From Daejeonella sp. (lineage in GTDB: Bacteria > Bacteroidota > Bacteroidia > Sphingobacteriales > Sphingobacteriaceae), in assembly GCF_017495225.1 (NCBI RefSeq), contig NZ_JAFEIG010000035.1:1-52402 (forward strand): 52,402 bases of DNA. The letters are read 5' to 3'. The position numbers and the translations under genes were made by a program. The notes beneath the pieces were generated by a model that worked only from the letters and a program-made list of their open reading frames with translations, was not told where the DNA came from and did no database searches. The stretch's first letter is position 1, and every line of letters starts with the position of its first letter. Positions 1 through 52,402 of this stretch are shown here, in pieces.

Positions 1-168
1 TCGAATTAAATATATTTGTTTTTTGAAGAGGACAGGTCGCGACCTGTCCCTACGGAATATTAATTGCAAATAATTTTATTTGATATCTATCGTAATCTAA
101 ACCAACAACATATTCGAATTAAATATATTTGTTTTTTGAAGAGGACAGGTCGCGACCTGTCCCTACGG
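1..168. repeat. 55-bp direct repeat, each copy carrying a family A REP palindrome
   Basis: Bases 1-55 and 114-168 are identical. Each copy contains the perfect 20-bp palindrome GGACAGGTCGCGACCTGTCC (30-49 and 143-162) followed by CTAC, which is the reverse-oriented form of the GTAG foot that RAYT nucleases recognise beside their hairpins. The same palindrome occurs three times inside the adjacent transposase gene, so these are taken as its cognate REP elements. The rest of 1-302 is A+T-rich, with no other gene seen. Confidence 0.85.
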
Positions 169-302
169 CGCGAATGCATAACCGTTCCCTAAAAAATCTC
201 CTCCGATCCCTAAAAAATCGAATTTTTCTAAAAATGTTTTTTCTACCTTTTCTTACATGCAAATGCACAAATACAAAAAGCATTACATGATTAAAATTTC
301 CA

Positions 303-884
303 ATGATGAGATCTAGAAAAAGTAACAGGAAACAAAATTTCAATTATGCTAGTGAAGGGATTTATTTCATAACATCTTGCTGTAAAGGAAGAGTTCATCA
401 TTTTGGAGAAGTGATAAATGATGTGATGGACTTAAACGAATTTGGATTAATTGCTCAAAATCAAATTTTATGGTTAGAAAAACAGTATCCATATATTTCC
501 TTACATAATTCCGTAGTTATGCCTAACCATGTACATATTTTATTTGAAATCGTCGTAGGGACAGGTCGCGACCTGTCCTCCAACACCGCAAAGAGGACAG
601 GTCGCGACCTGTCAACTTCACCCATAAATAGGACAGGTCGCGACCTGTCCCTACCGAAAATAAAATCCGTTTCATCATTAATAGGAGCATTTAAAACCAC
701 CACATCAAAATCAATACATTTGGCAGGCAATTACTCTTTTTCGTGGCAAAGGTCATTTCATAATCGAATTGTTAATGATTCCAGAAAATATGATCTCATA
801 AATAAATATATCACAGAAAATCCTAAACTCTGGAATCAAGATATTTTTAATAAGTTCACTAACCCTAATTATAAAGAAAATTAA
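303..884 (+). CDS. REP-associated tyrosine transposase (RAYT-1) with three in-frame REPs
   Basis: This 193-residue protein belongs to the Y1/HUH single-strand transposase superfamily (IS200-like, RAYT branch). Such enzymes cut and rejoin single-stranded REP hairpins. The HUH motif is PNHVHILF (His76, His78). The catalytic tyrosine should be Tyr163 or Tyr169 in the C-terminal helix that continues into YITENPKLW. Residues about 83-117, between the HUH strand and the SLIGAFKTTTSK helix, are encoded by three copies of the REP palindrome and read as repeated TGRDLS. The copies are 36 bp apart, exactly 12 codons, so the frame is kept. The gene is intact and the start is the first of two adjacent ATG codons at 303. 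REPs upstream match those inside. RAYTs normally stay single-copy and domesticated; whether this one is active cannot be told from sequence. Confidence 0.88.
   Translation: MMRSRKSNRKQNFNYASEGIYFITSCCKGRVHHFGEVINDVMDLNEFGLIAQNQILWLEKQYPYISLHNSVVMPNHVHILFEIVVGTGRDLSSNTAKRTGRDLSTSPINRTGRDLSLPKIKSVSSLIGAFKTTTSKSIHLAGNYSFSWQRSFHNRIVNDSRKYDLINKYITENPKLWNQDIFNKFTNPNYKEN
559..650. repeat. Three family A REP palindromes inside the RAYT-1 coding region
   Basis: Copies lie at 559-578 (preceded by GTAG, forward), 595-613 (last base changed, no GTAG foot) and 631-650 (followed by CTAC, reverse). The outer copies therefore face each other as in a BIME, a composite of inverted REPs. All three are read in the same frame. 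Confidence 0.9.
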
Positions 885-964
885 ATTTTCGTTATAGAGA
901 AAGATTAAAAAAAACAATTAGCTTACTTTGACTAAAAACGGTCAAGGCTATTCAGGCATGCACA

Positions 965-1010
965 AACTGACAACTCTTAACTGACAACTCTCAACTGATA
1001 ACTCTCAACT
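965..1010. repeat. 14-bp tandem repeat
   Basis: The unit AACTGACAACTCT(T/C) is present at 965-978, 979-992 and 993-1006 (one C to T change), with a partial fourth copy. It sits in the gap between RAYT-1 and the yceI-like gene. No function is evident. Confidence 0.8.
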
Positions 1011-1020
1011 AATTTTTAAC

Positions 1021-1048
1021 AAAAAAAGCCACCCTTTTCAGAGCAGCT
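1021..1048 (-). terminator. Rho-independent terminator of the yceI-like gene
   Basis: Read on the minus strand, a 9-bp stem (arms 1040-1048 and 1027-1035, including G-U pairs) with a 4-nt loop is followed by a run of seven T. It lies about 20 bp after the stop codon of the YceI-like gene. Confidence 0.65.
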
Positions 1049-1069
1049 TCATTTGAAATTTTATAGCTA

Positions 1070-1609
1070 TTAAGCCTGTTTTGCAAGCTGAATATTCATA
1101 CTTAATTTGATATCATCACCCACAACAATTGCTCCGGCTTCGGTGATACCATCCCAAGTTAATCCGAATTCTTTACGACTAATTTTACCTGTAACTTCAA
1201 AACCTGCCTTTTTATTTCCGTAAAAATCTGTTGCAACACCACCAAACTCAACGTCTAATTTAACTTGCTTGGTTACATTTTTAACGGTTAAATCGCCAGT
1301 TAAAGCGTAATCGTCACCATCCTTCTTAAATGAAGTTGATTTGAAAGAAATTTTTGGGAACTGCTCCGCATCAAAAAAGTCGGCCGACTTTAAATGCACA
1401 TCTCTTTGCTCCTGATTTGTATCAATGCTGTTTACATCCATTGAAAATTGAATGGAAGCATCCTGAAAATCTGCTGTTGATGTTTCAAGCGCACCTTCAA
1501 AAGATTTAAAAGTTCCAGTAACCGTTGAAATAACTAAATGCTTCACCTTAAAGTGAACCTCCGAATGCATTGGGTCAATAAGCCAATTTGTTTTTACTGC
1601 TGATTCCAT
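1070..1609 (-). CDS. YceI-like lipocalin-fold protein
   Basis: The 179-residue protein matches the YceI family (a beta-barrel that binds isoprenoid or other lipid-like ligands). It opens with WLIDPMHSEVHFKVKHLVIS, has the family's central NSIDTNQEQRDVHLKSADFFD and PKISFKST segments, and ends with the LTWDGITEAGAIVVGDDI stretch. No signal peptide is seen, so a cytoplasmic location is likely, unlike periplasmic E. coli YceI. It has its own terminator and about 180 bp separates it from the upstream osmC-like gene, so it is probably transcribed alone. The ligand is unknown. Confidence 0.88.
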   Translation of the reverse strand: MESAVKTNWLIDPMHSEVHFKVKHLVISTVTGTFKSFEGALETSTADFQDASIQFSMDVNSIDTNQEQRDVHLKSADFFDAEQFPKISFKSTSFKKDGDDYALTGDLTVKNVTKQVKLDVEFGGVATDFYGNKKAGFEVTGKISRKEFGLTWDGITEAGAIVVGDDIKLSMNIQLAKQA

Positions 1610-1724
1610 ATTTTATATTTTTTAGTTAAATAATTCATTTCAAAATACAAAGATAGAAAAATAGATGTTTAAACATGTAATTTTAAGGTCATATCAGAAT
1701 TGCTTAAAAACAAGCCTAAACAAT

Positions 1725-1748
1725 AAAAAAGGGGCCTATAGCCCCTTT
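1725..1748 (-). terminator. Terminator of the osmC-like gene
   Basis: Arms 1728-1735 and 1741-1748 form a perfect 8-bp stem (AAAGGGGC with GCCCCTTT) around a 5-nt loop. On the minus strand it is followed by a T-run. It lies about 40 bp after the OsmC-like stop codon. Confidence 0.8.
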
Positions 1749-1785
1749 GAAATATCAAAAAAAATGATTATATTACTAGTTGCCT

Positions 1786-2205
1786 TTATTTTACGATATC
1801 AATCGTATAATTAATTTCTACTCCACCAGCAACAAGCATATCATGCACTGAACAGTATTTTTTAACTGCTAATTCGGCGGCACGTTCAGCTTTGGCGGGA
1901 TCAATATCCCCCTTGAGGGTAAAAGTCATGTCAATTTTGGTAAACACTGGTGGCAACTCTTCTCTACGCTGCCCTTCCACACTTACAGAAAAATCTTTAA
2001 GATCTTGTTTTTGTTTTTTCAAAATAGATACCAAATCCAAGGCGCTACATGAAGCCAAAGCCATCAAAACCATTTCCATGGGTCTAACACCTAAGCCTTC
2101 GCCGCCCAGTTCAGGCGAGCCATCAATATGAACTTTTACGCTTGATGAAGGTGCCGATGCTTCAAAGTGCACTGCATCATTTACTCTCTTTAATTCTACT
2201 TTCAC
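1786..2205 (-). CDS. OsmC/Ohr-family thiol peroxidase-like protein
   Basis: The 139-residue protein fits the OsmC family, whose two cysteines reduce organic hydroperoxides. One conserved cysteine is in MALASCSALDLV on the central helix and the second is in KKYCSVHDML. The usual RPMEMVLMALASCS segment is present. Length is normal for the small OsmC subgroup. It lies 30 bp downstream of cysN on the same strand, so it may be read through from the sulfate operon, and it ends at its own terminator. The substrate cannot be assigned; a YhfA-like role is equally possible. Confidence 0.87.
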   Translation of the reverse strand: MKVELKRVNDAVHFEASAPSSSVKVHIDGSPELGGEGLGVRPMEMVLMALASCSALDLVSILKKQKQDLKDFSVSVEGQRREELPPVFTKIDMTFTLKGDIDPAKAERAAELAVKKYCSVHDMLVAGGVEINYTIDIVK

Positions 2206-2235
2206 GATCTTCTATTTTTGCGCAATTTAAAGAAT

Positions 2236-3486
2236 TTACTCAGCATTCGCACGAAACATCAAACTCCCAACAGTAAGATTTGTACGAGGATCAATCAAAA
2301 TAGCCCCCCCATTCAATTTATTTTCCTGGTATAAATCAAAAGCGAGCGGCTCGGCAGTCCGGATGCTCACTCTCCCAATATCATTCAATTGGAAGCTATC
2401 CGCATCTACTTTCTCTAAGGTATTGATATTCACTCTATAAAGAATTTCGCGAATTTTACATTTAGTAAGCTTACTATTATGTTGTAAAAGGTACATGATT
2501 GAAGGGTCGAGCACTTTAGTATCCATCCAGCATAAATCGGCCTCAATAGATTGAGAAAGAATAGGTTCATGGGAAGAATTCACCAAAATATCACCCCTAC
2601 CGATATCAATATTATCCTTTAAATGAATAGTTACAGATGAGCCAACTAACGCCACATCTTGCTCCTGCATATTGATTTCAATCTTGCTAATTTCAGATTT
2701 TATGCCCGAAGGAAGCACGGTAATTTTATCGTTAATTCGGAAACTTCCACTTAAAATCCTACCTGCATATCCGCGATAATCGTGCAGCTCATCCGTTTGA
2801 GGGCGAATAACCCACTGGACTGGCATTCTTGCTTGCGCAGATTTTTTATCCTCATTTACTTCGATGCTTTCCAAATGACCTAAAAGACTTTCCCCATCAT
2901 ACCAAGGCATGTTTTGGGATCTATTCACAATATTGTCGCCTTTCAAAGCACTAACAGGGATATAAGTCACCTCTTTAAGCTGTAATTTCTGAGCAATTTC
3001 GGCATAGGCTTCACGAATAGCATTGAAAGCATTTTCGCTATAATCAAGCATATCCATTTTATTGATACACACCACCACATGTTTTAGCTCTAACAAAGAA
3101 ACTAGGAAAGAATGCCTAACAGTTTGCTCAACTACCCCATTGCGAGCATCTACCAAAATAATCGCCAAATCGGAGTTAGAAGCACCTGTAACCATGTTAC
3201 GAGTGTATTGAATATGGCCTGGAGTATCCGCAATTATAAACTTTCGACGCTCCGTCTGAAAATATTTATAGGCTACATCAATGGTAATTCCTTGCTCCCG
3301 CTCAGCTTTTAGTCCGTCGGTTAAAATAGCCAAATCAATCGTTCCATCATCATTTTTACGATTCGACTGTTGTAAAGCTTCGAGTTGATCAGCAAGAATA
3401 GATTCGCTATCGTATAGCAAGCGACCAATCAAAGTGCTTTTGCCATCATCCACACTACCGGCAGTAAAAAATTTCAGTAAATCCAT
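2236..3486 (-). CDS. cysN: Sulfate adenylyltransferase, GTPase subunit
   Basis: CysN is the regulatory GTPase that drives CysD to form adenylyl sulfate from ATP and sulfate. The trimmed 416-residue protein starts MDLLKFFTAGSVDDGKST, with the P-loop GSVDDGKST, the G3 motif DTPGHIQYTRNM and the G4 motif NKMD, followed by EF-Tu-like beta-barrel domains. An open frame extends 43 codons further upstream, but it overlaps cysD and has no family similarity. The ATG at 3486, one base after the cysD stop, is chosen instead. It is shorter than E. coli CysN (about 475 residues). It is the last cys gene of the rrf2-metZ-cysHDN cluster and carries no fused CysC kinase, which fits the APS-type CysH next door. 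Confidence 0.94.
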   Translation of the reverse strand: MDLLKFFTAGSVDDGKSTLIGRLLYDSESILADQLEALQQSNRKNDDGTIDLAILTDGLKAEREQGITIDVAYKYFQTERRKFIIADTPGHIQYTRNMVTGASNSDLAIILVDARNGVVEQTVRHSFLVSLLELKHVVVCINKMDMLDYSENAFNAIREAYAEIAQKLQLKEVTYIPVSALKGDNIVNRSQNMPWYDGESLLGHLESIEVNEDKKSAQARMPVQWVIRPQTDELHDYRGYAGRILSGSFRINDKITVLPSGIKSEISKIEINMQEQDVALVGSSVTIHLKDNIDIGRGDILVNSSHEPILSQSIEADLCWMDTKVLDPSIMYLLQHNSKLTKCKIREILYRVNINTLEKVDADSFQLNDIGRVSIRTAEPLAFDLYQENKLNGGAILIDPRTNLTVGSLMFRANAE

Positions 3487-3487
3487 A

Positions 3488-4393
3488 TTAAAAATAGCCT
3501 CCCTTCTTACGATCTTCCATGGCAGCTTCCGACACTTTATCATCCATACGGGCCCCTCTTTCACTAATTTTGGACCGTTTAATCTCTTCGATGATATCAT
3601 CAATTTGATCCGCATCCGACTCTACAGCGGCTGTGCAGGTCATATCGCCTACCGTTCTAAAACGAACATTTTTACGTTCAATTTTATCTTCCGCATCCAT
3701 ATTCAAACAATCGGCAGCAGCCATTAACTGGCCATTCCTAGTAATCACATCTCTTTGATGTGCAAAATATATTGATGGTAATTCAATTTTCTCTCTACGG
3801 ATATAATTCCAAACATCTAACTCCGTCCAATTGCTGATTGGGAAAACCCTAACATTTTCACCAGGGTGAATCTTACCATTGAAAATATTCCATAATTCTG
3901 GACGCTGACGTTTTGGATCCCATTGACCAAACTCATCGCGAACAGAAAAAATACGTTCTTTCGCCCTTGCCTTTTCCTCATCTCTACGAGCACCACCAAT
4001 ACATGCGTCAAACTTACCTTCAGCAATAGTATCAAGCAATGTAACCGTTTGCAAGGCGTTCCTGCTCGCATTCTTTCCTTTCTGCTCAATAACCTTACCT
4101 TGATCAATCGAGTCTTGTACATGGCCTACAATCAATTTTTCGCCTATACGAACAATCATCTCATCCCTAAAGCTGATGGTTTCAGGAAAATTATGCCCTG
4201 TATCAATATGTACCAAAGGAAATGGGAATTTACCCGGCCTAAAAGCCTTTTCTGCAAGTCTGACCAATGTAATCGAATCCTTCCCTCCCGAAAAAAGAAG
4301 AGCAGGCCTCTCAAACTGTCCGGCAACCTCGCGCAAAATAAAAATCGCTTCGGCCTCCAACTGGTCTAAATACGTAGTGTCTTGTTTATTCAT
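3488..4393 (-). CDS. cysD: Sulfate adenylyltransferase subunit 2
   Basis: CysD is the catalytic ATP sulfurylase subunit that forms APS. The 301-residue protein has the PP-loop LLFSGGKDSITLVRLAEKAF near residue 35, the HIDTGHNFPET segment, GGARRDEEKARAKERIFS, and the C-terminal RSKISERGARMDDK and KKGGYF ends typical of the family. It is followed immediately by cysN with a single base between them, which implies translational coupling. A 42-bp gap separates it from cysH upstream. Confidence 0.96.
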   Translation of the reverse strand: MNKQDTTYLDQLEAEAIFILREVAGQFERPALLFSGGKDSITLVRLAEKAFRPGKFPFPLVHIDTGHNFPETISFRDEMIVRIGEKLIVGHVQDSIDQGKVIEQKGKNASRNALQTVTLLDTIAEGKFDACIGGARRDEEKARAKERIFSVRDEFGQWDPKRQRPELWNIFNGKIHPGENVRVFPISNWTELDVWNYIRREKIELPSIYFAHQRDVITRNGQLMAAADCLNMDAEDKIERKNVRFRTVGDMTCTAAVESDADQIDDIIEEIKRSKISERGARMDDKVSEAAMEDRKKGGYF

Positions 4394-4404
4394 ATTTTCA
4401 TTAT

Positions 4405-4420
4405 TGATGCGAGCGCATCA
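4405..4420. other. Small palindrome in the cysH-cysD gap
   Basis: TGATGCGAGCGCATCA has 7-bp inverted arms around a 2-bp centre and sits in the 42-bp space between cysH and cysD. The loop is too short and there is no T-run, so it is not a standard terminator. It may be an RNA processing or protein binding site, or chance. Confidence 0.4.
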
Positions 4421-4435
4421 GATTATCAATTTCAC

Positions 4436-5134
4436 TTAAGAAGAATGTAAGCCACATTCCTTTTTATCCTGATCTTCCCACCACCAACGACCGGCTCTAA
4501 AATCTTCACCATCTTTCACTGCGCGAGTACAAGGTGCGCATCCAATGCTCGGGAATCCCTTGTCGTGCAATGGATTATAAGGAATATTATAGATTTTAAT
4601 ATAATCCTTAACCTGCTCCAAGGTCCAGTTAAAAATGGGATGAAATTTATGTAATCCATTTGCGGCATCCCATTCCACAGCATGCATGTCTTCACGGTTA
4701 GGCGACTGCTCAGCACGAATACCTGTAATCCACAACGAATTTCCTGCTAAAGCACGTTTGAGAGGTTCAATTTTTCTGATTCCACAGCATTCCTTTCTAT
4801 TGGCTACCGATTCATAAAAACTAGATGGGCCCTTTTCAGAAACCATTTTTTCAACTTGCTCTGTATGAGGATAATAAGCTTCAATTGCTACGCCATAACG
4901 CTCAATTGTACGGTTCCAGACATAGTAAGTCTCTGGAAATAATCGCCCTGTTTCAAGCGTAAAAACTTTAATATCTAATTTATTAGTAAAAATGATGTGA
5001 GAAATCACCTGATCTTCCCAGCCAAAACTTGTTGAAAATATAACTTTCCCAGGAAAGCACTCCACCATTTTTCGAAGCGATTCTTCGATGCTTAATCCTG
5101 CTATTTCCGCTAATATTTCAACTGATTTATCCAT
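4436..5134 (-). CDS. cysH: Adenylyl-sulfate reductase, [4Fe-4S] type
   Basis: This 232-residue protein reduces activated sulfate to sulfite with thioredoxin. Family features are the FSTSFGWEDQVI motif, FTLETGRLFPETY, and the C-terminal KKECGLH whose Cys227 forms the sulfo-intermediate. The pairs Cys116-Cys117 (KECCGIRK) and Cys199-x-x-Cys202 (GCAPCTR) are the iron-sulfur ligands that mark enzymes using APS rather than PAPS. This agrees with the absence of an APS kinase (cysC) in the cluster. It lies 5 bp after metZ and upstream of cysD in one transcription unit. Confidence 0.94.
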   Translation of the reverse strand: MDKSVEILAEIAGLSIEESLRKMVECFPGKVIFSTSFGWEDQVISHIIFTNKLDIKVFTLETGRLFPETYYVWNRTIERYGVAIEAYYPHTEQVEKMVSEKGPSSFYESVANRKECCGIRKIEPLKRALAGNSLWITGIRAEQSPNREDMHAVEWDAANGLHKFHPIFNWTLEQVKDYIKIYNIPYNPLHDKGFPSIGCAPCTRAVKDGEDFRAGRWWWEDQDKKECGLHSS

Positions 5135-5139
5135 TTTTA

Positions 5140-6306
5140 CTATTTTGATTGATTAAGTGCATTTGTTAAATCATTTAGGATATCATCGATATCCTCTAAT
5201 CCCACAGAGATACGAATGCTCCCAGGATAGATTCCTATTTGAGCACGTTCTACATCACTTAATTTAGAATGAGTGGTAGATGCTGGATGAGTAACAATCG
5301 ACCTAGTATCACCTAAATTTGGAGACAAACGAATCATTTGCAGAGCATCCATAAATCGCTTAGCGCGATCAAAACCTCCCTTAACGATAAATGTAACTAT
5401 CCCACCTCCCTGCTTCATCTGGCGCTTAGCCAATTCATATTGAGGATGCGAAGGTAAAAACGGATAGCGTACAAGTTCAACTTCTGAATGTTGCTCCAAT
5501 GTTTCGGCCACTTTTAATGCATTTGAACAATGTCTGTCCATGCGTACCGAAAGTGTTTCAAGACTTTTGGAGATCGTCCATGCATTGAATGCCGACATTG
5601 CTGGGCCTGTATGCCTGATGAAAAACATAAGTTCCTTCATCAAATCTTTGCGACCAACCACCACTCCTCCTAGCACTCTACCTTGTCCGTCCATGTATTT
5701 TGTAGCCGAATGACTCACCAAATCGGCACCAAAATGAATAGGTTTTTGTAAATATGGGGTGGCAAAGCAATTATCAACGTTCAAAATAAAGTTGTGCTTT
5801 TTCTTTAGTTGTCCCAACCATTCTAAATCTACCAGCTCTAAACCAGGATTTGATGGCGTTTCTAGGAAAACCATTTTCGTTTCTGGGCGTAGCGCAGCTT
5901 CAAATTCCTCAGGCTTGGAGGCATCTACATAAGTAGTTGTGATTCCCCAGCGAGGCAATAAAACTGTAAAAAGTTGATGCGTAGATCCAAAAATGGAACG
6001 AAAGGCTACGATATGATCACCACTTCGCAATAAGCCGGCAATTGAAGCAAAAACTGCTGCCATTCCCGTAGAAAAAGCCAATCCTGCTTCAGCACCTTCA
6101 AAATCACGAACCTTTTCAATAAATTCGGTCGTGTTTGGGTTAGAATAGCGAGAATAAATATTGCCCTCAATCTCTTCCGCAAACATGGCTCTACCGTGTT
6201 CTGCATCATCAAATACAAAGCTAGATGTTAAATATAGAGGTACAGAATGCTCTCTATTTGATGAGCGAGCTACTTGAGTACGAATTAATTTGGATTGTTC
6301 TTTCAT
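5140..6306 (-). CDS. metZ: O-succinylhomoserine sulfhydrylase-like PLP enzyme
   Basis: The 388-residue protein belongs to the Cys/Met-metabolism PLP family. It shows YSRYSNPNTTEF, the cofactor-binding STGMAAVFA segment, VDNCFATPYLQKP and the Schiff-base lysine Lys203 in SHSATKYMDGQGR. That last motif is typical of MetZ, which makes homocysteine directly from O-succinylhomoserine and sulfide. Its place at the head of the cysHDN genes fits a sulfide-consuming step. Cystathionine gamma-synthase or beta-lyase activity is possible, since these paralogues are hard to tell apart from sequence. Confidence 0.88.
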   Translation of the reverse strand: MKEQSKLIRTQVARSSNREHSVPLYLTSSFVFDDAEHGRAMFAEEIEGNIYSRYSNPNTTEFIEKVRDFEGAEAGLAFSTGMAAVFASIAGLLRSGDHIVAFRSIFGSTHQLFTVLLPRWGITTTYVDASKPEEFEAALRPETKMVFLETPSNPGLELVDLEWLGQLKKKHNFILNVDNCFATPYLQKPIHFGADLVSHSATKYMDGQGRVLGGVVVGRKDLMKELMFFIRHTGPAMSAFNAWTISKSLETLSVRMDRHCSNALKVAETLEQHSEVELVRYPFLPSHPQYELAKRQMKQGGGIVTFIVKGGFDRAKRFMDALQMIRLSPNLGDTRSIVTHPASTTHSKLSDVERAQIGIYPGSIRISVGLEDIDDILNDLTNALNQSK

Positions 6307-6398
6307 TTTTATTGAAGATTTTGAGCTAATTAAATAAAATTATCGCAATTAAGCCTAAAATCTTAAATATTGATGTTTCAGCTTCTTTATTTAGCACT

Positions 6399-6416
6399 AT
6401 CAAATTAATATTTGAT
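6399..6416. promoter_or_regulatory. Inverted repeat upstream of metZ, candidate operator
   Basis: ATCAAAT-TAAT-ATTTGAT is a perfect 7-bp inverted repeat with a 4-bp centre, about 95 bp upstream of the metZ start in the 228-bp gap after rrf2. An A+T-rich dyad in this place is what a CymR/IscR-type Rrf2 regulator could bind. That role is inferred. No SAM riboswitch was recognised in the gap. Confidence 0.4.
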
Positions 6417-6534
6417 ATTAATCATGTTTATTCTTCTCAATATAAAACGAATTGATATTGATGGATAATTAAATGCAATTACAAAAATAGAATAATGTAT
6501 ATAGATTTAGTAGACTTTATTTGAAAAAAAAGGT

Positions 6535-6978
6535 TTAAACCTTTAAATTATCTAATAAATGTCCTTCACGGCGGATTACATCAGCAATGCTAGTCTCACT
6601 TAAAATTTTCAAAGTGGCATTTCTAACTTCCAAAAACACATCACGAACGCCACATGTTGCTTCATTTGAGCATTCTTCACAGCGTTGATAAAAATTGAGA
6701 CTTACACAAGGCAGAAGTGCTATGGGACCACCGGTAAGGCGTAAAACTTGAACAACAAAAATCTCTGCAGGATCTTTTACTAGTCCGTAGCCACCCCCAG
6801 CCCCTTTTTTACTATACAGCAGCCCCGCATTCCTCAGGTCCAACAATATTTGTTCTAGAAATTTTTTAGGAATATGTTCTTCCGAAGCAATTTTTTGGAT
6901 CTGCATGGGTGCTTCACCAAAATTTTTACCCAAGATAACAAGGGCTTTTATTGCATATCGCGTCTTTTTTGAAAGCAT
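6535..6978 (-). CDS. Rrf2-family transcriptional regulator
   Basis: The 147-residue protein has the Rrf2 winged helix at its N-terminus (MLSKKTRYAIKALVILG, then IPKKFLEQILLDLRNAGLL and the wing SKKGAGGGYGL). Three or four cysteines follow (LPCVSLN, RCEECSNEATCGV), an arrangement that holds an iron-sulfur cluster in IscR-like members. It sits directly upstream of metZ-cysHDN on the same strand, so it is probably the cysteine/sulfur-responsive regulator of this cluster, comparable to CymR. Effector and cluster are not shown by sequence. Confidence 0.9.
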   Translation of the reverse strand: MLSKKTRYAIKALVILGKNFGEAPMQIQKIASEEHIPKKFLEQILLDLRNAGLLYSKKGAGGGYGLVKDPAEIFVVQVLRLTGGPIALLPCVSLNFYQRCEECSNEATCGVRDVFLEVRNATLKILSETSIADVIRREGHLLDNLKV

Positions 6979-7065
6979 ATTCTATTTAGGATATTTCTTA
7001 GAACAAATTAACGGAAATTCTTTTTATAAATTAATGAATCGATTTTCGAGGAATTGAAATGCTCA

Positions 7066-8343
7066 TTAAAGGGCATCCTTTAATACTTGTTCTTTTTGTC
7101 CTAAATCAGTCCTTTTAAGCAAATTACTGACACGAAGCAATAAAAAAATAGAGACTATAGAAAGGAAAACGATAATGTAGCCAAGGGTATCATAATTTTC
7201 TAGCGGACTAAATTTATCTTTTTGTACAACCACTAAGCCTCCAAATGCAGCTGCTAGTCCCCCAGCTATTTGCTGCAATGAAGCATTAATTCCCATAAAT
7301 GCGCCACGATCTTGTTTTTCGGGAAGTGCTGAACTTAAAGCTACTGCTGGCACCATTCTACTCATAATTCCGATCATAAAACCTAGATTCATAACAATTA
7401 CAATCCAAAAGGCTACGGGACCAAGATTAGTATAAATAATCACCACCACACTTAGAAAAATGGAGGCGATGCTAAAAATGGTAAACTTATCGAAACGATC
7501 ACTAAGTTTCCCGATAATGGGCATAATAATTAGGGCAGTAATACCCGAAACCATGTATAAGATAGGCAATTGCTGGGCACTAACATGAAGGTTATTGATG
7601 GCAAAAGCACTTCCCCATGGCATCATCATAAATCCGCCAAGCGAAAGAAATGCTGTTGCTAAAAACCCGATTCTATACTTTTTTTGAGATAAAGTATGCC
7701 ATAAATGGGCAACGGCATTACGTTCAGATTTAATGTGGAGATGTTCCCTTACAGGTTTAAGCTTAATTAATGTGAAAAAGCAAATAGTTATTGCCAAAAC
7801 AACAATCATAAAAAACGGAGATTGCCAACCCCAATAATTAGCGATATATAAACTGATAGGAATTCCAAGAACCTGGCTAGCGCCAAATCCCATTTGAAGG
7901 TAACCGATTACCCTTCCTCTTTTTTCAATGATAAAAAGATCAGTAACAATAGCCATAGATATGGACCCGATTACCCCACCAAATATTCCGGTAAAAATTC
8001 TGGCGGCCAAAAGTTGGGGGTAGTTTTGGGCTAAGCCACAAAAAAGTGTTCCAGCGATGAAGCCTAGGTAAAAAAAGATTAATAATTTTTTGCGGTCAAA
8101 ACGATCTGCAAAACCGGCCGTTAGCAATCCTGAAATCCCCGCACTAAAGGCATAAGCTGAAACAGATAACCCAAATTGAGTAGTGCTTAGTCCCATAGAT
8201 TTCATCAACATATCCCCCAAAGGAGACATGACCATAAAGTCTAGAACAACGGTAAACTGTGTTAAAGCCAATATAACAACTACAAAAATTTCATAAGCCG
8301 AAAGCTTAAAAGTCTTTTGAGTTGATGCAATACTTAGGCCCAT
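7066..8343 (-). CDS. MFS transporter, DHA1 drug-efflux type
   Basis: The 425-residue protein has about 12 hydrophobic helices. It has the MFS motif A-like loop GFADRFDRKKLL between helices 2 and 3, and the second-half counterpart GKLSDRFDKF. The first helix carries VVLDFMVMSPLGD, as in DHA1-family proton antiporters (AraJ/Bcr-like). It would export a small molecule across the inner membrane; the substrate is unknown. It is transcribed towards rrf2 with an 87-bp gap and divergently from the SGNH hydrolase gene. Confidence 0.88.
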   Translation of the reverse strand: MGLSIASTQKTFKLSAYEIFVVVILALTQFTVVLDFMVMSPLGDMLMKSMGLSTTQFGLSVSAYAFSAGISGLLTAGFADRFDRKKLLIFFYLGFIAGTLFCGLAQNYPQLLAARIFTGIFGGVIGSISMAIVTDLFIIEKRGRVIGYLQMGFGASQVLGIPISLYIANYWGWQSPFFMIVVLAITICFFTLIKLKPVREHLHIKSERNAVAHLWHTLSQKKYRIGFLATAFLSLGGFMMMPWGSAFAINNLHVSAQQLPILYMVSGITALIIMPIIGKLSDRFDKFTIFSIASIFLSVVVIIYTNLGPVAFWIVIVMNLGFMIGIMSRMVPAVALSSALPEKQDRGAFMGINASLQQIAGGLAAAFGGLVVVQKDKFSPLENYDTLGYIIVFLSIVSIFLLLRVSNLLKRTDLGQKEQVLKDAL

Positions 8344-8493
8344 GGCATTATTAAAATTTCATAAAATATGGAGCAAGATACGCAAAAAAGGCTTTTTATC
8401 TCTCAAAAATCGCTTTCACAAGCAATAATTGATCAGTTCCGCATAATCTGTGCCGAATTAAAAAAATCAACTATATTTAATCAAAACAAAACC

Positions 8494-9597
8494 ATGAATA
8501 AAATTCTACTTACTCTTCTTGTAATTTGCCTTAATTGCAACATTTTCGCACAAAATGTGAGCCTTAAGCAGGATAAAATTATTTATTATGGGAAAGAGCA
8601 TTTTATCATTGAAGGAAGTGGCATCCCTGAACAGGAAAAGGAAAGCCCCTATGATAGGCTACCCCTTGCATCTAAAGAAAAAGTAAGAAAAGCGGTTTGG
8701 GATCTATCTAAAAATTCGGCGGGAATTACGATTAGATTTTTTTCTAACTCAAGCCAGATAAAGATTAAATGGGATCTTTTAAATGATACCCGAATGAACC
8801 ACATGGCTGAAACAGGCATCAAGGGGGTAGATTTATACACACGCGTAAATGGAGAATGGAAATATGTAAATACTGGGAAACCAACTGGGAAAAACAATGA
8901 GGCTGGTCTGGTAAGTACCCTTTCGAAAGAAAATCGTGAGTTTAAAGTCTGGCTGCCTCTTTACGATGGTGTGACTAAATTGGAGATTGGAATTGACAGT
9001 CTGGCGAGCATAGAAAAGCCTATGGCTAGCAATAAATTGCCTATTGTTTTTTATGGGACAAGCATCACTCAAGGTGGATGTGCATCTCGTACGGGAATGG
9101 CCTATACGACAATTATTTCAAGGAAAATGGATGTAGATTGCATCAATTTAGGATTTAGTGGGAATGGGAAAATGGAAAGTGCTGTTGTAGATGTTATTGC
9201 TGGCATCAAGGCCTCATTTTACGTAATTGACTGTCTGCCAAACATGACTGTTGCTGAAGTGACTGAGCGTGTTGGGCCCCTTGCACAAAATTTGAGAGCA
9301 GGTAATGAAAATACACCCATTGTATTTGTAGAGAACATTGAATACTCTAAAATCTTTTATGAGGAGGCCACTAGAAAATTAATTCAAGATAAAAATGACG
9401 CTTTAAAAGCAGAATTTGAGAAACTGCAAAAATTGGGCATGAAAAACATACACTACATCTCTGCTAAAAATGCTATTGGCAATGATAATGAAGCTACTGT
9501 TGATGGTGTACACCTAACCGATTTAGGTTATATGCGCATGGCAGATCACTTAATAAAAGAATTCAACAAAAAGAATATACGAATAAAAACTGAATAA
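8494..9597 (+). CDS. Secreted SGNH/GDSL hydrolase with N-terminal GxDLY domain
   Basis: The 367-residue protein starts at the ATG at 8494, because MNKILLTLLVICLNCNIFAQ is a clear signal peptide. An in-frame ATG 42 codons upstream leads into sequence with no export signal. An N-terminal beta domain contains GVDLYTRVNGEW. The C-terminal SGNH esterase domain has the nucleophile motif FYGTSITQGG, the Gly block NLGFSGNGKM, the Asn block and the catalytic pair DGVHLTDLGY. Such proteins deacetylate or de-esterify carbohydrates in the periplasm or outside. The substrate is unknown. It converges with uvrA. Confidence 0.87.
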   Translation: MNKILLTLLVICLNCNIFAQNVSLKQDKIIYYGKEHFIIEGSGIPEQEKESPYDRLPLASKEKVRKAVWDLSKNSAGITIRFFSNSSQIKIKWDLLNDTRMNHMAETGIKGVDLYTRVNGEWKYVNTGKPTGKNNEAGLVSTLSKENREFKVWLPLYDGVTKLEIGIDSLASIEKPMASNKLPIVFYGTSITQGGCASRTGMAYTTIISRKMDVDCINLGFSGNGKMESAVVDVIAGIKASFYVIDCLPNMTVAEVTERVGPLAQNLRAGNENTPIVFVENIEYSKIFYEEATRKLIQDKNDALKAEFEKLQKLGMKNIHYISAKNAIGNDNEATVDGVHLTDLGYMRMADHLIKEFNKKNIRIKTE

Positions 9598-9602
9598 AAC
9601 AA

Positions 9603-9623
9603 GAAAAAAGCGATTTATTCGCT
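9603..9623 (-). terminator. Terminator after uvrA
   Basis: AGCGA-TTTAT-TCGCT (9609-9623) forms a short hairpin. On the minus strand it is followed by six T at 9604-9609, just past the uvrA stop codon. The stem is only 5 bp, so the call is moderate. Confidence 0.55.
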
Positions 9624-9629
9624 CTTGAA

Positions 9630-12431
9630 TTATTCAAATCGCTCTTTCAGGAAGTTTCCTGTAAAGGAGTTTTCTACTTTTATTAACTCTTCCGGCACAC
9701 CTTCAAAAACAACATTACCACCATTATTTCCACCTCCGGGACCGATATCTATGATCCAGTCGGCACATTTGATAACATCCATATTATGTTCAATTACGAT
9801 AATGGTATTCCCTTGTTCTATGAGAGCATCAAAAGATTTAAGCAATTTCTTGATATCGTGAAAATGAAGTCCCGTAGTTGGTTCATCAAAAATAAAGAGT
9901 GTTTTACTGCTATTATTGCCTTTTACTAAGAATGAAGCTAATTTAATCCTTTGCGCTTCACCACCAGAAAGCGTATTTGATGATTGTCCCAAATGAACAT
10001 AACCTAAGCCCACATCAGCAAGAGGCTTTATTTTGGCTACAATTTTGGCTTCCGAATGGAAAAACTCGAGTGCCTCATCGATGGTCATATCAAGCACTTC
10101 AAACACGTTTTTATCCTTATAAGTTACATCCAGCACATGCTGTTTAAAGCGTTTTCCATCACATGCTTCACAAGGAAGGTAGATATCCGCCATAAATTGC
10201 ATTTCAATTTTCACTTCACCTTCACCCTGACAAACATCACATCTTCCACCCTCCACATTGAATGAAAATGCCGAAGGTTTTAGTCCCGATGCTTTTGCTG
10301 CCCCTTGAGAAGCAAATAAATTACGAATTTCATCCCAGGCCTTCACATAAGTAACAGGATTAGAACGTGAAGATCGGCCAATTGGATTTTGATCTACAAT
10401 TTCTACCTGCTCAATTTTATTAAAATCGCCATCAATAGAATCGTAAGCCCCTGTTTGCTCTCCCGAATAATTGCCAATTGCCTTTTGTACAGCAGGTTGC
10501 AAAATACGTTTTACCAAAGAAGTCTTACCCGAACCAGAAACCCCCGAAACTACAGTCAATACATTAAGAGGAAACTTAACATCCACATGTTGAAGATTAT
10601 TTTCTCTTGCTCCCTTAATTTCGATAAAATCGCTCCATTTTCTACGAGTTGCTGGGATAGCGATAGATTGTTTTCCACTTAAATATTGGCCGGTAAGGCT
10701 CTCTTCAGATTTCAATATCTCGGAGAAAGTCCCCGTAAAGACTAAATTACCCCCATGAGTCCCCGCTTCAGGACCGATATCAATAATATGATCTGCAGCT
10801 TTCATGATTTCTTCCTCATGTTCAACCACAAGAACGGTATTTCCAACATTACGAAGCGACATCAAGACCTCAATAAGACGCTGGGTATCACGCGGGTGCA
10901 ATCCAATGCTAGGTTCATCAAGCACATAAACCGATCCCACCAGCGAGCTCCCTAAAGAAGTTGCTAAATTAATACGTTGCGATTCACCACCAGAAAGCGT
11001 ATTTGACAGCCTATTAAGAGTTAAATAGCTCAATCCCACATCATTTAAGAATTTGATGCGGTTTGTAATTTCCATAAGCAAGCGCTTAGAGATTTTCAAT
11101 CTTACAGGATCAAGCTCTAGATTTGAGAAAAAATCCAATGCCTTATCAAGTGGCATAAGCACAATATCGGTAATCGAAAGATCCGCAATTTTGACGTTCG
11201 AAGCGTCCTGTCGGAGTCGGCTACCAAGGCATTCAGGGCAATTCGTTTTACCACGATATCTAGAAAGCATCACTCGGTATTGTATTTTATAGGTTTGAGC
11301 TTCTAACTCCTTAAAAAAATCATCTAACCCGCTGAAATATTGATTACCGGTCCACAGCAACTGCTTCTGCTCTGCTGTAAGCTGATTATAAGCGCGATGG
11401 ATAGGGAAATCAAATTTCAAGGCATTTTTCACGAGACGATTAAGCCATTCGCCCATTTTTTCGCCCCTCCAAGGAGCAATGGCGCCATCAAAAACAGATT
11501 TACTTTTATCAGGAACCACTAGATCCTCATCGATACCCACAATACGGCCATAGCCTTCACATCGTTTACAAGCACCAAAAGGATTATTAAAACTAAAGAA
11601 ATTGGGGGAAGGTTCTTCGAAGCGTATCCCATCAAGTTCAAAACGATCGCAAAAAAAATGTTTTTGACCGTTTACATCGAGATAGCAATCGCCACGACCT
11701 TCAAAAAAAGCTGTTTGTACAGAATCAGCTGTGCGGCTTAAAGTTTCCTCATCATCAGCCACAGAAACCCGATCAATTACAATTTGAATGGCAACATCAT
11801 TGCCAGAGATAATATTTCCGCTCGATTGATCATCCAAGATATCTTCAATTTTGGATAGTTTATCGTTAATTAAAACACGGGTAAAGCCTTTTTGAAGCAA
11901 AACTGCAAGCTCTTCCTTTAGAGAACGGTCGTTATGAGGATGTAAGGGGCACGACACAGTTACTGAAGTACCCTCTTCAAGAGTAGCAATAAAGTTAATT
12001 AGGTCGGTAACGGTATCTTTTTTAACCTCCCTACCCGAAATAGGAGAAATAGTTTTCCCAATACGAGAGAACAGTAATTTTAGATAATCGTAAATCTCGG
12101 TGGAAGTACCAACTGTTGAACGAGGATTGCTTGTAATTACCTTTTGTTCAATGGCAATAGCGGGAGCAATACCTTTAATATAATCCACATCGGGCTTATT
12201 CATTCGGCCCATAAACTGACGGGCATAAGATGATAAACTTTCTACATATCGCCTCTGTCCTTCCGCATAAAGCGTATCAAAGGCTAAAGACGATTTTCCA
12301 GAACCAGACATTCCGGTAATGACTACGAGTTTATTTTTAGGAATAGCGACGTCAATATTCTTTAAATTATGAACCCTCGCACCTTTGATAATAATATATT
12401 TTTTTGGATCTCTTTCCGCTTCTTTATTCAT
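9630..12431 (-). CDS. uvrA: Excinuclease ABC subunit A
   Basis: UvrA is the damage-scanning ATPase of nucleotide excision repair. The 933-residue protein has two ABC modules with Walker A motifs [20 protein letters not shown] and [10 protein letters not shown], two LSGGE(S/A)QRI signature motifs, and zinc-binding cysteines at [10 protein letters not shown] and in [10 protein letters not shown]...[10 protein letters not shown]. The start is placed at the ATG at 12431 ([27 protein letters not shown]). The 40 codons upstream in the same frame have no UvrA similarity and run into the sigma factor promoter region. Length is normal. Confidence 0.96.
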
Positions 12432-12664
12432 TGTAGAACTTAACACTGCTTTTAACTCGTATATATTGGTAAACCCGATATTTCGAATTGCAAAAATACG
12501 GCTATAAGAGCTTAATATAGAATGATTTTGATTAAAATTTAATTTTGGCAAAATTTTTGCTTAAATCAAGTATTACACTATTTCATTTTACAATTAAAGG
12601 AGGAATTCTATCGAATAAACTATACTCAAACAGATTTAATTATCTACATCAACAAGAATTAATT

Positions 12665-13261
12665 ATGAGTAATACTGATATTCGTTCGATAAGTGACCAA
12701 GATTTGGTACAGCAATACATTAATGGGCATGAAGCGAGTCTGGAGGAACTTATTCGCAGACATAAATCCAAAATATACACATCAATTTACCATTTAGTAA
12801 AGGATTCCTACTTAGCAGAGGATATTTTCCAAGATACATTTATAAAGGTTATCAATACCCTCAAAACTTCAAAGTATAATGAAGAGGGTAAATTTTTGCC
12901 CTGGGTGATACGTATTTCGCATAATCTTGTAATAGATCACTTCAGAAAAGAAAAGCGCAAGCCGATGGTAGCCAATGTGGAGGGTTTTGATATTTTCGAC
13001 GTGATCAAGGTGCATGATGAAAGCACTGAAGATCGTATGATAAGAGAGCAAAACCACAAAGATTTAAGGGTATTAATACATTTACTTCCTTCGGAGCAGA
13101 AAGAAGTATTAATTATGCGCCATTTTGGGGAACTAAGTTTCAAAGAAATTTCGGATATCACGGGTGTAAGCATCAACACAGCATTGGGCAGAATGCGCTA
13201 TGCCTTAAATAATTTAAGGAAAATGATGCAAACAAAGGAATTGGCATTAAAGAATATTTAA
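12665..13261 (+). CDS. ECF-type RNA polymerase sigma factor
   Basis: The 198-residue protein starts at MSNTDIRSISDQDLVQQYI. An earlier in-frame start would add 40 residues with no family match and would overlap the uvrA 5' end. Region 2 is seen in EDIFQDTFIKVINTL and in PWVIRISHNLVIDHFRKEKRK. Region 4 is a helix-turn-helix in EQKEVLIMRHFGELSFKEISDITGVSINTALGRMRYAL. No anti-sigma gene follows; instead a conserved-looking 63-residue acidic protein does. It diverges from uvrA. Confidence 0.9.
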   Translation: MSNTDIRSISDQDLVQQYINGHEASLEELIRRHKSKIYTSIYHLVKDSYLAEDIFQDTFIKVINTLKTSKYNEEGKFLPWVIRISHNLVIDHFRKEKRKPMVANVEGFDIFDVIKVHDESTEDRMIREQNHKDLRVLIHLLPSEQKEVLIMRHFGELSFKEISDITGVSINTALGRMRYALNNLRKMMQTKELALKNI

Positions 13262-13326
13262 AAAATATATTTTCTCGGTAAAACATTCCTATCTTAAATG
13301 CGTTTTAATTAAAAATAAGATTGCGT

Positions 13327-13518
13327 ATGATAGAAATTACTACTCCAGAAACGAACTCTTTACAAGAGACAAAATCAGATATTGACCCTAATTTGGAGGA
13401 ACTTAATGCTGAGGATCAGTCTTTTTATTCATCCATTGTGCCCGATTTAAATGCGATGCTTGAGGATCCTAATCCAGAAATTATCAATAAAATAGTAAAT
13501 TACTCCAAATCAGTATAA
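13327..13518 (+). CDS. Small acidic protein of unknown function
   Basis: A 63-residue reading frame starts with ATG at 13327 (MIEITTPETNS). A TTG two codons earlier is possible. It begins 65 bp after the sigma factor and ends 10 bp before a terminator, so the two are probably co-transcribed. The protein is acidic (DIDPNLEELNAEDQ, LEDPNPEII), with no signal peptide or membrane segment. I do not recognise the family. Its place suggests a partner or modulator of the sigma factor, which is inference. Confidence 0.65.
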   Translation: MIEITTPETNSLQETKSDIDPNLEELNAEDQSFYSSIVPDLNAMLEDPNPEIINKIVNYSKSV

Positions 13519-13528
13519 AAATCAGAAA

Positions 13529-13554
13529 GGCCAAATAAAAATTTGGTCTTTTTT
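13529..13554 (+). terminator. Terminator of the sigma factor/small protein unit
   Basis: GGCCAAAT-AAAA-ATTTGGTC (13529-13548) pairs over 8 bp with one G-U, and is followed by TTTTTT. It lies just after the small acidic protein gene. Confidence 0.85.
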
Positions 13555-13592
13555 GTGAGAATGTTTGATGTTTAGAGGACTATATTTGTACT

Positions 13593-14372
13593 GTGTTAAG
13601 AAAAGACAGATATAAAGCCTTTGTTGAATATTTCGCTTCCCATCAGCCAGAAGCGGAGACCGAATTACATTATGAGAACCCCTATCAGTTATTGGTAGCA
13701 GTAATATTATCAGCACAATGTACCGATAAAAGAATCAATCAAGTTACACCTAAACTATTTGAGCGTTTTCCAACACCCGAGAGTCTGGCTCAATCCAATT
13801 CTGAGGAAGTCTTTGGATATATAAGGAGCGTTAGTTACCCTAATAATAAGGCAAAGCATTTGGTTGGGATGGCCGAAAAGCTGGTACATAATTTTGGCAG
13901 TGAAGTGCCATCATCAATTGAAGACCTTCAAACTTTACCAGGCGTAGGCCGAAAAACAGCCAATGTAATTGCATCGGTGATATTTAGCGCTCCAGCAATG
14001 GCTGTTGATACGCATGTATTTAGAGTTTCTAATCGCATTGGATTAACAAGAAATGCTAAAACACCACTTGCAGTAGAAAAGCAATTGGTAGAATTTCTTC
14101 CCAAGGAAAAAATACACATTGCCCATCATTGGCTTATTTTACATGGCAGGTACGTCTGTTTAGCTCGTAGTCCGAAGTGTACAATATGCCCATTATCAAG
14201 CATTTGCAAATATTTTGCCCAAAGTCAGACCGAGGGTGCACTAAAAAAAGCGGAGGCTTTAGAATTAAAAAAGAAGCGCGAATTAAAAAAGAAGCAAGCG
14301 GCAAAGAAGACGGGCAGTATTTTGAAGAAAATGGCTGCAAAAGAAAAAAACAAGAATAAAATAATCAATTAA
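13593..14372 (+). CDS. nth: Endonuclease III (base-excision DNA glycosylase/AP lyase)
   Basis: The 259-residue protein removes oxidised pyrimidines. It has LSAQCTDKRINQVTP, the helix-hairpin-helix LPGVGRKTANVI with the catalytic lysine, the catalytic aspartate in VDTHVFRVSNR, and the [4Fe-4S] cysteines in CLARSPKCTICPLSSIC. The start is a GTG codon, as no ATG fits upstream of the first conserved residues. The C-terminus has a tail of about 45 residues rich in lysine, beyond the usual end of Nth, of the kind that adds non-specific DNA affinity. The next gene is recA. Confidence 0.93.
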   Translation: MLRKDRYKAFVEYFASHQPEAETELHYENPYQLLVAVILSAQCTDKRINQVTPKLFERFPTPESLAQSNSEEVFGYIRSVSYPNNKAKHLVGMAEKLVHNFGSEVPSSIEDLQTLPGVGRKTANVIASVIFSAPAMAVDTHVFRVSNRIGLTRNAKTPLAVEKQLVEFLPKEKIHIAHHWLILHGRYVCLARSPKCTICPLSSICKYFAQSQTEGALKKAEALELKKKRELKKKQAAKKTGSILKKMAAKEKNKNKIIN

Positions 14373-14448
14373 TCAATATATTGAAAACCGTTTACTAAAA
14401 ATATTAACACATTTTGATAAAATTTTTAGCATTTATAAAATAAATTTT

Positions 14449-14456
14449 TATTTTTG
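14449..14456 (+). promoter_or_regulatory. Candidate -7 promoter box of recA
   Basis: TATTTTTG matches the Bacteroidota -7 consensus TAnnTTTG and lies 19 bp before the recA start codon. No well-placed -33 TTTG was found, and no LexA-type operator was recognised. Confidence 0.5.
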
Positions 14457-14475
14457 AGGACGATAAACTAAAAAA

Positions 14476-15486
14476 ATGAGCAACGCAGATAAATTAAAAG
14501 CTTTACAGCTTACGCTGGATAAACTTGAAAAATCATACGGAAAAGGCACCGTTATGAAGTTAGGCGATAATGCAGTGGAGGCGATTGAGTCTATTTCAAC
14601 CGGTTCCATAAGTCTTGATATTGCATTGGGTATTGGCGGACTACCAAAGGGTCGTGTTATTGAAATTTACGGTCCGGAATCTTCCGGTAAAACTACACTT
14701 GCCATCCATGCGATAGCTGAAGCACAGAAAAAAGGTGGTATTGCGGCATTTATTGATGCGGAACATGCTTTTGATAAGTTTTATGCTAGTAAACTGGGTG
14801 TTGACATTGAAAACTTATTGATTTCACAACCGGATAATGGTGAACAGGCATTAGAAATTGCTGACAATTTGATACGTTCAGGTGCTATTGACATCATCGT
14901 AATCGACTCTGTTGCTGCTTTAGTACCAAAAGCTGAGATTGAGGGTGAGATGGGTGATTCAAAAATGGGTTTACATGCTCGTTTAATGTCGCAAGCCTTA
15001 CGTAAATTAACGGGCACAATTTCAAAGACTGGATGTTGCTGTATTTTCATCAACCAGTTACGTGATAAGATTGGTGTGATGTTTGGCAGTCCTGAAACAA
15101 CAACAGGTGGTAATGCCCTTAAATTTTATGCTTCTGTACGTTTAGATATACGTCGTATTTCACAAATTAAAGATACCGACGAAGTTTCAGGAAACAGAGC
15201 GAAGGTTAAAGTTGTGAAAAACAAATTGGCTCCACCTTTCCGAATTGCTGAGTTTGACATTATGTTCGGACAAGGGATTTCGAAGGCGGGGGAGATTATC
15301 GACCTAGGTGTTGACTTTGAAATTATTAAAAAAGCAGGCTCATGGTTTAGCTATGGCGATACAAAATTAGGTCAGGGGCGTGATGCTGTAAAGCAATTAT
15401 TGCTCGATAACCCAGATTTGATGGATGAGCTTGAAGCAAAAATCAAGGACACTGTAACAGCTGACAAGCTTGAAGAAAAGGAATAG
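14476..15486 (+). CDS. recA: Recombinase RecA
   Basis: RecA pairs homologous strands in recombination and repair. The 336-residue protein has the Walker A motif [10 protein letters not shown], the Walker B region [22 protein letters not shown], the L2 loop [25 protein letters not shown] and the C-terminal segment [18 protein letters not shown]. Length is normal for the family and there is no intein. It stands alone between a promoter-like box and a strong terminator. Confidence 0.98.
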
Positions 15487-15527
15487 TCTTTCAAAAATTA
15501 AAGGCAATTCTTAAAATATTTTCACTA

Positions 15528-15556
15528 AGCCCGCATTATTAATGCGGGCTTTTTTT
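15528..15556 (+). terminator. Strong terminator of recA
   Basis: AGCCCGCATT-ATT-AATGCGGGCT is a perfect 10-bp stem with a 3-nt loop, followed by TTTTTT. It also lies just past the end of the convergent esterase gene. Confidence 0.92.
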
Positions 15557-15574
15557 ATGCAAAAAGGTAAAAGC

Positions 15575-16879
15575 TTAATTTACTTTCAACTGCTTATGGA
15601 GCCAGCTTTCCATATTTTCACGCTGCTCGGGATAAAGCCAATGACCAGTTTCCTGAGCTATGAACAGTGTTTTTGGTGCTGAAATAACGTTGTAAGCGGC
15701 ATACATGGATGTAGGCGGACAAGTTTCATCGTTAAATCCCCAGCTATACATTCCTGGCACTTTCAACAATTTGGCAAAATTTACCACATCATAATAGGCG
15801 CTAGTTTTAATCTTATCAGCTGTACTAGTTTGCGTAGCATTTCCCTTATTAAATAAATGTGGCCAACCGCCAGCACGACCAATCATAAAACCAGTCAAAT
15901 CACTTAAGGCTGGATAATAAGCGCCTAAAAACTTAACCCGAGAGTCAAGAGCTGCGGTAATGATGGATAAGGCACCACCCTGACTGCCACCTGTTACACC
16001 CAAAGTAGAACCATCGTACTGTGCAAGTGAAGTTAGGAAATCGTTAGCGCGAATGCAGCCCATATAAACCCTTTTATAATAATAACGATCACGGTCGTCG
16101 AGATTGGAGGATTGATATCCAGACAATGCACCGGCCGCTAGATTAGCATAAACGTTAGGATCCATGGTTACTGGCACACCATGAATACCAATTTCTAAGG
16201 TGATTACACCTTTCTCGGCAGTGGCAACATCCCCATTATAGGGTCTTACACCAGCGCCTGGGACTCTAAGCAATGCTGGATACTTCCCTTCCTTTTTAGG
16301 GACACATAGAATTCCGTAGATCCTGCTCCCAAGGCGAAAATTTTGAAAACTAACATGATAAACATTCACTTTTTCTGTGGAGCGTTCAGGCAATAAGGTC
16401 ATACGTGAATCCATAGGGATTTTGGCCAATTCAGCTTTAGATTCATCCCAAAATTGTGTAAAATCTGAAGGAATAGTTTCTGCAGCAGGTTTAATTTTAT
16501 CTGGGTTAAAGCCAACAGTAGCCAAACCCTTATAGGTTTTACCATTAACTTCGGCGGATACAGTACAACGATAAAAACCTGGAGTGGTCATAGTACCACC
16601 ACTGATAGTATGCTGGCCATCCTCAAGTTCAAGAGCACCAGAGACTTCACTAGCCATTCTTTCAGGTCCCAGTTCATATTTTACCTTCACGTTTTTCAGG
16701 GGGTTACCATACTGGAGAACTGAGACTTTAAATTTGACTTTTTCACCAATATTGTATTGCCAATTTGCATGATCTGGGGCAATTATAAGCTTTACATTTT
16801 GCTCAACAGGCTGAGTATAAGCTTGCAAGGAACAAACAAAAAACAAGATGACAAATACTAAAGATTTGATTTTTTCCAT
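15575..16879 (-). CDS. Secreted acetyl-xylan-esterase-like alpha/beta hydrolase (AXE1 family)
   Basis: The 434-residue protein starts with a signal peptide (MEKIKSLVFVILFFVCSLQAYTQ). Residues about 25-130 form an N-terminal beta-sandwich-like domain. The C-terminal alpha/beta hydrolase domain resembles AXE1 (carbohydrate esterase family 7): the nucleophile elbow GVTGGSQGGALS, the acid in WGFNDETCPP and the histidine in AQETGHW. These enzymes remove acetyl groups from xylan or from acetylated oligosaccharides and cephalosporins. No polysaccharide-utilisation genes are adjacent, so the substrate is open. Confidence 0.88.
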   Translation of the reverse strand: MEKIKSLVFVILFFVCSLQAYTQPVEQNVKLIIAPDHANWQYNIGEKVKFKVSVLQYGNPLKNVKVKYELGPERMASEVSGALELEDGQHTISGGTMTTPGFYRCTVSAEVNGKTYKGLATVGFNPDKIKPAAETIPSDFTQFWDESKAELAKIPMDSRMTLLPERSTEKVNVYHVSFQNFRLGSRIYGILCVPKKEGKYPALLRVPGAGVRPYNGDVATAEKGVITLEIGIHGVPVTMDPNVYANLAAGALSGYQSSNLDDRDRYYYKRVYMGCIRANDFLTSLAQYDGSTLGVTGGSQGGALSIITAALDSRVKFLGAYYPALSDLTGFMIGRAGGWPHLFNKGNATQTSTADKIKTSAYYDVVNFAKLLKVPGMYSWGFNDETCPPTSMYAAYNVISAPKTLFIAQETGHWLYPEQRENMESWLHKQLKVN

Positions 16880-17053
16880 TTAATAAAAGGTTATACAAGA
16901 AATAAGGAAAGCAAAAGACAATTAAGTCCTTCCCAATTTCTGTAGGTTAAAAATTATTAAATGTTAAATTCGACAATAAAGGACTTTAAAGCAAATTTAT
17001 TTTAGAGCACAAAAAGAATTGAGCCAAATTAAATTTAAGAAATTTAGGGTCAA

Positions 17054-17224
17054 TTATTTACCCTTGGTCATAAAGTACATGAACCAAACACCCACAATCA
17101 CAATAAAAGCGAGAATATATAGACCTATTTTGCCTTTGCGTTTATCTTGACGCATTACCCAAATCAATAAACCTATTAAAGGAATTAAGAAAACTAAATA
17201 GAAAATAAGACTTACTGCGCTCAT
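17054..17224 (-). CDS. Small two-helix membrane protein
   Basis: A 56-residue frame (MSAVSLIFYLVFLIPLIG...) contains two hydrophobic helices, residues about 3-24 and 34-52, joined by a basic turn MRQDKRKGKIG, and ends FMTKGK. It lies about 50 bp upstream... that is, downstream in transcription, of tsaD on the same strand. It resembles the small cardiolipin-synthase N-terminal-like (PLDc_N-type) membrane proteins in layout only. Function unknown. The clean hydrophobicity pattern argues for a real gene. Confidence 0.7.
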   Translation of the reverse strand: MSAVSLIFYLVFLIPLIGLLIWVMRQDKRKGKIGLYILAFIVIVGVWFMYFMTKGK

Positions 17225-17275
17225 AATATGTATTTGTAAAGCTTCTTTTTATAATTTTAGAGAAGCATAAAAAAA

Positions 17276-18274
17276 TTAAAACTTCATTCGGGCCATTGGA
17301 GCAACATCTTGTCCAACAAAATCCTTATTTAGAAATTTATAGTATCCTGCTATTGCAATCATTGCTGCATTATCAGTACAATATTCAAATTTAGGTATAA
17401 AAACGTTCCAATTTAACTCTTCTGCTACTTGATTAAGTGAAGTTCTAAGTCCAGAATTAGCCGAAACCCCACCTGCAATAGCAATATTATTAATATCAAA
17501 TTGTATTGCTGCTTTTTTAAGTTTATTAAGCAAAATAGAAATAATACGTTCTTGAACAGATGCACACACATCTGCTAGATTATTTTGTAAGAAATCGGGA
17601 TCTTCTTTCACCTTATCTCTCACGAAATACATAATTGATGTTTTTAATCCGCTAAAACTAAAATCAAGCCCGGGAATCTGTGGCTCAGGAAACTTAAATG
17701 CAAATTTATTACCCTCCTTAGCATACTTATCGATTAGTGGTCCGCCAGGATAAGGCAGGCCAAGCAATTTAGCTGTTTTATCAAAAGCTTCGCCGGCAGC
17801 ATCATCTGTTGTTTGTCCCACAACCTCCATATCAAAATAATCCCTTACTAAAACAATTTGTGTATGCCCACCAGAAACAGTTAGGCATATAAATGGGAAT
17901 GAAGGCTTATTATCAATAAAATGAGCTAAAATATGCGCCTGCATGTGATTTACCTCAATAAGTGGCAGGTTATTTGCTAATGCAAAGGCTTTAGAAAATG
18001 AGGTTCCTACAATTAATGAACCTAATAATCCTGGTCCGCGTGTAAAAGCAACCGCATCAATATCATTTTTGTGTATTTTTGCATCAGCAATTGCCTGATG
18101 AACGGCAGGAATTATGTTTTGTTGATGAACCCTTGAGGCCAATTCGGGAATTACACCACCATATTTTTGATGGATAGCCTGATTAGCGATAATATTAGAG
18201 CAGATTTTACCATCAATACAGATGGATGCTGAAGTATCGTCACAAGAAGACTCAATGCCTAGGATAATTGCCAA
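17276..18274 (-). CDS. tsaD: tRNA threonylcarbamoyladenosine synthase subunit TsaD
   Basis: TsaD transfers the threonylcarbamoyl group onto A37 of ANN-decoding tRNAs with TsaB and TsaE. The 332-residue protein starts MAIILGIESSCDDTSASI. It has the metal-binding HMQAHILAH histidines, ASRVHQQNI, the glycine-rich LTVSGGHTQIVLV, GEAFDKTAKLLGLPYPGGP and the C-terminal YCTDNAAMIA. It is divergent from tamB with only 73 bp between them, an arrangement I recall as common in this phylum. Confidence 0.97.
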   Translation of the reverse strand: MAIILGIESSCDDTSASICIDGKICSNIIANQAIHQKYGGVIPELASRVHQQNIIPAVHQAIADAKIHKNDIDAVAFTRGPGLLGSLIVGTSFSKAFALANNLPLIEVNHMQAHILAHFIDNKPSFPFICLTVSGGHTQIVLVRDYFDMEVVGQTTDDAAGEAFDKTAKLLGLPYPGGPLIDKYAKEGNKFAFKFPEPQIPGLDFSFSGLKTSIMYFVRDKVKEDPDFLQNNLADVCASVQERIISILLNKLKKAAIQFDINNIAIAGGVSANSGLRTSLNQVAEELNWNVFIPKFEYCTDNAAMIAIAGYYKFLNKDFVGQDVAPMARMKF

Positions 18275-18347
18275 AACTATAAATTAAGATTGTTTAAAAT
18301 TATTTAAATACAAATTTATCAAAAAAGGACTAAAAATAGCATTTTGG

Positions 18348-21300
18348 GTGATGACAACATTTTTATTGTTGCTCATTGGCTTGTTTATTTCACTACAATT
18401 TAAGCCTGTACAAACATATTTGGCAAAAAAAGCAGCTGAAAAGCTTTCACGCGACTGGAAGACCAAGGTTTATGTAGGAGCATTGCACGTTAAATCTTTT
18501 AAAGCTGTTGAGCTAGACTCACTGTATGTGGAGGATTTGTCGAAGGATACCCTCCTATTCTCACCGAAGTTTAAGCTAGAGCTGAATTATATTCCATTCG
18601 ACCTTCAAAAAATTTCTGTCAAATCGGTGCAAATGGATAATGGGAAGTTCTATTTAAAGCAGTTTAAAGATAATAGCACGAACCTTACATTTATTATAAA
18701 CTATTTTAAGCCTGCAAAAAAAGGAACAGGCAAGAAAGGGAAATCCCTCGATTTGGTTTTAGACAAGATTGTTTTGAACAATATTTCCTTCAAATACAAG
18801 AATTACAATAATTTGAATGCAATAAATGGTGTAAACTTTGATGATATCTATTTAAGTAATTTTAGCACAATCATCACTGGCCTTGACACCAAAAATCATC
18901 TCGCTAAAATGAGTGTGAAAAACATGACTTTCAGAGAAAAAAGCGGCTTTTATTTAAAAAATCTGACAAGCAATGCAACAATAGACAGCAATCAAATGGA
19001 GTTCAAGGATTTAATTCTTGAAACCAAAAACAGTAAAATAAGCGATTATTTCCTGATGAAGTATTCGAGTTTTAAGGACTTCAATAAGTTCAACAGTAAG
19101 GTGTTCATGGAGTCAAATTTCAAGAATTCGAAGTTAAATAGTTCGGATATTGCATTTTTCTCACCTAATTTGGCAAAATCTACTGTTCTACTTCAATTCA
19201 ATGGAAAAGTTTCGGGATATGTCAATAATTTGAAGGCAAAAGACTTAATTATTCAAAGCGGACAAGCAACTTATGTAAAAGGAGATTTTTCGATAAAAGG
19301 CCTGCCCAAGATTAAGGAAACCTTAATGGATTTGAATTTTGAGCAGATATCTACCAATAAAAAAGACCTTGATTTCATCATTTCCAGAGCAAGGGGGAAT
19401 AAAAAGTCGCTCATACCTGAATTTGCAACCAAACTAGGAACCATCAATTACCAAGGTCGTTTTACAGGATTTATCAATGATTTTATATCATTCGGAGAAT
19501 TTAAAACGAAGCTTGGGCGCTTAGCTAGTGATATCAACATGACATTTGGGAAAGATAATGTTCCAAGCTATGAAGGAACATTGAAAGCAATTGATTTCAA
19601 CGTGGGCGAATTGGCAGGTTTAACAAAATTAGGAAGAACAAGTCTTAGTGCTAAGATAAGCGGTAAAGGATTTAATATCAACACCTTACAAGAAAACATA
19701 CAGAGTAAAGTTCAATATTTCGAGTATAATAGTTACCGATACAGCAATATTGATTTGGATGGAAAATTCATCAATAAAATTTTTACGGGATTAGTAAAAG
19801 TAAAAGACAGCAATATAGATCTGGATTTTAATGGGAAAATAGACTTAAATCCTAAAAACCCGATATACAATTTCACTGCTTTGATTGGGGCTGCAAACCT
19901 TCAAAAATTAAATTTCACGAAGGATACCATTCAGTTGGATGCGGAGTTGGTTACGAATTTTTCTGGGACTAATTTAGACAATATTGAAGGTTTTGTTTCG
20001 GCCAACAGAATTCAAATAAGTAATCCCATAAATTCATTTATTGTTGATTCTGTAAATTTAAGAGCAGAAGGCATCGGGACAAACCGTTCATTAAGCATTG
20101 GTTCAGACATTTTGGATGCGAGCATTAAAGGGCAGTACGACTTAAAAACATTCCCTTCATACTTTAAATCGGTAATAAGCAAGTATATTCCTTCATCGGG
20201 ATTAAACTTTATAAAACCTGGGCAGCAAGATTTCACATTTAGCTTAAATATTAAGTATTTCGCCCCTATAAGCATGCTTTTCATTCCGGATTTAAAAATT
20301 CCGGAGCAAGCAAGTTTTACAGGAAAGTTTGTCTCAAGCAAAAATATTGCAACCTTAAATGGATACATCAAGTTAATCCAATTCAATAAAATAAAGATCA
20401 ATGATTTAATTATCGATGAGGGCACAACAGACGAAGCGCTAAACCTATTTATTAGCTCCGAAAGGATTGACATTACTGATAGTTTGTACATCAAGAATGT
20501 GAACATTGCCAATATTCTGAGAAATGACAGTCTGAACCTCAACGTAAAACTATCCGACAAAAGTGCGATTAACCAGCTGGATTTGAACTCGTTAGTAGAG
20601 TTTAAAGCGGAGGGTGAAGAAAGAATTAAGCTGAGCGTTTTACCATCTGACATTTTGATTAACAACGAAATTTGGAAAATCCAAGAAAAAGTAAGTTTCA
20701 GTTTTGATGAAGGTAGAGGGGAGGATGAAGACTTCAATTTATTCCGTCGGACAAAAATTTCGGGATTTGAGTTGTTTAAAGACAATCAAATGCTAACTAT
20801 AGATGGGATAATTTCCGAAAAACCTGAAGATGAGCTATTTATAGGATTTAACAAATTTAAGCTCGCATCTATAAACCCATTGAGTAAACCATTAGGTATT
20901 ACTTTGGGGGGAATTTTGAATGGAAAGGCCACTTTATCTTCACTAAAATCGACCCCAAAACTAGAAGCAGGAATAAGAATAGATAGCCTTAATTACAATA
21001 ATTTAGCGATTGGTGATCTAAACATGACTGCTGGAGTAGATAATTCCACAAATCTGATCAATGTTAAAGTGGATATTGTTGATAAGGGTAGAAAAAATCT
21101 AGAAATAGATGGTACTTATAATGCCAACCCTGATCAAAACAGTCTGGATATGAAGGTAATGATGAACAACAATGAAGTTGTTATTTTTCAACCCTTGTTG
21201 AAGCACTTGATATCTAATATGAAAGGACAGGTCTCTGCAGATTTAAGCGTTACTGGTAAACTTAATAATCCGCAAATAAATGGTAGCCTCTCTTTGATTA

Positions 21301-22814
21301 ATGCAGGAATGACGGTTAATTACCTGAAAACACCTTATAGGATTAATGATCAAGTTGAGGTGGAGAACAGTGTCATAAAACTAAAAAATCTGAAAATAAA
21401 GGACATTAAAAATAATGAGGCCATTGCTAATGGAACGGTTGATATGGCAAATCCTAATAATCCAGAAATCCATATAGACATTAGGGCAAACAAGTTTATG
21501 GCCTTGAATACCACATCCAAAGACAATCCGCTTTATTATGGCGTTGCTTATGGAACAGGGCTTTTCAGTTTTAACGGACCAACAAACGATATGCGCATAG
21601 ATATAAATGCGAAAACTGAGGCTGGAACTGTTTTCAACATCCCACTAAACTCATCTGCCACGGTTAGTAAAAATGATTTTATCACTTTTGTGTCTTCAGA
21701 TACCAGTTTAAATAAACCAAAGGAAACCTCATTCAAAGGGCTGACGATGGATTTCAATCTGCAGGTAGATGAGAATTCGGAAGTGAATATTTTTACTGAT
21801 TTGGGTAGATTATCAGGAAGAGGAGAATCGGAATTAAGTTTAAATATTACCTCACTCGGCGATTTTGAGATGTATGGTGATTACCTCATCAGCAGCGGTA
21901 AATTTCAGTTTACGGCACAAGATTTCATCAATAAAGTATTTAAGATTAGCGAGGGTGGTTCCATCCGCTGGACGGGCGATCCTGTGGAGGCCACAATCAA
22001 TTTAAAAGCATTGTATGAGGTAAGAACAGCCATAGCGCCACTTTATTTAGCGGCAGGGCGAGCAAGTGAAGACAATCAAAAGGTTGCTAGTGAGGCGGTA
22101 ATGAATCTAAGCGGACCATTAATGACTCCCAATATTTCTTTTGATATTAATTTTCCAGCAAATGCTTATATTAAGGATGAGCTTCAATCCTACCTGAGTG
22201 ATGTAAACAATACCAATCAACAGGCTTTGAGTTTAATTGTAAGACGTTCTTTTGCGGGCAGTGCAGATCAGAGCAATGGCATTGGAGGACTCGCCACATC
22301 TACGGTTATTAGTGCAGGATCGGAATTGTTTTTCAATCAGTTAAACACCATACTTTCCCAATCATTAAATTTAAATTTTGTGGATTTAAATATTAGGTCC
22401 CTAAATGAGGCTGGAGCATCATTCCGCTTCTTAAAAGACCGTTTAATATTAACTGGTGGATTTACTAACAGACTAAATAGCACGAGTACATTTTCAGATT
22501 TTTCGGTGATAGGAGGCAATTCACTTATTGCACGCGATGTAGAGGCAATTTACCTTTTAAAGAAAAATGGCGATTGGGTTCTTCGTGCATCAAATAAATT
22601 AAATAATAGGAGTTTTTTAAGTAATCTGTCAACTAGTAACGAATATGTTAGTGCTATTGGCCTAGTTTACCGTAAAGATTTCGACAGTTTCAAGGAGCTC
22701 TTGGGTATTTTAGTTGGGGAAAAGCGAAAAGAAGAGCGTAGCAAAGAAAAGAAAAAGGCTCTTCAGGACATTAATGCGATTAAACCAGAAGAGCCAGAAA
22801 TTAAAAAAGATTAA
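18348..22814 (+). CDS. tamB: TamB-like translocation and assembly module / AsmA-family protein
   Basis: The 1488-residue protein has one N-terminal membrane helix (TTFLLLLIGLFISLQF), then a very long repeat of beta strands (periplasmic bridge) and a C-terminal DUF490/TamB domain containing the conserved NLSGPLMTPNISFDINFP segment. TamB-like proteins span the periplasm and are linked to outer-membrane protein assembly or lipid transport. It ends in a charged tail (KRKEERSKEKKK). The start is uncertain: GTG at 18348 or ATG at 18351. The frame is open back to 18288 and encodes a basic stretch (FIKKGLKIAFW) that looks like a natural N-terminus, but it has no standard start codon. It converges with ribBA, 5 bp apart. 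Confidence 0.9.
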   Translation: MMTTFLLLLIGLFISLQFKPVQTYLAKKAAEKLSRDWKTKVYVGALHVKSFKAVELDSLYVEDLSKDTLLFSPKFKLELNYIPFDLQKISVKSVQMDNGKFYLKQFKDNSTNLTFIINYFKPAKKGTGKKGKSLDLVLDKIVLNNISFKYKNYNNLNAINGVNFDDIYLSNFSTIITGLDTKNHLAKMSVKNMTFREKSGFYLKNLTSNATIDSNQMEFKDLILETKNSKISDYFLMKYSSFKDFNKFNSKVFMESNFKNSKLNSSDIAFFSPNLAKSTVLLQFNGKVSGYVNNLKAKDLIIQSGQATYVKGDFSIKGLPKIKETLMDLNFEQISTNKKDLDFIISRARGNKKSLIPEFATKLGTINYQGRFTGFINDFISFGEFKTKLGRLASDINMTFGKDNVPSYEGTLKAIDFNVGELAGLTKLGRTSLSAKISGKGFNINTLQENIQSKVQYFEYNSYRYSNIDLDGKFINKIFTGLVKVKDSNIDLDFNGKIDLNPKNPIYNFTALIGAANLQKLNFTKDTIQLDAELVTNFSGTNLDNIEGFVSANRIQISNPINSFIVDSVNLRAEGIGTNRSLSIGSDILDASIKGQYDLKTFPSYFKSVISKYIPSSGLNFIKPGQQDFTFSLNIKYFAPISMLFIPDLKIPEQASFTGKFVSSKNIATLNGYIKLIQFNKIKINDLIIDEGTTDEALNLFISSERIDITDSLYIKNVNIANILRNDSLNLNVKLSDKSAINQLDLNSLVEFKAEGEERIKLSVLPSDILINNEIWKIQEKVSFSFDEGRGEDEDFNLFRRTKISGFELFKDNQMLTIDGIISEKPEDELFIGFNKFKLASINPLSKPLGITLGGILNGKATLSSLKSTPKLEAGIRIDSLNYNNLAIGDLNMTAGVDNSTNLINVKVDIVDKGRKNLEIDGTYNANPDQNSLDMKVMMNNNEVVIFQPLLKHLISNMKGQVSADLSVTGKLNNPQINGSLSLINAGMTVNYLKTPYRINDQVEVENSVIKLKNLKIKDIKNNEAIANGTVDMANPNNPEIHIDIRANKFMALNTTSKDNPLYYGVAYGTGLFSFNGPTNDMRIDINAKTEAGTVFNIPLNSSATVSKNDFITFVSSDTSLNKPKETSFKGLTMDFNLQVDENSEVNIFTDLGRLSGRGESELSLNITSLGDFEMYGDYLISSGKFQFTAQDFINKVFKISEGGSIRWTGDPVEATINLKALYEVRTAIAPLYLAAGRASEDNQKVASEAVMNLSGPLMTPNISFDINFPANAYIKDELQSYLSDVNNTNQQALSLIVRRSFAGSADQSNGIGGLATSTVISAGSELFFNQLNTILSQSLNLNFVDLNIRSLNEAGASFRFLKDRLILTGGFTNRLNSTSTFSDFSVIGGNSLIARDVEAIYLLKKNGDWVLRASNKLNNRSFLSNLSTSNEYVSAIGLVYRKDFDSFKELLGILVGEKRKEERSKEKKKALQDINAIKPEEPEIKKD

Positions 22815-22819
22815 GCCTG

Positions 22820-24025
22820 TTAAATATTTTTCATGATGGTATGCCCCATCTTATCGCGCTTAGTTTTTAGATAAAGTTCATTATGGATATTCGATTGGAT
22901 TTCAATTGGAACATTATCAACAACCTCTAAACCATATCCAATTAATCCGGAGCGTTTTGTTGGATTATTAGACATCAATCTCATTTTTTTGATGCCTAAG
23001 CTCCTAAGAATTTGTGCACCAATTCCATAATCGCGTTGATCCATTGGGAATCCCAATTGCAGATTGGCATCTACTGTATCTAGGCCATTTTCTTGAAGGT
23101 TATAGGCATGCAGCTTATTAATTAAGCCGATCCCACGACCTTCCTGATTCATATAAATTATTACACCCTTACCCTCTTTTTCGATCATTTCCATGGCTTT
23201 GTGAAGTTGGGGTCCGCAATCGCAGCGGCAGGAGCCAAAAATATCGCCTGTGATGCATGAGCTATGTACCCTCACTAAAACAGGCTCATCCTCTTCCCAG
23301 CTACCTTTAATTAGGGCCAAATGCTGATCACCAGTAGTAATTTGAGAATAGGCTACCATTTCAAAATCACCCCATTGCGTAGGTAATTTCACAGAAACCT
23401 CTTTTTTGATAAGCGATTCTGTTTTTAAGCGATAGGAAATTAAATCCTTAATACTAACTATTTTAAGATTGAATTGCTTGGCGATGATTAAAAGATCGGG
23501 TAAGCGAGCCATTTCGCCATCTTCCTTTAGTATTTCTACTAATACACCCGCAGGTTCAAGTCCCGCTAAAGTTGCCAAATCCACTGCTGCTTCGGTATGC
23601 CCTGCTCTGCGGAGTACGCCACCTTGTTTGGCGATTAATGGGAAGATATGACCTGGGCGTCCGAGTTCTTCGGGACTAGTTTTAGGGTCGATTAGGGCTA
23701 AAATAGTTTTTGAGCGATCAGAGGCTGATATACCGGTAGTACAACCATGACCGATAAGGTCAACCGATACTGTAAAATTAGTCTCGTATGCTGCGGTGTT
23801 ATTGCCAACCATCAAATCGAGACGGAGGTCTTTACAACGTTCATCTGTTAGAGGCGCGCAGATTAAACCACGGCCATGAGTAGCCATAAAATTTATAATT
23901 TCTGGAGTAGCATTAGAAGCTGCTGTTAAGAAATCACCCTCATTTTCTCTGTCCTCATCATCAACAACAATAATAACTTTACCTTCTTTGATATCGTTTA
24001 TTGCTTCTTCAATCGTGTTAAACAT
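22820..24025 (-). CDS. ribBA: Bifunctional DHBP synthase / GTP cyclohydrolase II
   Basis: RibBA makes both precursors of riboflavin. The trimmed 401-residue protein starts [16 protein letters not shown]; the 82 codons further upstream are low-complexity and not family-like. Residues 1 to about 205 are DHBP synthase (acidic loop [13 protein letters not shown], and [13 protein letters not shown]). Residues about 206-401 are GTP cyclohydrolase II (zinc ligands in [20 protein letters not shown], and [11 protein letters not shown]). No FMN riboswitch was recognised in the 630 bp upstream. Confidence 0.96.
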
Positions 24026-24655
24026 AATTTTGGCCTGTTTTGCAGGTTCTTTCAGATGATAGAAATGTTTAAATCTGAAAAAACGAGCGCTGTAAATAGG
24101 GCGCAAATTTACGCATTTTTTTGCATCAAAGATTTCATTTGCCTGTAAATAGGTCAGTGGTTTGCAATTTATTTTTTTAGATGTGAGAGGGGAGATATGA
24201 GATTTGAGATGTGAGATTTGAGATTTGAGTAAAAAATGAACGCTAGAGGACTGGTACGGTGACAAGACCAACCGGAGGAGCGATAAATAGTACGTAGTAC
24301 TTAGTAGGTAGTATTTAGAAATGAGCTAGTTAGAAATGAGTTTTTAAAAAATTCAGGAAAGGCAAGTCCTTCAAGTACCTTAATTTCTTAATGTTTTTAA
24401 AATGAACCATTAAGGGATTATTTAGAAAATTCTGCGTCTTTACGAGGCTTTAATTTGTGTGTCTCGCAGAGACGGAAATGCGCAAAGAAATGGGTTCATA
24501 AAAAAAGAAAGCGGCAGTTAGGTTGGCTGTTACGGACAACACCGATCAGAGGACCGAATACAATTTACCCTGTGATCCAACTGTAGCCCCATCTCATATC
24601 TCATATCTCATATCTCACATCTAATATCTAATATCTAATATCTAATATCTACCCT
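24026..24655. repeat. 630-bp gene-free spacer with inverted low-complexity repeats
   Basis: Near its left end (about 24181-24230) are repeats of GAGATTTGAGAT/GAGATATGAGAT. Near its right end (about 24591-24650) is the complementary series ATCTCATATCTCATATCTC followed by repeats of TAATATC. The ends could pair as a long inverted repeat. Between them are AGTACGTAGTACTTAGTAGGTAGTA-type short repeats, and TCTGCGTCTT and GCGCAAAG stretches in opposite orientation. No open frame or riboswitch was seen. Confidence 0.65.
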
Positions 24656-26080
24656 CTACCCTTCCTTTTTCACAAAAAGCTGTTTAAACCAGCGTTTATA
24701 GAAATCGAGGTCGAATAGAGCTGAATCGACGGTTGCTTTATAGGTAAGAAAGACTCCTAGCGGACTTAAAGTAAAGATGGCCATCCACATGCCTAAAAAT
24801 GGGGTTAGACTCCCCTCTTTGGCAGATTTTTCACCTATAGTTGAGATAATGTGAAAGACGAGGAAAAACATGACCGACATCACAACTGGTAGGCCTAGTC
24901 CCCCTTTACGAATAATAGCTCCCAGTGGCGCACCAATAAAAAAGAGCACCAGACAAGAAATTGCTAGTGTGAATTTTCTATTTAGTTCGACTAAGAAACC
25001 TCTCATTCGGGCTTCATTATCGTTGATAAACAATTCCTTTCTACTTAGAACCTCTTTGATAGACCCTACCTGCTCTTTAGCAGTTTGTAAAGACGCAATC
25101 TTCTTATCGGTAGGGATTAGGTCCAATACATTTTTATATTTTTTCAAGAATACTGTAGGAGCTTTGGGATTAAGGGAATCTGTGCGGTAGGTACGCGCAA
25201 GCATACTAAGATCGCGGTAGGTTGATCTCAAATTACTATCCCCTTTCATGGCAAAAGAATCTTTATAAAATTTAAGCTGCTTTATGTTAAGCATGGCATA
25301 ATTCGATTTAAATAGATCTTCGTCTGTACGTTTTAACTGAAAACCAGACAAATCGAAACGTTGTTCAGTTTCCTTAAACTGGGTCCGCATGAGTCTTTGC
25401 CTAGGATTATAGGTCCCACTGGTGCCTGCTGTCTCCTCATAGCGTTTCCCATCTTTCAGCTTTAAAACTAAGAGTTGATTATCATCTGTGATAAACATCT
25501 GACCTTGTTTGGCCATCAATACATTGACATTCCCATTGATTGTATTTCGTTCATAAATGAGCACATCGTGTAAAGTTTGATCGGGATCTTTTTTCTTTAC
25601 ACGGATAGCATAACCTGGGATACTATTATTAAAAATACCCTCTTTGATTAGGAAGGCAGCTTTTTGATTACGAACATCATATAAAAGGGAGCCCATTTTT
25701 AAATTGGCAACGGGAAGCATATAATCCGAAAAGAGGAAGGCGGCTATGCTCAGCATGCTTACACCAACAATTAGGGGCATCATGGCCCTTTGCAGGGAAA
25801 TTCCAGCCGATTTAATGGCTACTAGCTCATAGTTCTCGCCAAGGCTTCCGAAAGTCATGATGGAAGAAAGAAGTATAGCTAGAGGTAATGCCATAGCCAC
25901 ATTGGTTGCTGAGGCATACATCAGCAATTCCAATATTACGTACCACTCAAAGCCCTTTCCTATTAGATCATCGATGTATTTAAATAAAAATAACATCAAT
26001 AAAACGAACATGACAATGAAAAAGGTAACGATAAAAGGCCTTATAAAGGCCTTAAATACTAACAAGTGTACTTTCTTCAC
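24656..26080 (-). CDS. LptF/LptG (YjgP/YjgQ) family lipopolysaccharide export permease
   Basis: The 474-residue protein is an inner-membrane component of the Lpt machinery that extracts LPS and passes it across the periplasm. Membrane helices lie near residues 12-33, 50-75, 97-118, and three more in the C-terminal third (LAISCLVLFFIGAPLGAIIRKGGLGLPVVMS..., FLGMWMAIFTLSPLGVFLTY). The loop SLGENYELVAIKSAGIS is the conserved coupling helix region for the LptB ATPase. The periplasmic domain is longer than in E. coli. LptF versus LptG cannot be decided. A START-like gene lies 26 bp upstream on the same strand. Confidence 0.92.
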   Translation of the reverse strand: MKKVHLLVFKAFIRPFIVTFFIVMFVLLMLFLFKYIDDLIGKGFEWYVILELLMYASATNVAMALPLAILLSSIMTFGSLGENYELVAIKSAGISLQRAMMPLIVGVSMLSIAAFLFSDYMLPVANLKMGSLLYDVRNQKAAFLIKEGIFNNSIPGYAIRVKKKDPDQTLHDVLIYERNTINGNVNVLMAKQGQMFITDDNQLLVLKLKDGKRYEETAGTSGTYNPRQRLMRTQFKETEQRFDLSGFQLKRTDEDLFKSNYAMLNIKQLKFYKDSFAMKGDSNLRSTYRDLSMLARTYRTDSLNPKAPTVFLKKYKNVLDLIPTDKKIASLQTAKEQVGSIKEVLSRKELFINDNEARMRGFLVELNRKFTLAISCLVLFFIGAPLGAIIRKGGLGLPVVMSVMFFLVFHIISTIGEKSAKEGSLTPFLGMWMAIFTLSPLGVFLTYKATVDSALFDLDFYKRWFKQLFVKKEG

Positions 26081-26106
26081 ATTGCAAAAATAGAGAAAAT
26101 TTATCT

Positions 26107-26487
26107 CTATGCTCCTAAAACACTAATCAAATATTGAATTTGATTATCCCAAATGAGTTTACGATCTTGGATTGCATCTTCAGTAGCGAAATCTGTAATT
26201 GCTAGGGCCACATCATTGGTAAGCTCATCTTGAACGATTTCCATTTCAAAGTAGCAGTGTGGTTCATCATCAAGCCATTTAAATTTGACCAATTTATTTT
26301 CTTTGATTGAAAGTAATTTCGCTTTTTGCTCTTCACCATCCCAGGTAAAGGTGTACACTTGGTCTCTATAAGTTACATCATCAGCAAACCATTGCGACAG
26401 ACCATTGGGTTCATTTAAAAAACCAAACAATATTTTGGGAGATGATTTAATCTCATACTCTACGTTAAACTTTATCTTTTCAGCCAT
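26107..26487 (-). CDS. START-like (SRPBCC superfamily) domain protein
   Basis: The 126-residue protein opens FNVEYEIKSSPKILFGFLNEPNGLSQWFADDV, the characteristic first helix-grip segment of AHSA1/START-like proteins. It continues with a curved sheet (YTFTWDGEEQKAKLLSIKENKLVKFKW) and a long C-terminal helix. It binds an unknown hydrophobic ligand or acts as a small chaperone-like protein. It is probably co-transcribed with the LptF/G permease gene. Confidence 0.82.
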   Translation of the reverse strand: MAEKIKFNVEYEIKSSPKILFGFLNEPNGLSQWFADDVTYRDQVYTFTWDGEEQKAKLLSIKENKLVKFKWLDDEPHCYFEMEIVQDELTNDVALAITDFATEDAIQDRKLIWDNQIQYLISVLGA

Positions 26488-26677
26488 TTCTTTATTATTT
26501 ATATCGCTTGGCGATTTTTTTTCATCTTTTTTCTAAAGAAAAGTAAATTACTCTATATTTGCAACAGTTTTACGAAGCTTGTTATTATAAATCTTCATAA
26601 AGAATCTTTTTTCTTTAGATTTTTTTGATTTTCTCTAAGATAAATCATTACAAAGAGTAAAATATAACCATACCCTT

Positions 26678-26751
26678 GGCGGGGTAGCTCAGATGGTTAG
26701 AGCGCAGGATTCATAACCCTGAGGTCGGCAGTTCGATCCTGCTCCCCGCTA
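26678..26751 (+). tRNA. tRNA-Met (anticodon CAT)
   Basis: A 74-nt cloverleaf: acceptor GGCGGGG pairs with CCCCGCT (one G-U), D-arm GCTC...GAGC, anticodon loop TTCATAA at 26710-26716, variable AGGTC, and the T-arm with GTTCGATCC. CCA is not encoded. The closing base pair of the anticodon stem is A-C. It reads as elongator Met; tRNA-Ile2 with a lysidine-modified CAT anticodon is a possible alternative. Confidence 0.92.
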
Positions 26752-26762
26752 CACTGATAATC

Positions 26763-26794
26763 AAGACTTTACGAGAAATCGTAGAGTCTTTTTT
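26763..26794 (+). terminator. Terminator of the tRNA gene
   Basis: AAGACTTTACGA-GAAA-TCGTAGAGTCTT forms a 12-bp stem with one G-U pair, closed by a GAAA tetraloop and followed by a T-run. It starts 11 bp after the tRNA. Confidence 0.88.
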
Positions 26795-26814
26795 GTTTGT
26801 GTCACCCTGATGCG

Positions 26815-26958
26815 TCAGCCTGTGATTAGTATTGGGGGTATTTTTGCTCCAAATACTTTAACTGTCATAGCCGCTTGTTCTACCGCAGAGAGCACTTTTG
26901 GGTCTAAGTAAAATTCTTCTAACACTTCCATTGTTGAGTGAGATGTGAGAACACCTGT
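26815..26958 (-). pseudogene. C-terminal remnant of a tyrosine recombinase (integrase)
   Basis: The minus strand encodes 47 residues after a stop codon, beginning TGVLTSHSTMEVLEEFYLDP and ending in a hydrophobic tail. The pattern S/G-H-S-x(7)-F-Y matches the last catalytic box of phage-type integrases (histidine, then the tyrosine nucleophile 9-10 residues later). The rest of the enzyme is missing, with a TAA stop just before. Its place directly downstream of a tRNA gene is the classic location for an integrase of a tRNA-targeting island. The assignment rests on this one motif and the position. Confidence 0.45.
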
Positions 26959-28334
26959 TTAAATCCCCATCGGCTGATTAATCAATTAATATATGTTTTA
27001 CGGAGATTTTTGAAACTATCTAGCTCGTTTTCATTTATCAATTCTATTTCTATCGCTAGTTTTTTGTTTATTTTATTCTTCCACATTCGAAAAAACAATT
27101 AATTATAGTCTTTAAATCTTCCCAAATTATTTGGGATGCAGCAACTAAACCGGAACCTTAGCTAATGTTTAAGCCCAGACCAATAATTATAGGTCTATTC
27201 AAAATGATAAACTATAAATCTGACAAAAATCCGCAACTATTTTTTATGGTGATCGAGGCAAGGATAGAATAATGTAATTGTAAAGCATCTTAAAAGCAAT
27301 AAATAAAAATATTGATAGTATTGGCCATAATTATACTAATTCAGCAGTAACGAATATGATGAGAAATTTGATGCTGCAGAATTGCCCCTTTCGTGAATGG
27401 TAATCAGTTTTTTTTTGCAGCGGCAGAATATTTATATCTAAACATATTACAATGAACCTACTCCCAAAATCAGAAATCTCTTTCGAGCTAACAGAAGAAG
27501 AATTAATTAAAACGAAGCGTAGACCGAAAAGTGAATATAGCCAGTGGTTACAATTTAAGTAGGCAGTACATAAGATTGATACGCTGTTGAGTACCGAGAA
27601 ATACATCGTAATTAGAAAACATTAAGAGTTCTGGATCTACTGGCCTGTTTGTGAATTGTGATTGGCTTTAAATTCGACATTTAAAGGGGGGATAATATTA
27701 TATATCCATTGTACCGTCATCTCGACAAAAGGAGAGAGCTGTTACTGTAAATAATCAGTAATCCAACAGATTAAGGTTCGCTGAGCAACCGTGATTCTCG
27801 TCGCTGTGTTGCGTTCGAAAAGACGGTTTTTTGAATTAGATTTCTCCTCCTTAACGAAGTATGTGAACAGGTACACTCACTCGAAAGAACGATAGCAGTA
27901 TAAAAAAATATTGAAAAATTTAGGCAGAAAACGTGTTTCGGATATTTTTTGAAAAAAAGATTCGTTTACAGTCTATTCCCATTTACATCTTCTAATGCTT
28001 TTAGAATAGTAAATTCGGTATAATTTTGATCTCTATTTAGCAATTGCATTAATTACTGAATCAATTAATTTTCTTGACCAGGCACAAACCAAAGCGTTGC
28101 ATTAGCTAAATGTCGATATTTTCTTAAAAATTTAATTTTAACTCTTTCTGCTATTAATGGAAAGCTCGCCATAGTGCATTGATAGGCTAAAAAAGTATAA
28201 CATAAAAAGATAAAAACAATTGGCTCTGTTTTAACTGGCTATACAATGTTTGATCGTGCAATTGGTTATTCCTGTAAGAGCATTCGCAAAGGTTGGAGTG
28301 ACGAAGATGATGAGCATCATTTAATTAAAACAAA
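26959..28334. other. Decayed, gene-poor segment with fragments of former genes
   Basis: No intact gene was found in about 1.4 kb. What can be seen: a 34-residue minus-strand frame at 26982-27086 (MWKNKINKKLAIEIEL...); a plus-strand frame at 27452-27625 interrupted by one TAG at 27560; a plus-strand fragment at about 28201-28330 encoding FDRAIGYSCKSIRKGWSDED; and at about 27714-27862 a degenerate intergenic repeat (GTCATCTCGAC...GGAGAG, then the inverted-looking GATTTCTCCTCCTT). The stop-riddled state and the adjoining integrase remnant suggest an eroded integrated element. Confidence 0.6.
27452..27625 (+). pseudogene. Unidentified short gene remnant with an in-frame stop
   Basis: From ATG 27452 the frame encodes 36 residues with natural composition (MNLLPKSEISFELTEEELIK...). 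It meets TAG at 27560 and then continues for 20 plausible residues (AVHKIDTLLSTEKYIVIRKH) to TAA at 27623. It looks like a small gene broken by one nonsense mutation. I do not recognise the family. Confidence 0.4.
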
Positions 28335-28365
28335 AAGCCCCAAGTTGTTTTACAACTTGGGGCTT
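28335..28365 (-). terminator. Strong terminator of the SusCD/DUF4397 operon
   Basis: AAGCCCCAAGTTGT (28335-28348) pairs perfectly with 28352-28365 over 14 bp around a TTT loop. On the minus strand it is followed by TTTTTG. It lies 22 bp after the DUF4397 stop codon and ends the operon susC-susD-DUF4397. Confidence 0.92.
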
Positions 28366-28387
28366 AATTTATCACAATTAACTATTC

Positions 28388-29185
28388 TTAATAAAACGTA
28401 GTATAGAAAGTTGCAGAGAAAGGAAATGAAGTATTTCCCAATATTCCTCTAGTATAAACTGTATAAGCTCTCCCTTTTGGAAAAGTTAACGTTGTACCTG
28501 CCGTAATTTGAGGAACACCAGTAGTAGAATTATTGAAAAATAATTTAACTGAAGCAGTGCTCCCACCTACACCAGCTGTACCAGGTATCTCAACAAACTC
28601 TGAAGCAGTACCAAAAGCTACATTAGAAATTAATTTAGTTCCTGTAGCAGAATCTTTCACTAAGTCATAGCTTGGCCCACCGTTATAAAAGTTAACCAAA
28701 CGAACAAAAACTTTTGAAGTATCTAAAGCAGGTGATTTATCTTCCAACACCAATATTGATGGAATAGTTTTATCCACACCATAAGTGCCACCAGTAATAA
28801 CGGTATAGTATTTACCAGGAGCTGTAGTAATTAGCTTGTCTAATACTTTCAAGCCTGGATCTACAGTAGCTTTAGGCAAAGTTTTAGCTGTTAACTGATG
28901 GTTCCCTGGGGAAGTTACCGCATAGCCTAAATCTGGAAATAGCCCATTGTAAGCAAAACCTGCTGTTTCTAAGCCAGTTGATGATAAAGCAGATGTAAAC
29001 TTAGGTCCATCCATATAGTAATTAATTACAGGGCTAGACGGTGTTAAATTTAAAATCTTGACATAAGAATACTTCGGATCACCAGGTGCTACCTTTTCAT
29101 ATTCGGTAGTTTCTACTAGCGTTCCTTTTTCGCAAGCTGTAAATAGCGTTGCACAAGCCGCGATTATATATAATAATTTTTTCAT
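28388..29185 (-). CDS. DUF4397 domain lipoprotein
   Basis: The 265-residue protein begins with a lipoprotein signal (MKKLLYIIAACATLFTACEKG, lipobox TAC). Two DUF4397-like Ig-fold repeats follow: YVKILNLTPSSPVINYYMDG near residue 40 and KVFVRLVNFYNGGPSYDLV near residue 157. It is anchored in the outer or inner membrane and probably displayed at the surface. It is the third gene of the susC-susD unit, 21 bp after susD, a position often held by surface glycan-binding accessory proteins. Its ligand is unknown. Confidence 0.85.
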   Translation of the reverse strand: MKKLLYIIAACATLFTACEKGTLVETTEYEKVAPGDPKYSYVKILNLTPSSPVINYYMDGPKFTSALSSTGLETAGFAYNGLFPDLGYAVTSPGNHQLTAKTLPKATVDPGLKVLDKLITTAPGKYYTVITGGTYGVDKTIPSILVLEDKSPALDTSKVFVRLVNFYNGGPSYDLVKDSATGTKLISNVAFGTASEFVEIPGTAGVGGSTASVKLFFNNSTTGVPQITAGTTLTFPKGRAYTVYTRGILGNTSFPFSATFYTTFY

Positions 29186-29206
29186 GTTTATTTAATTTTA
29201 TAAAGA

Positions 29207-30757
29207 TTAAGGCTCAGTAAACCACATTTTATAGGTATGATAATCAACTTTATCAGCACCAATTTTCTTAAGTGCATCTACATTCCAAAGGTATTCTGAA
29301 TTGTATCTTGGACGCGTACGTTGTGCTGGCTTACCACCATTATCTGCAAAGAAAGATGTTGGAAAGAAAAATGCATTTACATAAGGATTATTGCCTTTTG
29401 AATCTCCAACATTGTAATTGTATTTACGTAAATCGTTCCAAGTTTCTACAAAACCATAACCGTAAAGCGCTAAATATTTTTGCAACATAATGTCTGCTAA
29501 CGTTAATGAAGCAGCAGTTTTTTTCACTGCGTCACTTGCCAAATAGGCAGCTTTTGCGGCTGGTGTAATTGCCGGACCTACCGAGCTTACAAAATCTATA
29601 CTTGCACCAATACCAGCTTGATAAGCAGTTAATGCTAAATCAGGATTTCCTGATCTAAAAGCAGCCTCTGCCTTAATGAATTGCATCTCAGCGAAGGTCA
29701 TTATTGGAAACCCTGCATTGTCTTTAAAAATGTATTTACCTTGTCCAGCACCCGGATTTGCACTCGCTAAAGAGCCCCAAGGATTAGGAATTTGATTTTT
29801 TAAAGCAACAGTACCTGGATCAGAAGAGCCTGGATTGGTTCCTCTGAACGTCCCATCAACAGATGCGGTTATCATATTATTTCTACGTGGGTCGATTACA
29901 CTTCCCGGTGTACCTGTTAGGTAAGTTCCATCTAATAAACCAACAATTAACCTAGTTTGACGGTATGAACCTAAATTAGCTCTTAATGGGCCAAAAAAGT
30001 TACCATTTACAGCAGTTGTTCCATCATTAGGGACAATAAAGTTATCTGCATTACTTGCTAAGGCTTTATCTACATATTCGATTACTTTAGTTGGGTTATA
30101 GCTAGCTTTATTAATTAGGTTATTGGCATTTCTAGCCAATAAACCGTAATTAAATTTAATCCATTTACTCGCATCACCTTTGTAAGCTAAATCATACGCA
30201 AGCATTTTACCTTGAGATCCTTTACCGTCGGTTCTTTGGAAGTTTTTAATAGACTCATTAGCTAACCTTACTACTTCGGCATAAACCTCTTCCTGCGAAT
30301 CGTAGTCAAATACAAAACGATTTGGTTCGAAAGCTTGTTTTAAGATTATTTCACCATGGTAATCTGTAGCCACTTGCCAGCCCCAAGCTCTAAGACTTTG
30401 TGCTAAACCAACATAGTTCCATTCTTCTCTTTTCTGGCTATCTTCTATAATCAAGGATAAATTTGCACCCAAACCATAATAAGTTGTTCTCCAAATTTCA
30501 CCTAAGCCATCACTACCTACAAGCCAACCATGCGTTTCACCAACATTTACATTACCGCCAAAATACTGTATGGTACCACCTAAATATCTTGCATCAAACT
30601 GTATCCCACGTTCCATTTGCGCAAATAGTGGTGGTGTTAGTGTTTTACTTTCTGGATTTTGCGGCGTAGCCGGGTCAGTATTTACATCGAAATACTTTTT
30701 ACATCCAGAAAATGTAATTGCAACCGCAATTAAAACTAAATATATTTTTTTCATCAT
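29207..30757 (-). CDS. SusD/RagB-family nutrient-binding lipoprotein
   Basis: The 516-residue protein starts with two adjacent Met codons and a lipoprotein signal ending FSGCKKYFDVNTDP. It matches the SusD-like (PF12771-type) group: an N-terminal DVNTDP motif, TPR-like helices (LAQSLRAWGWQVATDYHGEI) and the C-terminal segment KYLALYGYGFVETWNDLRKYNY. SusD proteins cap the SusC porin on the cell surface and hand over the substrate. It lies 8 bp downstream of the susC-type gene. The substrate cannot be read from sequence and no glycoside hydrolase is nearby. Confidence 0.93.
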   Translation of the reverse strand: MMKKIYLVLIAVAITFSGCKKYFDVNTDPATPQNPESKTLTPPLFAQMERGIQFDARYLGGTIQYFGGNVNVGETHGWLVGSDGLGEIWRTTYYGLGANLSLIIEDSQKREEWNYVGLAQSLRAWGWQVATDYHGEIILKQAFEPNRFVFDYDSQEEVYAEVVRLANESIKNFQRTDGKGSQGKMLAYDLAYKGDASKWIKFNYGLLARNANNLINKASYNPTKVIEYVDKALASNADNFIVPNDGTTAVNGNFFGPLRANLGSYRQTRLIVGLLDGTYLTGTPGSVIDPRRNNMITASVDGTFRGTNPGSSDPGTVALKNQIPNPWGSLASANPGAGQGKYIFKDNAGFPIMTFAEMQFIKAEAAFRSGNPDLALTAYQAGIGASIDFVSSVGPAITPAAKAAYLASDAVKKTAASLTLADIMLQKYLALYGYGFVETWNDLRKYNYNVGDSKGNNPYVNAFFFPTSFFADNGGKPAQRTRPRYNSEYLWNVDALKKIGADKVDYHTYKMWFTEP

Positions 30758-30765
30758 TTTAATAA

Positions 30766-33700
30766 TTAAAATCCAACATTAACACCAAACGAAAACGTTC
30801 TTGGCAATCCGAAAGAGCCAAAATCTATACCAGTACCACCAGTACCACCAGAAGCAGCACTTAAGCCATTAACCGATGGATCTACACCTTTATAATTAGA
30901 GATTAACAATAAATCTGTTCCAGTAGCAAATACGCCAGCGCTTTTAAACACTTTGCTTGCACCAAATAAGGTTTTAGGTAAATTATATCTTAAAGTAACC
31001 TCTTTTAATCTAACCCAATTGATATCTCTTTCAATGAAATCATTTACATTATAAAAAGTAGAATAATAAGAAGTTGTGATATAAGGAATTACCACTACAT
31101 TATTTGGCGTAGGGGTATCAGTATTCTCTAATCCATCTCTCATTACCCCTTTTATAATACGTGGTTGTTCACGATCTAAACTTAGTTTAGACATTCCACG
31201 AGCATATAAATAAGCTTCTGTAGCATTATAAATATCGCCACCTTTACGAATATCCATTAAGAAACTTAAGTTAAAGTTTTTTAATGTGAAACTGTTGTTA
31301 ATACCTAATCCAAAATCTGGAGCAGCATCACCCATTGGTGTAAAATTAGTATCCTTAATTGGCATACCATTTACTGGGTTAATTAAAGTCTCACCTTTAT
31401 TATTTCTTAAATAATCTGTTCCTGCTAGTGCCGAAACCGAATTGCCTGCAAAATATTGCTTTCTAACATTATCAGCTAACCAACTATCAGAAACGTAGAA
31501 AGTAGTTTGACCTCCAGGTAAAGATTTGATTTCTCCTCGTTGTCTGCTTAAATTAGCTTGAATATCCCAAGAAAAATTCTTCTTTAAAATTGGAGTTCCT
31601 TTAACGGTTAATTCAAAGCCTCTATTTTCAATTACACCACTGTTAATGTAAGCTAAAATCGAACCTGTTGCATAACTTAAACGCGGTGCAGTAATTTGTC
31701 CATCACTTTTAGTATTGAAATAAGAGAAACTCGTTGATAATCTATCTCTCAAGAATACTAAATCCATACCTAAGTCTATAGTAGTAGTAAATTCTGCCCT
31801 TAAATCTGGATTACCTAATGTTACATCGTTTGCGAAACCACCACCTGTTGTAGTTTGTGCAATTAACTTAGTTTTCTTAATGTAAGCAGTTCTGGCATCT
31901 TTACCACCTTGACCCCAAGATGCTCTAAATTTACCTTCTGTTAACCAACTTAATTTTTTAAACATTGGTAATTCTGTAAATACAAAACTTAATGCAGTTG
32001 CTGGATAAAAGAAACTAACATCACCAGGGCTTAAAGTAGACGAATAATCTTGACGACCTGTTAATGTTAGATATAGCATATCAGCATAGCCTAATTCTGC
32101 TTGTCCGAATGCACCCATTTTACGTTTGTAAATATCTGTAAATTGTACTCTTTGCGTAGTTGGATCTGTATTGTTTAAACTGAAAAATCCAGATTGATAA
32201 AATCTAGTACCAAATTGAGCAGTAGTTTGATCTCTATCATCACTTACGTCATAACCAACAGTTAATCTAGGTGAGAATTTTCCGAAAGTTTTCTTAGCAG
32301 TTACAATTAAATTACCATTGTAAAGTATTTTGTTTTCAGAAAAGGTATTCATACCTCCTCCTACATAGGAACTACCAGAACCAGTGGCTCCAAAAGATTG
32401 AGCATCATACCCACTTAAACCTTGCATGGTATAAATATCCATACCCGCTTTTAAGCCAATATTTAACCATTTTAAAGGTTTGTAATCAATACCATAATTA
32501 CCAATTACACGAGAAACTTTATCAGAGTTAGGGTTGTTTTCCATTGCCCAAAGTGGGTTATCTAACTCTGCACTATTAGAACCTGTAATCGTTCTTCTAC
32601 CACCAGTTTCAGTATATCTGTTTCTAATGTCATCAATTACAGGCCAAGTTAACACACTTAGCATTGGACTTGAAGCTCCTTTAAATGTTTTATTAGTGTT
32701 AGAAGAAATAACATTAAAAGATGCATTCATACTCACCTTATCACTAATTTTAGATACACCAGTTAATTTCGCATTGATGCTTTTAAAATCTGTCCCATCA
32801 ATTACACCATTTTGATCAGTATAGCTAACGCTACTTCTTACAGAAAGCGCATCAGTACCACCAGCAACTGATACGTTGTGTCTTTGTGTGAAACCAGTTT
32901 TATAAAAAGCACCTAAGTTGTCATAACGTTGAAATCTATCTGGATATTTAGCGCCAAAATATGTTCTAGTACGAACTTCTTCGTCAAAAATACCTCCAGC
33001 ACCACCACCATATACAGTTTGTACCTCAGGAAAGCGGTAAGCATTGTCTAATTTAAATACATTATTATATGCTACAGTAGCTTTACCAGCTTTAGCTCTT
33101 TTAGTGGTAATTACAACCGCACCAGAAGCACCTTGAGTACCATATAAAGCTGCAGCTTCTGGTCCTTTTAGAATTGTCAACGATTCAATATCTTCAGGAT
33201 TAATATCCATTCCTCTATTACCATAATCATTTTGACGGTTGTAAGTACCTTGACCAACTAAATTATACTCACTAAAAGTATTGTTAGAAATAGGTAAACC
33301 ATCAATTACAAATAAAGGCTGATTATCTCCATCTAATGAAACAGCACCACGAATGATGATGGAAGATGAAGCTCCAGGAGTACCATTTGTAGGTGTAATG
33401 GTTACACCAGCTACACGACCTTGTAAAGCATTGATAAAGTTTTCTCTCTGACTACCCGCAATATCGGCACCAGAGGTAGTTTGAGCCTCATATCCTAGAG
33501 ATCTCTTAGATCGTTCTATACCTTGAGCCGTAACTACGACCTCACTTAAAGACTGTGCATTTTCTGTAAGTGCAACATTAATCACAGCAAGCGTACCTAC
33601 AGTCACCTCTTTAGTATTCATTCCTAAGAATATGAATTGAAGAACATCCCCCTTGTTAGCTTTAATTGCATACATACCGCCTATGTCCACTTGAGTAGCA

Positions 33701-33852
33701 ATAGTTGTTCCTTTAATTTTGACAGTAGTTCCTGGAATGGGCAATCCATCTTCTGCCGATGTTACCTTGCCGGTAACTGCAATTTGCTGCGCCATAACTT
33801 GTATAGCTAACAAAAATGTGCCCAAAAATAGCATGAGTAATTTTTTTTTCAT
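30766..33852 (-). CDS. SusC/RagA-family TonB-linked outer-membrane transporter
   Basis: The 1028-residue protein has a signal peptide (MKKKLLMLFLGTFLLAIQVMAQ), a carboxypeptidase-regulatory-like domain (residues about 23-105: ITGKV-type start, LPIPGTTVKIKGT), then a plug domain with LYGTQGASGAVVITTKRAK, and a 22-strand barrel ending RTFSFGVNVGF with the terminal aromatic. It forms an energised importer with the SusD protein downstream. It is the first gene of the operon and lies divergent to a broken DeoR-family regulator gene that may once have controlled it. Confidence 0.95.
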   Translation of the reverse strand: MKKKLLMLFLGTFLLAIQVMAQQIAVTGKVTSAEDGLPIPGTTVKIKGTTIATQVDIGGMYAIKANKGDVLQFIFLGMNTKEVTVGTLAVINVALTENAQSLSEVVVTAQGIERSKRSLGYEAQTTSGADIAGSQRENFINALQGRVAGVTITPTNGTPGASSSIIIRGAVSLDGDNQPLFVIDGLPISNNTFSEYNLVGQGTYNRQNDYGNRGMDINPEDIESLTILKGPEAAALYGTQGASGAVVITTKRAKAGKATVAYNNVFKLDNAYRFPEVQTVYGGGAGGIFDEEVRTRTYFGAKYPDRFQRYDNLGAFYKTGFTQRHNVSVAGGTDALSVRSSVSYTDQNGVIDGTDFKSINAKLTGVSKISDKVSMNASFNVISSNTNKTFKGASSPMLSVLTWPVIDDIRNRYTETGGRRTITGSNSAELDNPLWAMENNPNSDKVSRVIGNYGIDYKPLKWLNIGLKAGMDIYTMQGLSGYDAQSFGATGSGSSYVGGGMNTFSENKILYNGNLIVTAKKTFGKFSPRLTVGYDVSDDRDQTTAQFGTRFYQSGFFSLNNTDPTTQRVQFTDIYKRKMGAFGQAELGYADMLYLTLTGRQDYSSTLSPGDVSFFYPATALSFVFTELPMFKKLSWLTEGKFRASWGQGGKDARTAYIKKTKLIAQTTTGGGFANDVTLGNPDLRAEFTTTIDLGMDLVFLRDRLSTSFSYFNTKSDGQITAPRLSYATGSILAYINSGVIENRGFELTVKGTPILKKNFSWDIQANLSRQRGEIKSLPGGQTTFYVSDSWLADNVRKQYFAGNSVSALAGTDYLRNNKGETLINPVNGMPIKDTNFTPMGDAAPDFGLGINNSFTLKNFNLSFLMDIRKGGDIYNATEAYLYARGMSKLSLDREQPRIIKGVMRDGLENTDTPTPNNVVVIPYITTSYYSTFYNVNDFIERDINWVRLKEVTLRYNLPKTLFGASKVFKSAGVFATGTDLLLISNYKGVDPSVNGLSAASGGTGGTGIDFGSFGLPRTFSFGVNVGF

Positions 33853-34072
33853 AAACGCCAGTTTGGTTAAAAATTTAAGTTTTGTTTTGTTAATATTTGG
33901 TTTTGTTAATTAAGCAAGAATACGCAAAATAAAAATTAAAAATGATAAATGTTTTTCAGGCTCAAAAGAAATTCATCAACTTTATTCTTAAATATTTTGG
34001 ATTTATTTTACAAAAACCCGTAAAAAACCCACATTTTAATTTTATAACTTAATATTTAAAATTGCGGTATAA

Positions 34073-34813
34073 ATGTTAAAGAAAGACATGACTTTGTGAT
34101 GCGACAAATCAACCTACACAATAAGGGAGCTTACCTCTGATTTAGTTCAATTACTAAATGATTCTGAAGATACGATTAGACGCGATTTACTGGAGATGTC
34201 TGATGATAACCTATTATTTAAGGTACATGGCGGTGCATTATCCAAATCATACCTTTCTACTTTTGATGACAGTACAGTTTATGCCAATAAAGCTAAAATT
34301 AAAATTGCAAAAAACTATCCCTTTAATTAAGGATGGAATGGTTATTTTAACTGGGGCTGGAACTACAATCATAGAATTTGTTAAACAACTACCTGAAAAT
34401 TTGCAATCTACATTTTTTACCATTAGTCCTTTAGTAGCCGTTGAACTTTCTAAGTACCCTATGATTGATTGAAACTAATTGATGGTTTATTCTCTAAAAA
34501 CTCTCAAATTACTCATAGCGGTCATGTCATTAATCAACTTTCTGGAATAAATGCAGACTTATGTTTGTTTGGGACAAGTGCGCTATATGCTAAAGATGGC
34601 TTAACAGAAAAAGATTAGGAAATTAATCAGTTAAAAAAGAAAATGTTAAACTCTACTAAAAAATCTGCCGTATTTTGTATCTCTGAGAAGCTTAACATCT
34701 CTTTAGGACTAAAAGTTGCAGCATTAGAAAACATAAATTTATTTGTCACAGAATTAGAACCTGCAAAAGAAATGTTATTACAATATCAAATTAAAGGATT
34801 AAAAATAATTTAA
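34073..34813 (+). pseudogene. Broken DeoR/GlpR-family transcriptional regulator
   Basis: Pieces of one DeoR-family protein lie in order in different frames. The N-terminal helix-turn-helix is IRELTSDLVQLLNDSEDTIRRDLLEMS and then VHGGALSK. After a frame change come KTIPLIKDGMVILTGAGTTIIEFVKQL and the ISPLVAVEL segment. After another come KLIDGLFSKNSQITHSGHVI, LCLFGTSALYAKDGLTEKD, CISEKLN and LFVTELEP. Lesions: TGA at 34097-34099 (codon 9), a frameshift near 34310-34325, another near 34470, and a TAG near 34616. DeoR regulators usually sense sugar phosphates. Its place divergent to susC suggests it regulated that operon. Confidence 0.88.
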
Positions 34814-35395
34814 TAATAAATATGTGAGTCAAGTTAATAGTGGTAAATAGATATTAAATGTAAAATGATGTAACTTTTTAAAAATACCACAACCTTTACC
34901 GCTCCGTTCGCTACACCATACCACTTTAATGGCAAGATTAAAACTATAAGAAGAAAGGAGGTTCGAAAAACTTCCAGTTACAGTTTTTAAAAATCCAAAA
35001 TAGGCATCAATAAGTGTTTCCCATCGCATTGCTAATAATATTAAATTAATTGATGGCGATTATTAGGAATTTGAAATATAACACACTATTAAAAATTTAC
35101 TTTATAAGTTATATTTAATAATATATATTGTTGTTATACTAAGCTTAAAAAAACATTTACGTTAAATCGTGAGTGGTTTTTTTGTGAGGTTTTCGGTAGA
35201 GACACACGGCCGTTTGAAATTACATTATTCAATAATTAATTGGGTAAATTAATGTGAATGGTACTTCGGAGACACACCACCCTGTGTAATTACAAAAACA
35301 TAATCAATTAAAAATCAGGCCATTTTATTCATCAAAATCCATATCAACATTCATTTCGGGTTTGAAAACGGTAGGCAGTAATTTATCAAAGAATT
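34814..35395. other. Intergenic region with two degenerate family B REPs
   Basis: No convincing gene was found. At 35198-35214 there is GTAG followed by the left half of the family B palindrome (GACACACGGCCGT) before the sequence diverges. At 35268-35289 there is a damaged copy (GAGACACACCACCCTGTGT). These are the outermost copies of the family B REPs that cluster around RAYT-2. A 66-codon minus-strand frame (34829-35029) has no recognisable features. Confidence 0.65.
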
Positions 35396-36751
35396 TTAAA
35401 GCAAGGTAATCAATGCTTGTTTCACCTCGTCTTTTAAACGATATAAAGTAAGACGCTTATCCTCTTCAAACTGGAAACGTTCTATGGCATCATGAACCTG
35501 GAAATATAAAAGCAGCTTCATGTTAAGATTGTTTAAAAACTTGGTGCGTATTCGTCGTTGGTTTTCTGGCGTTTTTGTTTCTAATTTCAAAATTTCATTA
35601 ATCTGCAGTACAGAAATAAACTTCGCAGCTTGTTCCCCCGCTTCTGCTTCAATTAATTTCTTAAGTAACATATGCTCTAAGAGCCCAAAATGATGCCCGT
35701 TTTTAACAATAGTAGCCGAATGTTGTTGAGGTTTTTTAAAGCGGAAATAAGCCACTGCTCCCAAACCAATCAGACTCAAGCCTGCAACGAGGTAGCCATA
35801 AAGTGTATAATTGACATCATCATAAAATTTACCAATATACTTAGCTTCTTTGAGCAATGCCTTTTTCGACAATTTTACCTGTGTCTTTTGATTCTCCCAA
35901 TAACTAAAAATAGAATCACCTACGGTATAAAAACTTTTTAAGTGAAAGTATTTAGGGTTAGCTACAACTGAAACTTCATTTTTTATAGGATCAATGATAT
36001 ACATTTTATCAGGTAGCATTTGAATAAAATGTGCGCCATCCCAATACACAATTCTAACGGATTTGAAAGGCAGTAAAGAATTTATTTCTCCAAGTTCTGT
36101 CCATTTAAGGGATTTAAAATCAAAAGCATAAAGCCTATCACTAATAACTCTATTGAATTTTTTTAAACCTAACTCTATTTCTGAAGCGCCTGAATAAAAG
36201 GTATCATTTTGTTTAGCATAACCTTGGTATCCTTCCGAAAATGACTCTGGTCCAAAATTTTCTGTCCGAATGTTTTGCCATTCTTGATTCGTTTGATCAT
36301 AATAAGTCAAAACCCTACTATAGCTCCAAAATCCATATCCACCAAAATTATATAAGGTATCATTTCTCACAAATTGTGGGGCATTAAAATTATAACCCTT
36401 AGAATAAGTTTTGTCTAAACGAGTTAGCAGTTTTTTAGCTTGATCAAATTGGTACACCTTCCCTGTGCCAGCTACTGTAAATAAAATACTGTCGAGTTTA
36501 CTTGAATAAAAAAACTGGCTCGAAAATTTCTGCGGTAAATCTTCTATTACATTGGAATCAATAGTAAAAGTCCCAATAACATTCCATATTCCAGCTTGTT
36601 CCTCGCGAAAATAGGTTTTACTATCTACATCAATTCGATCTCTCGAATGTGTTTTGGGATTCATCCATTCGAAATAACGGTTTTGCGCTTTCGCAGAGTC
36701 AAAAAACAATAAAAATATGCTGACAGTGAATATTGCGTAAATACATTTCAT
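35396..36751 (-). CDS. Propeller-TM-winged-helix-like membrane protein, paralogue A
   Basis: The 451-residue protein has a signal peptide (MKCIYAIFTVSIFLLFFDSAKAQ) and a periplasmic region to about residue 315 with Kelch-like repeats (GYNFNAPQF..., GGYGFWSYSRVLTYYD, LYAFDFKSLKWTELG). One membrane helix lies at 317-337. The cytoplasmic domain (about 355-440) is helical with LKKLIEA, IN-EIL, TKTPENQRRIR, N-x-KL and EDKR, a layout resembling a winged helix. The protein at 50485-51849 has the same architecture and motifs. The two bracket the surface-protein locus. I infer a one-component sensor acting across the inner membrane, possibly on transcription. The family is not one I can name. Confidence 0.72.
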   Translation of the reverse strand: MKCIYAIFTVSIFLLFFDSAKAQNRYFEWMNPKTHSRDRIDVDSKTYFREEQAGIWNVIGTFTIDSNVIEDLPQKFSSQFFYSSKLDSILFTVAGTGKVYQFDQAKKLLTRLDKTYSKGYNFNAPQFVRNDTLYNFGGYGFWSYSRVLTYYDQTNQEWQNIRTENFGPESFSEGYQGYAKQNDTFYSGASEIELGLKKFNRVISDRLYAFDFKSLKWTELGEINSLLPFKSVRIVYWDGAHFIQMLPDKMYIIDPIKNEVSVVANPKYFHLKSFYTVGDSIFSYWENQKTQVKLSKKALLKEAKYIGKFYDDVNYTLYGYLVAGLSLIGLGAVAYFRFKKPQQHSATIVKNGHHFGLLEHMLLKKLIEAEAGEQAAKFISVLQINEILKLETKTPENQRRIRTKFLNNLNMKLLLYFQVHDAIERFQFEEDKRLTLYRLKDEVKQALITLL

Positions 36752-36910
36752 AGATGAATATTCATAAAAATTAAAATTATGAAATTATCTTAAAAAATTT
36801 AATGAAAATGTGTAATAACACGTTAGACACACGATTAAATAATAATGTTTTTGGACTTTAAATATTCCTTGTAGGTTTAAATATCAACATCCATTGTGTT
36901 TGTTTACACA

Positions 36911-37100
36911 AGACACACGGCCGTGTGTCTCCTTGATAATAAATAATTAACCTGAATCACGGTGAGGAGACACACGGCCGTGTGTCTCTACGATATTAAA
37001 TAATTGATCTGAATGATGGTGAGGAGACACACGACGGTGTGTCTACGATATTATATAATTGAGCTGAATGACGGTATAGAGACACACGGCCGTGTGTCTC
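36911..37100. repeat. Tandem array of four family B REPs, about 56-bp period
   Basis: Palindromes lie at 36911-36930, 36967-36988, 37024-37044 (damaged centre) and 37079-37100, each followed by a similar A+T-rich spacer (ATTAAATAATTGATCTGAATG-type). The core is GACACACGGCCGTGTGTC. Copies two and three have the CTAC foot, so they are reverse-oriented. The array fills most of the 348-bp gap between the AraC regulator and paralogue A; the last copy provides the AraC stop codon. Confidence 0.9.
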
Positions 37101-38230
37101 TAAGCGGTGTATTTACCACTATCCGCATTAGCAAGCACATAATCACTCACCGAAACCCCCATAAATTTCTTGAAATTCTTAGAGAAGGTAAATCGAGAAT
37201 TAAATAAACATTTATTCCCCAGTGAGTCTATGGTGAACTTATCAAGGTATCCCTCATTTATGAGTGAAACTGCATAATTGATCTTTACCAAATTACTAAA
37301 ATCATTCATTGAATAATGACAGTAATATTTGAAAATAAAATCTACATGGCTCCTCGGTATTTTAAGTTCTTTAGATATAAAATTTGGCGTAAGCGTATTT
37401 TTTGAAAGAATAGAATTTGACTTTTGGAGTTTTTTAATATTTAGAATAATGCCATCTATTTTAGTCGCAAGATTATTATTTAACACAGTATCTCGTTCTT
37501 CTACTGACTTTAAAGGCTTAATGCTCCATATTAAAAACTCCTGGGCTTCATTGAGCTGAATGTTTTTCAACAAACTCTGTTCCCCGAAAATGATGACAGG
37601 ATTTTTAAAAATATAGACTAGTGCAACTAACCAAAGCAAAGATGAATAACGATAAAAATCATTGAGATTCATTCCCGAATCAGCGCCACTAAATAAGAAA
37701 TAATTAGAAAATGCCACCAATAAAAATGTAATAAAAAACATCAGGATTGTCCATGTTCTAATTGTTTTATAGCTTGTTTTTTCAAGTAGAGATCGTTTCT
37801 TTATTTTTACTAATCCGAGAACCAAATATAAAACTGCAGTAAAGTAAGCAATAGAAAATATCAGAAAAAAATAATAGCTAACAGTATATTGGATAGAAAA
37901 AACATCAATTAAAACAAGTATGGCTGGAAGAATAAAATGGACTAATTCTTTTTTAAGATTAACACTTGATTTTATAAGTCTGCGGAAAAATAAATAATAA
38001 ACTGGTACAATAAAGAAGGCAGCAATAAGCTTGATTTTTAAAGGACTATAGGTTACATCTAGAAGGCCTAGAACTTCCATTCCATTGAGGAAACGCTGCA
38101 ATCCAGCAAGAAATAATATGATAATTAGGTACACATTTATTTTCCGATCAGAATTCTGATTAAACAGCATCAACAACACCACAAAGAGGCTTAAAAAACC
38201 GACCAATAAAGATAGGATGCTCAAAAACAT
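37100..38230 (-). CDS. AraC-family regulator with multi-helix membrane sensor domain
   Basis: The 376-residue protein has seven or so hydrophobic helices in residues 1-215 (first: LSILSLLVGFLSLFVVLLML). A linker follows, then an AraC-type double helix-turn-helix: TPNFISKELKIPRSHVDFIFKYY and then FTIDSLGNKCLFNSRFTFSKNFKKFMGVSVSDYV. It is therefore a membrane-anchored DNA-binding protein. Its stop codon TAG (37100-37102) is formed with the first base of a REP element, so the last residues (SGKYTA) may not be the ancestral end. It is divergent from the tail-collar gene across 113 bp, making that gene cluster its likely target. Confidence 0.86.
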   Translation of the reverse strand: MFLSILSLLVGFLSLFVVLLMLFNQNSDRKINVYLIIILFLAGLQRFLNGMEVLGLLDVTYSPLKIKLIAAFFIVPVYYLFFRRLIKSSVNLKKELVHFILPAILVLIDVFSIQYTVSYYFFLIFSIAYFTAVLYLVLGLVKIKKRSLLEKTSYKTIRTWTILMFFITFLLVAFSNYFLFSGADSGMNLNDFYRYSSLLWLVALVYIFKNPVIIFGEQSLLKNIQLNEAQEFLIWSIKPLKSVEERDTVLNNNLATKIDGIILNIKKLQKSNSILSKNTLTPNFISKELKIPRSHVDFIFKYYCHYSMNDFSNLVKINYAVSLINEGYLDKFTIDSLGNKCLFNSRFTFSKNFKKFMGVSVSDYVLANADSGKYTA

Positions 38231-38343
38231 GTGTCAAATAGTGGAAATATGTATCGAATATACGAATAAAATTGCGCTTATTTTTTAATAATGTACCTAT
38301 GTACTCTAATACATCTCTACATCTAAACTTTAATTTGAAAAAC

Positions 38344-39222
38344 ATGAAAAAATTACTACTTTTTTTAATGGTTGCTTTAGGGCTTTTAAGCAATTTAAGC
38401 GTTCATGCACAAACCACTGTTTTATCTTCAGGTATGTCTATTCAAGGCATTGCCCGTGATATCAACAATGAAGCTTTAGCTAATATCGACCAATTAGATA
38501 TGGCCTTTACAGTTTATTATTTAACAAGCAGCACTCCTACCACCATATTAACCAGAACAGCAACGGTAAAAACAGATAATTTCGGAGTATTTTCTTATGT
38601 TCTGACTATAGATCAGGCACAGTACAATCTCATAAGTACTAAATCTGCATACTTAAAAGTTTCACAGGGAAGTGTTGTGTTTTCTGATGAGAAATTACAA
38701 GCCGTTCCTTATGCTATATATGCACAAAATGGAGTACCAACAGGGTCAATAATGCCTTATATAGGCACTACTGCACCAGCCGGGTGGTTGATGTGTGATG
38801 GTACTGCAATCCCCTCTGGAACATTTAGTGATGATTTGAAAGCTTTATTAGGTACGACTACCACTCCTGACCTAAGAGCTATGTTTTTACGTGGTGCTGG
38901 CACAGGAAACTCAAAAACAGGACCTACTGTAAAGCAAGTACAACAGGATTCTTTTAAAACGCATTTTCATGGGGTAAATATTAACACAAATGCCGATGGA
39001 GGCCATTCTCATACAACTACTTTTTATAATGATGATTATAATAATAGTGGAAATGGAACTCCCAGTGGCACAGGCTTAATACGTGATGGAGGAGCTGGTT
39101 ATACAAGACCAACAAGTGCAGTAGGAGATCATAGCCATAATGTCAATGGAAATTCGGCCTCTACTGGGGATACAGAAACCCGCCCTATTAACTATGGTGT
39201 AAACTATATCATAAAGTTATAA
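38344..39222 (+). CDS. Exported phage tail-collar domain protein
   Basis: The 292-residue protein starts at ATG 38344, which opens a signal peptide (MKKLLLFLMVALGLLSNLSVHAQ); an earlier in-frame start would only add 24 residues. The N-terminal domain (about 24-130) begins SGMSIQGIARDINNEAL, a segment I have seen in other exported Bacteroidota proteins. The C-terminal domain is the phage tail collar type: GSIMPYIGTTAPAGWLMCDGTAI, PDLRAMFLRGAG, then histidine pairs (THFHG, GGHSHT, GDHSHN) and the ending ETRPINYGVNYIIKL. No other phage structural genes are near, so it is a surface protein that uses a tail-fibre fold. The giant gene follows by 54 bp. Confidence 0.88.
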   Translation: MKKLLLFLMVALGLLSNLSVHAQTTVLSSGMSIQGIARDINNEALANIDQLDMAFTVYYLTSSTPTTILTRTATVKTDNFGVFSYVLTIDQAQYNLISTKSAYLKVSQGSVVFSDEKLQAVPYAIYAQNGVPTGSIMPYIGTTAPAGWLMCDGTAIPSGTFSDDLKALLGTTTTPDLRAMFLRGAGTGNSKTGPTVKQVQQDSFKTHFHGVNINTNADGGHSHTTTFYNDDYNNSGNGTPSGTGLIRDGGAGYTRPTSAVGDHSHNVNGNSASTGDTETRPINYGVNYIIKL

Positions 39223-39276
39223 TCGAAAAATATTTATTGCCCAATACCTTTTTCATCCTACCCAAGCCCCAATACA

Positions 39277-42200
39277 ATGAAAAACATTCTTGTACTATGC
39301 CTTTTATTTTTAGGCTGTTATAGCACGTTAATTGCCCAAGAAAAATCAGGCGTTAAATCTGCAATCGGTGCCGCATCCTCTAAAAAAGAGAATTTGGGGC
39401 TTACCCTTACCAAACCAGTAAATGGAGTAAGTAAAACTTTTACCATCTCTAGTATGAGTATGCAGGTAGGAATGCCCTACATGGGATTAAAAAGAGGAAG
39501 TACAGACGCAAGTGCATCTACACAGAATTATATCAAGGATTTGGGTTTCCCCTGGGGGATACGGTATCTATACAATACCTTTTCGGAGGATGCATTTACC
39601 GTTTCCAAAGGTTATTATAGTGATAGAATTGAGATAAACTGGGATATAAAAAAGAATCAAAATAAAATAATAAGTCTTACGGTTTACCGTACTGAAGACA
39701 TTAGTAGCGAAAAGCCTAACTGGGGAAAAGCGTTAAAAACATTAGCTGGAGATGTGGGAACTTTTTCTGATACCAATGTAGAGGGTGGAAAACTATATCG
39801 TTATAAAATTTTTGCTAAAGGAGTTGAGGCAGATGGCATAGAACTCCTTTATTCGAACTTTATTACTGGAATTGGCTATAGAAATCCAACAGGTGTAATC
39901 ACTGGAAATATAGCCTATACGGGGGGTAATCCGGTTAAAGATGTGTTAATTACCGCTAACCCAACAGGAAGTTCATTACGTTTTGGAAGCTCCTTAAAAG
40001 TACCTGCTGGCGGTTATATTTCAGTCCCTAAATTAAATAAAAGTCTTAAAGACTCCATAACTTTACAAGCATGGGTAAGACCAGAGAATCAATTATCTTC
40101 TTGGAATGATCAATTGGTTATTTACAAGTTAGAAAATGATGCAAGTCAGCCATTAACTTATTCATTAGCCACCGGCATGCAAAATGAAAGATATATTCAA
40201 ATGTTATTGGGTAATGAATATGTAACTGTTTTTGGGTATTATCCAAATGGCGAAATCGATAATAAGGGAGATGATATTTTAGTCCCTATTGAGAACATGG
40301 GTACATCATTCACCCATTTTAGTGTGGTAATAAGGGATAACAGACCTGCTGAATTTTATATTAATGGGCGCTTAATTAATGCTGCTTACCGAGATAAAAT
40401 GACTAGCATACAGGCCAAAAAAGGCCTGCCACCCGTTAGAGTGGATATTACTAGCGGAACTGTTAGGCTAAATACATCTACTTCTGGACAATCTCTAAAC
40501 TGGTCGAATTTCAAAATGGGTGGAAGAACCACTGCTTTTTTAGATGAATTTAGGGTGTGGGAGACAGCTTTAAGTCCCGCACAAATTCAACGCGATTTTC
40601 GTCGTTATTTGAAGGGAAATGAAGCATATTTGAACACCTACATAAAAGCTAACGAAAAAACAGGTGATTTTGCCTACGATTTAGCGCATACTGGCTTCAA
40701 CTTTCACGGCAATAATGCTAAATTGAGTAATTCGCCCATAGTACCTACTTGGGCTAATAATGAAGACGATATCAATAACATCCCTACCAGTAGTCAATTG
40801 GGGATTTTGGGTGTAACGGATGAATTTGGAAATTATGTAATTGCATCTGTTCCCTATAGTGGTAATGGCGATTCTTTTACCATTGTTCCCTCTTTAGGAA
40901 AGCATGAATTTAATCCGAAGCAGGAATTGGCATTTTTGGGTTCAGGATCTACGGTGGTTAATAATGTAGATTTTATAGACAAATCTTCTTTTGTTTTTAA
41001 AGGACTTGTAGTTTATGATAGCAGAGGGGTTTTCCCACAAACATCTGATGCGCCAATAACTGGTGATATCAAAGAAAATGAGGCTTATAATGCCTATACT
41101 GTAGGCAATCTTAAATATCAAAAAGGCGAGTATTGGGCTGAGAAAAATGCTGCAGGCACGATTCTTAGTCTGCGAAGATATGCCCCCATACCTGTACCAG
41201 GAGTTTCAGTAAACATAGATAATGTACCAGCAATTGATGCCAATAATGTTCCTATTGTTACCGATATTAATGGAAGGTTTACGATAGAAGTACCTATTGG
41301 ACAACATGCTATAAGCATCGGTAAAAGTGGTCATACCTTTGATTTGGAAGGCCGATATCCTGCTCGAATTAGATCGATAGTCAATAGGGACACAACCTAT
41401 ACCAATACCTATCAAGACTTTTTTGAAGATCGCGATGAGCCCATCACATTTATTGACACGACCAAAGTGATAGTTATTGGGCGTGTTGTTGGTGGTAACA
41501 AGCAGTCTGAACAGACACTTGGTTTTGGATATGACGGGACAAAAAAACATGAATACAGAGATGGAGGTGATGTTGAAAGAGAAGTTATTTACACCTCCGA
41601 CAATAACATTGGTAAAGCAAGAATAACCCTTGGTCACATGCCTACTGGAGCCACAAGTGTTACACCCGAATACAAAACCAGTTTTGAAACAAATAATCAA
41701 ACAGGAGAATATCGTGTCAAATTATTACCTCTAAATTATACTTTGTCTCAAAATGATTTAACATTTATTAGCGGAATAAGACCCGACAATAAACCGCTAC
41801 TAAGTGAAGATAGAGCAATCAATTTTAGCACGATTAAACCCTTGCAATATCCAACATTTACTCAAGGAAGCACCACAATTACAGGCAATCCCTACCAGGA
41901 GATTCTTAAATTCACACATTTAGCTACACCAATTTATAGGGTACTAAGCCAAAGCTCAGATTCGCAAATAACTGCAGATGGACAAACATATACCATAGCA
42001 GAAGATCAAGAGACGCCAATCTATAGCCAATTTGGTCTATATACCATTGAAATACAAGGCCAAGAACGTTATGCTAATTACGACAATAGTATTACCAATC
42101 CTGTAATTAGCACTGTTCCTGTAGAAGGAGGTGAAATTATTGCAACTAATAATTTAGCTTTAGAAAATAGTGTGAAAACAGAGGTTTCGTCAGAAGACCC

Positions 42201-45200
42201 AAGCATCCTAATTTATTCTTTTAAAGGCGGAATACCGAATACTGATGCCAATGCGGGATATAAACGAACAATTGATTTAAAATATAGAGCCAATGGAATT
42301 GAAACTCAATTAGAAAATTATAATTCTGAGGGGATTTTATTGGGAGGTGCTGCAGATGGCACACAAACTTTCGTAACTGCTGGCCCTGAAATACCTGATT
42401 TTGTTTTGCGTGACCCTCCTGGTTCAGAGAGCTCTGCAAGCATTGAAAAAGGAAGTTCATTTAGCTTTACCAAAGAAAGTTCATTGAGTGCGAACAATAA
42501 TACGGAGGCAAATGTTGCTCTCTCAATTGGTACAACCATAACCGTTGTTGCAGTGGTTGTTAAAGAATCAGAAATCACAAATGATATAAGCCAAGGCATT
42601 AGCATGTCTCAATCGTCAAGCGATGGAAAAAGCGTAACCAATACTTATACTTTTAATCAAACCATTTCTACAAGTGACGACCCAGATTGGATTGGCAGTG
42701 ATGCCGATTTATATATCGGAACCTCTGCAAATCAGTTTTATGGAACCTATAACAATTTGGTTGCATCAACAACGAGTAATAGCTCCCAGCCAATTAAAGT
42801 GGTACGCCCAAGTGGATCAAACGTATCAAATGTTTATCCAATAGTTAATCAAGCCTTGTATTTTAGTGATGCTCCAGAAAAAACATTATTTGTTTATTCC
42901 CAACGCAACATATTAGAAGAGCTAATTCCTAAGTATTTGGAATTTATCAGACAAATAGATGCAGGAACATTAATAGAAAATAGAGATGGCGTACTCTCAA
43001 GAAACGCTTATCAATCATCAGTTAACCTCTGGAGAAAGGTAATTTTAAATAATGAACTGTCGAAATATCAAGCTCTTAATGACAGAGATAAGCTTAAATC
43101 ATCCTTAGATTCAATTATTGAAAGTCTTAAGGACCCCAAAACCAATACCTTGTCAAACTCAGCCAAAGAACTTAAGAATTTATTGAATGCTACTTTTTCT
43201 GAAAATATATCCTTTGATGCTGGCGTGGGAGAATTTACAAAAGGCAATCAGATAGAACGTTTAACTGCTAATTCCATCACCTATACCGTAGATGTTAACA
43301 GCACTATTGGTTATAAATATGGGACCAAAGAAAATCAAACAGGTATTGAAATAAATGGTACTACAAGCATTGGAACTGGCTTGGAATCGTCGGAGGAAGA
43401 CTCAAGCGATGAAACAACAAATATTTCTTATACACTTAAAGATAGCGATACAGGCAATTTACTAAGCGTGGATGTTATTAATGCTTTTGATGGCAATGGT
43501 CCGATTTTTATCACCAAAGGTGGCGAAACTTCTTGCCCTAATGAAGGAGCTGAGCTCTCTAATTTCTACAACCCAACTCACCCAAATGCAACTAATCCAC
43601 AAGCATTAATTGAAAATCTTGAAGATAATCAACGTGTACCCCTATCCATCGCAACAAGCGCATTAGAAAGACCCGAAATAACCGTGACAGCTGCTGATGT
43701 TTCAGGTATTTTCGAAGGCAGAAATGCCGAATTTGTACTCAGACTACGAAATACAAGTAATATTAATAAAGACGCAACATTCAAACTTAGCGTGGATCAA
43801 AGCACTAATCCTGATAATGCCTTGATCAATATTGAGCCCAATGGAACCCTAATTAATGTGCCAGCAGGGCAAACAGTTTTGTACACCATGACCTTAAAAA
43901 AGGTAAAACAAGATCAGTTTGATTATGAAAACATTCGTGTGGTACTTGAGTCAACTTGTGATGGGAATGCAGTAGACGACGTATTGGTATCTGCTAGTTT
44001 CGTGCCTGCGTGCTCTCCAGTTACAATTATGACTCCATCAAACAATTGGTTGCTCAATAGAAATACGGCCGACCTTGATAGTCTTAAAACTAAACCTGTT
44101 AACATCAAATTGGGTGGCTTTAATGCTAATTTCGCCAATTTTGAGAAAATAAATTTAGAATATCGATTAAAAGGTACGCCAAACTGGACTGGATTAAAAA
44201 CATATTTTAAGAATCAGCAGGATTTTGATGCTGCACGAAGAGGCGGAAATAATGATATTGAGCTAATTAATGGCACTGAATTAAACTATGCTTGGGACAT
44301 TGCTGCTAAAGGTTTGGCTAATGGAGTTTATGAACTGAGAGCTCGTTCAAGTTGTTATAACCAAACAGCTTACGAATCGGAAATAGTAGAAGGTAAGGTA
44401 GATCTTACATCTCCTGTGCTTTTTGGAACACCAACACCAACAAGCGGCATCTTAAATTTAGGAGACGATATTAAATTGCGATTTAATGAACCCGTTAAAA
44501 CCAATAGCACCGTAAGCAGATTTGAATTTAAAGTACAAAAAAACCAATTGCCGGTAAATCATGAAGTCTCGCTAGCGTTTAACGGCTCAACCAATACCGC
44601 AACTATAGCTAAGCCAGCTATCTCTACCGGTGATTTCACCATTGAGTTCTGGTTAAAGAATACTAGTCCAGCAGGTACTTCAACCCTACTTAGCCAAGCT
44701 AACGGAATTAAAATTGAACTGATAGATAATGATTTAAGCTATACTATTGGCGGACAAAATATCAGGACAACAATAGCAAATGATACCACATTTAATTACT
44801 ATGCTCTTTCTTATGATGCGACAGCCAAAAGACTAAGCATTTTTGAAAATAGCTCCGAAAGGCGGAGCATAACAACCCCAACTTTGAATTTCACCAATGA
44901 AAACCCAATCATAATCGGTGGAAATACCTTCAAGGGAAATCTGCATGATTTGAGATTTTGGCGAAAATATATTACCAGAGAACAAGCCGTTATAAATATG
45001 AATACCCTGTTTAATGGCAATGAATTAGGTCTGAAGGGATTCTGGCCAATGAATGAAGGTAACGGAATTGTTGCACATGATTTAGCAAGATTTAAACATC
45101 TAGCTCTAGCAGGCACCAATTGGGATATTTTCCCCAAAGGTACTGCCTACAACTTTGACGGCACCAATTATTTAAAACTCGATTCTGTATCTAGAGTAAT

Positions 45201-47880
45201 TATCTCCAAAGAAATGGATGCGACAGTTTCCTTCTGGATGAAAAGTGGCCAAACTAATACAGGAACCTTATTATCAAATGGTTTTGATAGCAATTACGAT
45301 TTGACAGAAGGGAATGGATACCGTAATAAATGGTCAATCAATTTAAATTCTGCTGGAAGTATTGAGCTAAAAGCTGAAACAAGAACGTTTTCTTTTGGTA
45401 GCAGCAGAGTAAACGACGATAGTTGGCATCATATTGCCATGAGTTTGTCTAGAAATGGTTCCGTTAGAATGTATATAGATGGGAATGAAACCGCTTCATA
45501 CCCAAGTACTGATCTCGGAGGATTTAGTGGCACTGTTATTAATATAGGTGCACAATTAACTAAAACTGAAGCAAACACTTTCCCATTAACCAATAATTTC
45601 AACGGACAAATAGACGAACTTTGTATTTGGAATATGGCCAGAAGTGGCGCACAAATTAAGTCGGACCGCTATTTTGAAGTAGATTTTAGTAGCACAGGCT
45701 TACTTCTTTACTCAAACTTCAACAAACCTGAAGTAAGCATCACTGATGGGCCAAAATACTATTATCCAAAAAATGCATTTGAAAAAATAAGCACCTATGC
45801 TAAACTAAATAAGCCAATTTCCTATACGGATATCACACCTGGTATTAAACCTTTCAGACCTACAGAATCTCTTGTTGTTGAGGCAGTTATAAATGTAGAT
45901 GAGATAATATTATTACCTCAAATTACCGATTGGGCAAGTGTAGAAGGCAAAGTTGCTGATATCGTTGTGGCTAACCTAAATGATATGGCAGATAATAGGC
46001 AATTATCTCCAATTACTTGGCAAGCTTTCATCAACAAAAACCCAACAAAATGGTTCGTAGATGGGCATGACGATATTGTTAACCTGATGAAGAGATCAAA
46101 TGAGAATTTAACTTTTGAAATCACGCTAATTAACCAAGGCGGACTACCACAACCTTATTCTATTGATGTGCCTACCTGGTTAACACTCTCTTCAAGATCA
46201 GGTACTATCGCACCAAATACAAGCCTTATCTTGAAAGCAACAGTTGATAATAATTTGGCAATAGGAAATTACAATGCCATTTTATCGCTAAGCACCAATT
46301 ATAACTATAATAATAAAATTCAGCTGGATTTGAGAGTATTAGAGAAAGAGCCTATCTTAAACCTAGACCCGAGTAAGTTTAGCGAATCCATGAACGTAAT
46401 CGCCAAAATCAAGCTAAATGGTTTATTTACTGACGATATTTATGATAAAGTAGTAGCAATCGTTAATGGTGAAGTTCGTGGAATGGCCAACCTTATGTTC
46501 GATCAAAGTTTTAACGAATACTTTGTGTTTTTAACCATTTACAGCAATTCCATTGGCACAGAAAATGTGATGTTTTATATTTGGGATGCCTCAGATGGTA
46601 AATTAAAAGAGGCTACGCTAAATGGTAATTTCAGTATTCCATTTGTGCAAGACGATATTATTGGCACTTATACCACTCCAGCCACATTCGTAAATACCGC
46701 AGTAACTGGGCAGCAAATCTCCTTCAATCAAGGTTGGACTTGGACCTCCTTTAATGTTACTGATGTTAGATTTGGCAATTTGAATGCCCTTACAAAAACG
46801 CTTTCTTTAAATACATCAGATTTAATACAATCCAATTCACCTGCCCGATTTGATGCCTATCAATACAATGCACTCGATACTGCCAGCAATGGTTGGTTTG
46901 GAAGCATTTCTGATAATGGCGGCATTTCTACCAATAAAATGTATAAAATCAAATTATCAAAAGAGCAAAAACTAAATATCAAGGGTGTACCGGTCGACCT
47001 AAACACGTGGTCTATCAATTTAAATCAAAATTGGAATTGGCTTCCATACGTAGTCTCAAAAAATATCCCTATTGGAGATGCTTTAGCAAACTACAAAGCA
47101 AGTGATGGCGACCTCATTAAATCGCAATCAGAATTCGCAATTTACAGTCCTACAGTTGGATGGAAAGGCTCATTAAGCTACCTAAAAGTTGGCGAAGGCT
47201 ATATGGTGAAAACAAATACCGCTCAAAGCTTTAGCTATCCAGAGTATCTAAACCGATTAAATGCAAAAACAACTGCTTCTAAAGGGCTCTTTAAAGACGA
47301 TATAAAAATCAGCAATTTAAAGGATGAAAAAATTGCACGTCCAAATGATTTCGCCAAATTTCCAAGTACCATGAGTGCCATTGTGAAAATTCCTCAAGGA
47401 TACCAAGATCTAGCTTTTTACAATGAATCAGGGCAGTTAAGAGGGATCAGCAAAACACAAAACATACAAGGTGAAGAGCTCGCTTTCATTACTATTTTCG
47501 GTGATAAATCTGAAAACCTCATCGCACATATAGGCTTTGGAAGTGGTGCCAAAATCACCAATAAAATGATAAACTTTGCACCAGATGCCATCTTGGGAAG
47601 CATTTTAAATCCAATTGTGATTGAATTCCCAGAAGATGAGGTTAGTGTTTTCCCGAATCCTTTCGACAAAGATTTCGAAATTATTTTCAAGGGCTATGAT
47701 GTGGGAGATGCCACCATTACAGTTTACAGCATGTTCCGTCAAAAAATATCTGAAAGCACCTTCAAGGTGATGGATGAAGATAGGCGTGTAAAAATACAAA
47801 CTGATGTGCTTCCTGGAGTTTACATCTTACAAATCCAGTTTGGAGATAAGCTAATCACTAAAAAATTAATAAAAAATTAA
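39277..47880 (+). CDS. Giant LamG-domain protein secreted by the type IX system
   Basis: The 2867-residue protein has a signal peptide (MKNILVLCLLFLGCYSTLIAQ), a fibronectin-III-like segment (about 118-195) and a first LamG/concanavalin-like domain (about 231-435, ending FLDEFRVWETALSPAQIQ). A long middle part with carboxypeptidase-regulatory-like stretches and Ser/Thr-rich segments follows. Two more LamG domains lie at about 1762-1900 and 1958-2125 (DELCIWNMARSGAQI), then a BACON-like domain (about 2276-2357), a module shared with the next gene (about 2370-2465), and a C-terminal T9SS type A sorting domain (2789-2867, VSVFPNPFDKDFEI...GVYILQIQFGDKLITKKLIKN). It should be exported across the outer membrane and attached to the surface. 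LamG domains suggest binding of glycans or protein ligands. Its stop codon overlaps the next open frame. Confidence 0.9.
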   Translation: MKNILVLCLLFLGCYSTLIAQEKSGVKSAIGAASSKKENLGLTLTKPVNGVSKTFTISSMSMQVGMPYMGLKRGSTDASASTQNYIKDLGFPWGIRYLYNTFSEDAFTVSKGYYSDRIEINWDIKKNQNKIISLTVYRTEDISSEKPNWGKALKTLAGDVGTFSDTNVEGGKLYRYKIFAKGVEADGIELLYSNFITGIGYRNPTGVITGNIAYTGGNPVKDVLITANPTGSSLRFGSSLKVPAGGYISVPKLNKSLKDSITLQAWVRPENQLSSWNDQLVIYKLENDASQPLTYSLATGMQNERYIQMLLGNEYVTVFGYYPNGEIDNKGDDILVPIENMGTSFTHFSVVIRDNRPAEFYINGRLINAAYRDKMTSIQAKKGLPPVRVDITSGTVRLNTSTSGQSLNWSNFKMGGRTTAFLDEFRVWETALSPAQIQRDFRRYLKGNEAYLNTYIKANEKTGDFAYDLAHTGFNFHGNNAKLSNSPIVPTWANNEDDINNIPTSSQLGILGVTDEFGNYVIASVPYSGNGDSFTIVPSLGKHEFNPKQELAFLGSGSTVVNNVDFIDKSSFVFKGLVVYDSRGVFPQTSDAPITGDIKENEAYNAYTVGNLKYQKGEYWAEKNAAGTILSLRRYAPIPVPGVSVNIDNVPAIDANNVPIVTDINGRFTIEVPIGQHAISIGKSGHTFDLEGRYPARIRSIVNRDTTYTNTYQDFFEDRDEPITFIDTTKVIVIGRVVGGNKQSEQTLGFGYDGTKKHEYRDGGDVEREVIYTSDNNIGKARITLGHMPTGATSVTPEYKTSFETNNQTGEYRVKLLPLNYTLSQNDLTFISGIRPDNKPLLSEDRAINFSTIKPLQYPTFTQGSTTITGNPYQEILKFTHLATPIYRVLSQSSDSQITADGQTYTIAEDQETPIYSQFGLYTIEIQGQERYANYDNSITNPVISTVPVEGGEIIATNNLALENSVKTEVSSEDPSILIYSFKGGIPNTDANAGYKRTIDLKYRANGIETQLENYNSEGILLGGAADGTQTFVTAGPEIPDFVLRDPPGSESSASIEKGSSFSFTKESSLSANNNTEANVALSIGTTITVVAVVVKESEITNDISQGISMSQSSSDGKSVTNTYTFNQTISTSDDPDWIGSDADLYIGTSANQFYGTYNNLVASTTSNSSQPIKVVRPSGSNVSNVYPIVNQALYFSDAPEKTLFVYSQRNILEELIPKYLEFIRQIDAGTLIENRDGVLSRNAYQSSVNLWRKVILNNELSKYQALNDRDKLKSSLDSIIESLKDPKTNTLSNSAKELKNLLNATFSENISFDAGVGEFTKGNQIERLTANSITYTVDVNSTIGYKYGTKENQTGIEINGTTSIGTGLESSEEDSSDETTNISYTLKDSDTGNLLSVDVINAFDGNGPIFITKGGETSCPNEGAELSNFYNPTHPNATNPQALIENLEDNQRVPLSIATSALERPEITVTAADVSGIFEGRNAEFVLRLRNTSNINKDATFKLSVDQSTNPDNALINIEPNGTLINVPAGQTVLYTMTLKKVKQDQFDYENIRVVLESTCDGNAVDDVLVSASFVPACSPVTIMTPSNNWLLNRNTADLDSLKTKPVNIKLGGFNANFANFEKINLEYRLKGTPNWTGLKTYFKNQQDFDAARRGGNNDIELINGTELNYAWDIAAKGLANGVYELRARSSCYNQTAYESEIVEGKVDLTSPVLFGTPTPTSGILNLGDDIKLRFNEPVKTNSTVSRFEFKVQKNQLPVNHEVSLAFNGSTNTATIAKPAISTGDFTIEFWLKNTSPAGTSTLLSQANGIKIELIDNDLSYTIGGQNIRTTIANDTTFNYYALSYDATAKRLSIFENSSERRSITTPTLNFTNENPIIIGGNTFKGNLHDLRFWRKYITREQAVINMNTLFNGNELGLKGFWPMNEGNGIVAHDLARFKHLALAGTNWDIFPKGTAYNFDGTNYLKLDSVSRVIISKEMDATVSFWMKSGQTNTGTLLSNGFDSNYDLTEGNGYRNKWSINLNSAGSIELKAETRTFSFGSSRVNDDSWHHIAMSLSRNGSVRMYIDGNETASYPSTDLGGFSGTVINIGAQLTKTEANTFPLTNNFNGQIDELCIWNMARSGAQIKSDRYFEVDFSSTGLLLYSNFNKPEVSITDGPKYYYPKNAFEKISTYAKLNKPISYTDITPGIKPFRPTESLVVEAVINVDEIILLPQITDWASVEGKVADIVVANLNDMADNRQLSPITWQAFINKNPTKWFVDGHDDIVNLMKRSNENLTFEITLINQGGLPQPYSIDVPTWLTLSSRSGTIAPNTSLILKATVDNNLAIGNYNAILSLSTNYNYNNKIQLDLRVLEKEPILNLDPSKFSESMNVIAKIKLNGLFTDDIYDKVVAIVNGEVRGMANLMFDQSFNEYFVFLTIYSNSIGTENVMFYIWDASDGKLKEATLNGNFSIPFVQDDIIGTYTTPATFVNTAVTGQQISFNQGWTWTSFNVTDVRFGNLNALTKTLSLNTSDLIQSNSPARFDAYQYNALDTASNGWFGSISDNGGISTNKMYKIKLSKEQKLNIKGVPVDLNTWSINLNQNWNWLPYVVSKNIPIGDALANYKASDGDLIKSQSEFAIYSPTVGWKGSLSYLKVGEGYMVKTNTAQSFSYPEYLNRLNAKTTASKGLFKDDIKISNLKDEKIARPNDFAKFPSTMSAIVKIPQGYQDLAFYNESGQLRGISKTQNIQGEELAFITIFGDKSENLIAHIGFGSGAKITNKMINFAPDAILGSILNPIVIEFPEDEVSVFPNPFDKDFEIIFKGYDVGDATITVYSMFRQKISESTFKVMDEDRRVKIQTDVLPGVYILQIQFGDKLITKKLIKN

Positions 47881-47933
47881 TGCTCATTTATTCAATTTTA
47901 AAAATGACGATTAAAGATAAAACCGCTTTTTAC

Positions 47934-48851
47934 ATGAAAAAAATCGCAGTCTCTTTTATACTCTTAGTGATTTCGGCCCAAAGCTCATTTGCACAAAGCC
48001 CCAATTGGAATGTAAATGAAAATGATTATCAATACACCATGACTTTTATAGCCAAATTAAATGTAGATGGCAAACAATTAATTAATAGCAAGGATAAAGT
48101 GGCGGCATTTGTTGGGAATGTTTGCCGTGGTGTAAGCGGCATTACCTATGTTGCTAGCAAGAAGAATTATTATGCCTACCTCACCGTATTTTCTAATAAG
48201 CAAGGAGAAAGCATTACATTCAAATTATATGATAGTGCCAATAATAAAACCGTTTCGGTAAGCAAACCGATCATATTTGTGATGAATGAACACAAAGGTG
48301 ATCTGTTCCAATCCTATAGCATTGCTGAACCTTCACTCAATAGTGCTGCCGAAATACTATCCTTTGGTTTTATGAACACCCCGAGTTTATCATCAATTAT
48401 TAGCAATGGTTTAGTCAAGGTAAATATTTCAGAGAGCTATTCATTGTCAAACCTTAAACCCGTTTTCACCCTTAGTAAAGGAGCTAGTCTTTTTGAAAAT
48501 AGAATCATTCTGAATTCGGGCGATCTATTCAAAAATTTTGTAAGTCCAGTCAGTTACGAGGTGCTATCCGAAGATGAATCAACTCTAAAGAATTATAAAG
48601 TTGAGGTAAGTAAGTCGGCAGACCCCACCCTATTTTACAAGAAAGATGCCGTTTGCTATGCCCCCGGAGCCATAAAAGTGATGTCAAAACGCGAGGGAAG
48701 CGAGGTGCAAATCACGAGCAATGGAAAAACAATAGCGAGCAAAAAAATTATTAATGGGGAAGCATTATTCTCCAATTTGAGTGCCGGCTCCTACATTGCT
48801 ACAATTGGTAGCGAATGGAAGTTGATCAATATTTTAATGAAAGAAAAATAA
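47934..48851 (+). CDS. Secreted partner protein sharing a module with the giant protein
   Basis: The 305-residue protein starts at ATG 47934, since MKKIAVSFILLVISAQSSFAQ is a signal peptide. The ATG at 47880 overlapping the previous stop would place 18 extra residues before it. Residues about 28-130 (MTFIAKLNVDGKQL, DKVAAFVGNVCRGV, YYAYLTVFSNKQGE, FKLYDS) align with residues 2370-2465 of the giant protein (VIAKIKLNGLF, DKVVAIVNGEVRGM, YFVFLTIYSN, FYIWDAS). The remainder is beta-rich. It lacks a T9SS sorting domain, so it may stay periplasmic or be attached through the giant protein. Function unknown. Confidence 0.82.
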   Translation: MKKIAVSFILLVISAQSSFAQSPNWNVNENDYQYTMTFIAKLNVDGKQLINSKDKVAAFVGNVCRGVSGITYVASKKNYYAYLTVFSNKQGESITFKLYDSANNKTVSVSKPIIFVMNEHKGDLFQSYSIAEPSLNSAAEILSFGFMNTPSLSSIISNGLVKVNISESYSLSNLKPVFTLSKGASLFENRIILNSGDLFKNFVSPVSYEVLSEDESTLKNYKVEVSKSADPTLFYKKDAVCYAPGAIKVMSKREGSEVQITSNGKTIASKKIINGEALFSNLSAGSYIATIGSEWKLINILMKEK

Positions 48852-48867
48852 TTAAAACAGACTGAAC

Positions 48868-49032
48868 ATGAATTACAAATTCAAATTATTTATCGGTTTA
48901 ATAATTCTATTTTTGTTTTTGGGATGCAAAAAGAAATCAACCTGCAAAGATGTAGTCCAAGGTGATTTTGAACTCGTAGAGACACACGGCCGTGTGTCTC
49001 CTCTTCCCACCATCAATAAAATGAAATCGTAG
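48868..49032 (+). pseudogene. Lipoprotein gene truncated by REP insertion
   Basis: A 54-residue frame starts 17 bp after the preceding gene. It has a lipoprotein signal ending LFLFLGCKKKSTC. After FELV the reading enters a family B REP (ETHGRVSP, from 48979) and stops at TAG 49030-49032, whose bases belong to the foot of the second REP. Only about 37 residues are not repeat-derived. It is best read as the 5' end of a lost lipoprotein gene in the surface-protein operon, cut by REP insertion. A functional short peptide cannot be excluded. Confidence 0.7.
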
Positions 49033-49259
49033 AGACACACGGCCGTGTGTCTCCTCCCCCCATCGATAAAATGATGATTTATGAGACACACGACCGTGTG
49101 TCTCTACCGAACCAAATAAATGATAAATTTATGAGACACACGACCGTGTGTCTCTACCAAACCCGAACCAAATAAATGATAAATTTATGAGACACACGAC
49201 CGTGTGTCTCTACCGAACCAAATAAATAACCATATTAGAGACACACGACCGTGTGTCTC
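48979..49259. repeat. Upstream array of six family B REPs
   Basis: Copies lie at 48979-49000, 49032-49053, 49083-49104, 49133-49154, 49189-49210 and 49238-49259. The first two have a GTAG foot on the left (forward) and a perfect GGCC centre. The last four carry the GACC centre and CTAC on the right (reverse). Spacers of 27-34 bp contain repeated CAAATAAATGATAAATTTATGA-like sequence. The array fills most of the space before RAYT-2; 49260-49335 holds only A+T-rich sequence. Confidence 0.93.
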
Positions 49260-49335
49260 TACCGCATTTAATTTCCATTTTCGATAATTTATTTTATTTA
49301 TATTTAATAAAATAAATCAAAGGATTAAATAGAAA

Positions 49336-50013
49336 TTGAATAAATTCAAAAATAAATATAGAATAGCATCACACCGAAAACCTGATTGGGACTATTCGGC
49401 AGATGCTTTTTATTTTTTGACCCTTGTTACACAAAACAGGGAATGTAATCTAGCAGAAATTATAAATATCGGTGATAAGGCATGTGTAAATCTATTAAGT
49501 TTCGGCGAAATCGTTGAACAGGAATGGTTTAAATCATTTGACATTAGAAAAGAATTAATGTCACACGAATTTGTAATCATGCCTAATCATTTACATGGCA
49601 TTGTTGAAATCAGTAGAGACACACGGCCGTGTGTCTCCATTAACAATCAAACAAGTAGAGACACACGGCCGTGTGTCTCTACACCAAATAAAATAAACGA
49701 TAACGTTGGAGACACACGGCCGTGTGTCTCTACGATACCCATTAAACGAAATCCACCAATACGATTACCAAAATCCATATCATCATTCATCGCGGGTTTT
49801 AAATCGGCCGTAAATACGAAAATCAATGATTTTATTGATAAACATAATTTATCCATTCCAAAATACAATAGAAAAAACCATTTTTTCCAACCCAATTATC
49901 ACGACCACATCATTAGAAATCAGTTTGAATATGATAATATTTCAAATTACATAAAAAATAATCCAGACAAATGGATTGAAGATAAATTTTATAAATCAAA
50001 ACCGCCGTCGTAG
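49336..50013 (+). CDS. REP-associated tyrosine transposase (RAYT-2) with three in-frame REPs
   Basis: The 225-residue protein is a Y1/HUH-family RAYT of a different lineage from RAYT-1. It opens HRKPDWDYSADAFYFLTLVTQNRE and has the HUH motif MPNHLHGIVEI (His85, His87). The catalytic tyrosine should be Tyr199 or Tyr205 (FEYDNISNYIKNNPDKW), with the same 6-residue spacing as RAYT-1. Residues about 94-132 are encoded by three REPs and read as repeated RDTRPCVS, just after the HUH strand. REP starts are 42 and 51 bp apart, both multiples of three. The start is TTG (an in-frame TAG lies two codons upstream). The stop TAG is formed by the GTAG foot of the next REP, so the original C-terminus may have been altered. 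Confidence 0.88.
   Translation: MNKFKNKYRIASHRKPDWDYSADAFYFLTLVTQNRECNLAEIINIGDKACVNLLSFGEIVEQEWFKSFDIRKELMSHEFVIMPNHLHGIVEISRDTRPCVSINNQTSRDTRPCVSTPNKINDNVGDTRPCVSTIPIKRNPPIRLPKSISSFIAGFKSAVNTKINDFIDKHNLSIPKYNRKNHFFQPNYHDHIIRNQFEYDNISNYIKNNPDKWIEDKFYKSKPPS
49616..49730. repeat. Three family B REPs inside the RAYT-2 coding region
   Basis: Perfect 22-bp palindromes lie at 49616-49637 (GTAG on the left), 49658-49679 (GTAG left and CTAC right) and 49709-49730 (CTAC right). The outer feet face each other, the same arrangement as in RAYT-1. Confidence 0.92.
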
Positions 50014-50184
50014 AGACACACGGCCGTGTGTCTCCTTCCCCCCACCAATAAAATGATAATTCATGAGACACACGACCGTGTGTCTCTACCGTATCAAATA
50101 AATGATGATTTATGAGACACACGACCGTGTGTCTCTACTGAATCAATGAAATGATGATTTATGAGACACACGACCGTGTGTCTC
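50013..50184. repeat. Downstream array of four family B REPs
   Basis: Copies lie at 50013-50034 (forward, GGCC centre) and 50065-50086, 50114-50135 and 50163-50184 (reverse, GACC centre). The order and spacers (CCCCACCAATAAAATGATAA, then ATGAGACAC) repeat those at 49032-49154, so RAYT-2 is flanked by direct copies of one composite element. Confidence 0.93.
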
Positions 50185-50262
50185 TACGGGTTTCCATAAT
50201 CAAAAACCATGTTTAGACCTTATTTTGAAATAAATACCTGAAAAAATATCGCTTTTAAATTA

Positions 50263-50281
50263 TCAAATATCCCCTATTTGA
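50263..50281. promoter_or_regulatory. Inverted repeat upstream of paralogue B, candidate operator
   Basis: TCAAATA-TCCCC-TATTTGA is a perfect 7-bp inverted repeat about 200 bp before the start of the propeller protein gene. Nothing else was recognised in 50185-50460. A binding site for a regulator is only inferred. Confidence 0.35.
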
Positions 50282-50463
50282 CAATACATTTCTACATGGA
50301 GATTTATTTGAACATGATTTCAAAGACCTTTTTTGATTTAATTGATATTTTTAACAACAAATTTATTATTAGGCAATAAGATCGTAAAGTCATTAAAAAT
50401 TATTCCCCTCTTTCATGTTAGATGTTATGAGGGAATCGCGAATAAGATTTAATTGACAAAGGC

Positions 50464-50471
50464 TATATTTG
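50464..50471 (+). promoter_or_regulatory. Candidate -7 promoter box of paralogue B
   Basis: TATATTTG matches the Bacteroidota TAnnTTTG consensus, 13 bp before the start codon, implying a very short leader. No -33 box at normal spacing was found. Confidence 0.45.
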
Positions 50472-50484
50472 AATAGATTTACCT

Positions 50485-51849
50485 ATGAAAAAACGTTACG
50501 CGATATTCTTCACTATCCTTAGTCTTTCAACATTTGCCTTTGGGCAAGTGCACAAAGGTTTTCAATGGATTAGTCCTGACCATTCTTTATTCAAAATTGA
50601 CATAAATTCAGGGATTTTAAGTCAAGATGCCCCAAACAAACTAAAATTAGAACTCGGCAAAATCCAAGATTGGGAATCCATAAAATCAGAGCTGCCTGGC
50701 GATTTCGGAGTAAATGCCTTTTACCAAGCCGATTCTTTACTTATCACTATCCCAGGGACGGGGCAGATCTACAGTTTAGATCTACCTAATTTAAAGCTTA
50801 ATCGCCTTGACCAGACCTTTTTTAGAGGATACAATTTTAATGCAAGCCAGTTTTTTAGAAAGGATACTCTTTTTTCTATCGGTGGTGAAGGTTTTTGGTT
50901 AAAACATAGTATCATCACTTATTATAATCCGCAAACATCTGAATGGGCATTTTACAAATTACAAAAAGATAATAAACACCCAAGTAAAAATAAGTTTAGT
51001 GGCTATTCAAAAGAGCAAGACGCATTTTTTTCATCTTTTCTAGAAGTGGATGAGAACTTAAAAAACAATAAGGTACCCTTTAGAGTATACTCGTTTAAAA
51101 ACGATAGCTGGGAAGAAAAGGGATTTTTAAGTAACCCAATAATTGATTTTGCCAAAAATAATTATCGGACAATCTGGACGGGTAAATATTTATTTTTAAT
51201 CTTTGACAATAGCGATTCCAAATATTACATCGCCGAGCCATTTGAAAATGTGCTTTTTGAGCATAAATCAACAAATGATCAATTTTACTTGAACAATTCC
51301 GAGCTTTACTTTCGAAATGGAAAAATCTTCTCCAGAAGCATGGCAAGTCCCGGAAAAATAGATAAATTATATTTCGATAGCCTTTCTGTTGACTCATTGG
51401 TAAATCAATCTAGCATAATAGGTCAGGTTTATGGATACAACGACTTTAGAAACAGAAACATTGGAATCGCTTTAACAACACTTTTAATGCTTACTGCGAG
51501 CTTCCTATACTATCGTAAAAGAAAGAATCTTAAGATGGAAGATTATACCCTGACAGAGGTAGAATTATTGGTAGTAAAAAAATTCATTAATCAAACTATC
51601 GGGATAAAAATAAGTAGCATTGAGCTCAATAATTTATTGGAAATAAGCACCAAAACTTACGATAATCAAAGACAAATAAGGTATCGTATTATCGGCGCAA
51701 TTAATCAGAAATTACGTAGGGATTTAGACTCCAAAGATCTGATTTTTAGATCCTCCAATATTGAGGATAAACGTATGATGGACTACTATATCAACCCTGA
51801 TATAAAAGCCAAGGATTTAGAAAAATTAATGAAAAGCTTGAATTTATAA
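50485..51849 (+). CDS. Propeller-TM-winged-helix-like membrane protein, paralogue B
   Basis: The 454-residue protein has a signal peptide (MKKRYAIFFTILSLSTFAFGQ) and a periplasmic propeller-like region with GYNFNASQFFRKDTLFSIGG, GFW and ITYYNPQTSEW, nearly the same as in paralogue A. One membrane helix lies at about 325-343. The cytoplasmic domain (about 353-430) contains LTEVELLVVKKFI, IELNNLLEI, TKTYDNQRQIR (389-399), AINQKL and EDKR (427-430). Conservation is strongest in the propeller core and the cytoplasmic domain. It faces away from RAYT-2 and is monocistronic. Role inferred as for paralogue A: a transmembrane sensor with a possible nucleic-acid-binding output. Confidence 0.72.
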   Translation: MKKRYAIFFTILSLSTFAFGQVHKGFQWISPDHSLFKIDINSGILSQDAPNKLKLELGKIQDWESIKSELPGDFGVNAFYQADSLLITIPGTGQIYSLDLPNLKLNRLDQTFFRGYNFNASQFFRKDTLFSIGGEGFWLKHSIITYYNPQTSEWAFYKLQKDNKHPSKNKFSGYSKEQDAFFSSFLEVDENLKNNKVPFRVYSFKNDSWEEKGFLSNPIIDFAKNNYRTIWTGKYLFLIFDNSDSKYYIAEPFENVLFEHKSTNDQFYLNNSELYFRNGKIFSRSMASPGKIDKLYFDSLSVDSLVNQSSIIGQVYGYNDFRNRNIGIALTTLLMLTASFLYYRKRKNLKMEDYTLTEVELLVVKKFINQTIGIKISSIELNNLLEISTKTYDNQRQIRYRIIGAINQKLRRDLDSKDLIFRSSNIEDKRMMDYYINPDIKAKDLEKLMKSLNL

Positions 51850-51854
51850 AACAA

Positions 51855-51879
51855 ATAAACCCTCGCTCAGAGGGTTTAT
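51855..51879. terminator. Hairpin after paralogue B
   Basis: ATAAACCCTC-GCTCA-GAGGGTTTAT is a perfect 10-bp stem with a 5-nt loop, 6 bp after the stop codon. There is no strong T-run afterwards, so it is a weaker intrinsic terminator or an end-protecting hairpin. Confidence 0.7.
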
Positions 51880-51958
51880 ACATATAATATACGAAATATA
51901 ATCGAGAAATCAAAATTAAATCGAAGCTCTCATTAATTAAGAATAATTTGAACACATT

Positions 51959-52345
51959 TTATTGTTTCATGTCACATTGAACAGACAACCAGCCTGTAAA
52001 ATCTTTATCCTTATCCACAATAAACTCTTGAGATAAGTGTATTTCACCTTTTAAAGAAATAGTCAACTTCACTCGCTCATCTTTTACCAAATTAGGCGAA
52101 TGAGCAAAAAACTTAAAAGAAAGATCTTCAAAATCATCGCTAAAACTGAGAACTTCCCTTGACCATGTATTATCAAAAAAACGAACAATTTTTACATTAC
52201 CATGCTCATCTTTATAGGATACTTGTGCAACCGTTTTATAGGTCAATTCTACTTTAAGCAAAAAGACGCTTATCTCCTTGGTGTCCTTTTTGCTCATAAA
52301 ACTAAATTTCTTCCAAAACATAAGCGTCTTTCTTATTAATATCAA
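51959..52345 (-). CDS. Hypothetical beta-rich protein
   Basis: The 128-residue frame is open from 52345. Starts at 52321 (MFWKKFSF) or 52297 (MSKKDTKEISVFLLK) are also possible and the last looks most natural. Composition suggests alternating beta strands (VFLLKVELTYKTVAQVSYKDEHGNVKIVRFF, VKLTISLKGEIHLSQEFIV) and a WLSVQCDMKQ end. There is no signal peptide if the 52297 start is used. I do not recognise it. It follows an OmpA-like gene on the same strand after a short gap. Confidence 0.65.
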   Translation of the reverse strand: MILIRKTLMFWKKFSFMSKKDTKEISVFLLKVELTYKTVAQVSYKDEHGNVKIVRFFDNTWSREVLSFSDDFEDLSFKFFAHSPNLVKDERVKLTISLKGEIHLSQEFIVDKDKDFTGWLSVQCDMKQ

Positions 52346-52351
52346 TAATTT

Positions 52352-52402
52352 TTATTTCACCAATATCACTACCCTTCTATTAGCCGCTCTACCTGATTCA
52401 GT
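52352..52402 (-). CDS. C-terminal end of an OmpA-family protein (partial)
   Basis: The last 16 codons read TESGRAANRRVVILVK and stop with TAA at 52352-52354. G-(R/K)-A-x-NRRV is the conserved end of the OmpA-like peptidoglycan-binding domain. The rest of the gene lies beyond the window edge. Confidence 0.75.
   Translation of the reverse strand, partial: TESGRAANRRVVILVK

Follow-up and report, generated by a model that had tools for sequence, protein, structure and literature searches.

RAYT-2, a gene for a REP-associated tyrosine transposase, lies at positions 49336-50013 of the window, that is, of the whole 52,402-nt stretch of Daejeonella sp. contig NZ_JAFEIG010000035.1 that was analysed. 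REPs of its family are found on both sides of the gene and also within its coding sequence. The features discussed here, including one from elsewhere in the same genome, are as follows.

303-884, forward: RAYT-1, 193 amino acids, with in-gene REPs of another family at 555-654
35333-35371, forward: 39-nt fragment, 87% identical to the RAYT-2 stretch just past its insert
48976-49262, unstranded: upstream array, six REPs of the RAYT-2 family
49336-50013, forward: RAYT-2, REP-associated tyrosine transposase, 225 amino acids, TTG start as listed
49585-49596, forward: HUH motif NHLH of RAYT-2, placed by alignments and codons
49609-49736, unstranded: REPIN-like inverted pair in the predicted RNA fold, copies 1 and 3 forming one long stem and copy 2 a hairpin in its loop
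49613-49637, forward: in-gene REP copy 1, left GTAG foot, read S-RDTRPCVS
49655-49682, unstranded: in-gene REP copy 2, both feet (GTAG...CTAC), read S-RDTRPCVS-T
49709-49733, reverse: in-gene REP copy 3, right CTAC foot, read GDTRPCVS
49948-49965, forward: Y motif YIKNNP with the putative catalytic tyrosine Y205; Y205 and P210 are invariant in the alignment
50010-50187, unstranded: downstream array, four REPs of the RAYT-2 family
C21:80105-80740: RAYT-3, found with RAYT-2 as query

With an HUH motif, a single putative catalytic tyrosine and a TnpA-like fold, RAYT-2 has the traits of a TnpAREP/RAYT protein, a Y1 HUH transposase. It matches PF01797 (E 3.9e-6) and NF047646 REP_Tyr_transpos (E 1.5e-13), the latter with 50.9 bits, a score below the curated cut-off of 80. 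A 74-sequence profile including RAYT-2 retrieved 4ER8 TnpAREP (E 2.1e-10) as its sole match at E up to 0.01, and 2XM3 and 4ER8 were the top Foldseek matches of the RAYT-2 model. TnpAREP/RAYT proteins with in-gene REPs have been published as subclass 2.4, whose traits, in the accessible part of Quentin et al. 2018 (PMC6006769), are the motifs YIxNNP, NH[IFV]H and WQ, a variable beta3-alphaC insertion with in-frame REPs, and flanking REPs with a GT[AG]G foot. The Y motif is of this form in RAYT-2 (YIKNNP) and RAYT-3 (YIENNP), and departs from it in RAYT-1 (YITENP). The variable insertion with in-frame REPs is present in RAYT-2, and each of the ten flanking copies at its locus carries a GTAG or CTAC foot. 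The HUH motif (NHLH) and W motif (FQ) of RAYT-2 depart from the subclass, and for this reason we term the protein 2.4-like and not a member; the corresponding motifs are NHVH and WQ in RAYT-1, and NHMH and WQ in RAYT-3. Because phenylalanine replaces tryptophan at the WQ motif, the activity of RAYT-2 is uncertain.

The palindrome GACACACGGCCGTGTGTC occurs three times in RAYT-2, at 49618-49635, 49660-49677 and 49711-49728, with spacings of 42 and 51 nt. Including their feet, the copies span 49613-49733 and share one reading frame, which confirms the arrangement described in the first-pass annotation. The peptide RDTRPCVS that it had assigned to all three holds for copies 1 and 2; copy 3 is read as GDTRPCVS. 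The first REP starts after NHLH-GIVEI. A Glu-Ile therefore does precede the insert as claimed, at the fourth and fifth residues past the second histidine instead of two to three. When up to 3 mismatches were allowed, GACACACGGCCGTGTGTC had 18 matches in the window, compared with a mean of 0.00 in 100 shuffles, and sequence-shuffle and codon-shuffle controls ruled out chance palindromes in the loops of RAYT-2 and other RAYTs.

The arrangement is that of a REPIN, with two inverted REPs and the GTAG feet outermost (GTAG at 49613, CTAC ending at 49733). Folded as RNA, the insert reaches -78.9 kcal/mol (z -15.1), and the outer copies form a long stem. In the AlphaFold model (mean pLDDT 81), the insert corresponds to a stretch mostly below pLDDT 50 (residues 99-116 and 126-142 are under this value), located between the strand at 85-92 and the helix at 148-169. 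The REPs are thus predicted to occupy a disordered loop that leads from the HUH strand to the next helix.

RAYTs and REP families of the window genome

Searching the 3.1-Mb genome with the RAYT-2 family pattern, with R at the variable base, returned 26 sites (backwards control 0), of which 16 are perfect palindromes and are listed on both strands. Half of the sites (13 of 26) are at the RAYT-2 locus, and the others are in four further clusters or places. One array of seven REPs of this family (C24:18451-18812) had no RAYT core in the RAYT searches of the genome. Within the window, an ORF of 2867 amino acids with a signal-like N terminus (39277-47880) lies between two clusters of the family. 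The TAG stop codon of RAYT-2 (50011-50013) is itself the GTAG foot of the first downstream REP; by its listed coordinates, a reverse-strand ORF (37100-38230) also takes its TAG stop from a REP foot, at 37100-37102. A shared unit of the in-gene and intergenic arrays was considered and set aside, as linker homology between them gave no significant support (p = 0.674 and 0.068). The 39-nt fragment at 35333-35371 is, judged by its similarity to RAYT-2, a probable remnant of a lost RAYT copy; a REP half lies about 90 nt before it (window 35199-35371).

RAYT-1 holds three in-gene copies of GGACAGGTCGCGACCTGTCC or a shortened form of it, read as TGRDLS three times and placed after NHVH-ILFEI. Two further copies of this family lie upstream of the gene. 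Its insert folds as RNA at -68.6 kcal/mol (z -11.5), the outer copies again pairing as a long stem. In RAYT-3, the same place is occupied in frame by GTAG-GGGCGGGGTTCACCCCCGCCC together with a CTAC-footed partner that differs from it; related copies lie downstream. The first-pass annotation had placed different palindromes at one insertion point in RAYT-1 and RAYT-2, with outer GTAG and CTAC feet facing each other. Both statements were borne out, with the additions that the middle copy of RAYT-2 is two-footed and that RAYT-3 brings a third family. The three RAYTs of the RAYT-2 type found in this genome therefore carry, between them, three palindrome families at one site, each with its outer feet turned towards each other as in an inverted REP pair. 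A fourth RAYT, of a different kind (C35), is without such an insert.

Are RAYT-1 and RAYT-2 recent duplicates of one insert-bearing gene? This origin is rejected, since the proteins are only 34% identical, and the palindromes are unrelated. Each gene may have acquired its insert independently, but an ancestral insert could also have been replaced.

Loop hairpins in RAYT genes of Bacteroidota

An N-terminal core profile, used with an E limit of 1e-6, found matches in 16 of the 101 family genomes; with a limit of 1e-10, it matched 163 of 395 phylum-sample and 63 of 300 order-sample genomes. The 156 loci surveyed are the best scores of longer match lists and not a random sample. They yielded 160 unique N-core ORFs, of which 128 full-length genes were kept, including the three RAYTs of the window genome; the other 32 were set aside because HUH or WQ-Y was missing by motif, several only through motif strictness. 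The spacing between WQ and Y, before it served as a filter, measured 21 residues in 113 of 117 genes, and HUH and WQ lay 52 to 262 amino acids apart across the 128 genes.

Strict hairpins are concentrated in the loop of these 128 genes, with 96 compared with 1.8 in codon shuffles; outside the loop, five were found before HUH (shuffles 0.8) and one after WQ (0.5). At least one loop hairpin is present in 77 genes and no strict one in the remaining 51, among them L029, L030, L124 and L127 despite four to eight flanking hairpins. In an extended set of 170 unique genes (51 set aside), a looser count without shuffle control gave a loop hairpin or inverted repeat in 123, including a spaced inverted repeat in 54. 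The suggestion that in-frame palindromes in one permissive loop are a general feature is supported by this survey.

A rival reading is a passive history. REPs may hop or duplicate near a RAYT and settle in a harmless disordered loop without any function, so that frame and position reflect nothing more than survivorship. We regard this passive history as a serious possibility, somewhat short of even probability. The low model confidence of the RAYT-2 loop is in its favour, as is the use of other RAYT sites. In five genes (L026, L041, L116, L122 and L127), a second site 40-54 residues ahead of HUH holds an in-frame hairpin that matches the flanks, and three genes (L227, L233 and L239) have REP-like peptides just before WQ. 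Broken frames fit it as well. Among 48 motif-incomplete ORFs, some of which are one gene counted twice, the C core is in the same frame in 25 and in another frame in 12. Because relatives with broken frames exist, "always in frame" is partly a statement about which genes remain intact.

Another reading would place selection on the encoded peptides, such as RDTRPCVS, TGRDLS or VGATLAVAQ, for example for DNA or dimer contact. It draws on the reading phases of the hairpins: where the left foot is recognisable (62 of 96 loop hairpins), it is in phase 0 in 50, in phase 1 in 12 and in phase 2 in none, and of the 14 genes that hold more than one loop hairpin, 11 use a single phase, the second hairpin being unrelated in the other three. 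However, phase 2 would turn the GTAG foot into an in-frame TAG, and one shared phase needs no peptide selection because in-frame duplication alone yields it. The peptides moreover differ among families, the loop has low model confidence, and in Pedobacter the wobble sites are constrained. We therefore consider a function of the peptide very unlikely.

The idea that the encoded palindrome always belongs to the local REP family is supported in part. Of the nine loci in which a loop hairpin coexists with a repeated family in the flanks, eight show a match between the two. The association is not obligatory, as a strict loop hairpin is missing from 14 of the 23 loci whose flanks hold a repeated hairpin family, a finding that again suits a passive history. 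The fetched flanks, with median lengths of about 1.5 kb on the upstream and 1.2 kb on the downstream side, held a similar half stem for 24 of the 77 genes with a loop hairpin and none for the other 53; the reversed-query control gave 7 matches over 96 hairpins. At the genome level, the in-gene core of G172, G472 and G469 occurs once exactly, and tolerating up to 3 mismatches adds one or two copies (0, 1 and 0 in the backwards control). The notion that the in-gene palindrome is always alone is contradicted by G408, where three copies are exact and the total rises to ten when up to 3 mismatches are tolerated (2 in the backwards control).

Palindromes of the double-foot type are not restricted to RAYT genes across the phylum. 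At 20 fetched places, only 2 of 22 palindromes were in RAYT genes, and that candidate rule was rejected. Six of the 22 lie inside non-RAYT ORFs of over 900 nt (L174, L175, L176, L178, L180 and L189), and one more (L182) sits right where a frame of this kind begins, as a passive history would allow. In four of these cases, all from one genome (L174, L175, L176 and L180), palindromes of the form GTAGAGAC...GTCTCTAC with differing inner stems are read in frame (VET...SL) at one and the same loop of their host domains. These domains look like T9SS-type C-terminal domains.

Base pairing outside Pedobacter gave a mixed picture. In 53 independent pairs of relatives, 24 two-sided changes were seen compared with 8.8 expected, and 14 of the 24 still pair; among one-sided changes, pairing was lost in 96 and kept in 24.

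A gene-borne element in Pedobacter

In Pedobacter, a genus of the same family as the window genome, the RAYT gene is found at one syntenic place. Both flanks are common to L201 and to 15 of the 16 other named Pedobacter loci tested, the exception being P. arcticus. Read in frame within the gene are GTCGGGGCGACCCTTGCGGTCGCC and its reverse complement, with a variable spacer between them. Both arms are present at up to 4 mismatches in 18 of 21 named loci, among them P. alluvionis DSM 19624 (L202), and the three others are P. arcticus, P. ghigonis and a locus cut at a contig end. Related inserts are carried by L063, L145 and L154, candidates from a second genus. The 18 fixed bases of the arm, searched with no more than 2 mismatches, gave 42 matches in 22 of 22 Pedobacter genomes, all of them at the RAYT gene. 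Twenty genomes have two matches; G525, with a diverged second arm, and G619, in which the inverted pair has collapsed to a single hairpin, have one each. The backwards control gave one match in each of two genomes. In one Pedobacter, by comparison of L078 with L022, the inverted pair apparently collapsed in frame to one double-foot hairpin. This resembles the central-deletion origin of double-foot hairpins that Quentin et al. propose in the accessible part of their paper (PMC6006769).

The arms vary less than the rest of the gene at wobble positions. Across 21 orthologues, pairwise wobble differences average 0.184 and 0.226 for the two arms, compared with 0.399 and 0.542 for the two parts of the core (p = 1.2e-4, on the assumption of independent columns). 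Pooled, this is 0.20 in the arms and 0.46 in the gene core, less than half, where the choice of orthologues by arm similarity biases diversity downward. The test used 21 of 25 rows, leaving out L078, L087, L094 and L195. The core is intact in all 21 orthologues. A test of whether orthologues that lack the element are more often broken gave p = 0.02, but with 25 hand-sorted genes it was too small and too loose to be relied on.

The arms also changed in a paired manner. The long-range stem has 24 pairs, and 95.6% of its 504 cells are paired. Two-sided changes affect 12 cells compared with 3.6 in shuffles, and the covariation score is 0.111 compared with 0.068, neither value being reached in 500 shuffles, a test that kinship among sequences can beat without any structure. 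Two other counts do not exceed the shuffles, namely three pairs that hold double changes (264 of 500) and ten pair types (421 of 500). The two local hairpins perform about equally to the long-range stem (94.6% paired, score 0.133, 10 cells compared with 2.4). Judged by eye on the gene tree, the double changes amount in our reading to three events. Two linked pairs changed in a clade of five members, one more pair changed in L091, and one in L074. The changes in L091 and L074 fit only the long-range stem. All double changes are at third codon positions and keep the amino acid.

Template switching between inverted-repeat arms can keep them palindromic. One arm could in this way be repaired from the other without selection, and such mutational upkeep would yield paired changes like those in L091 and L074. 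It should not, however, reduce divergence between species, and the pooled arm difference is under half that of the core. We consider it highly improbable as the explanation. A passive history alone likewise leaves the low wobble diversity and the paired synonymous changes of Pedobacter unexplained, and no close copy was found from which the element could re-insert.

Because the arm matches are confined to the RAYT gene, wobble difference is low and the paired changes are synonymous, the Pedobacter palindrome looks selected as nucleic acid. A hairpin confined to the RAYT gene and with paired-base changes may have a job, which in Pedobacter would most likely be that of a putative cis site for its own RAYT. 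Its foot is GTCG/CGAC, that of RAYT-3 GTAG/CTAC. In the accessible part of PMC8266576, TnpAREP proteins depend to differing degrees on the foot tetranucleotide, and altering the foot can shift the choice of cleavage site; the GTCG foot may for this reason mark an altered use.

Interpretation and known systems

Position, frame and family match of the in-gene REPs, the low-confidence model loop, and the wobble constraint and paired changes of Pedobacter are results of computation. To explain them, we propose that RAYT-2 is a TnpAREP of the 2.4 type with REPs around and inside it, held in a tolerated loop, with selection on the nucleic acid in Pedobacter and a predicted use of the hairpin in cis. 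As a whole, this proposal seems to us evenly poised between right and wrong.

In this proposal, the REP family surrounds RAYT-2 and also occupies its interior as an inverted pair that encloses a third copy, in a loop in which additional residues should do little harm. Because added residues should be near harmless there, only in-frame arrangements would persist. An element inside the gene would not easily be lost, and its upkeep, in Pedobacter at least, would come from selection on nucleic acid and not on the peptide alone. It could then be used as a cis-acting hairpin recognised by the encoded RAYT, either as ssDNA during replication or transcription or as structured mRNA. The effect would be negative feedback, and a cognate copy would stay linked to the enzyme after the dispersed copies vanish. 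Both ideas, a feedback device and a linked copy, were raised in the first-pass annotation, and the Pedobacter element, which is gene-borne, without close copy elsewhere and nucleotide-constrained, lends them indirect support. We infer binding by the RAYT, feedback, and a window family that behaves like the Pedobacter family; for the multicopy family of the window, passive tolerance is a live rival.

More tentatively, and with some doubt on our side, certain RAYT genes may own a private REPIN without close dispersed relatives, kept genus-deep by nucleic-acid selection as a cis regulatory or reference site. If so, dispersed REP families could start out from such a REPIN or re-emerge from it, with the window genome in the expanded phase and Pedobacter in the contracted phase. 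For annotation, a peptide like RDTRPCVS or VGATLAVAQ can simply be a translated DNA repeat instead of a motif conserved in the protein.

How REP families stay matched to their RAYTs and why RAYTs persist as single-copy genes seem to us to be open questions of the field. A cognate hairpin that is carried by the gene and survives its dispersed family would offer a direct approach to them, through RAYT level and REP movement. A REPIN, as reportedly described by Bertels and Rainey in 2011, is an inverted REP pair. RAYT-2 shares with it the two inverted REPs with feet outermost. It differs in that the pair lies within the coding sequence of the transposase and has a third REP in between, and the Pedobacter element differs by its lack of close dispersed copies. 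The palindromic elements of Rickettsia are alike as in-frame palindromes, and the REPs of RAYT-2 are not assigned to them. RAYTs are described as single-copy, vertically inherited genes in the accessible part of PMC8049555.

No report of a private or constrained in-gene element was found in the openly licensed literature searched. The restriction of all close Pedobacter arm matches to the RAYT gene and the wobble constraint of the arms were not found in print there. The accessible part of PMC6006769 likewise holds no statement that we found on an element without close copies, at one syntenic locus, with wobble constraint or covariation, unlike what is seen in Pedobacter. The TnpAREP subclass 2.4 of that paper is alike in combining in-gene with flanking REPs, as at RAYT-2. 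Di Nocera et al. 2013 (PMC3733652), in the part accessible, describe in-frame intragenic GTAG/CGTC REPs and, in other species, GTAG feet that provide TAG stops. The host genes of in-frame REPs named there are not RAYTs but others, many of them for DNA repair and synthesis, and the REPs linked to RAYTs flank these genes or overlap their ends. RAYT-2 is alike in both respects, with palindromes read in frame within a protein and a GTAG foot as stop codon. Given these two studies, as far as their accessible text goes, RAYT-2 is a further case of a published feature.
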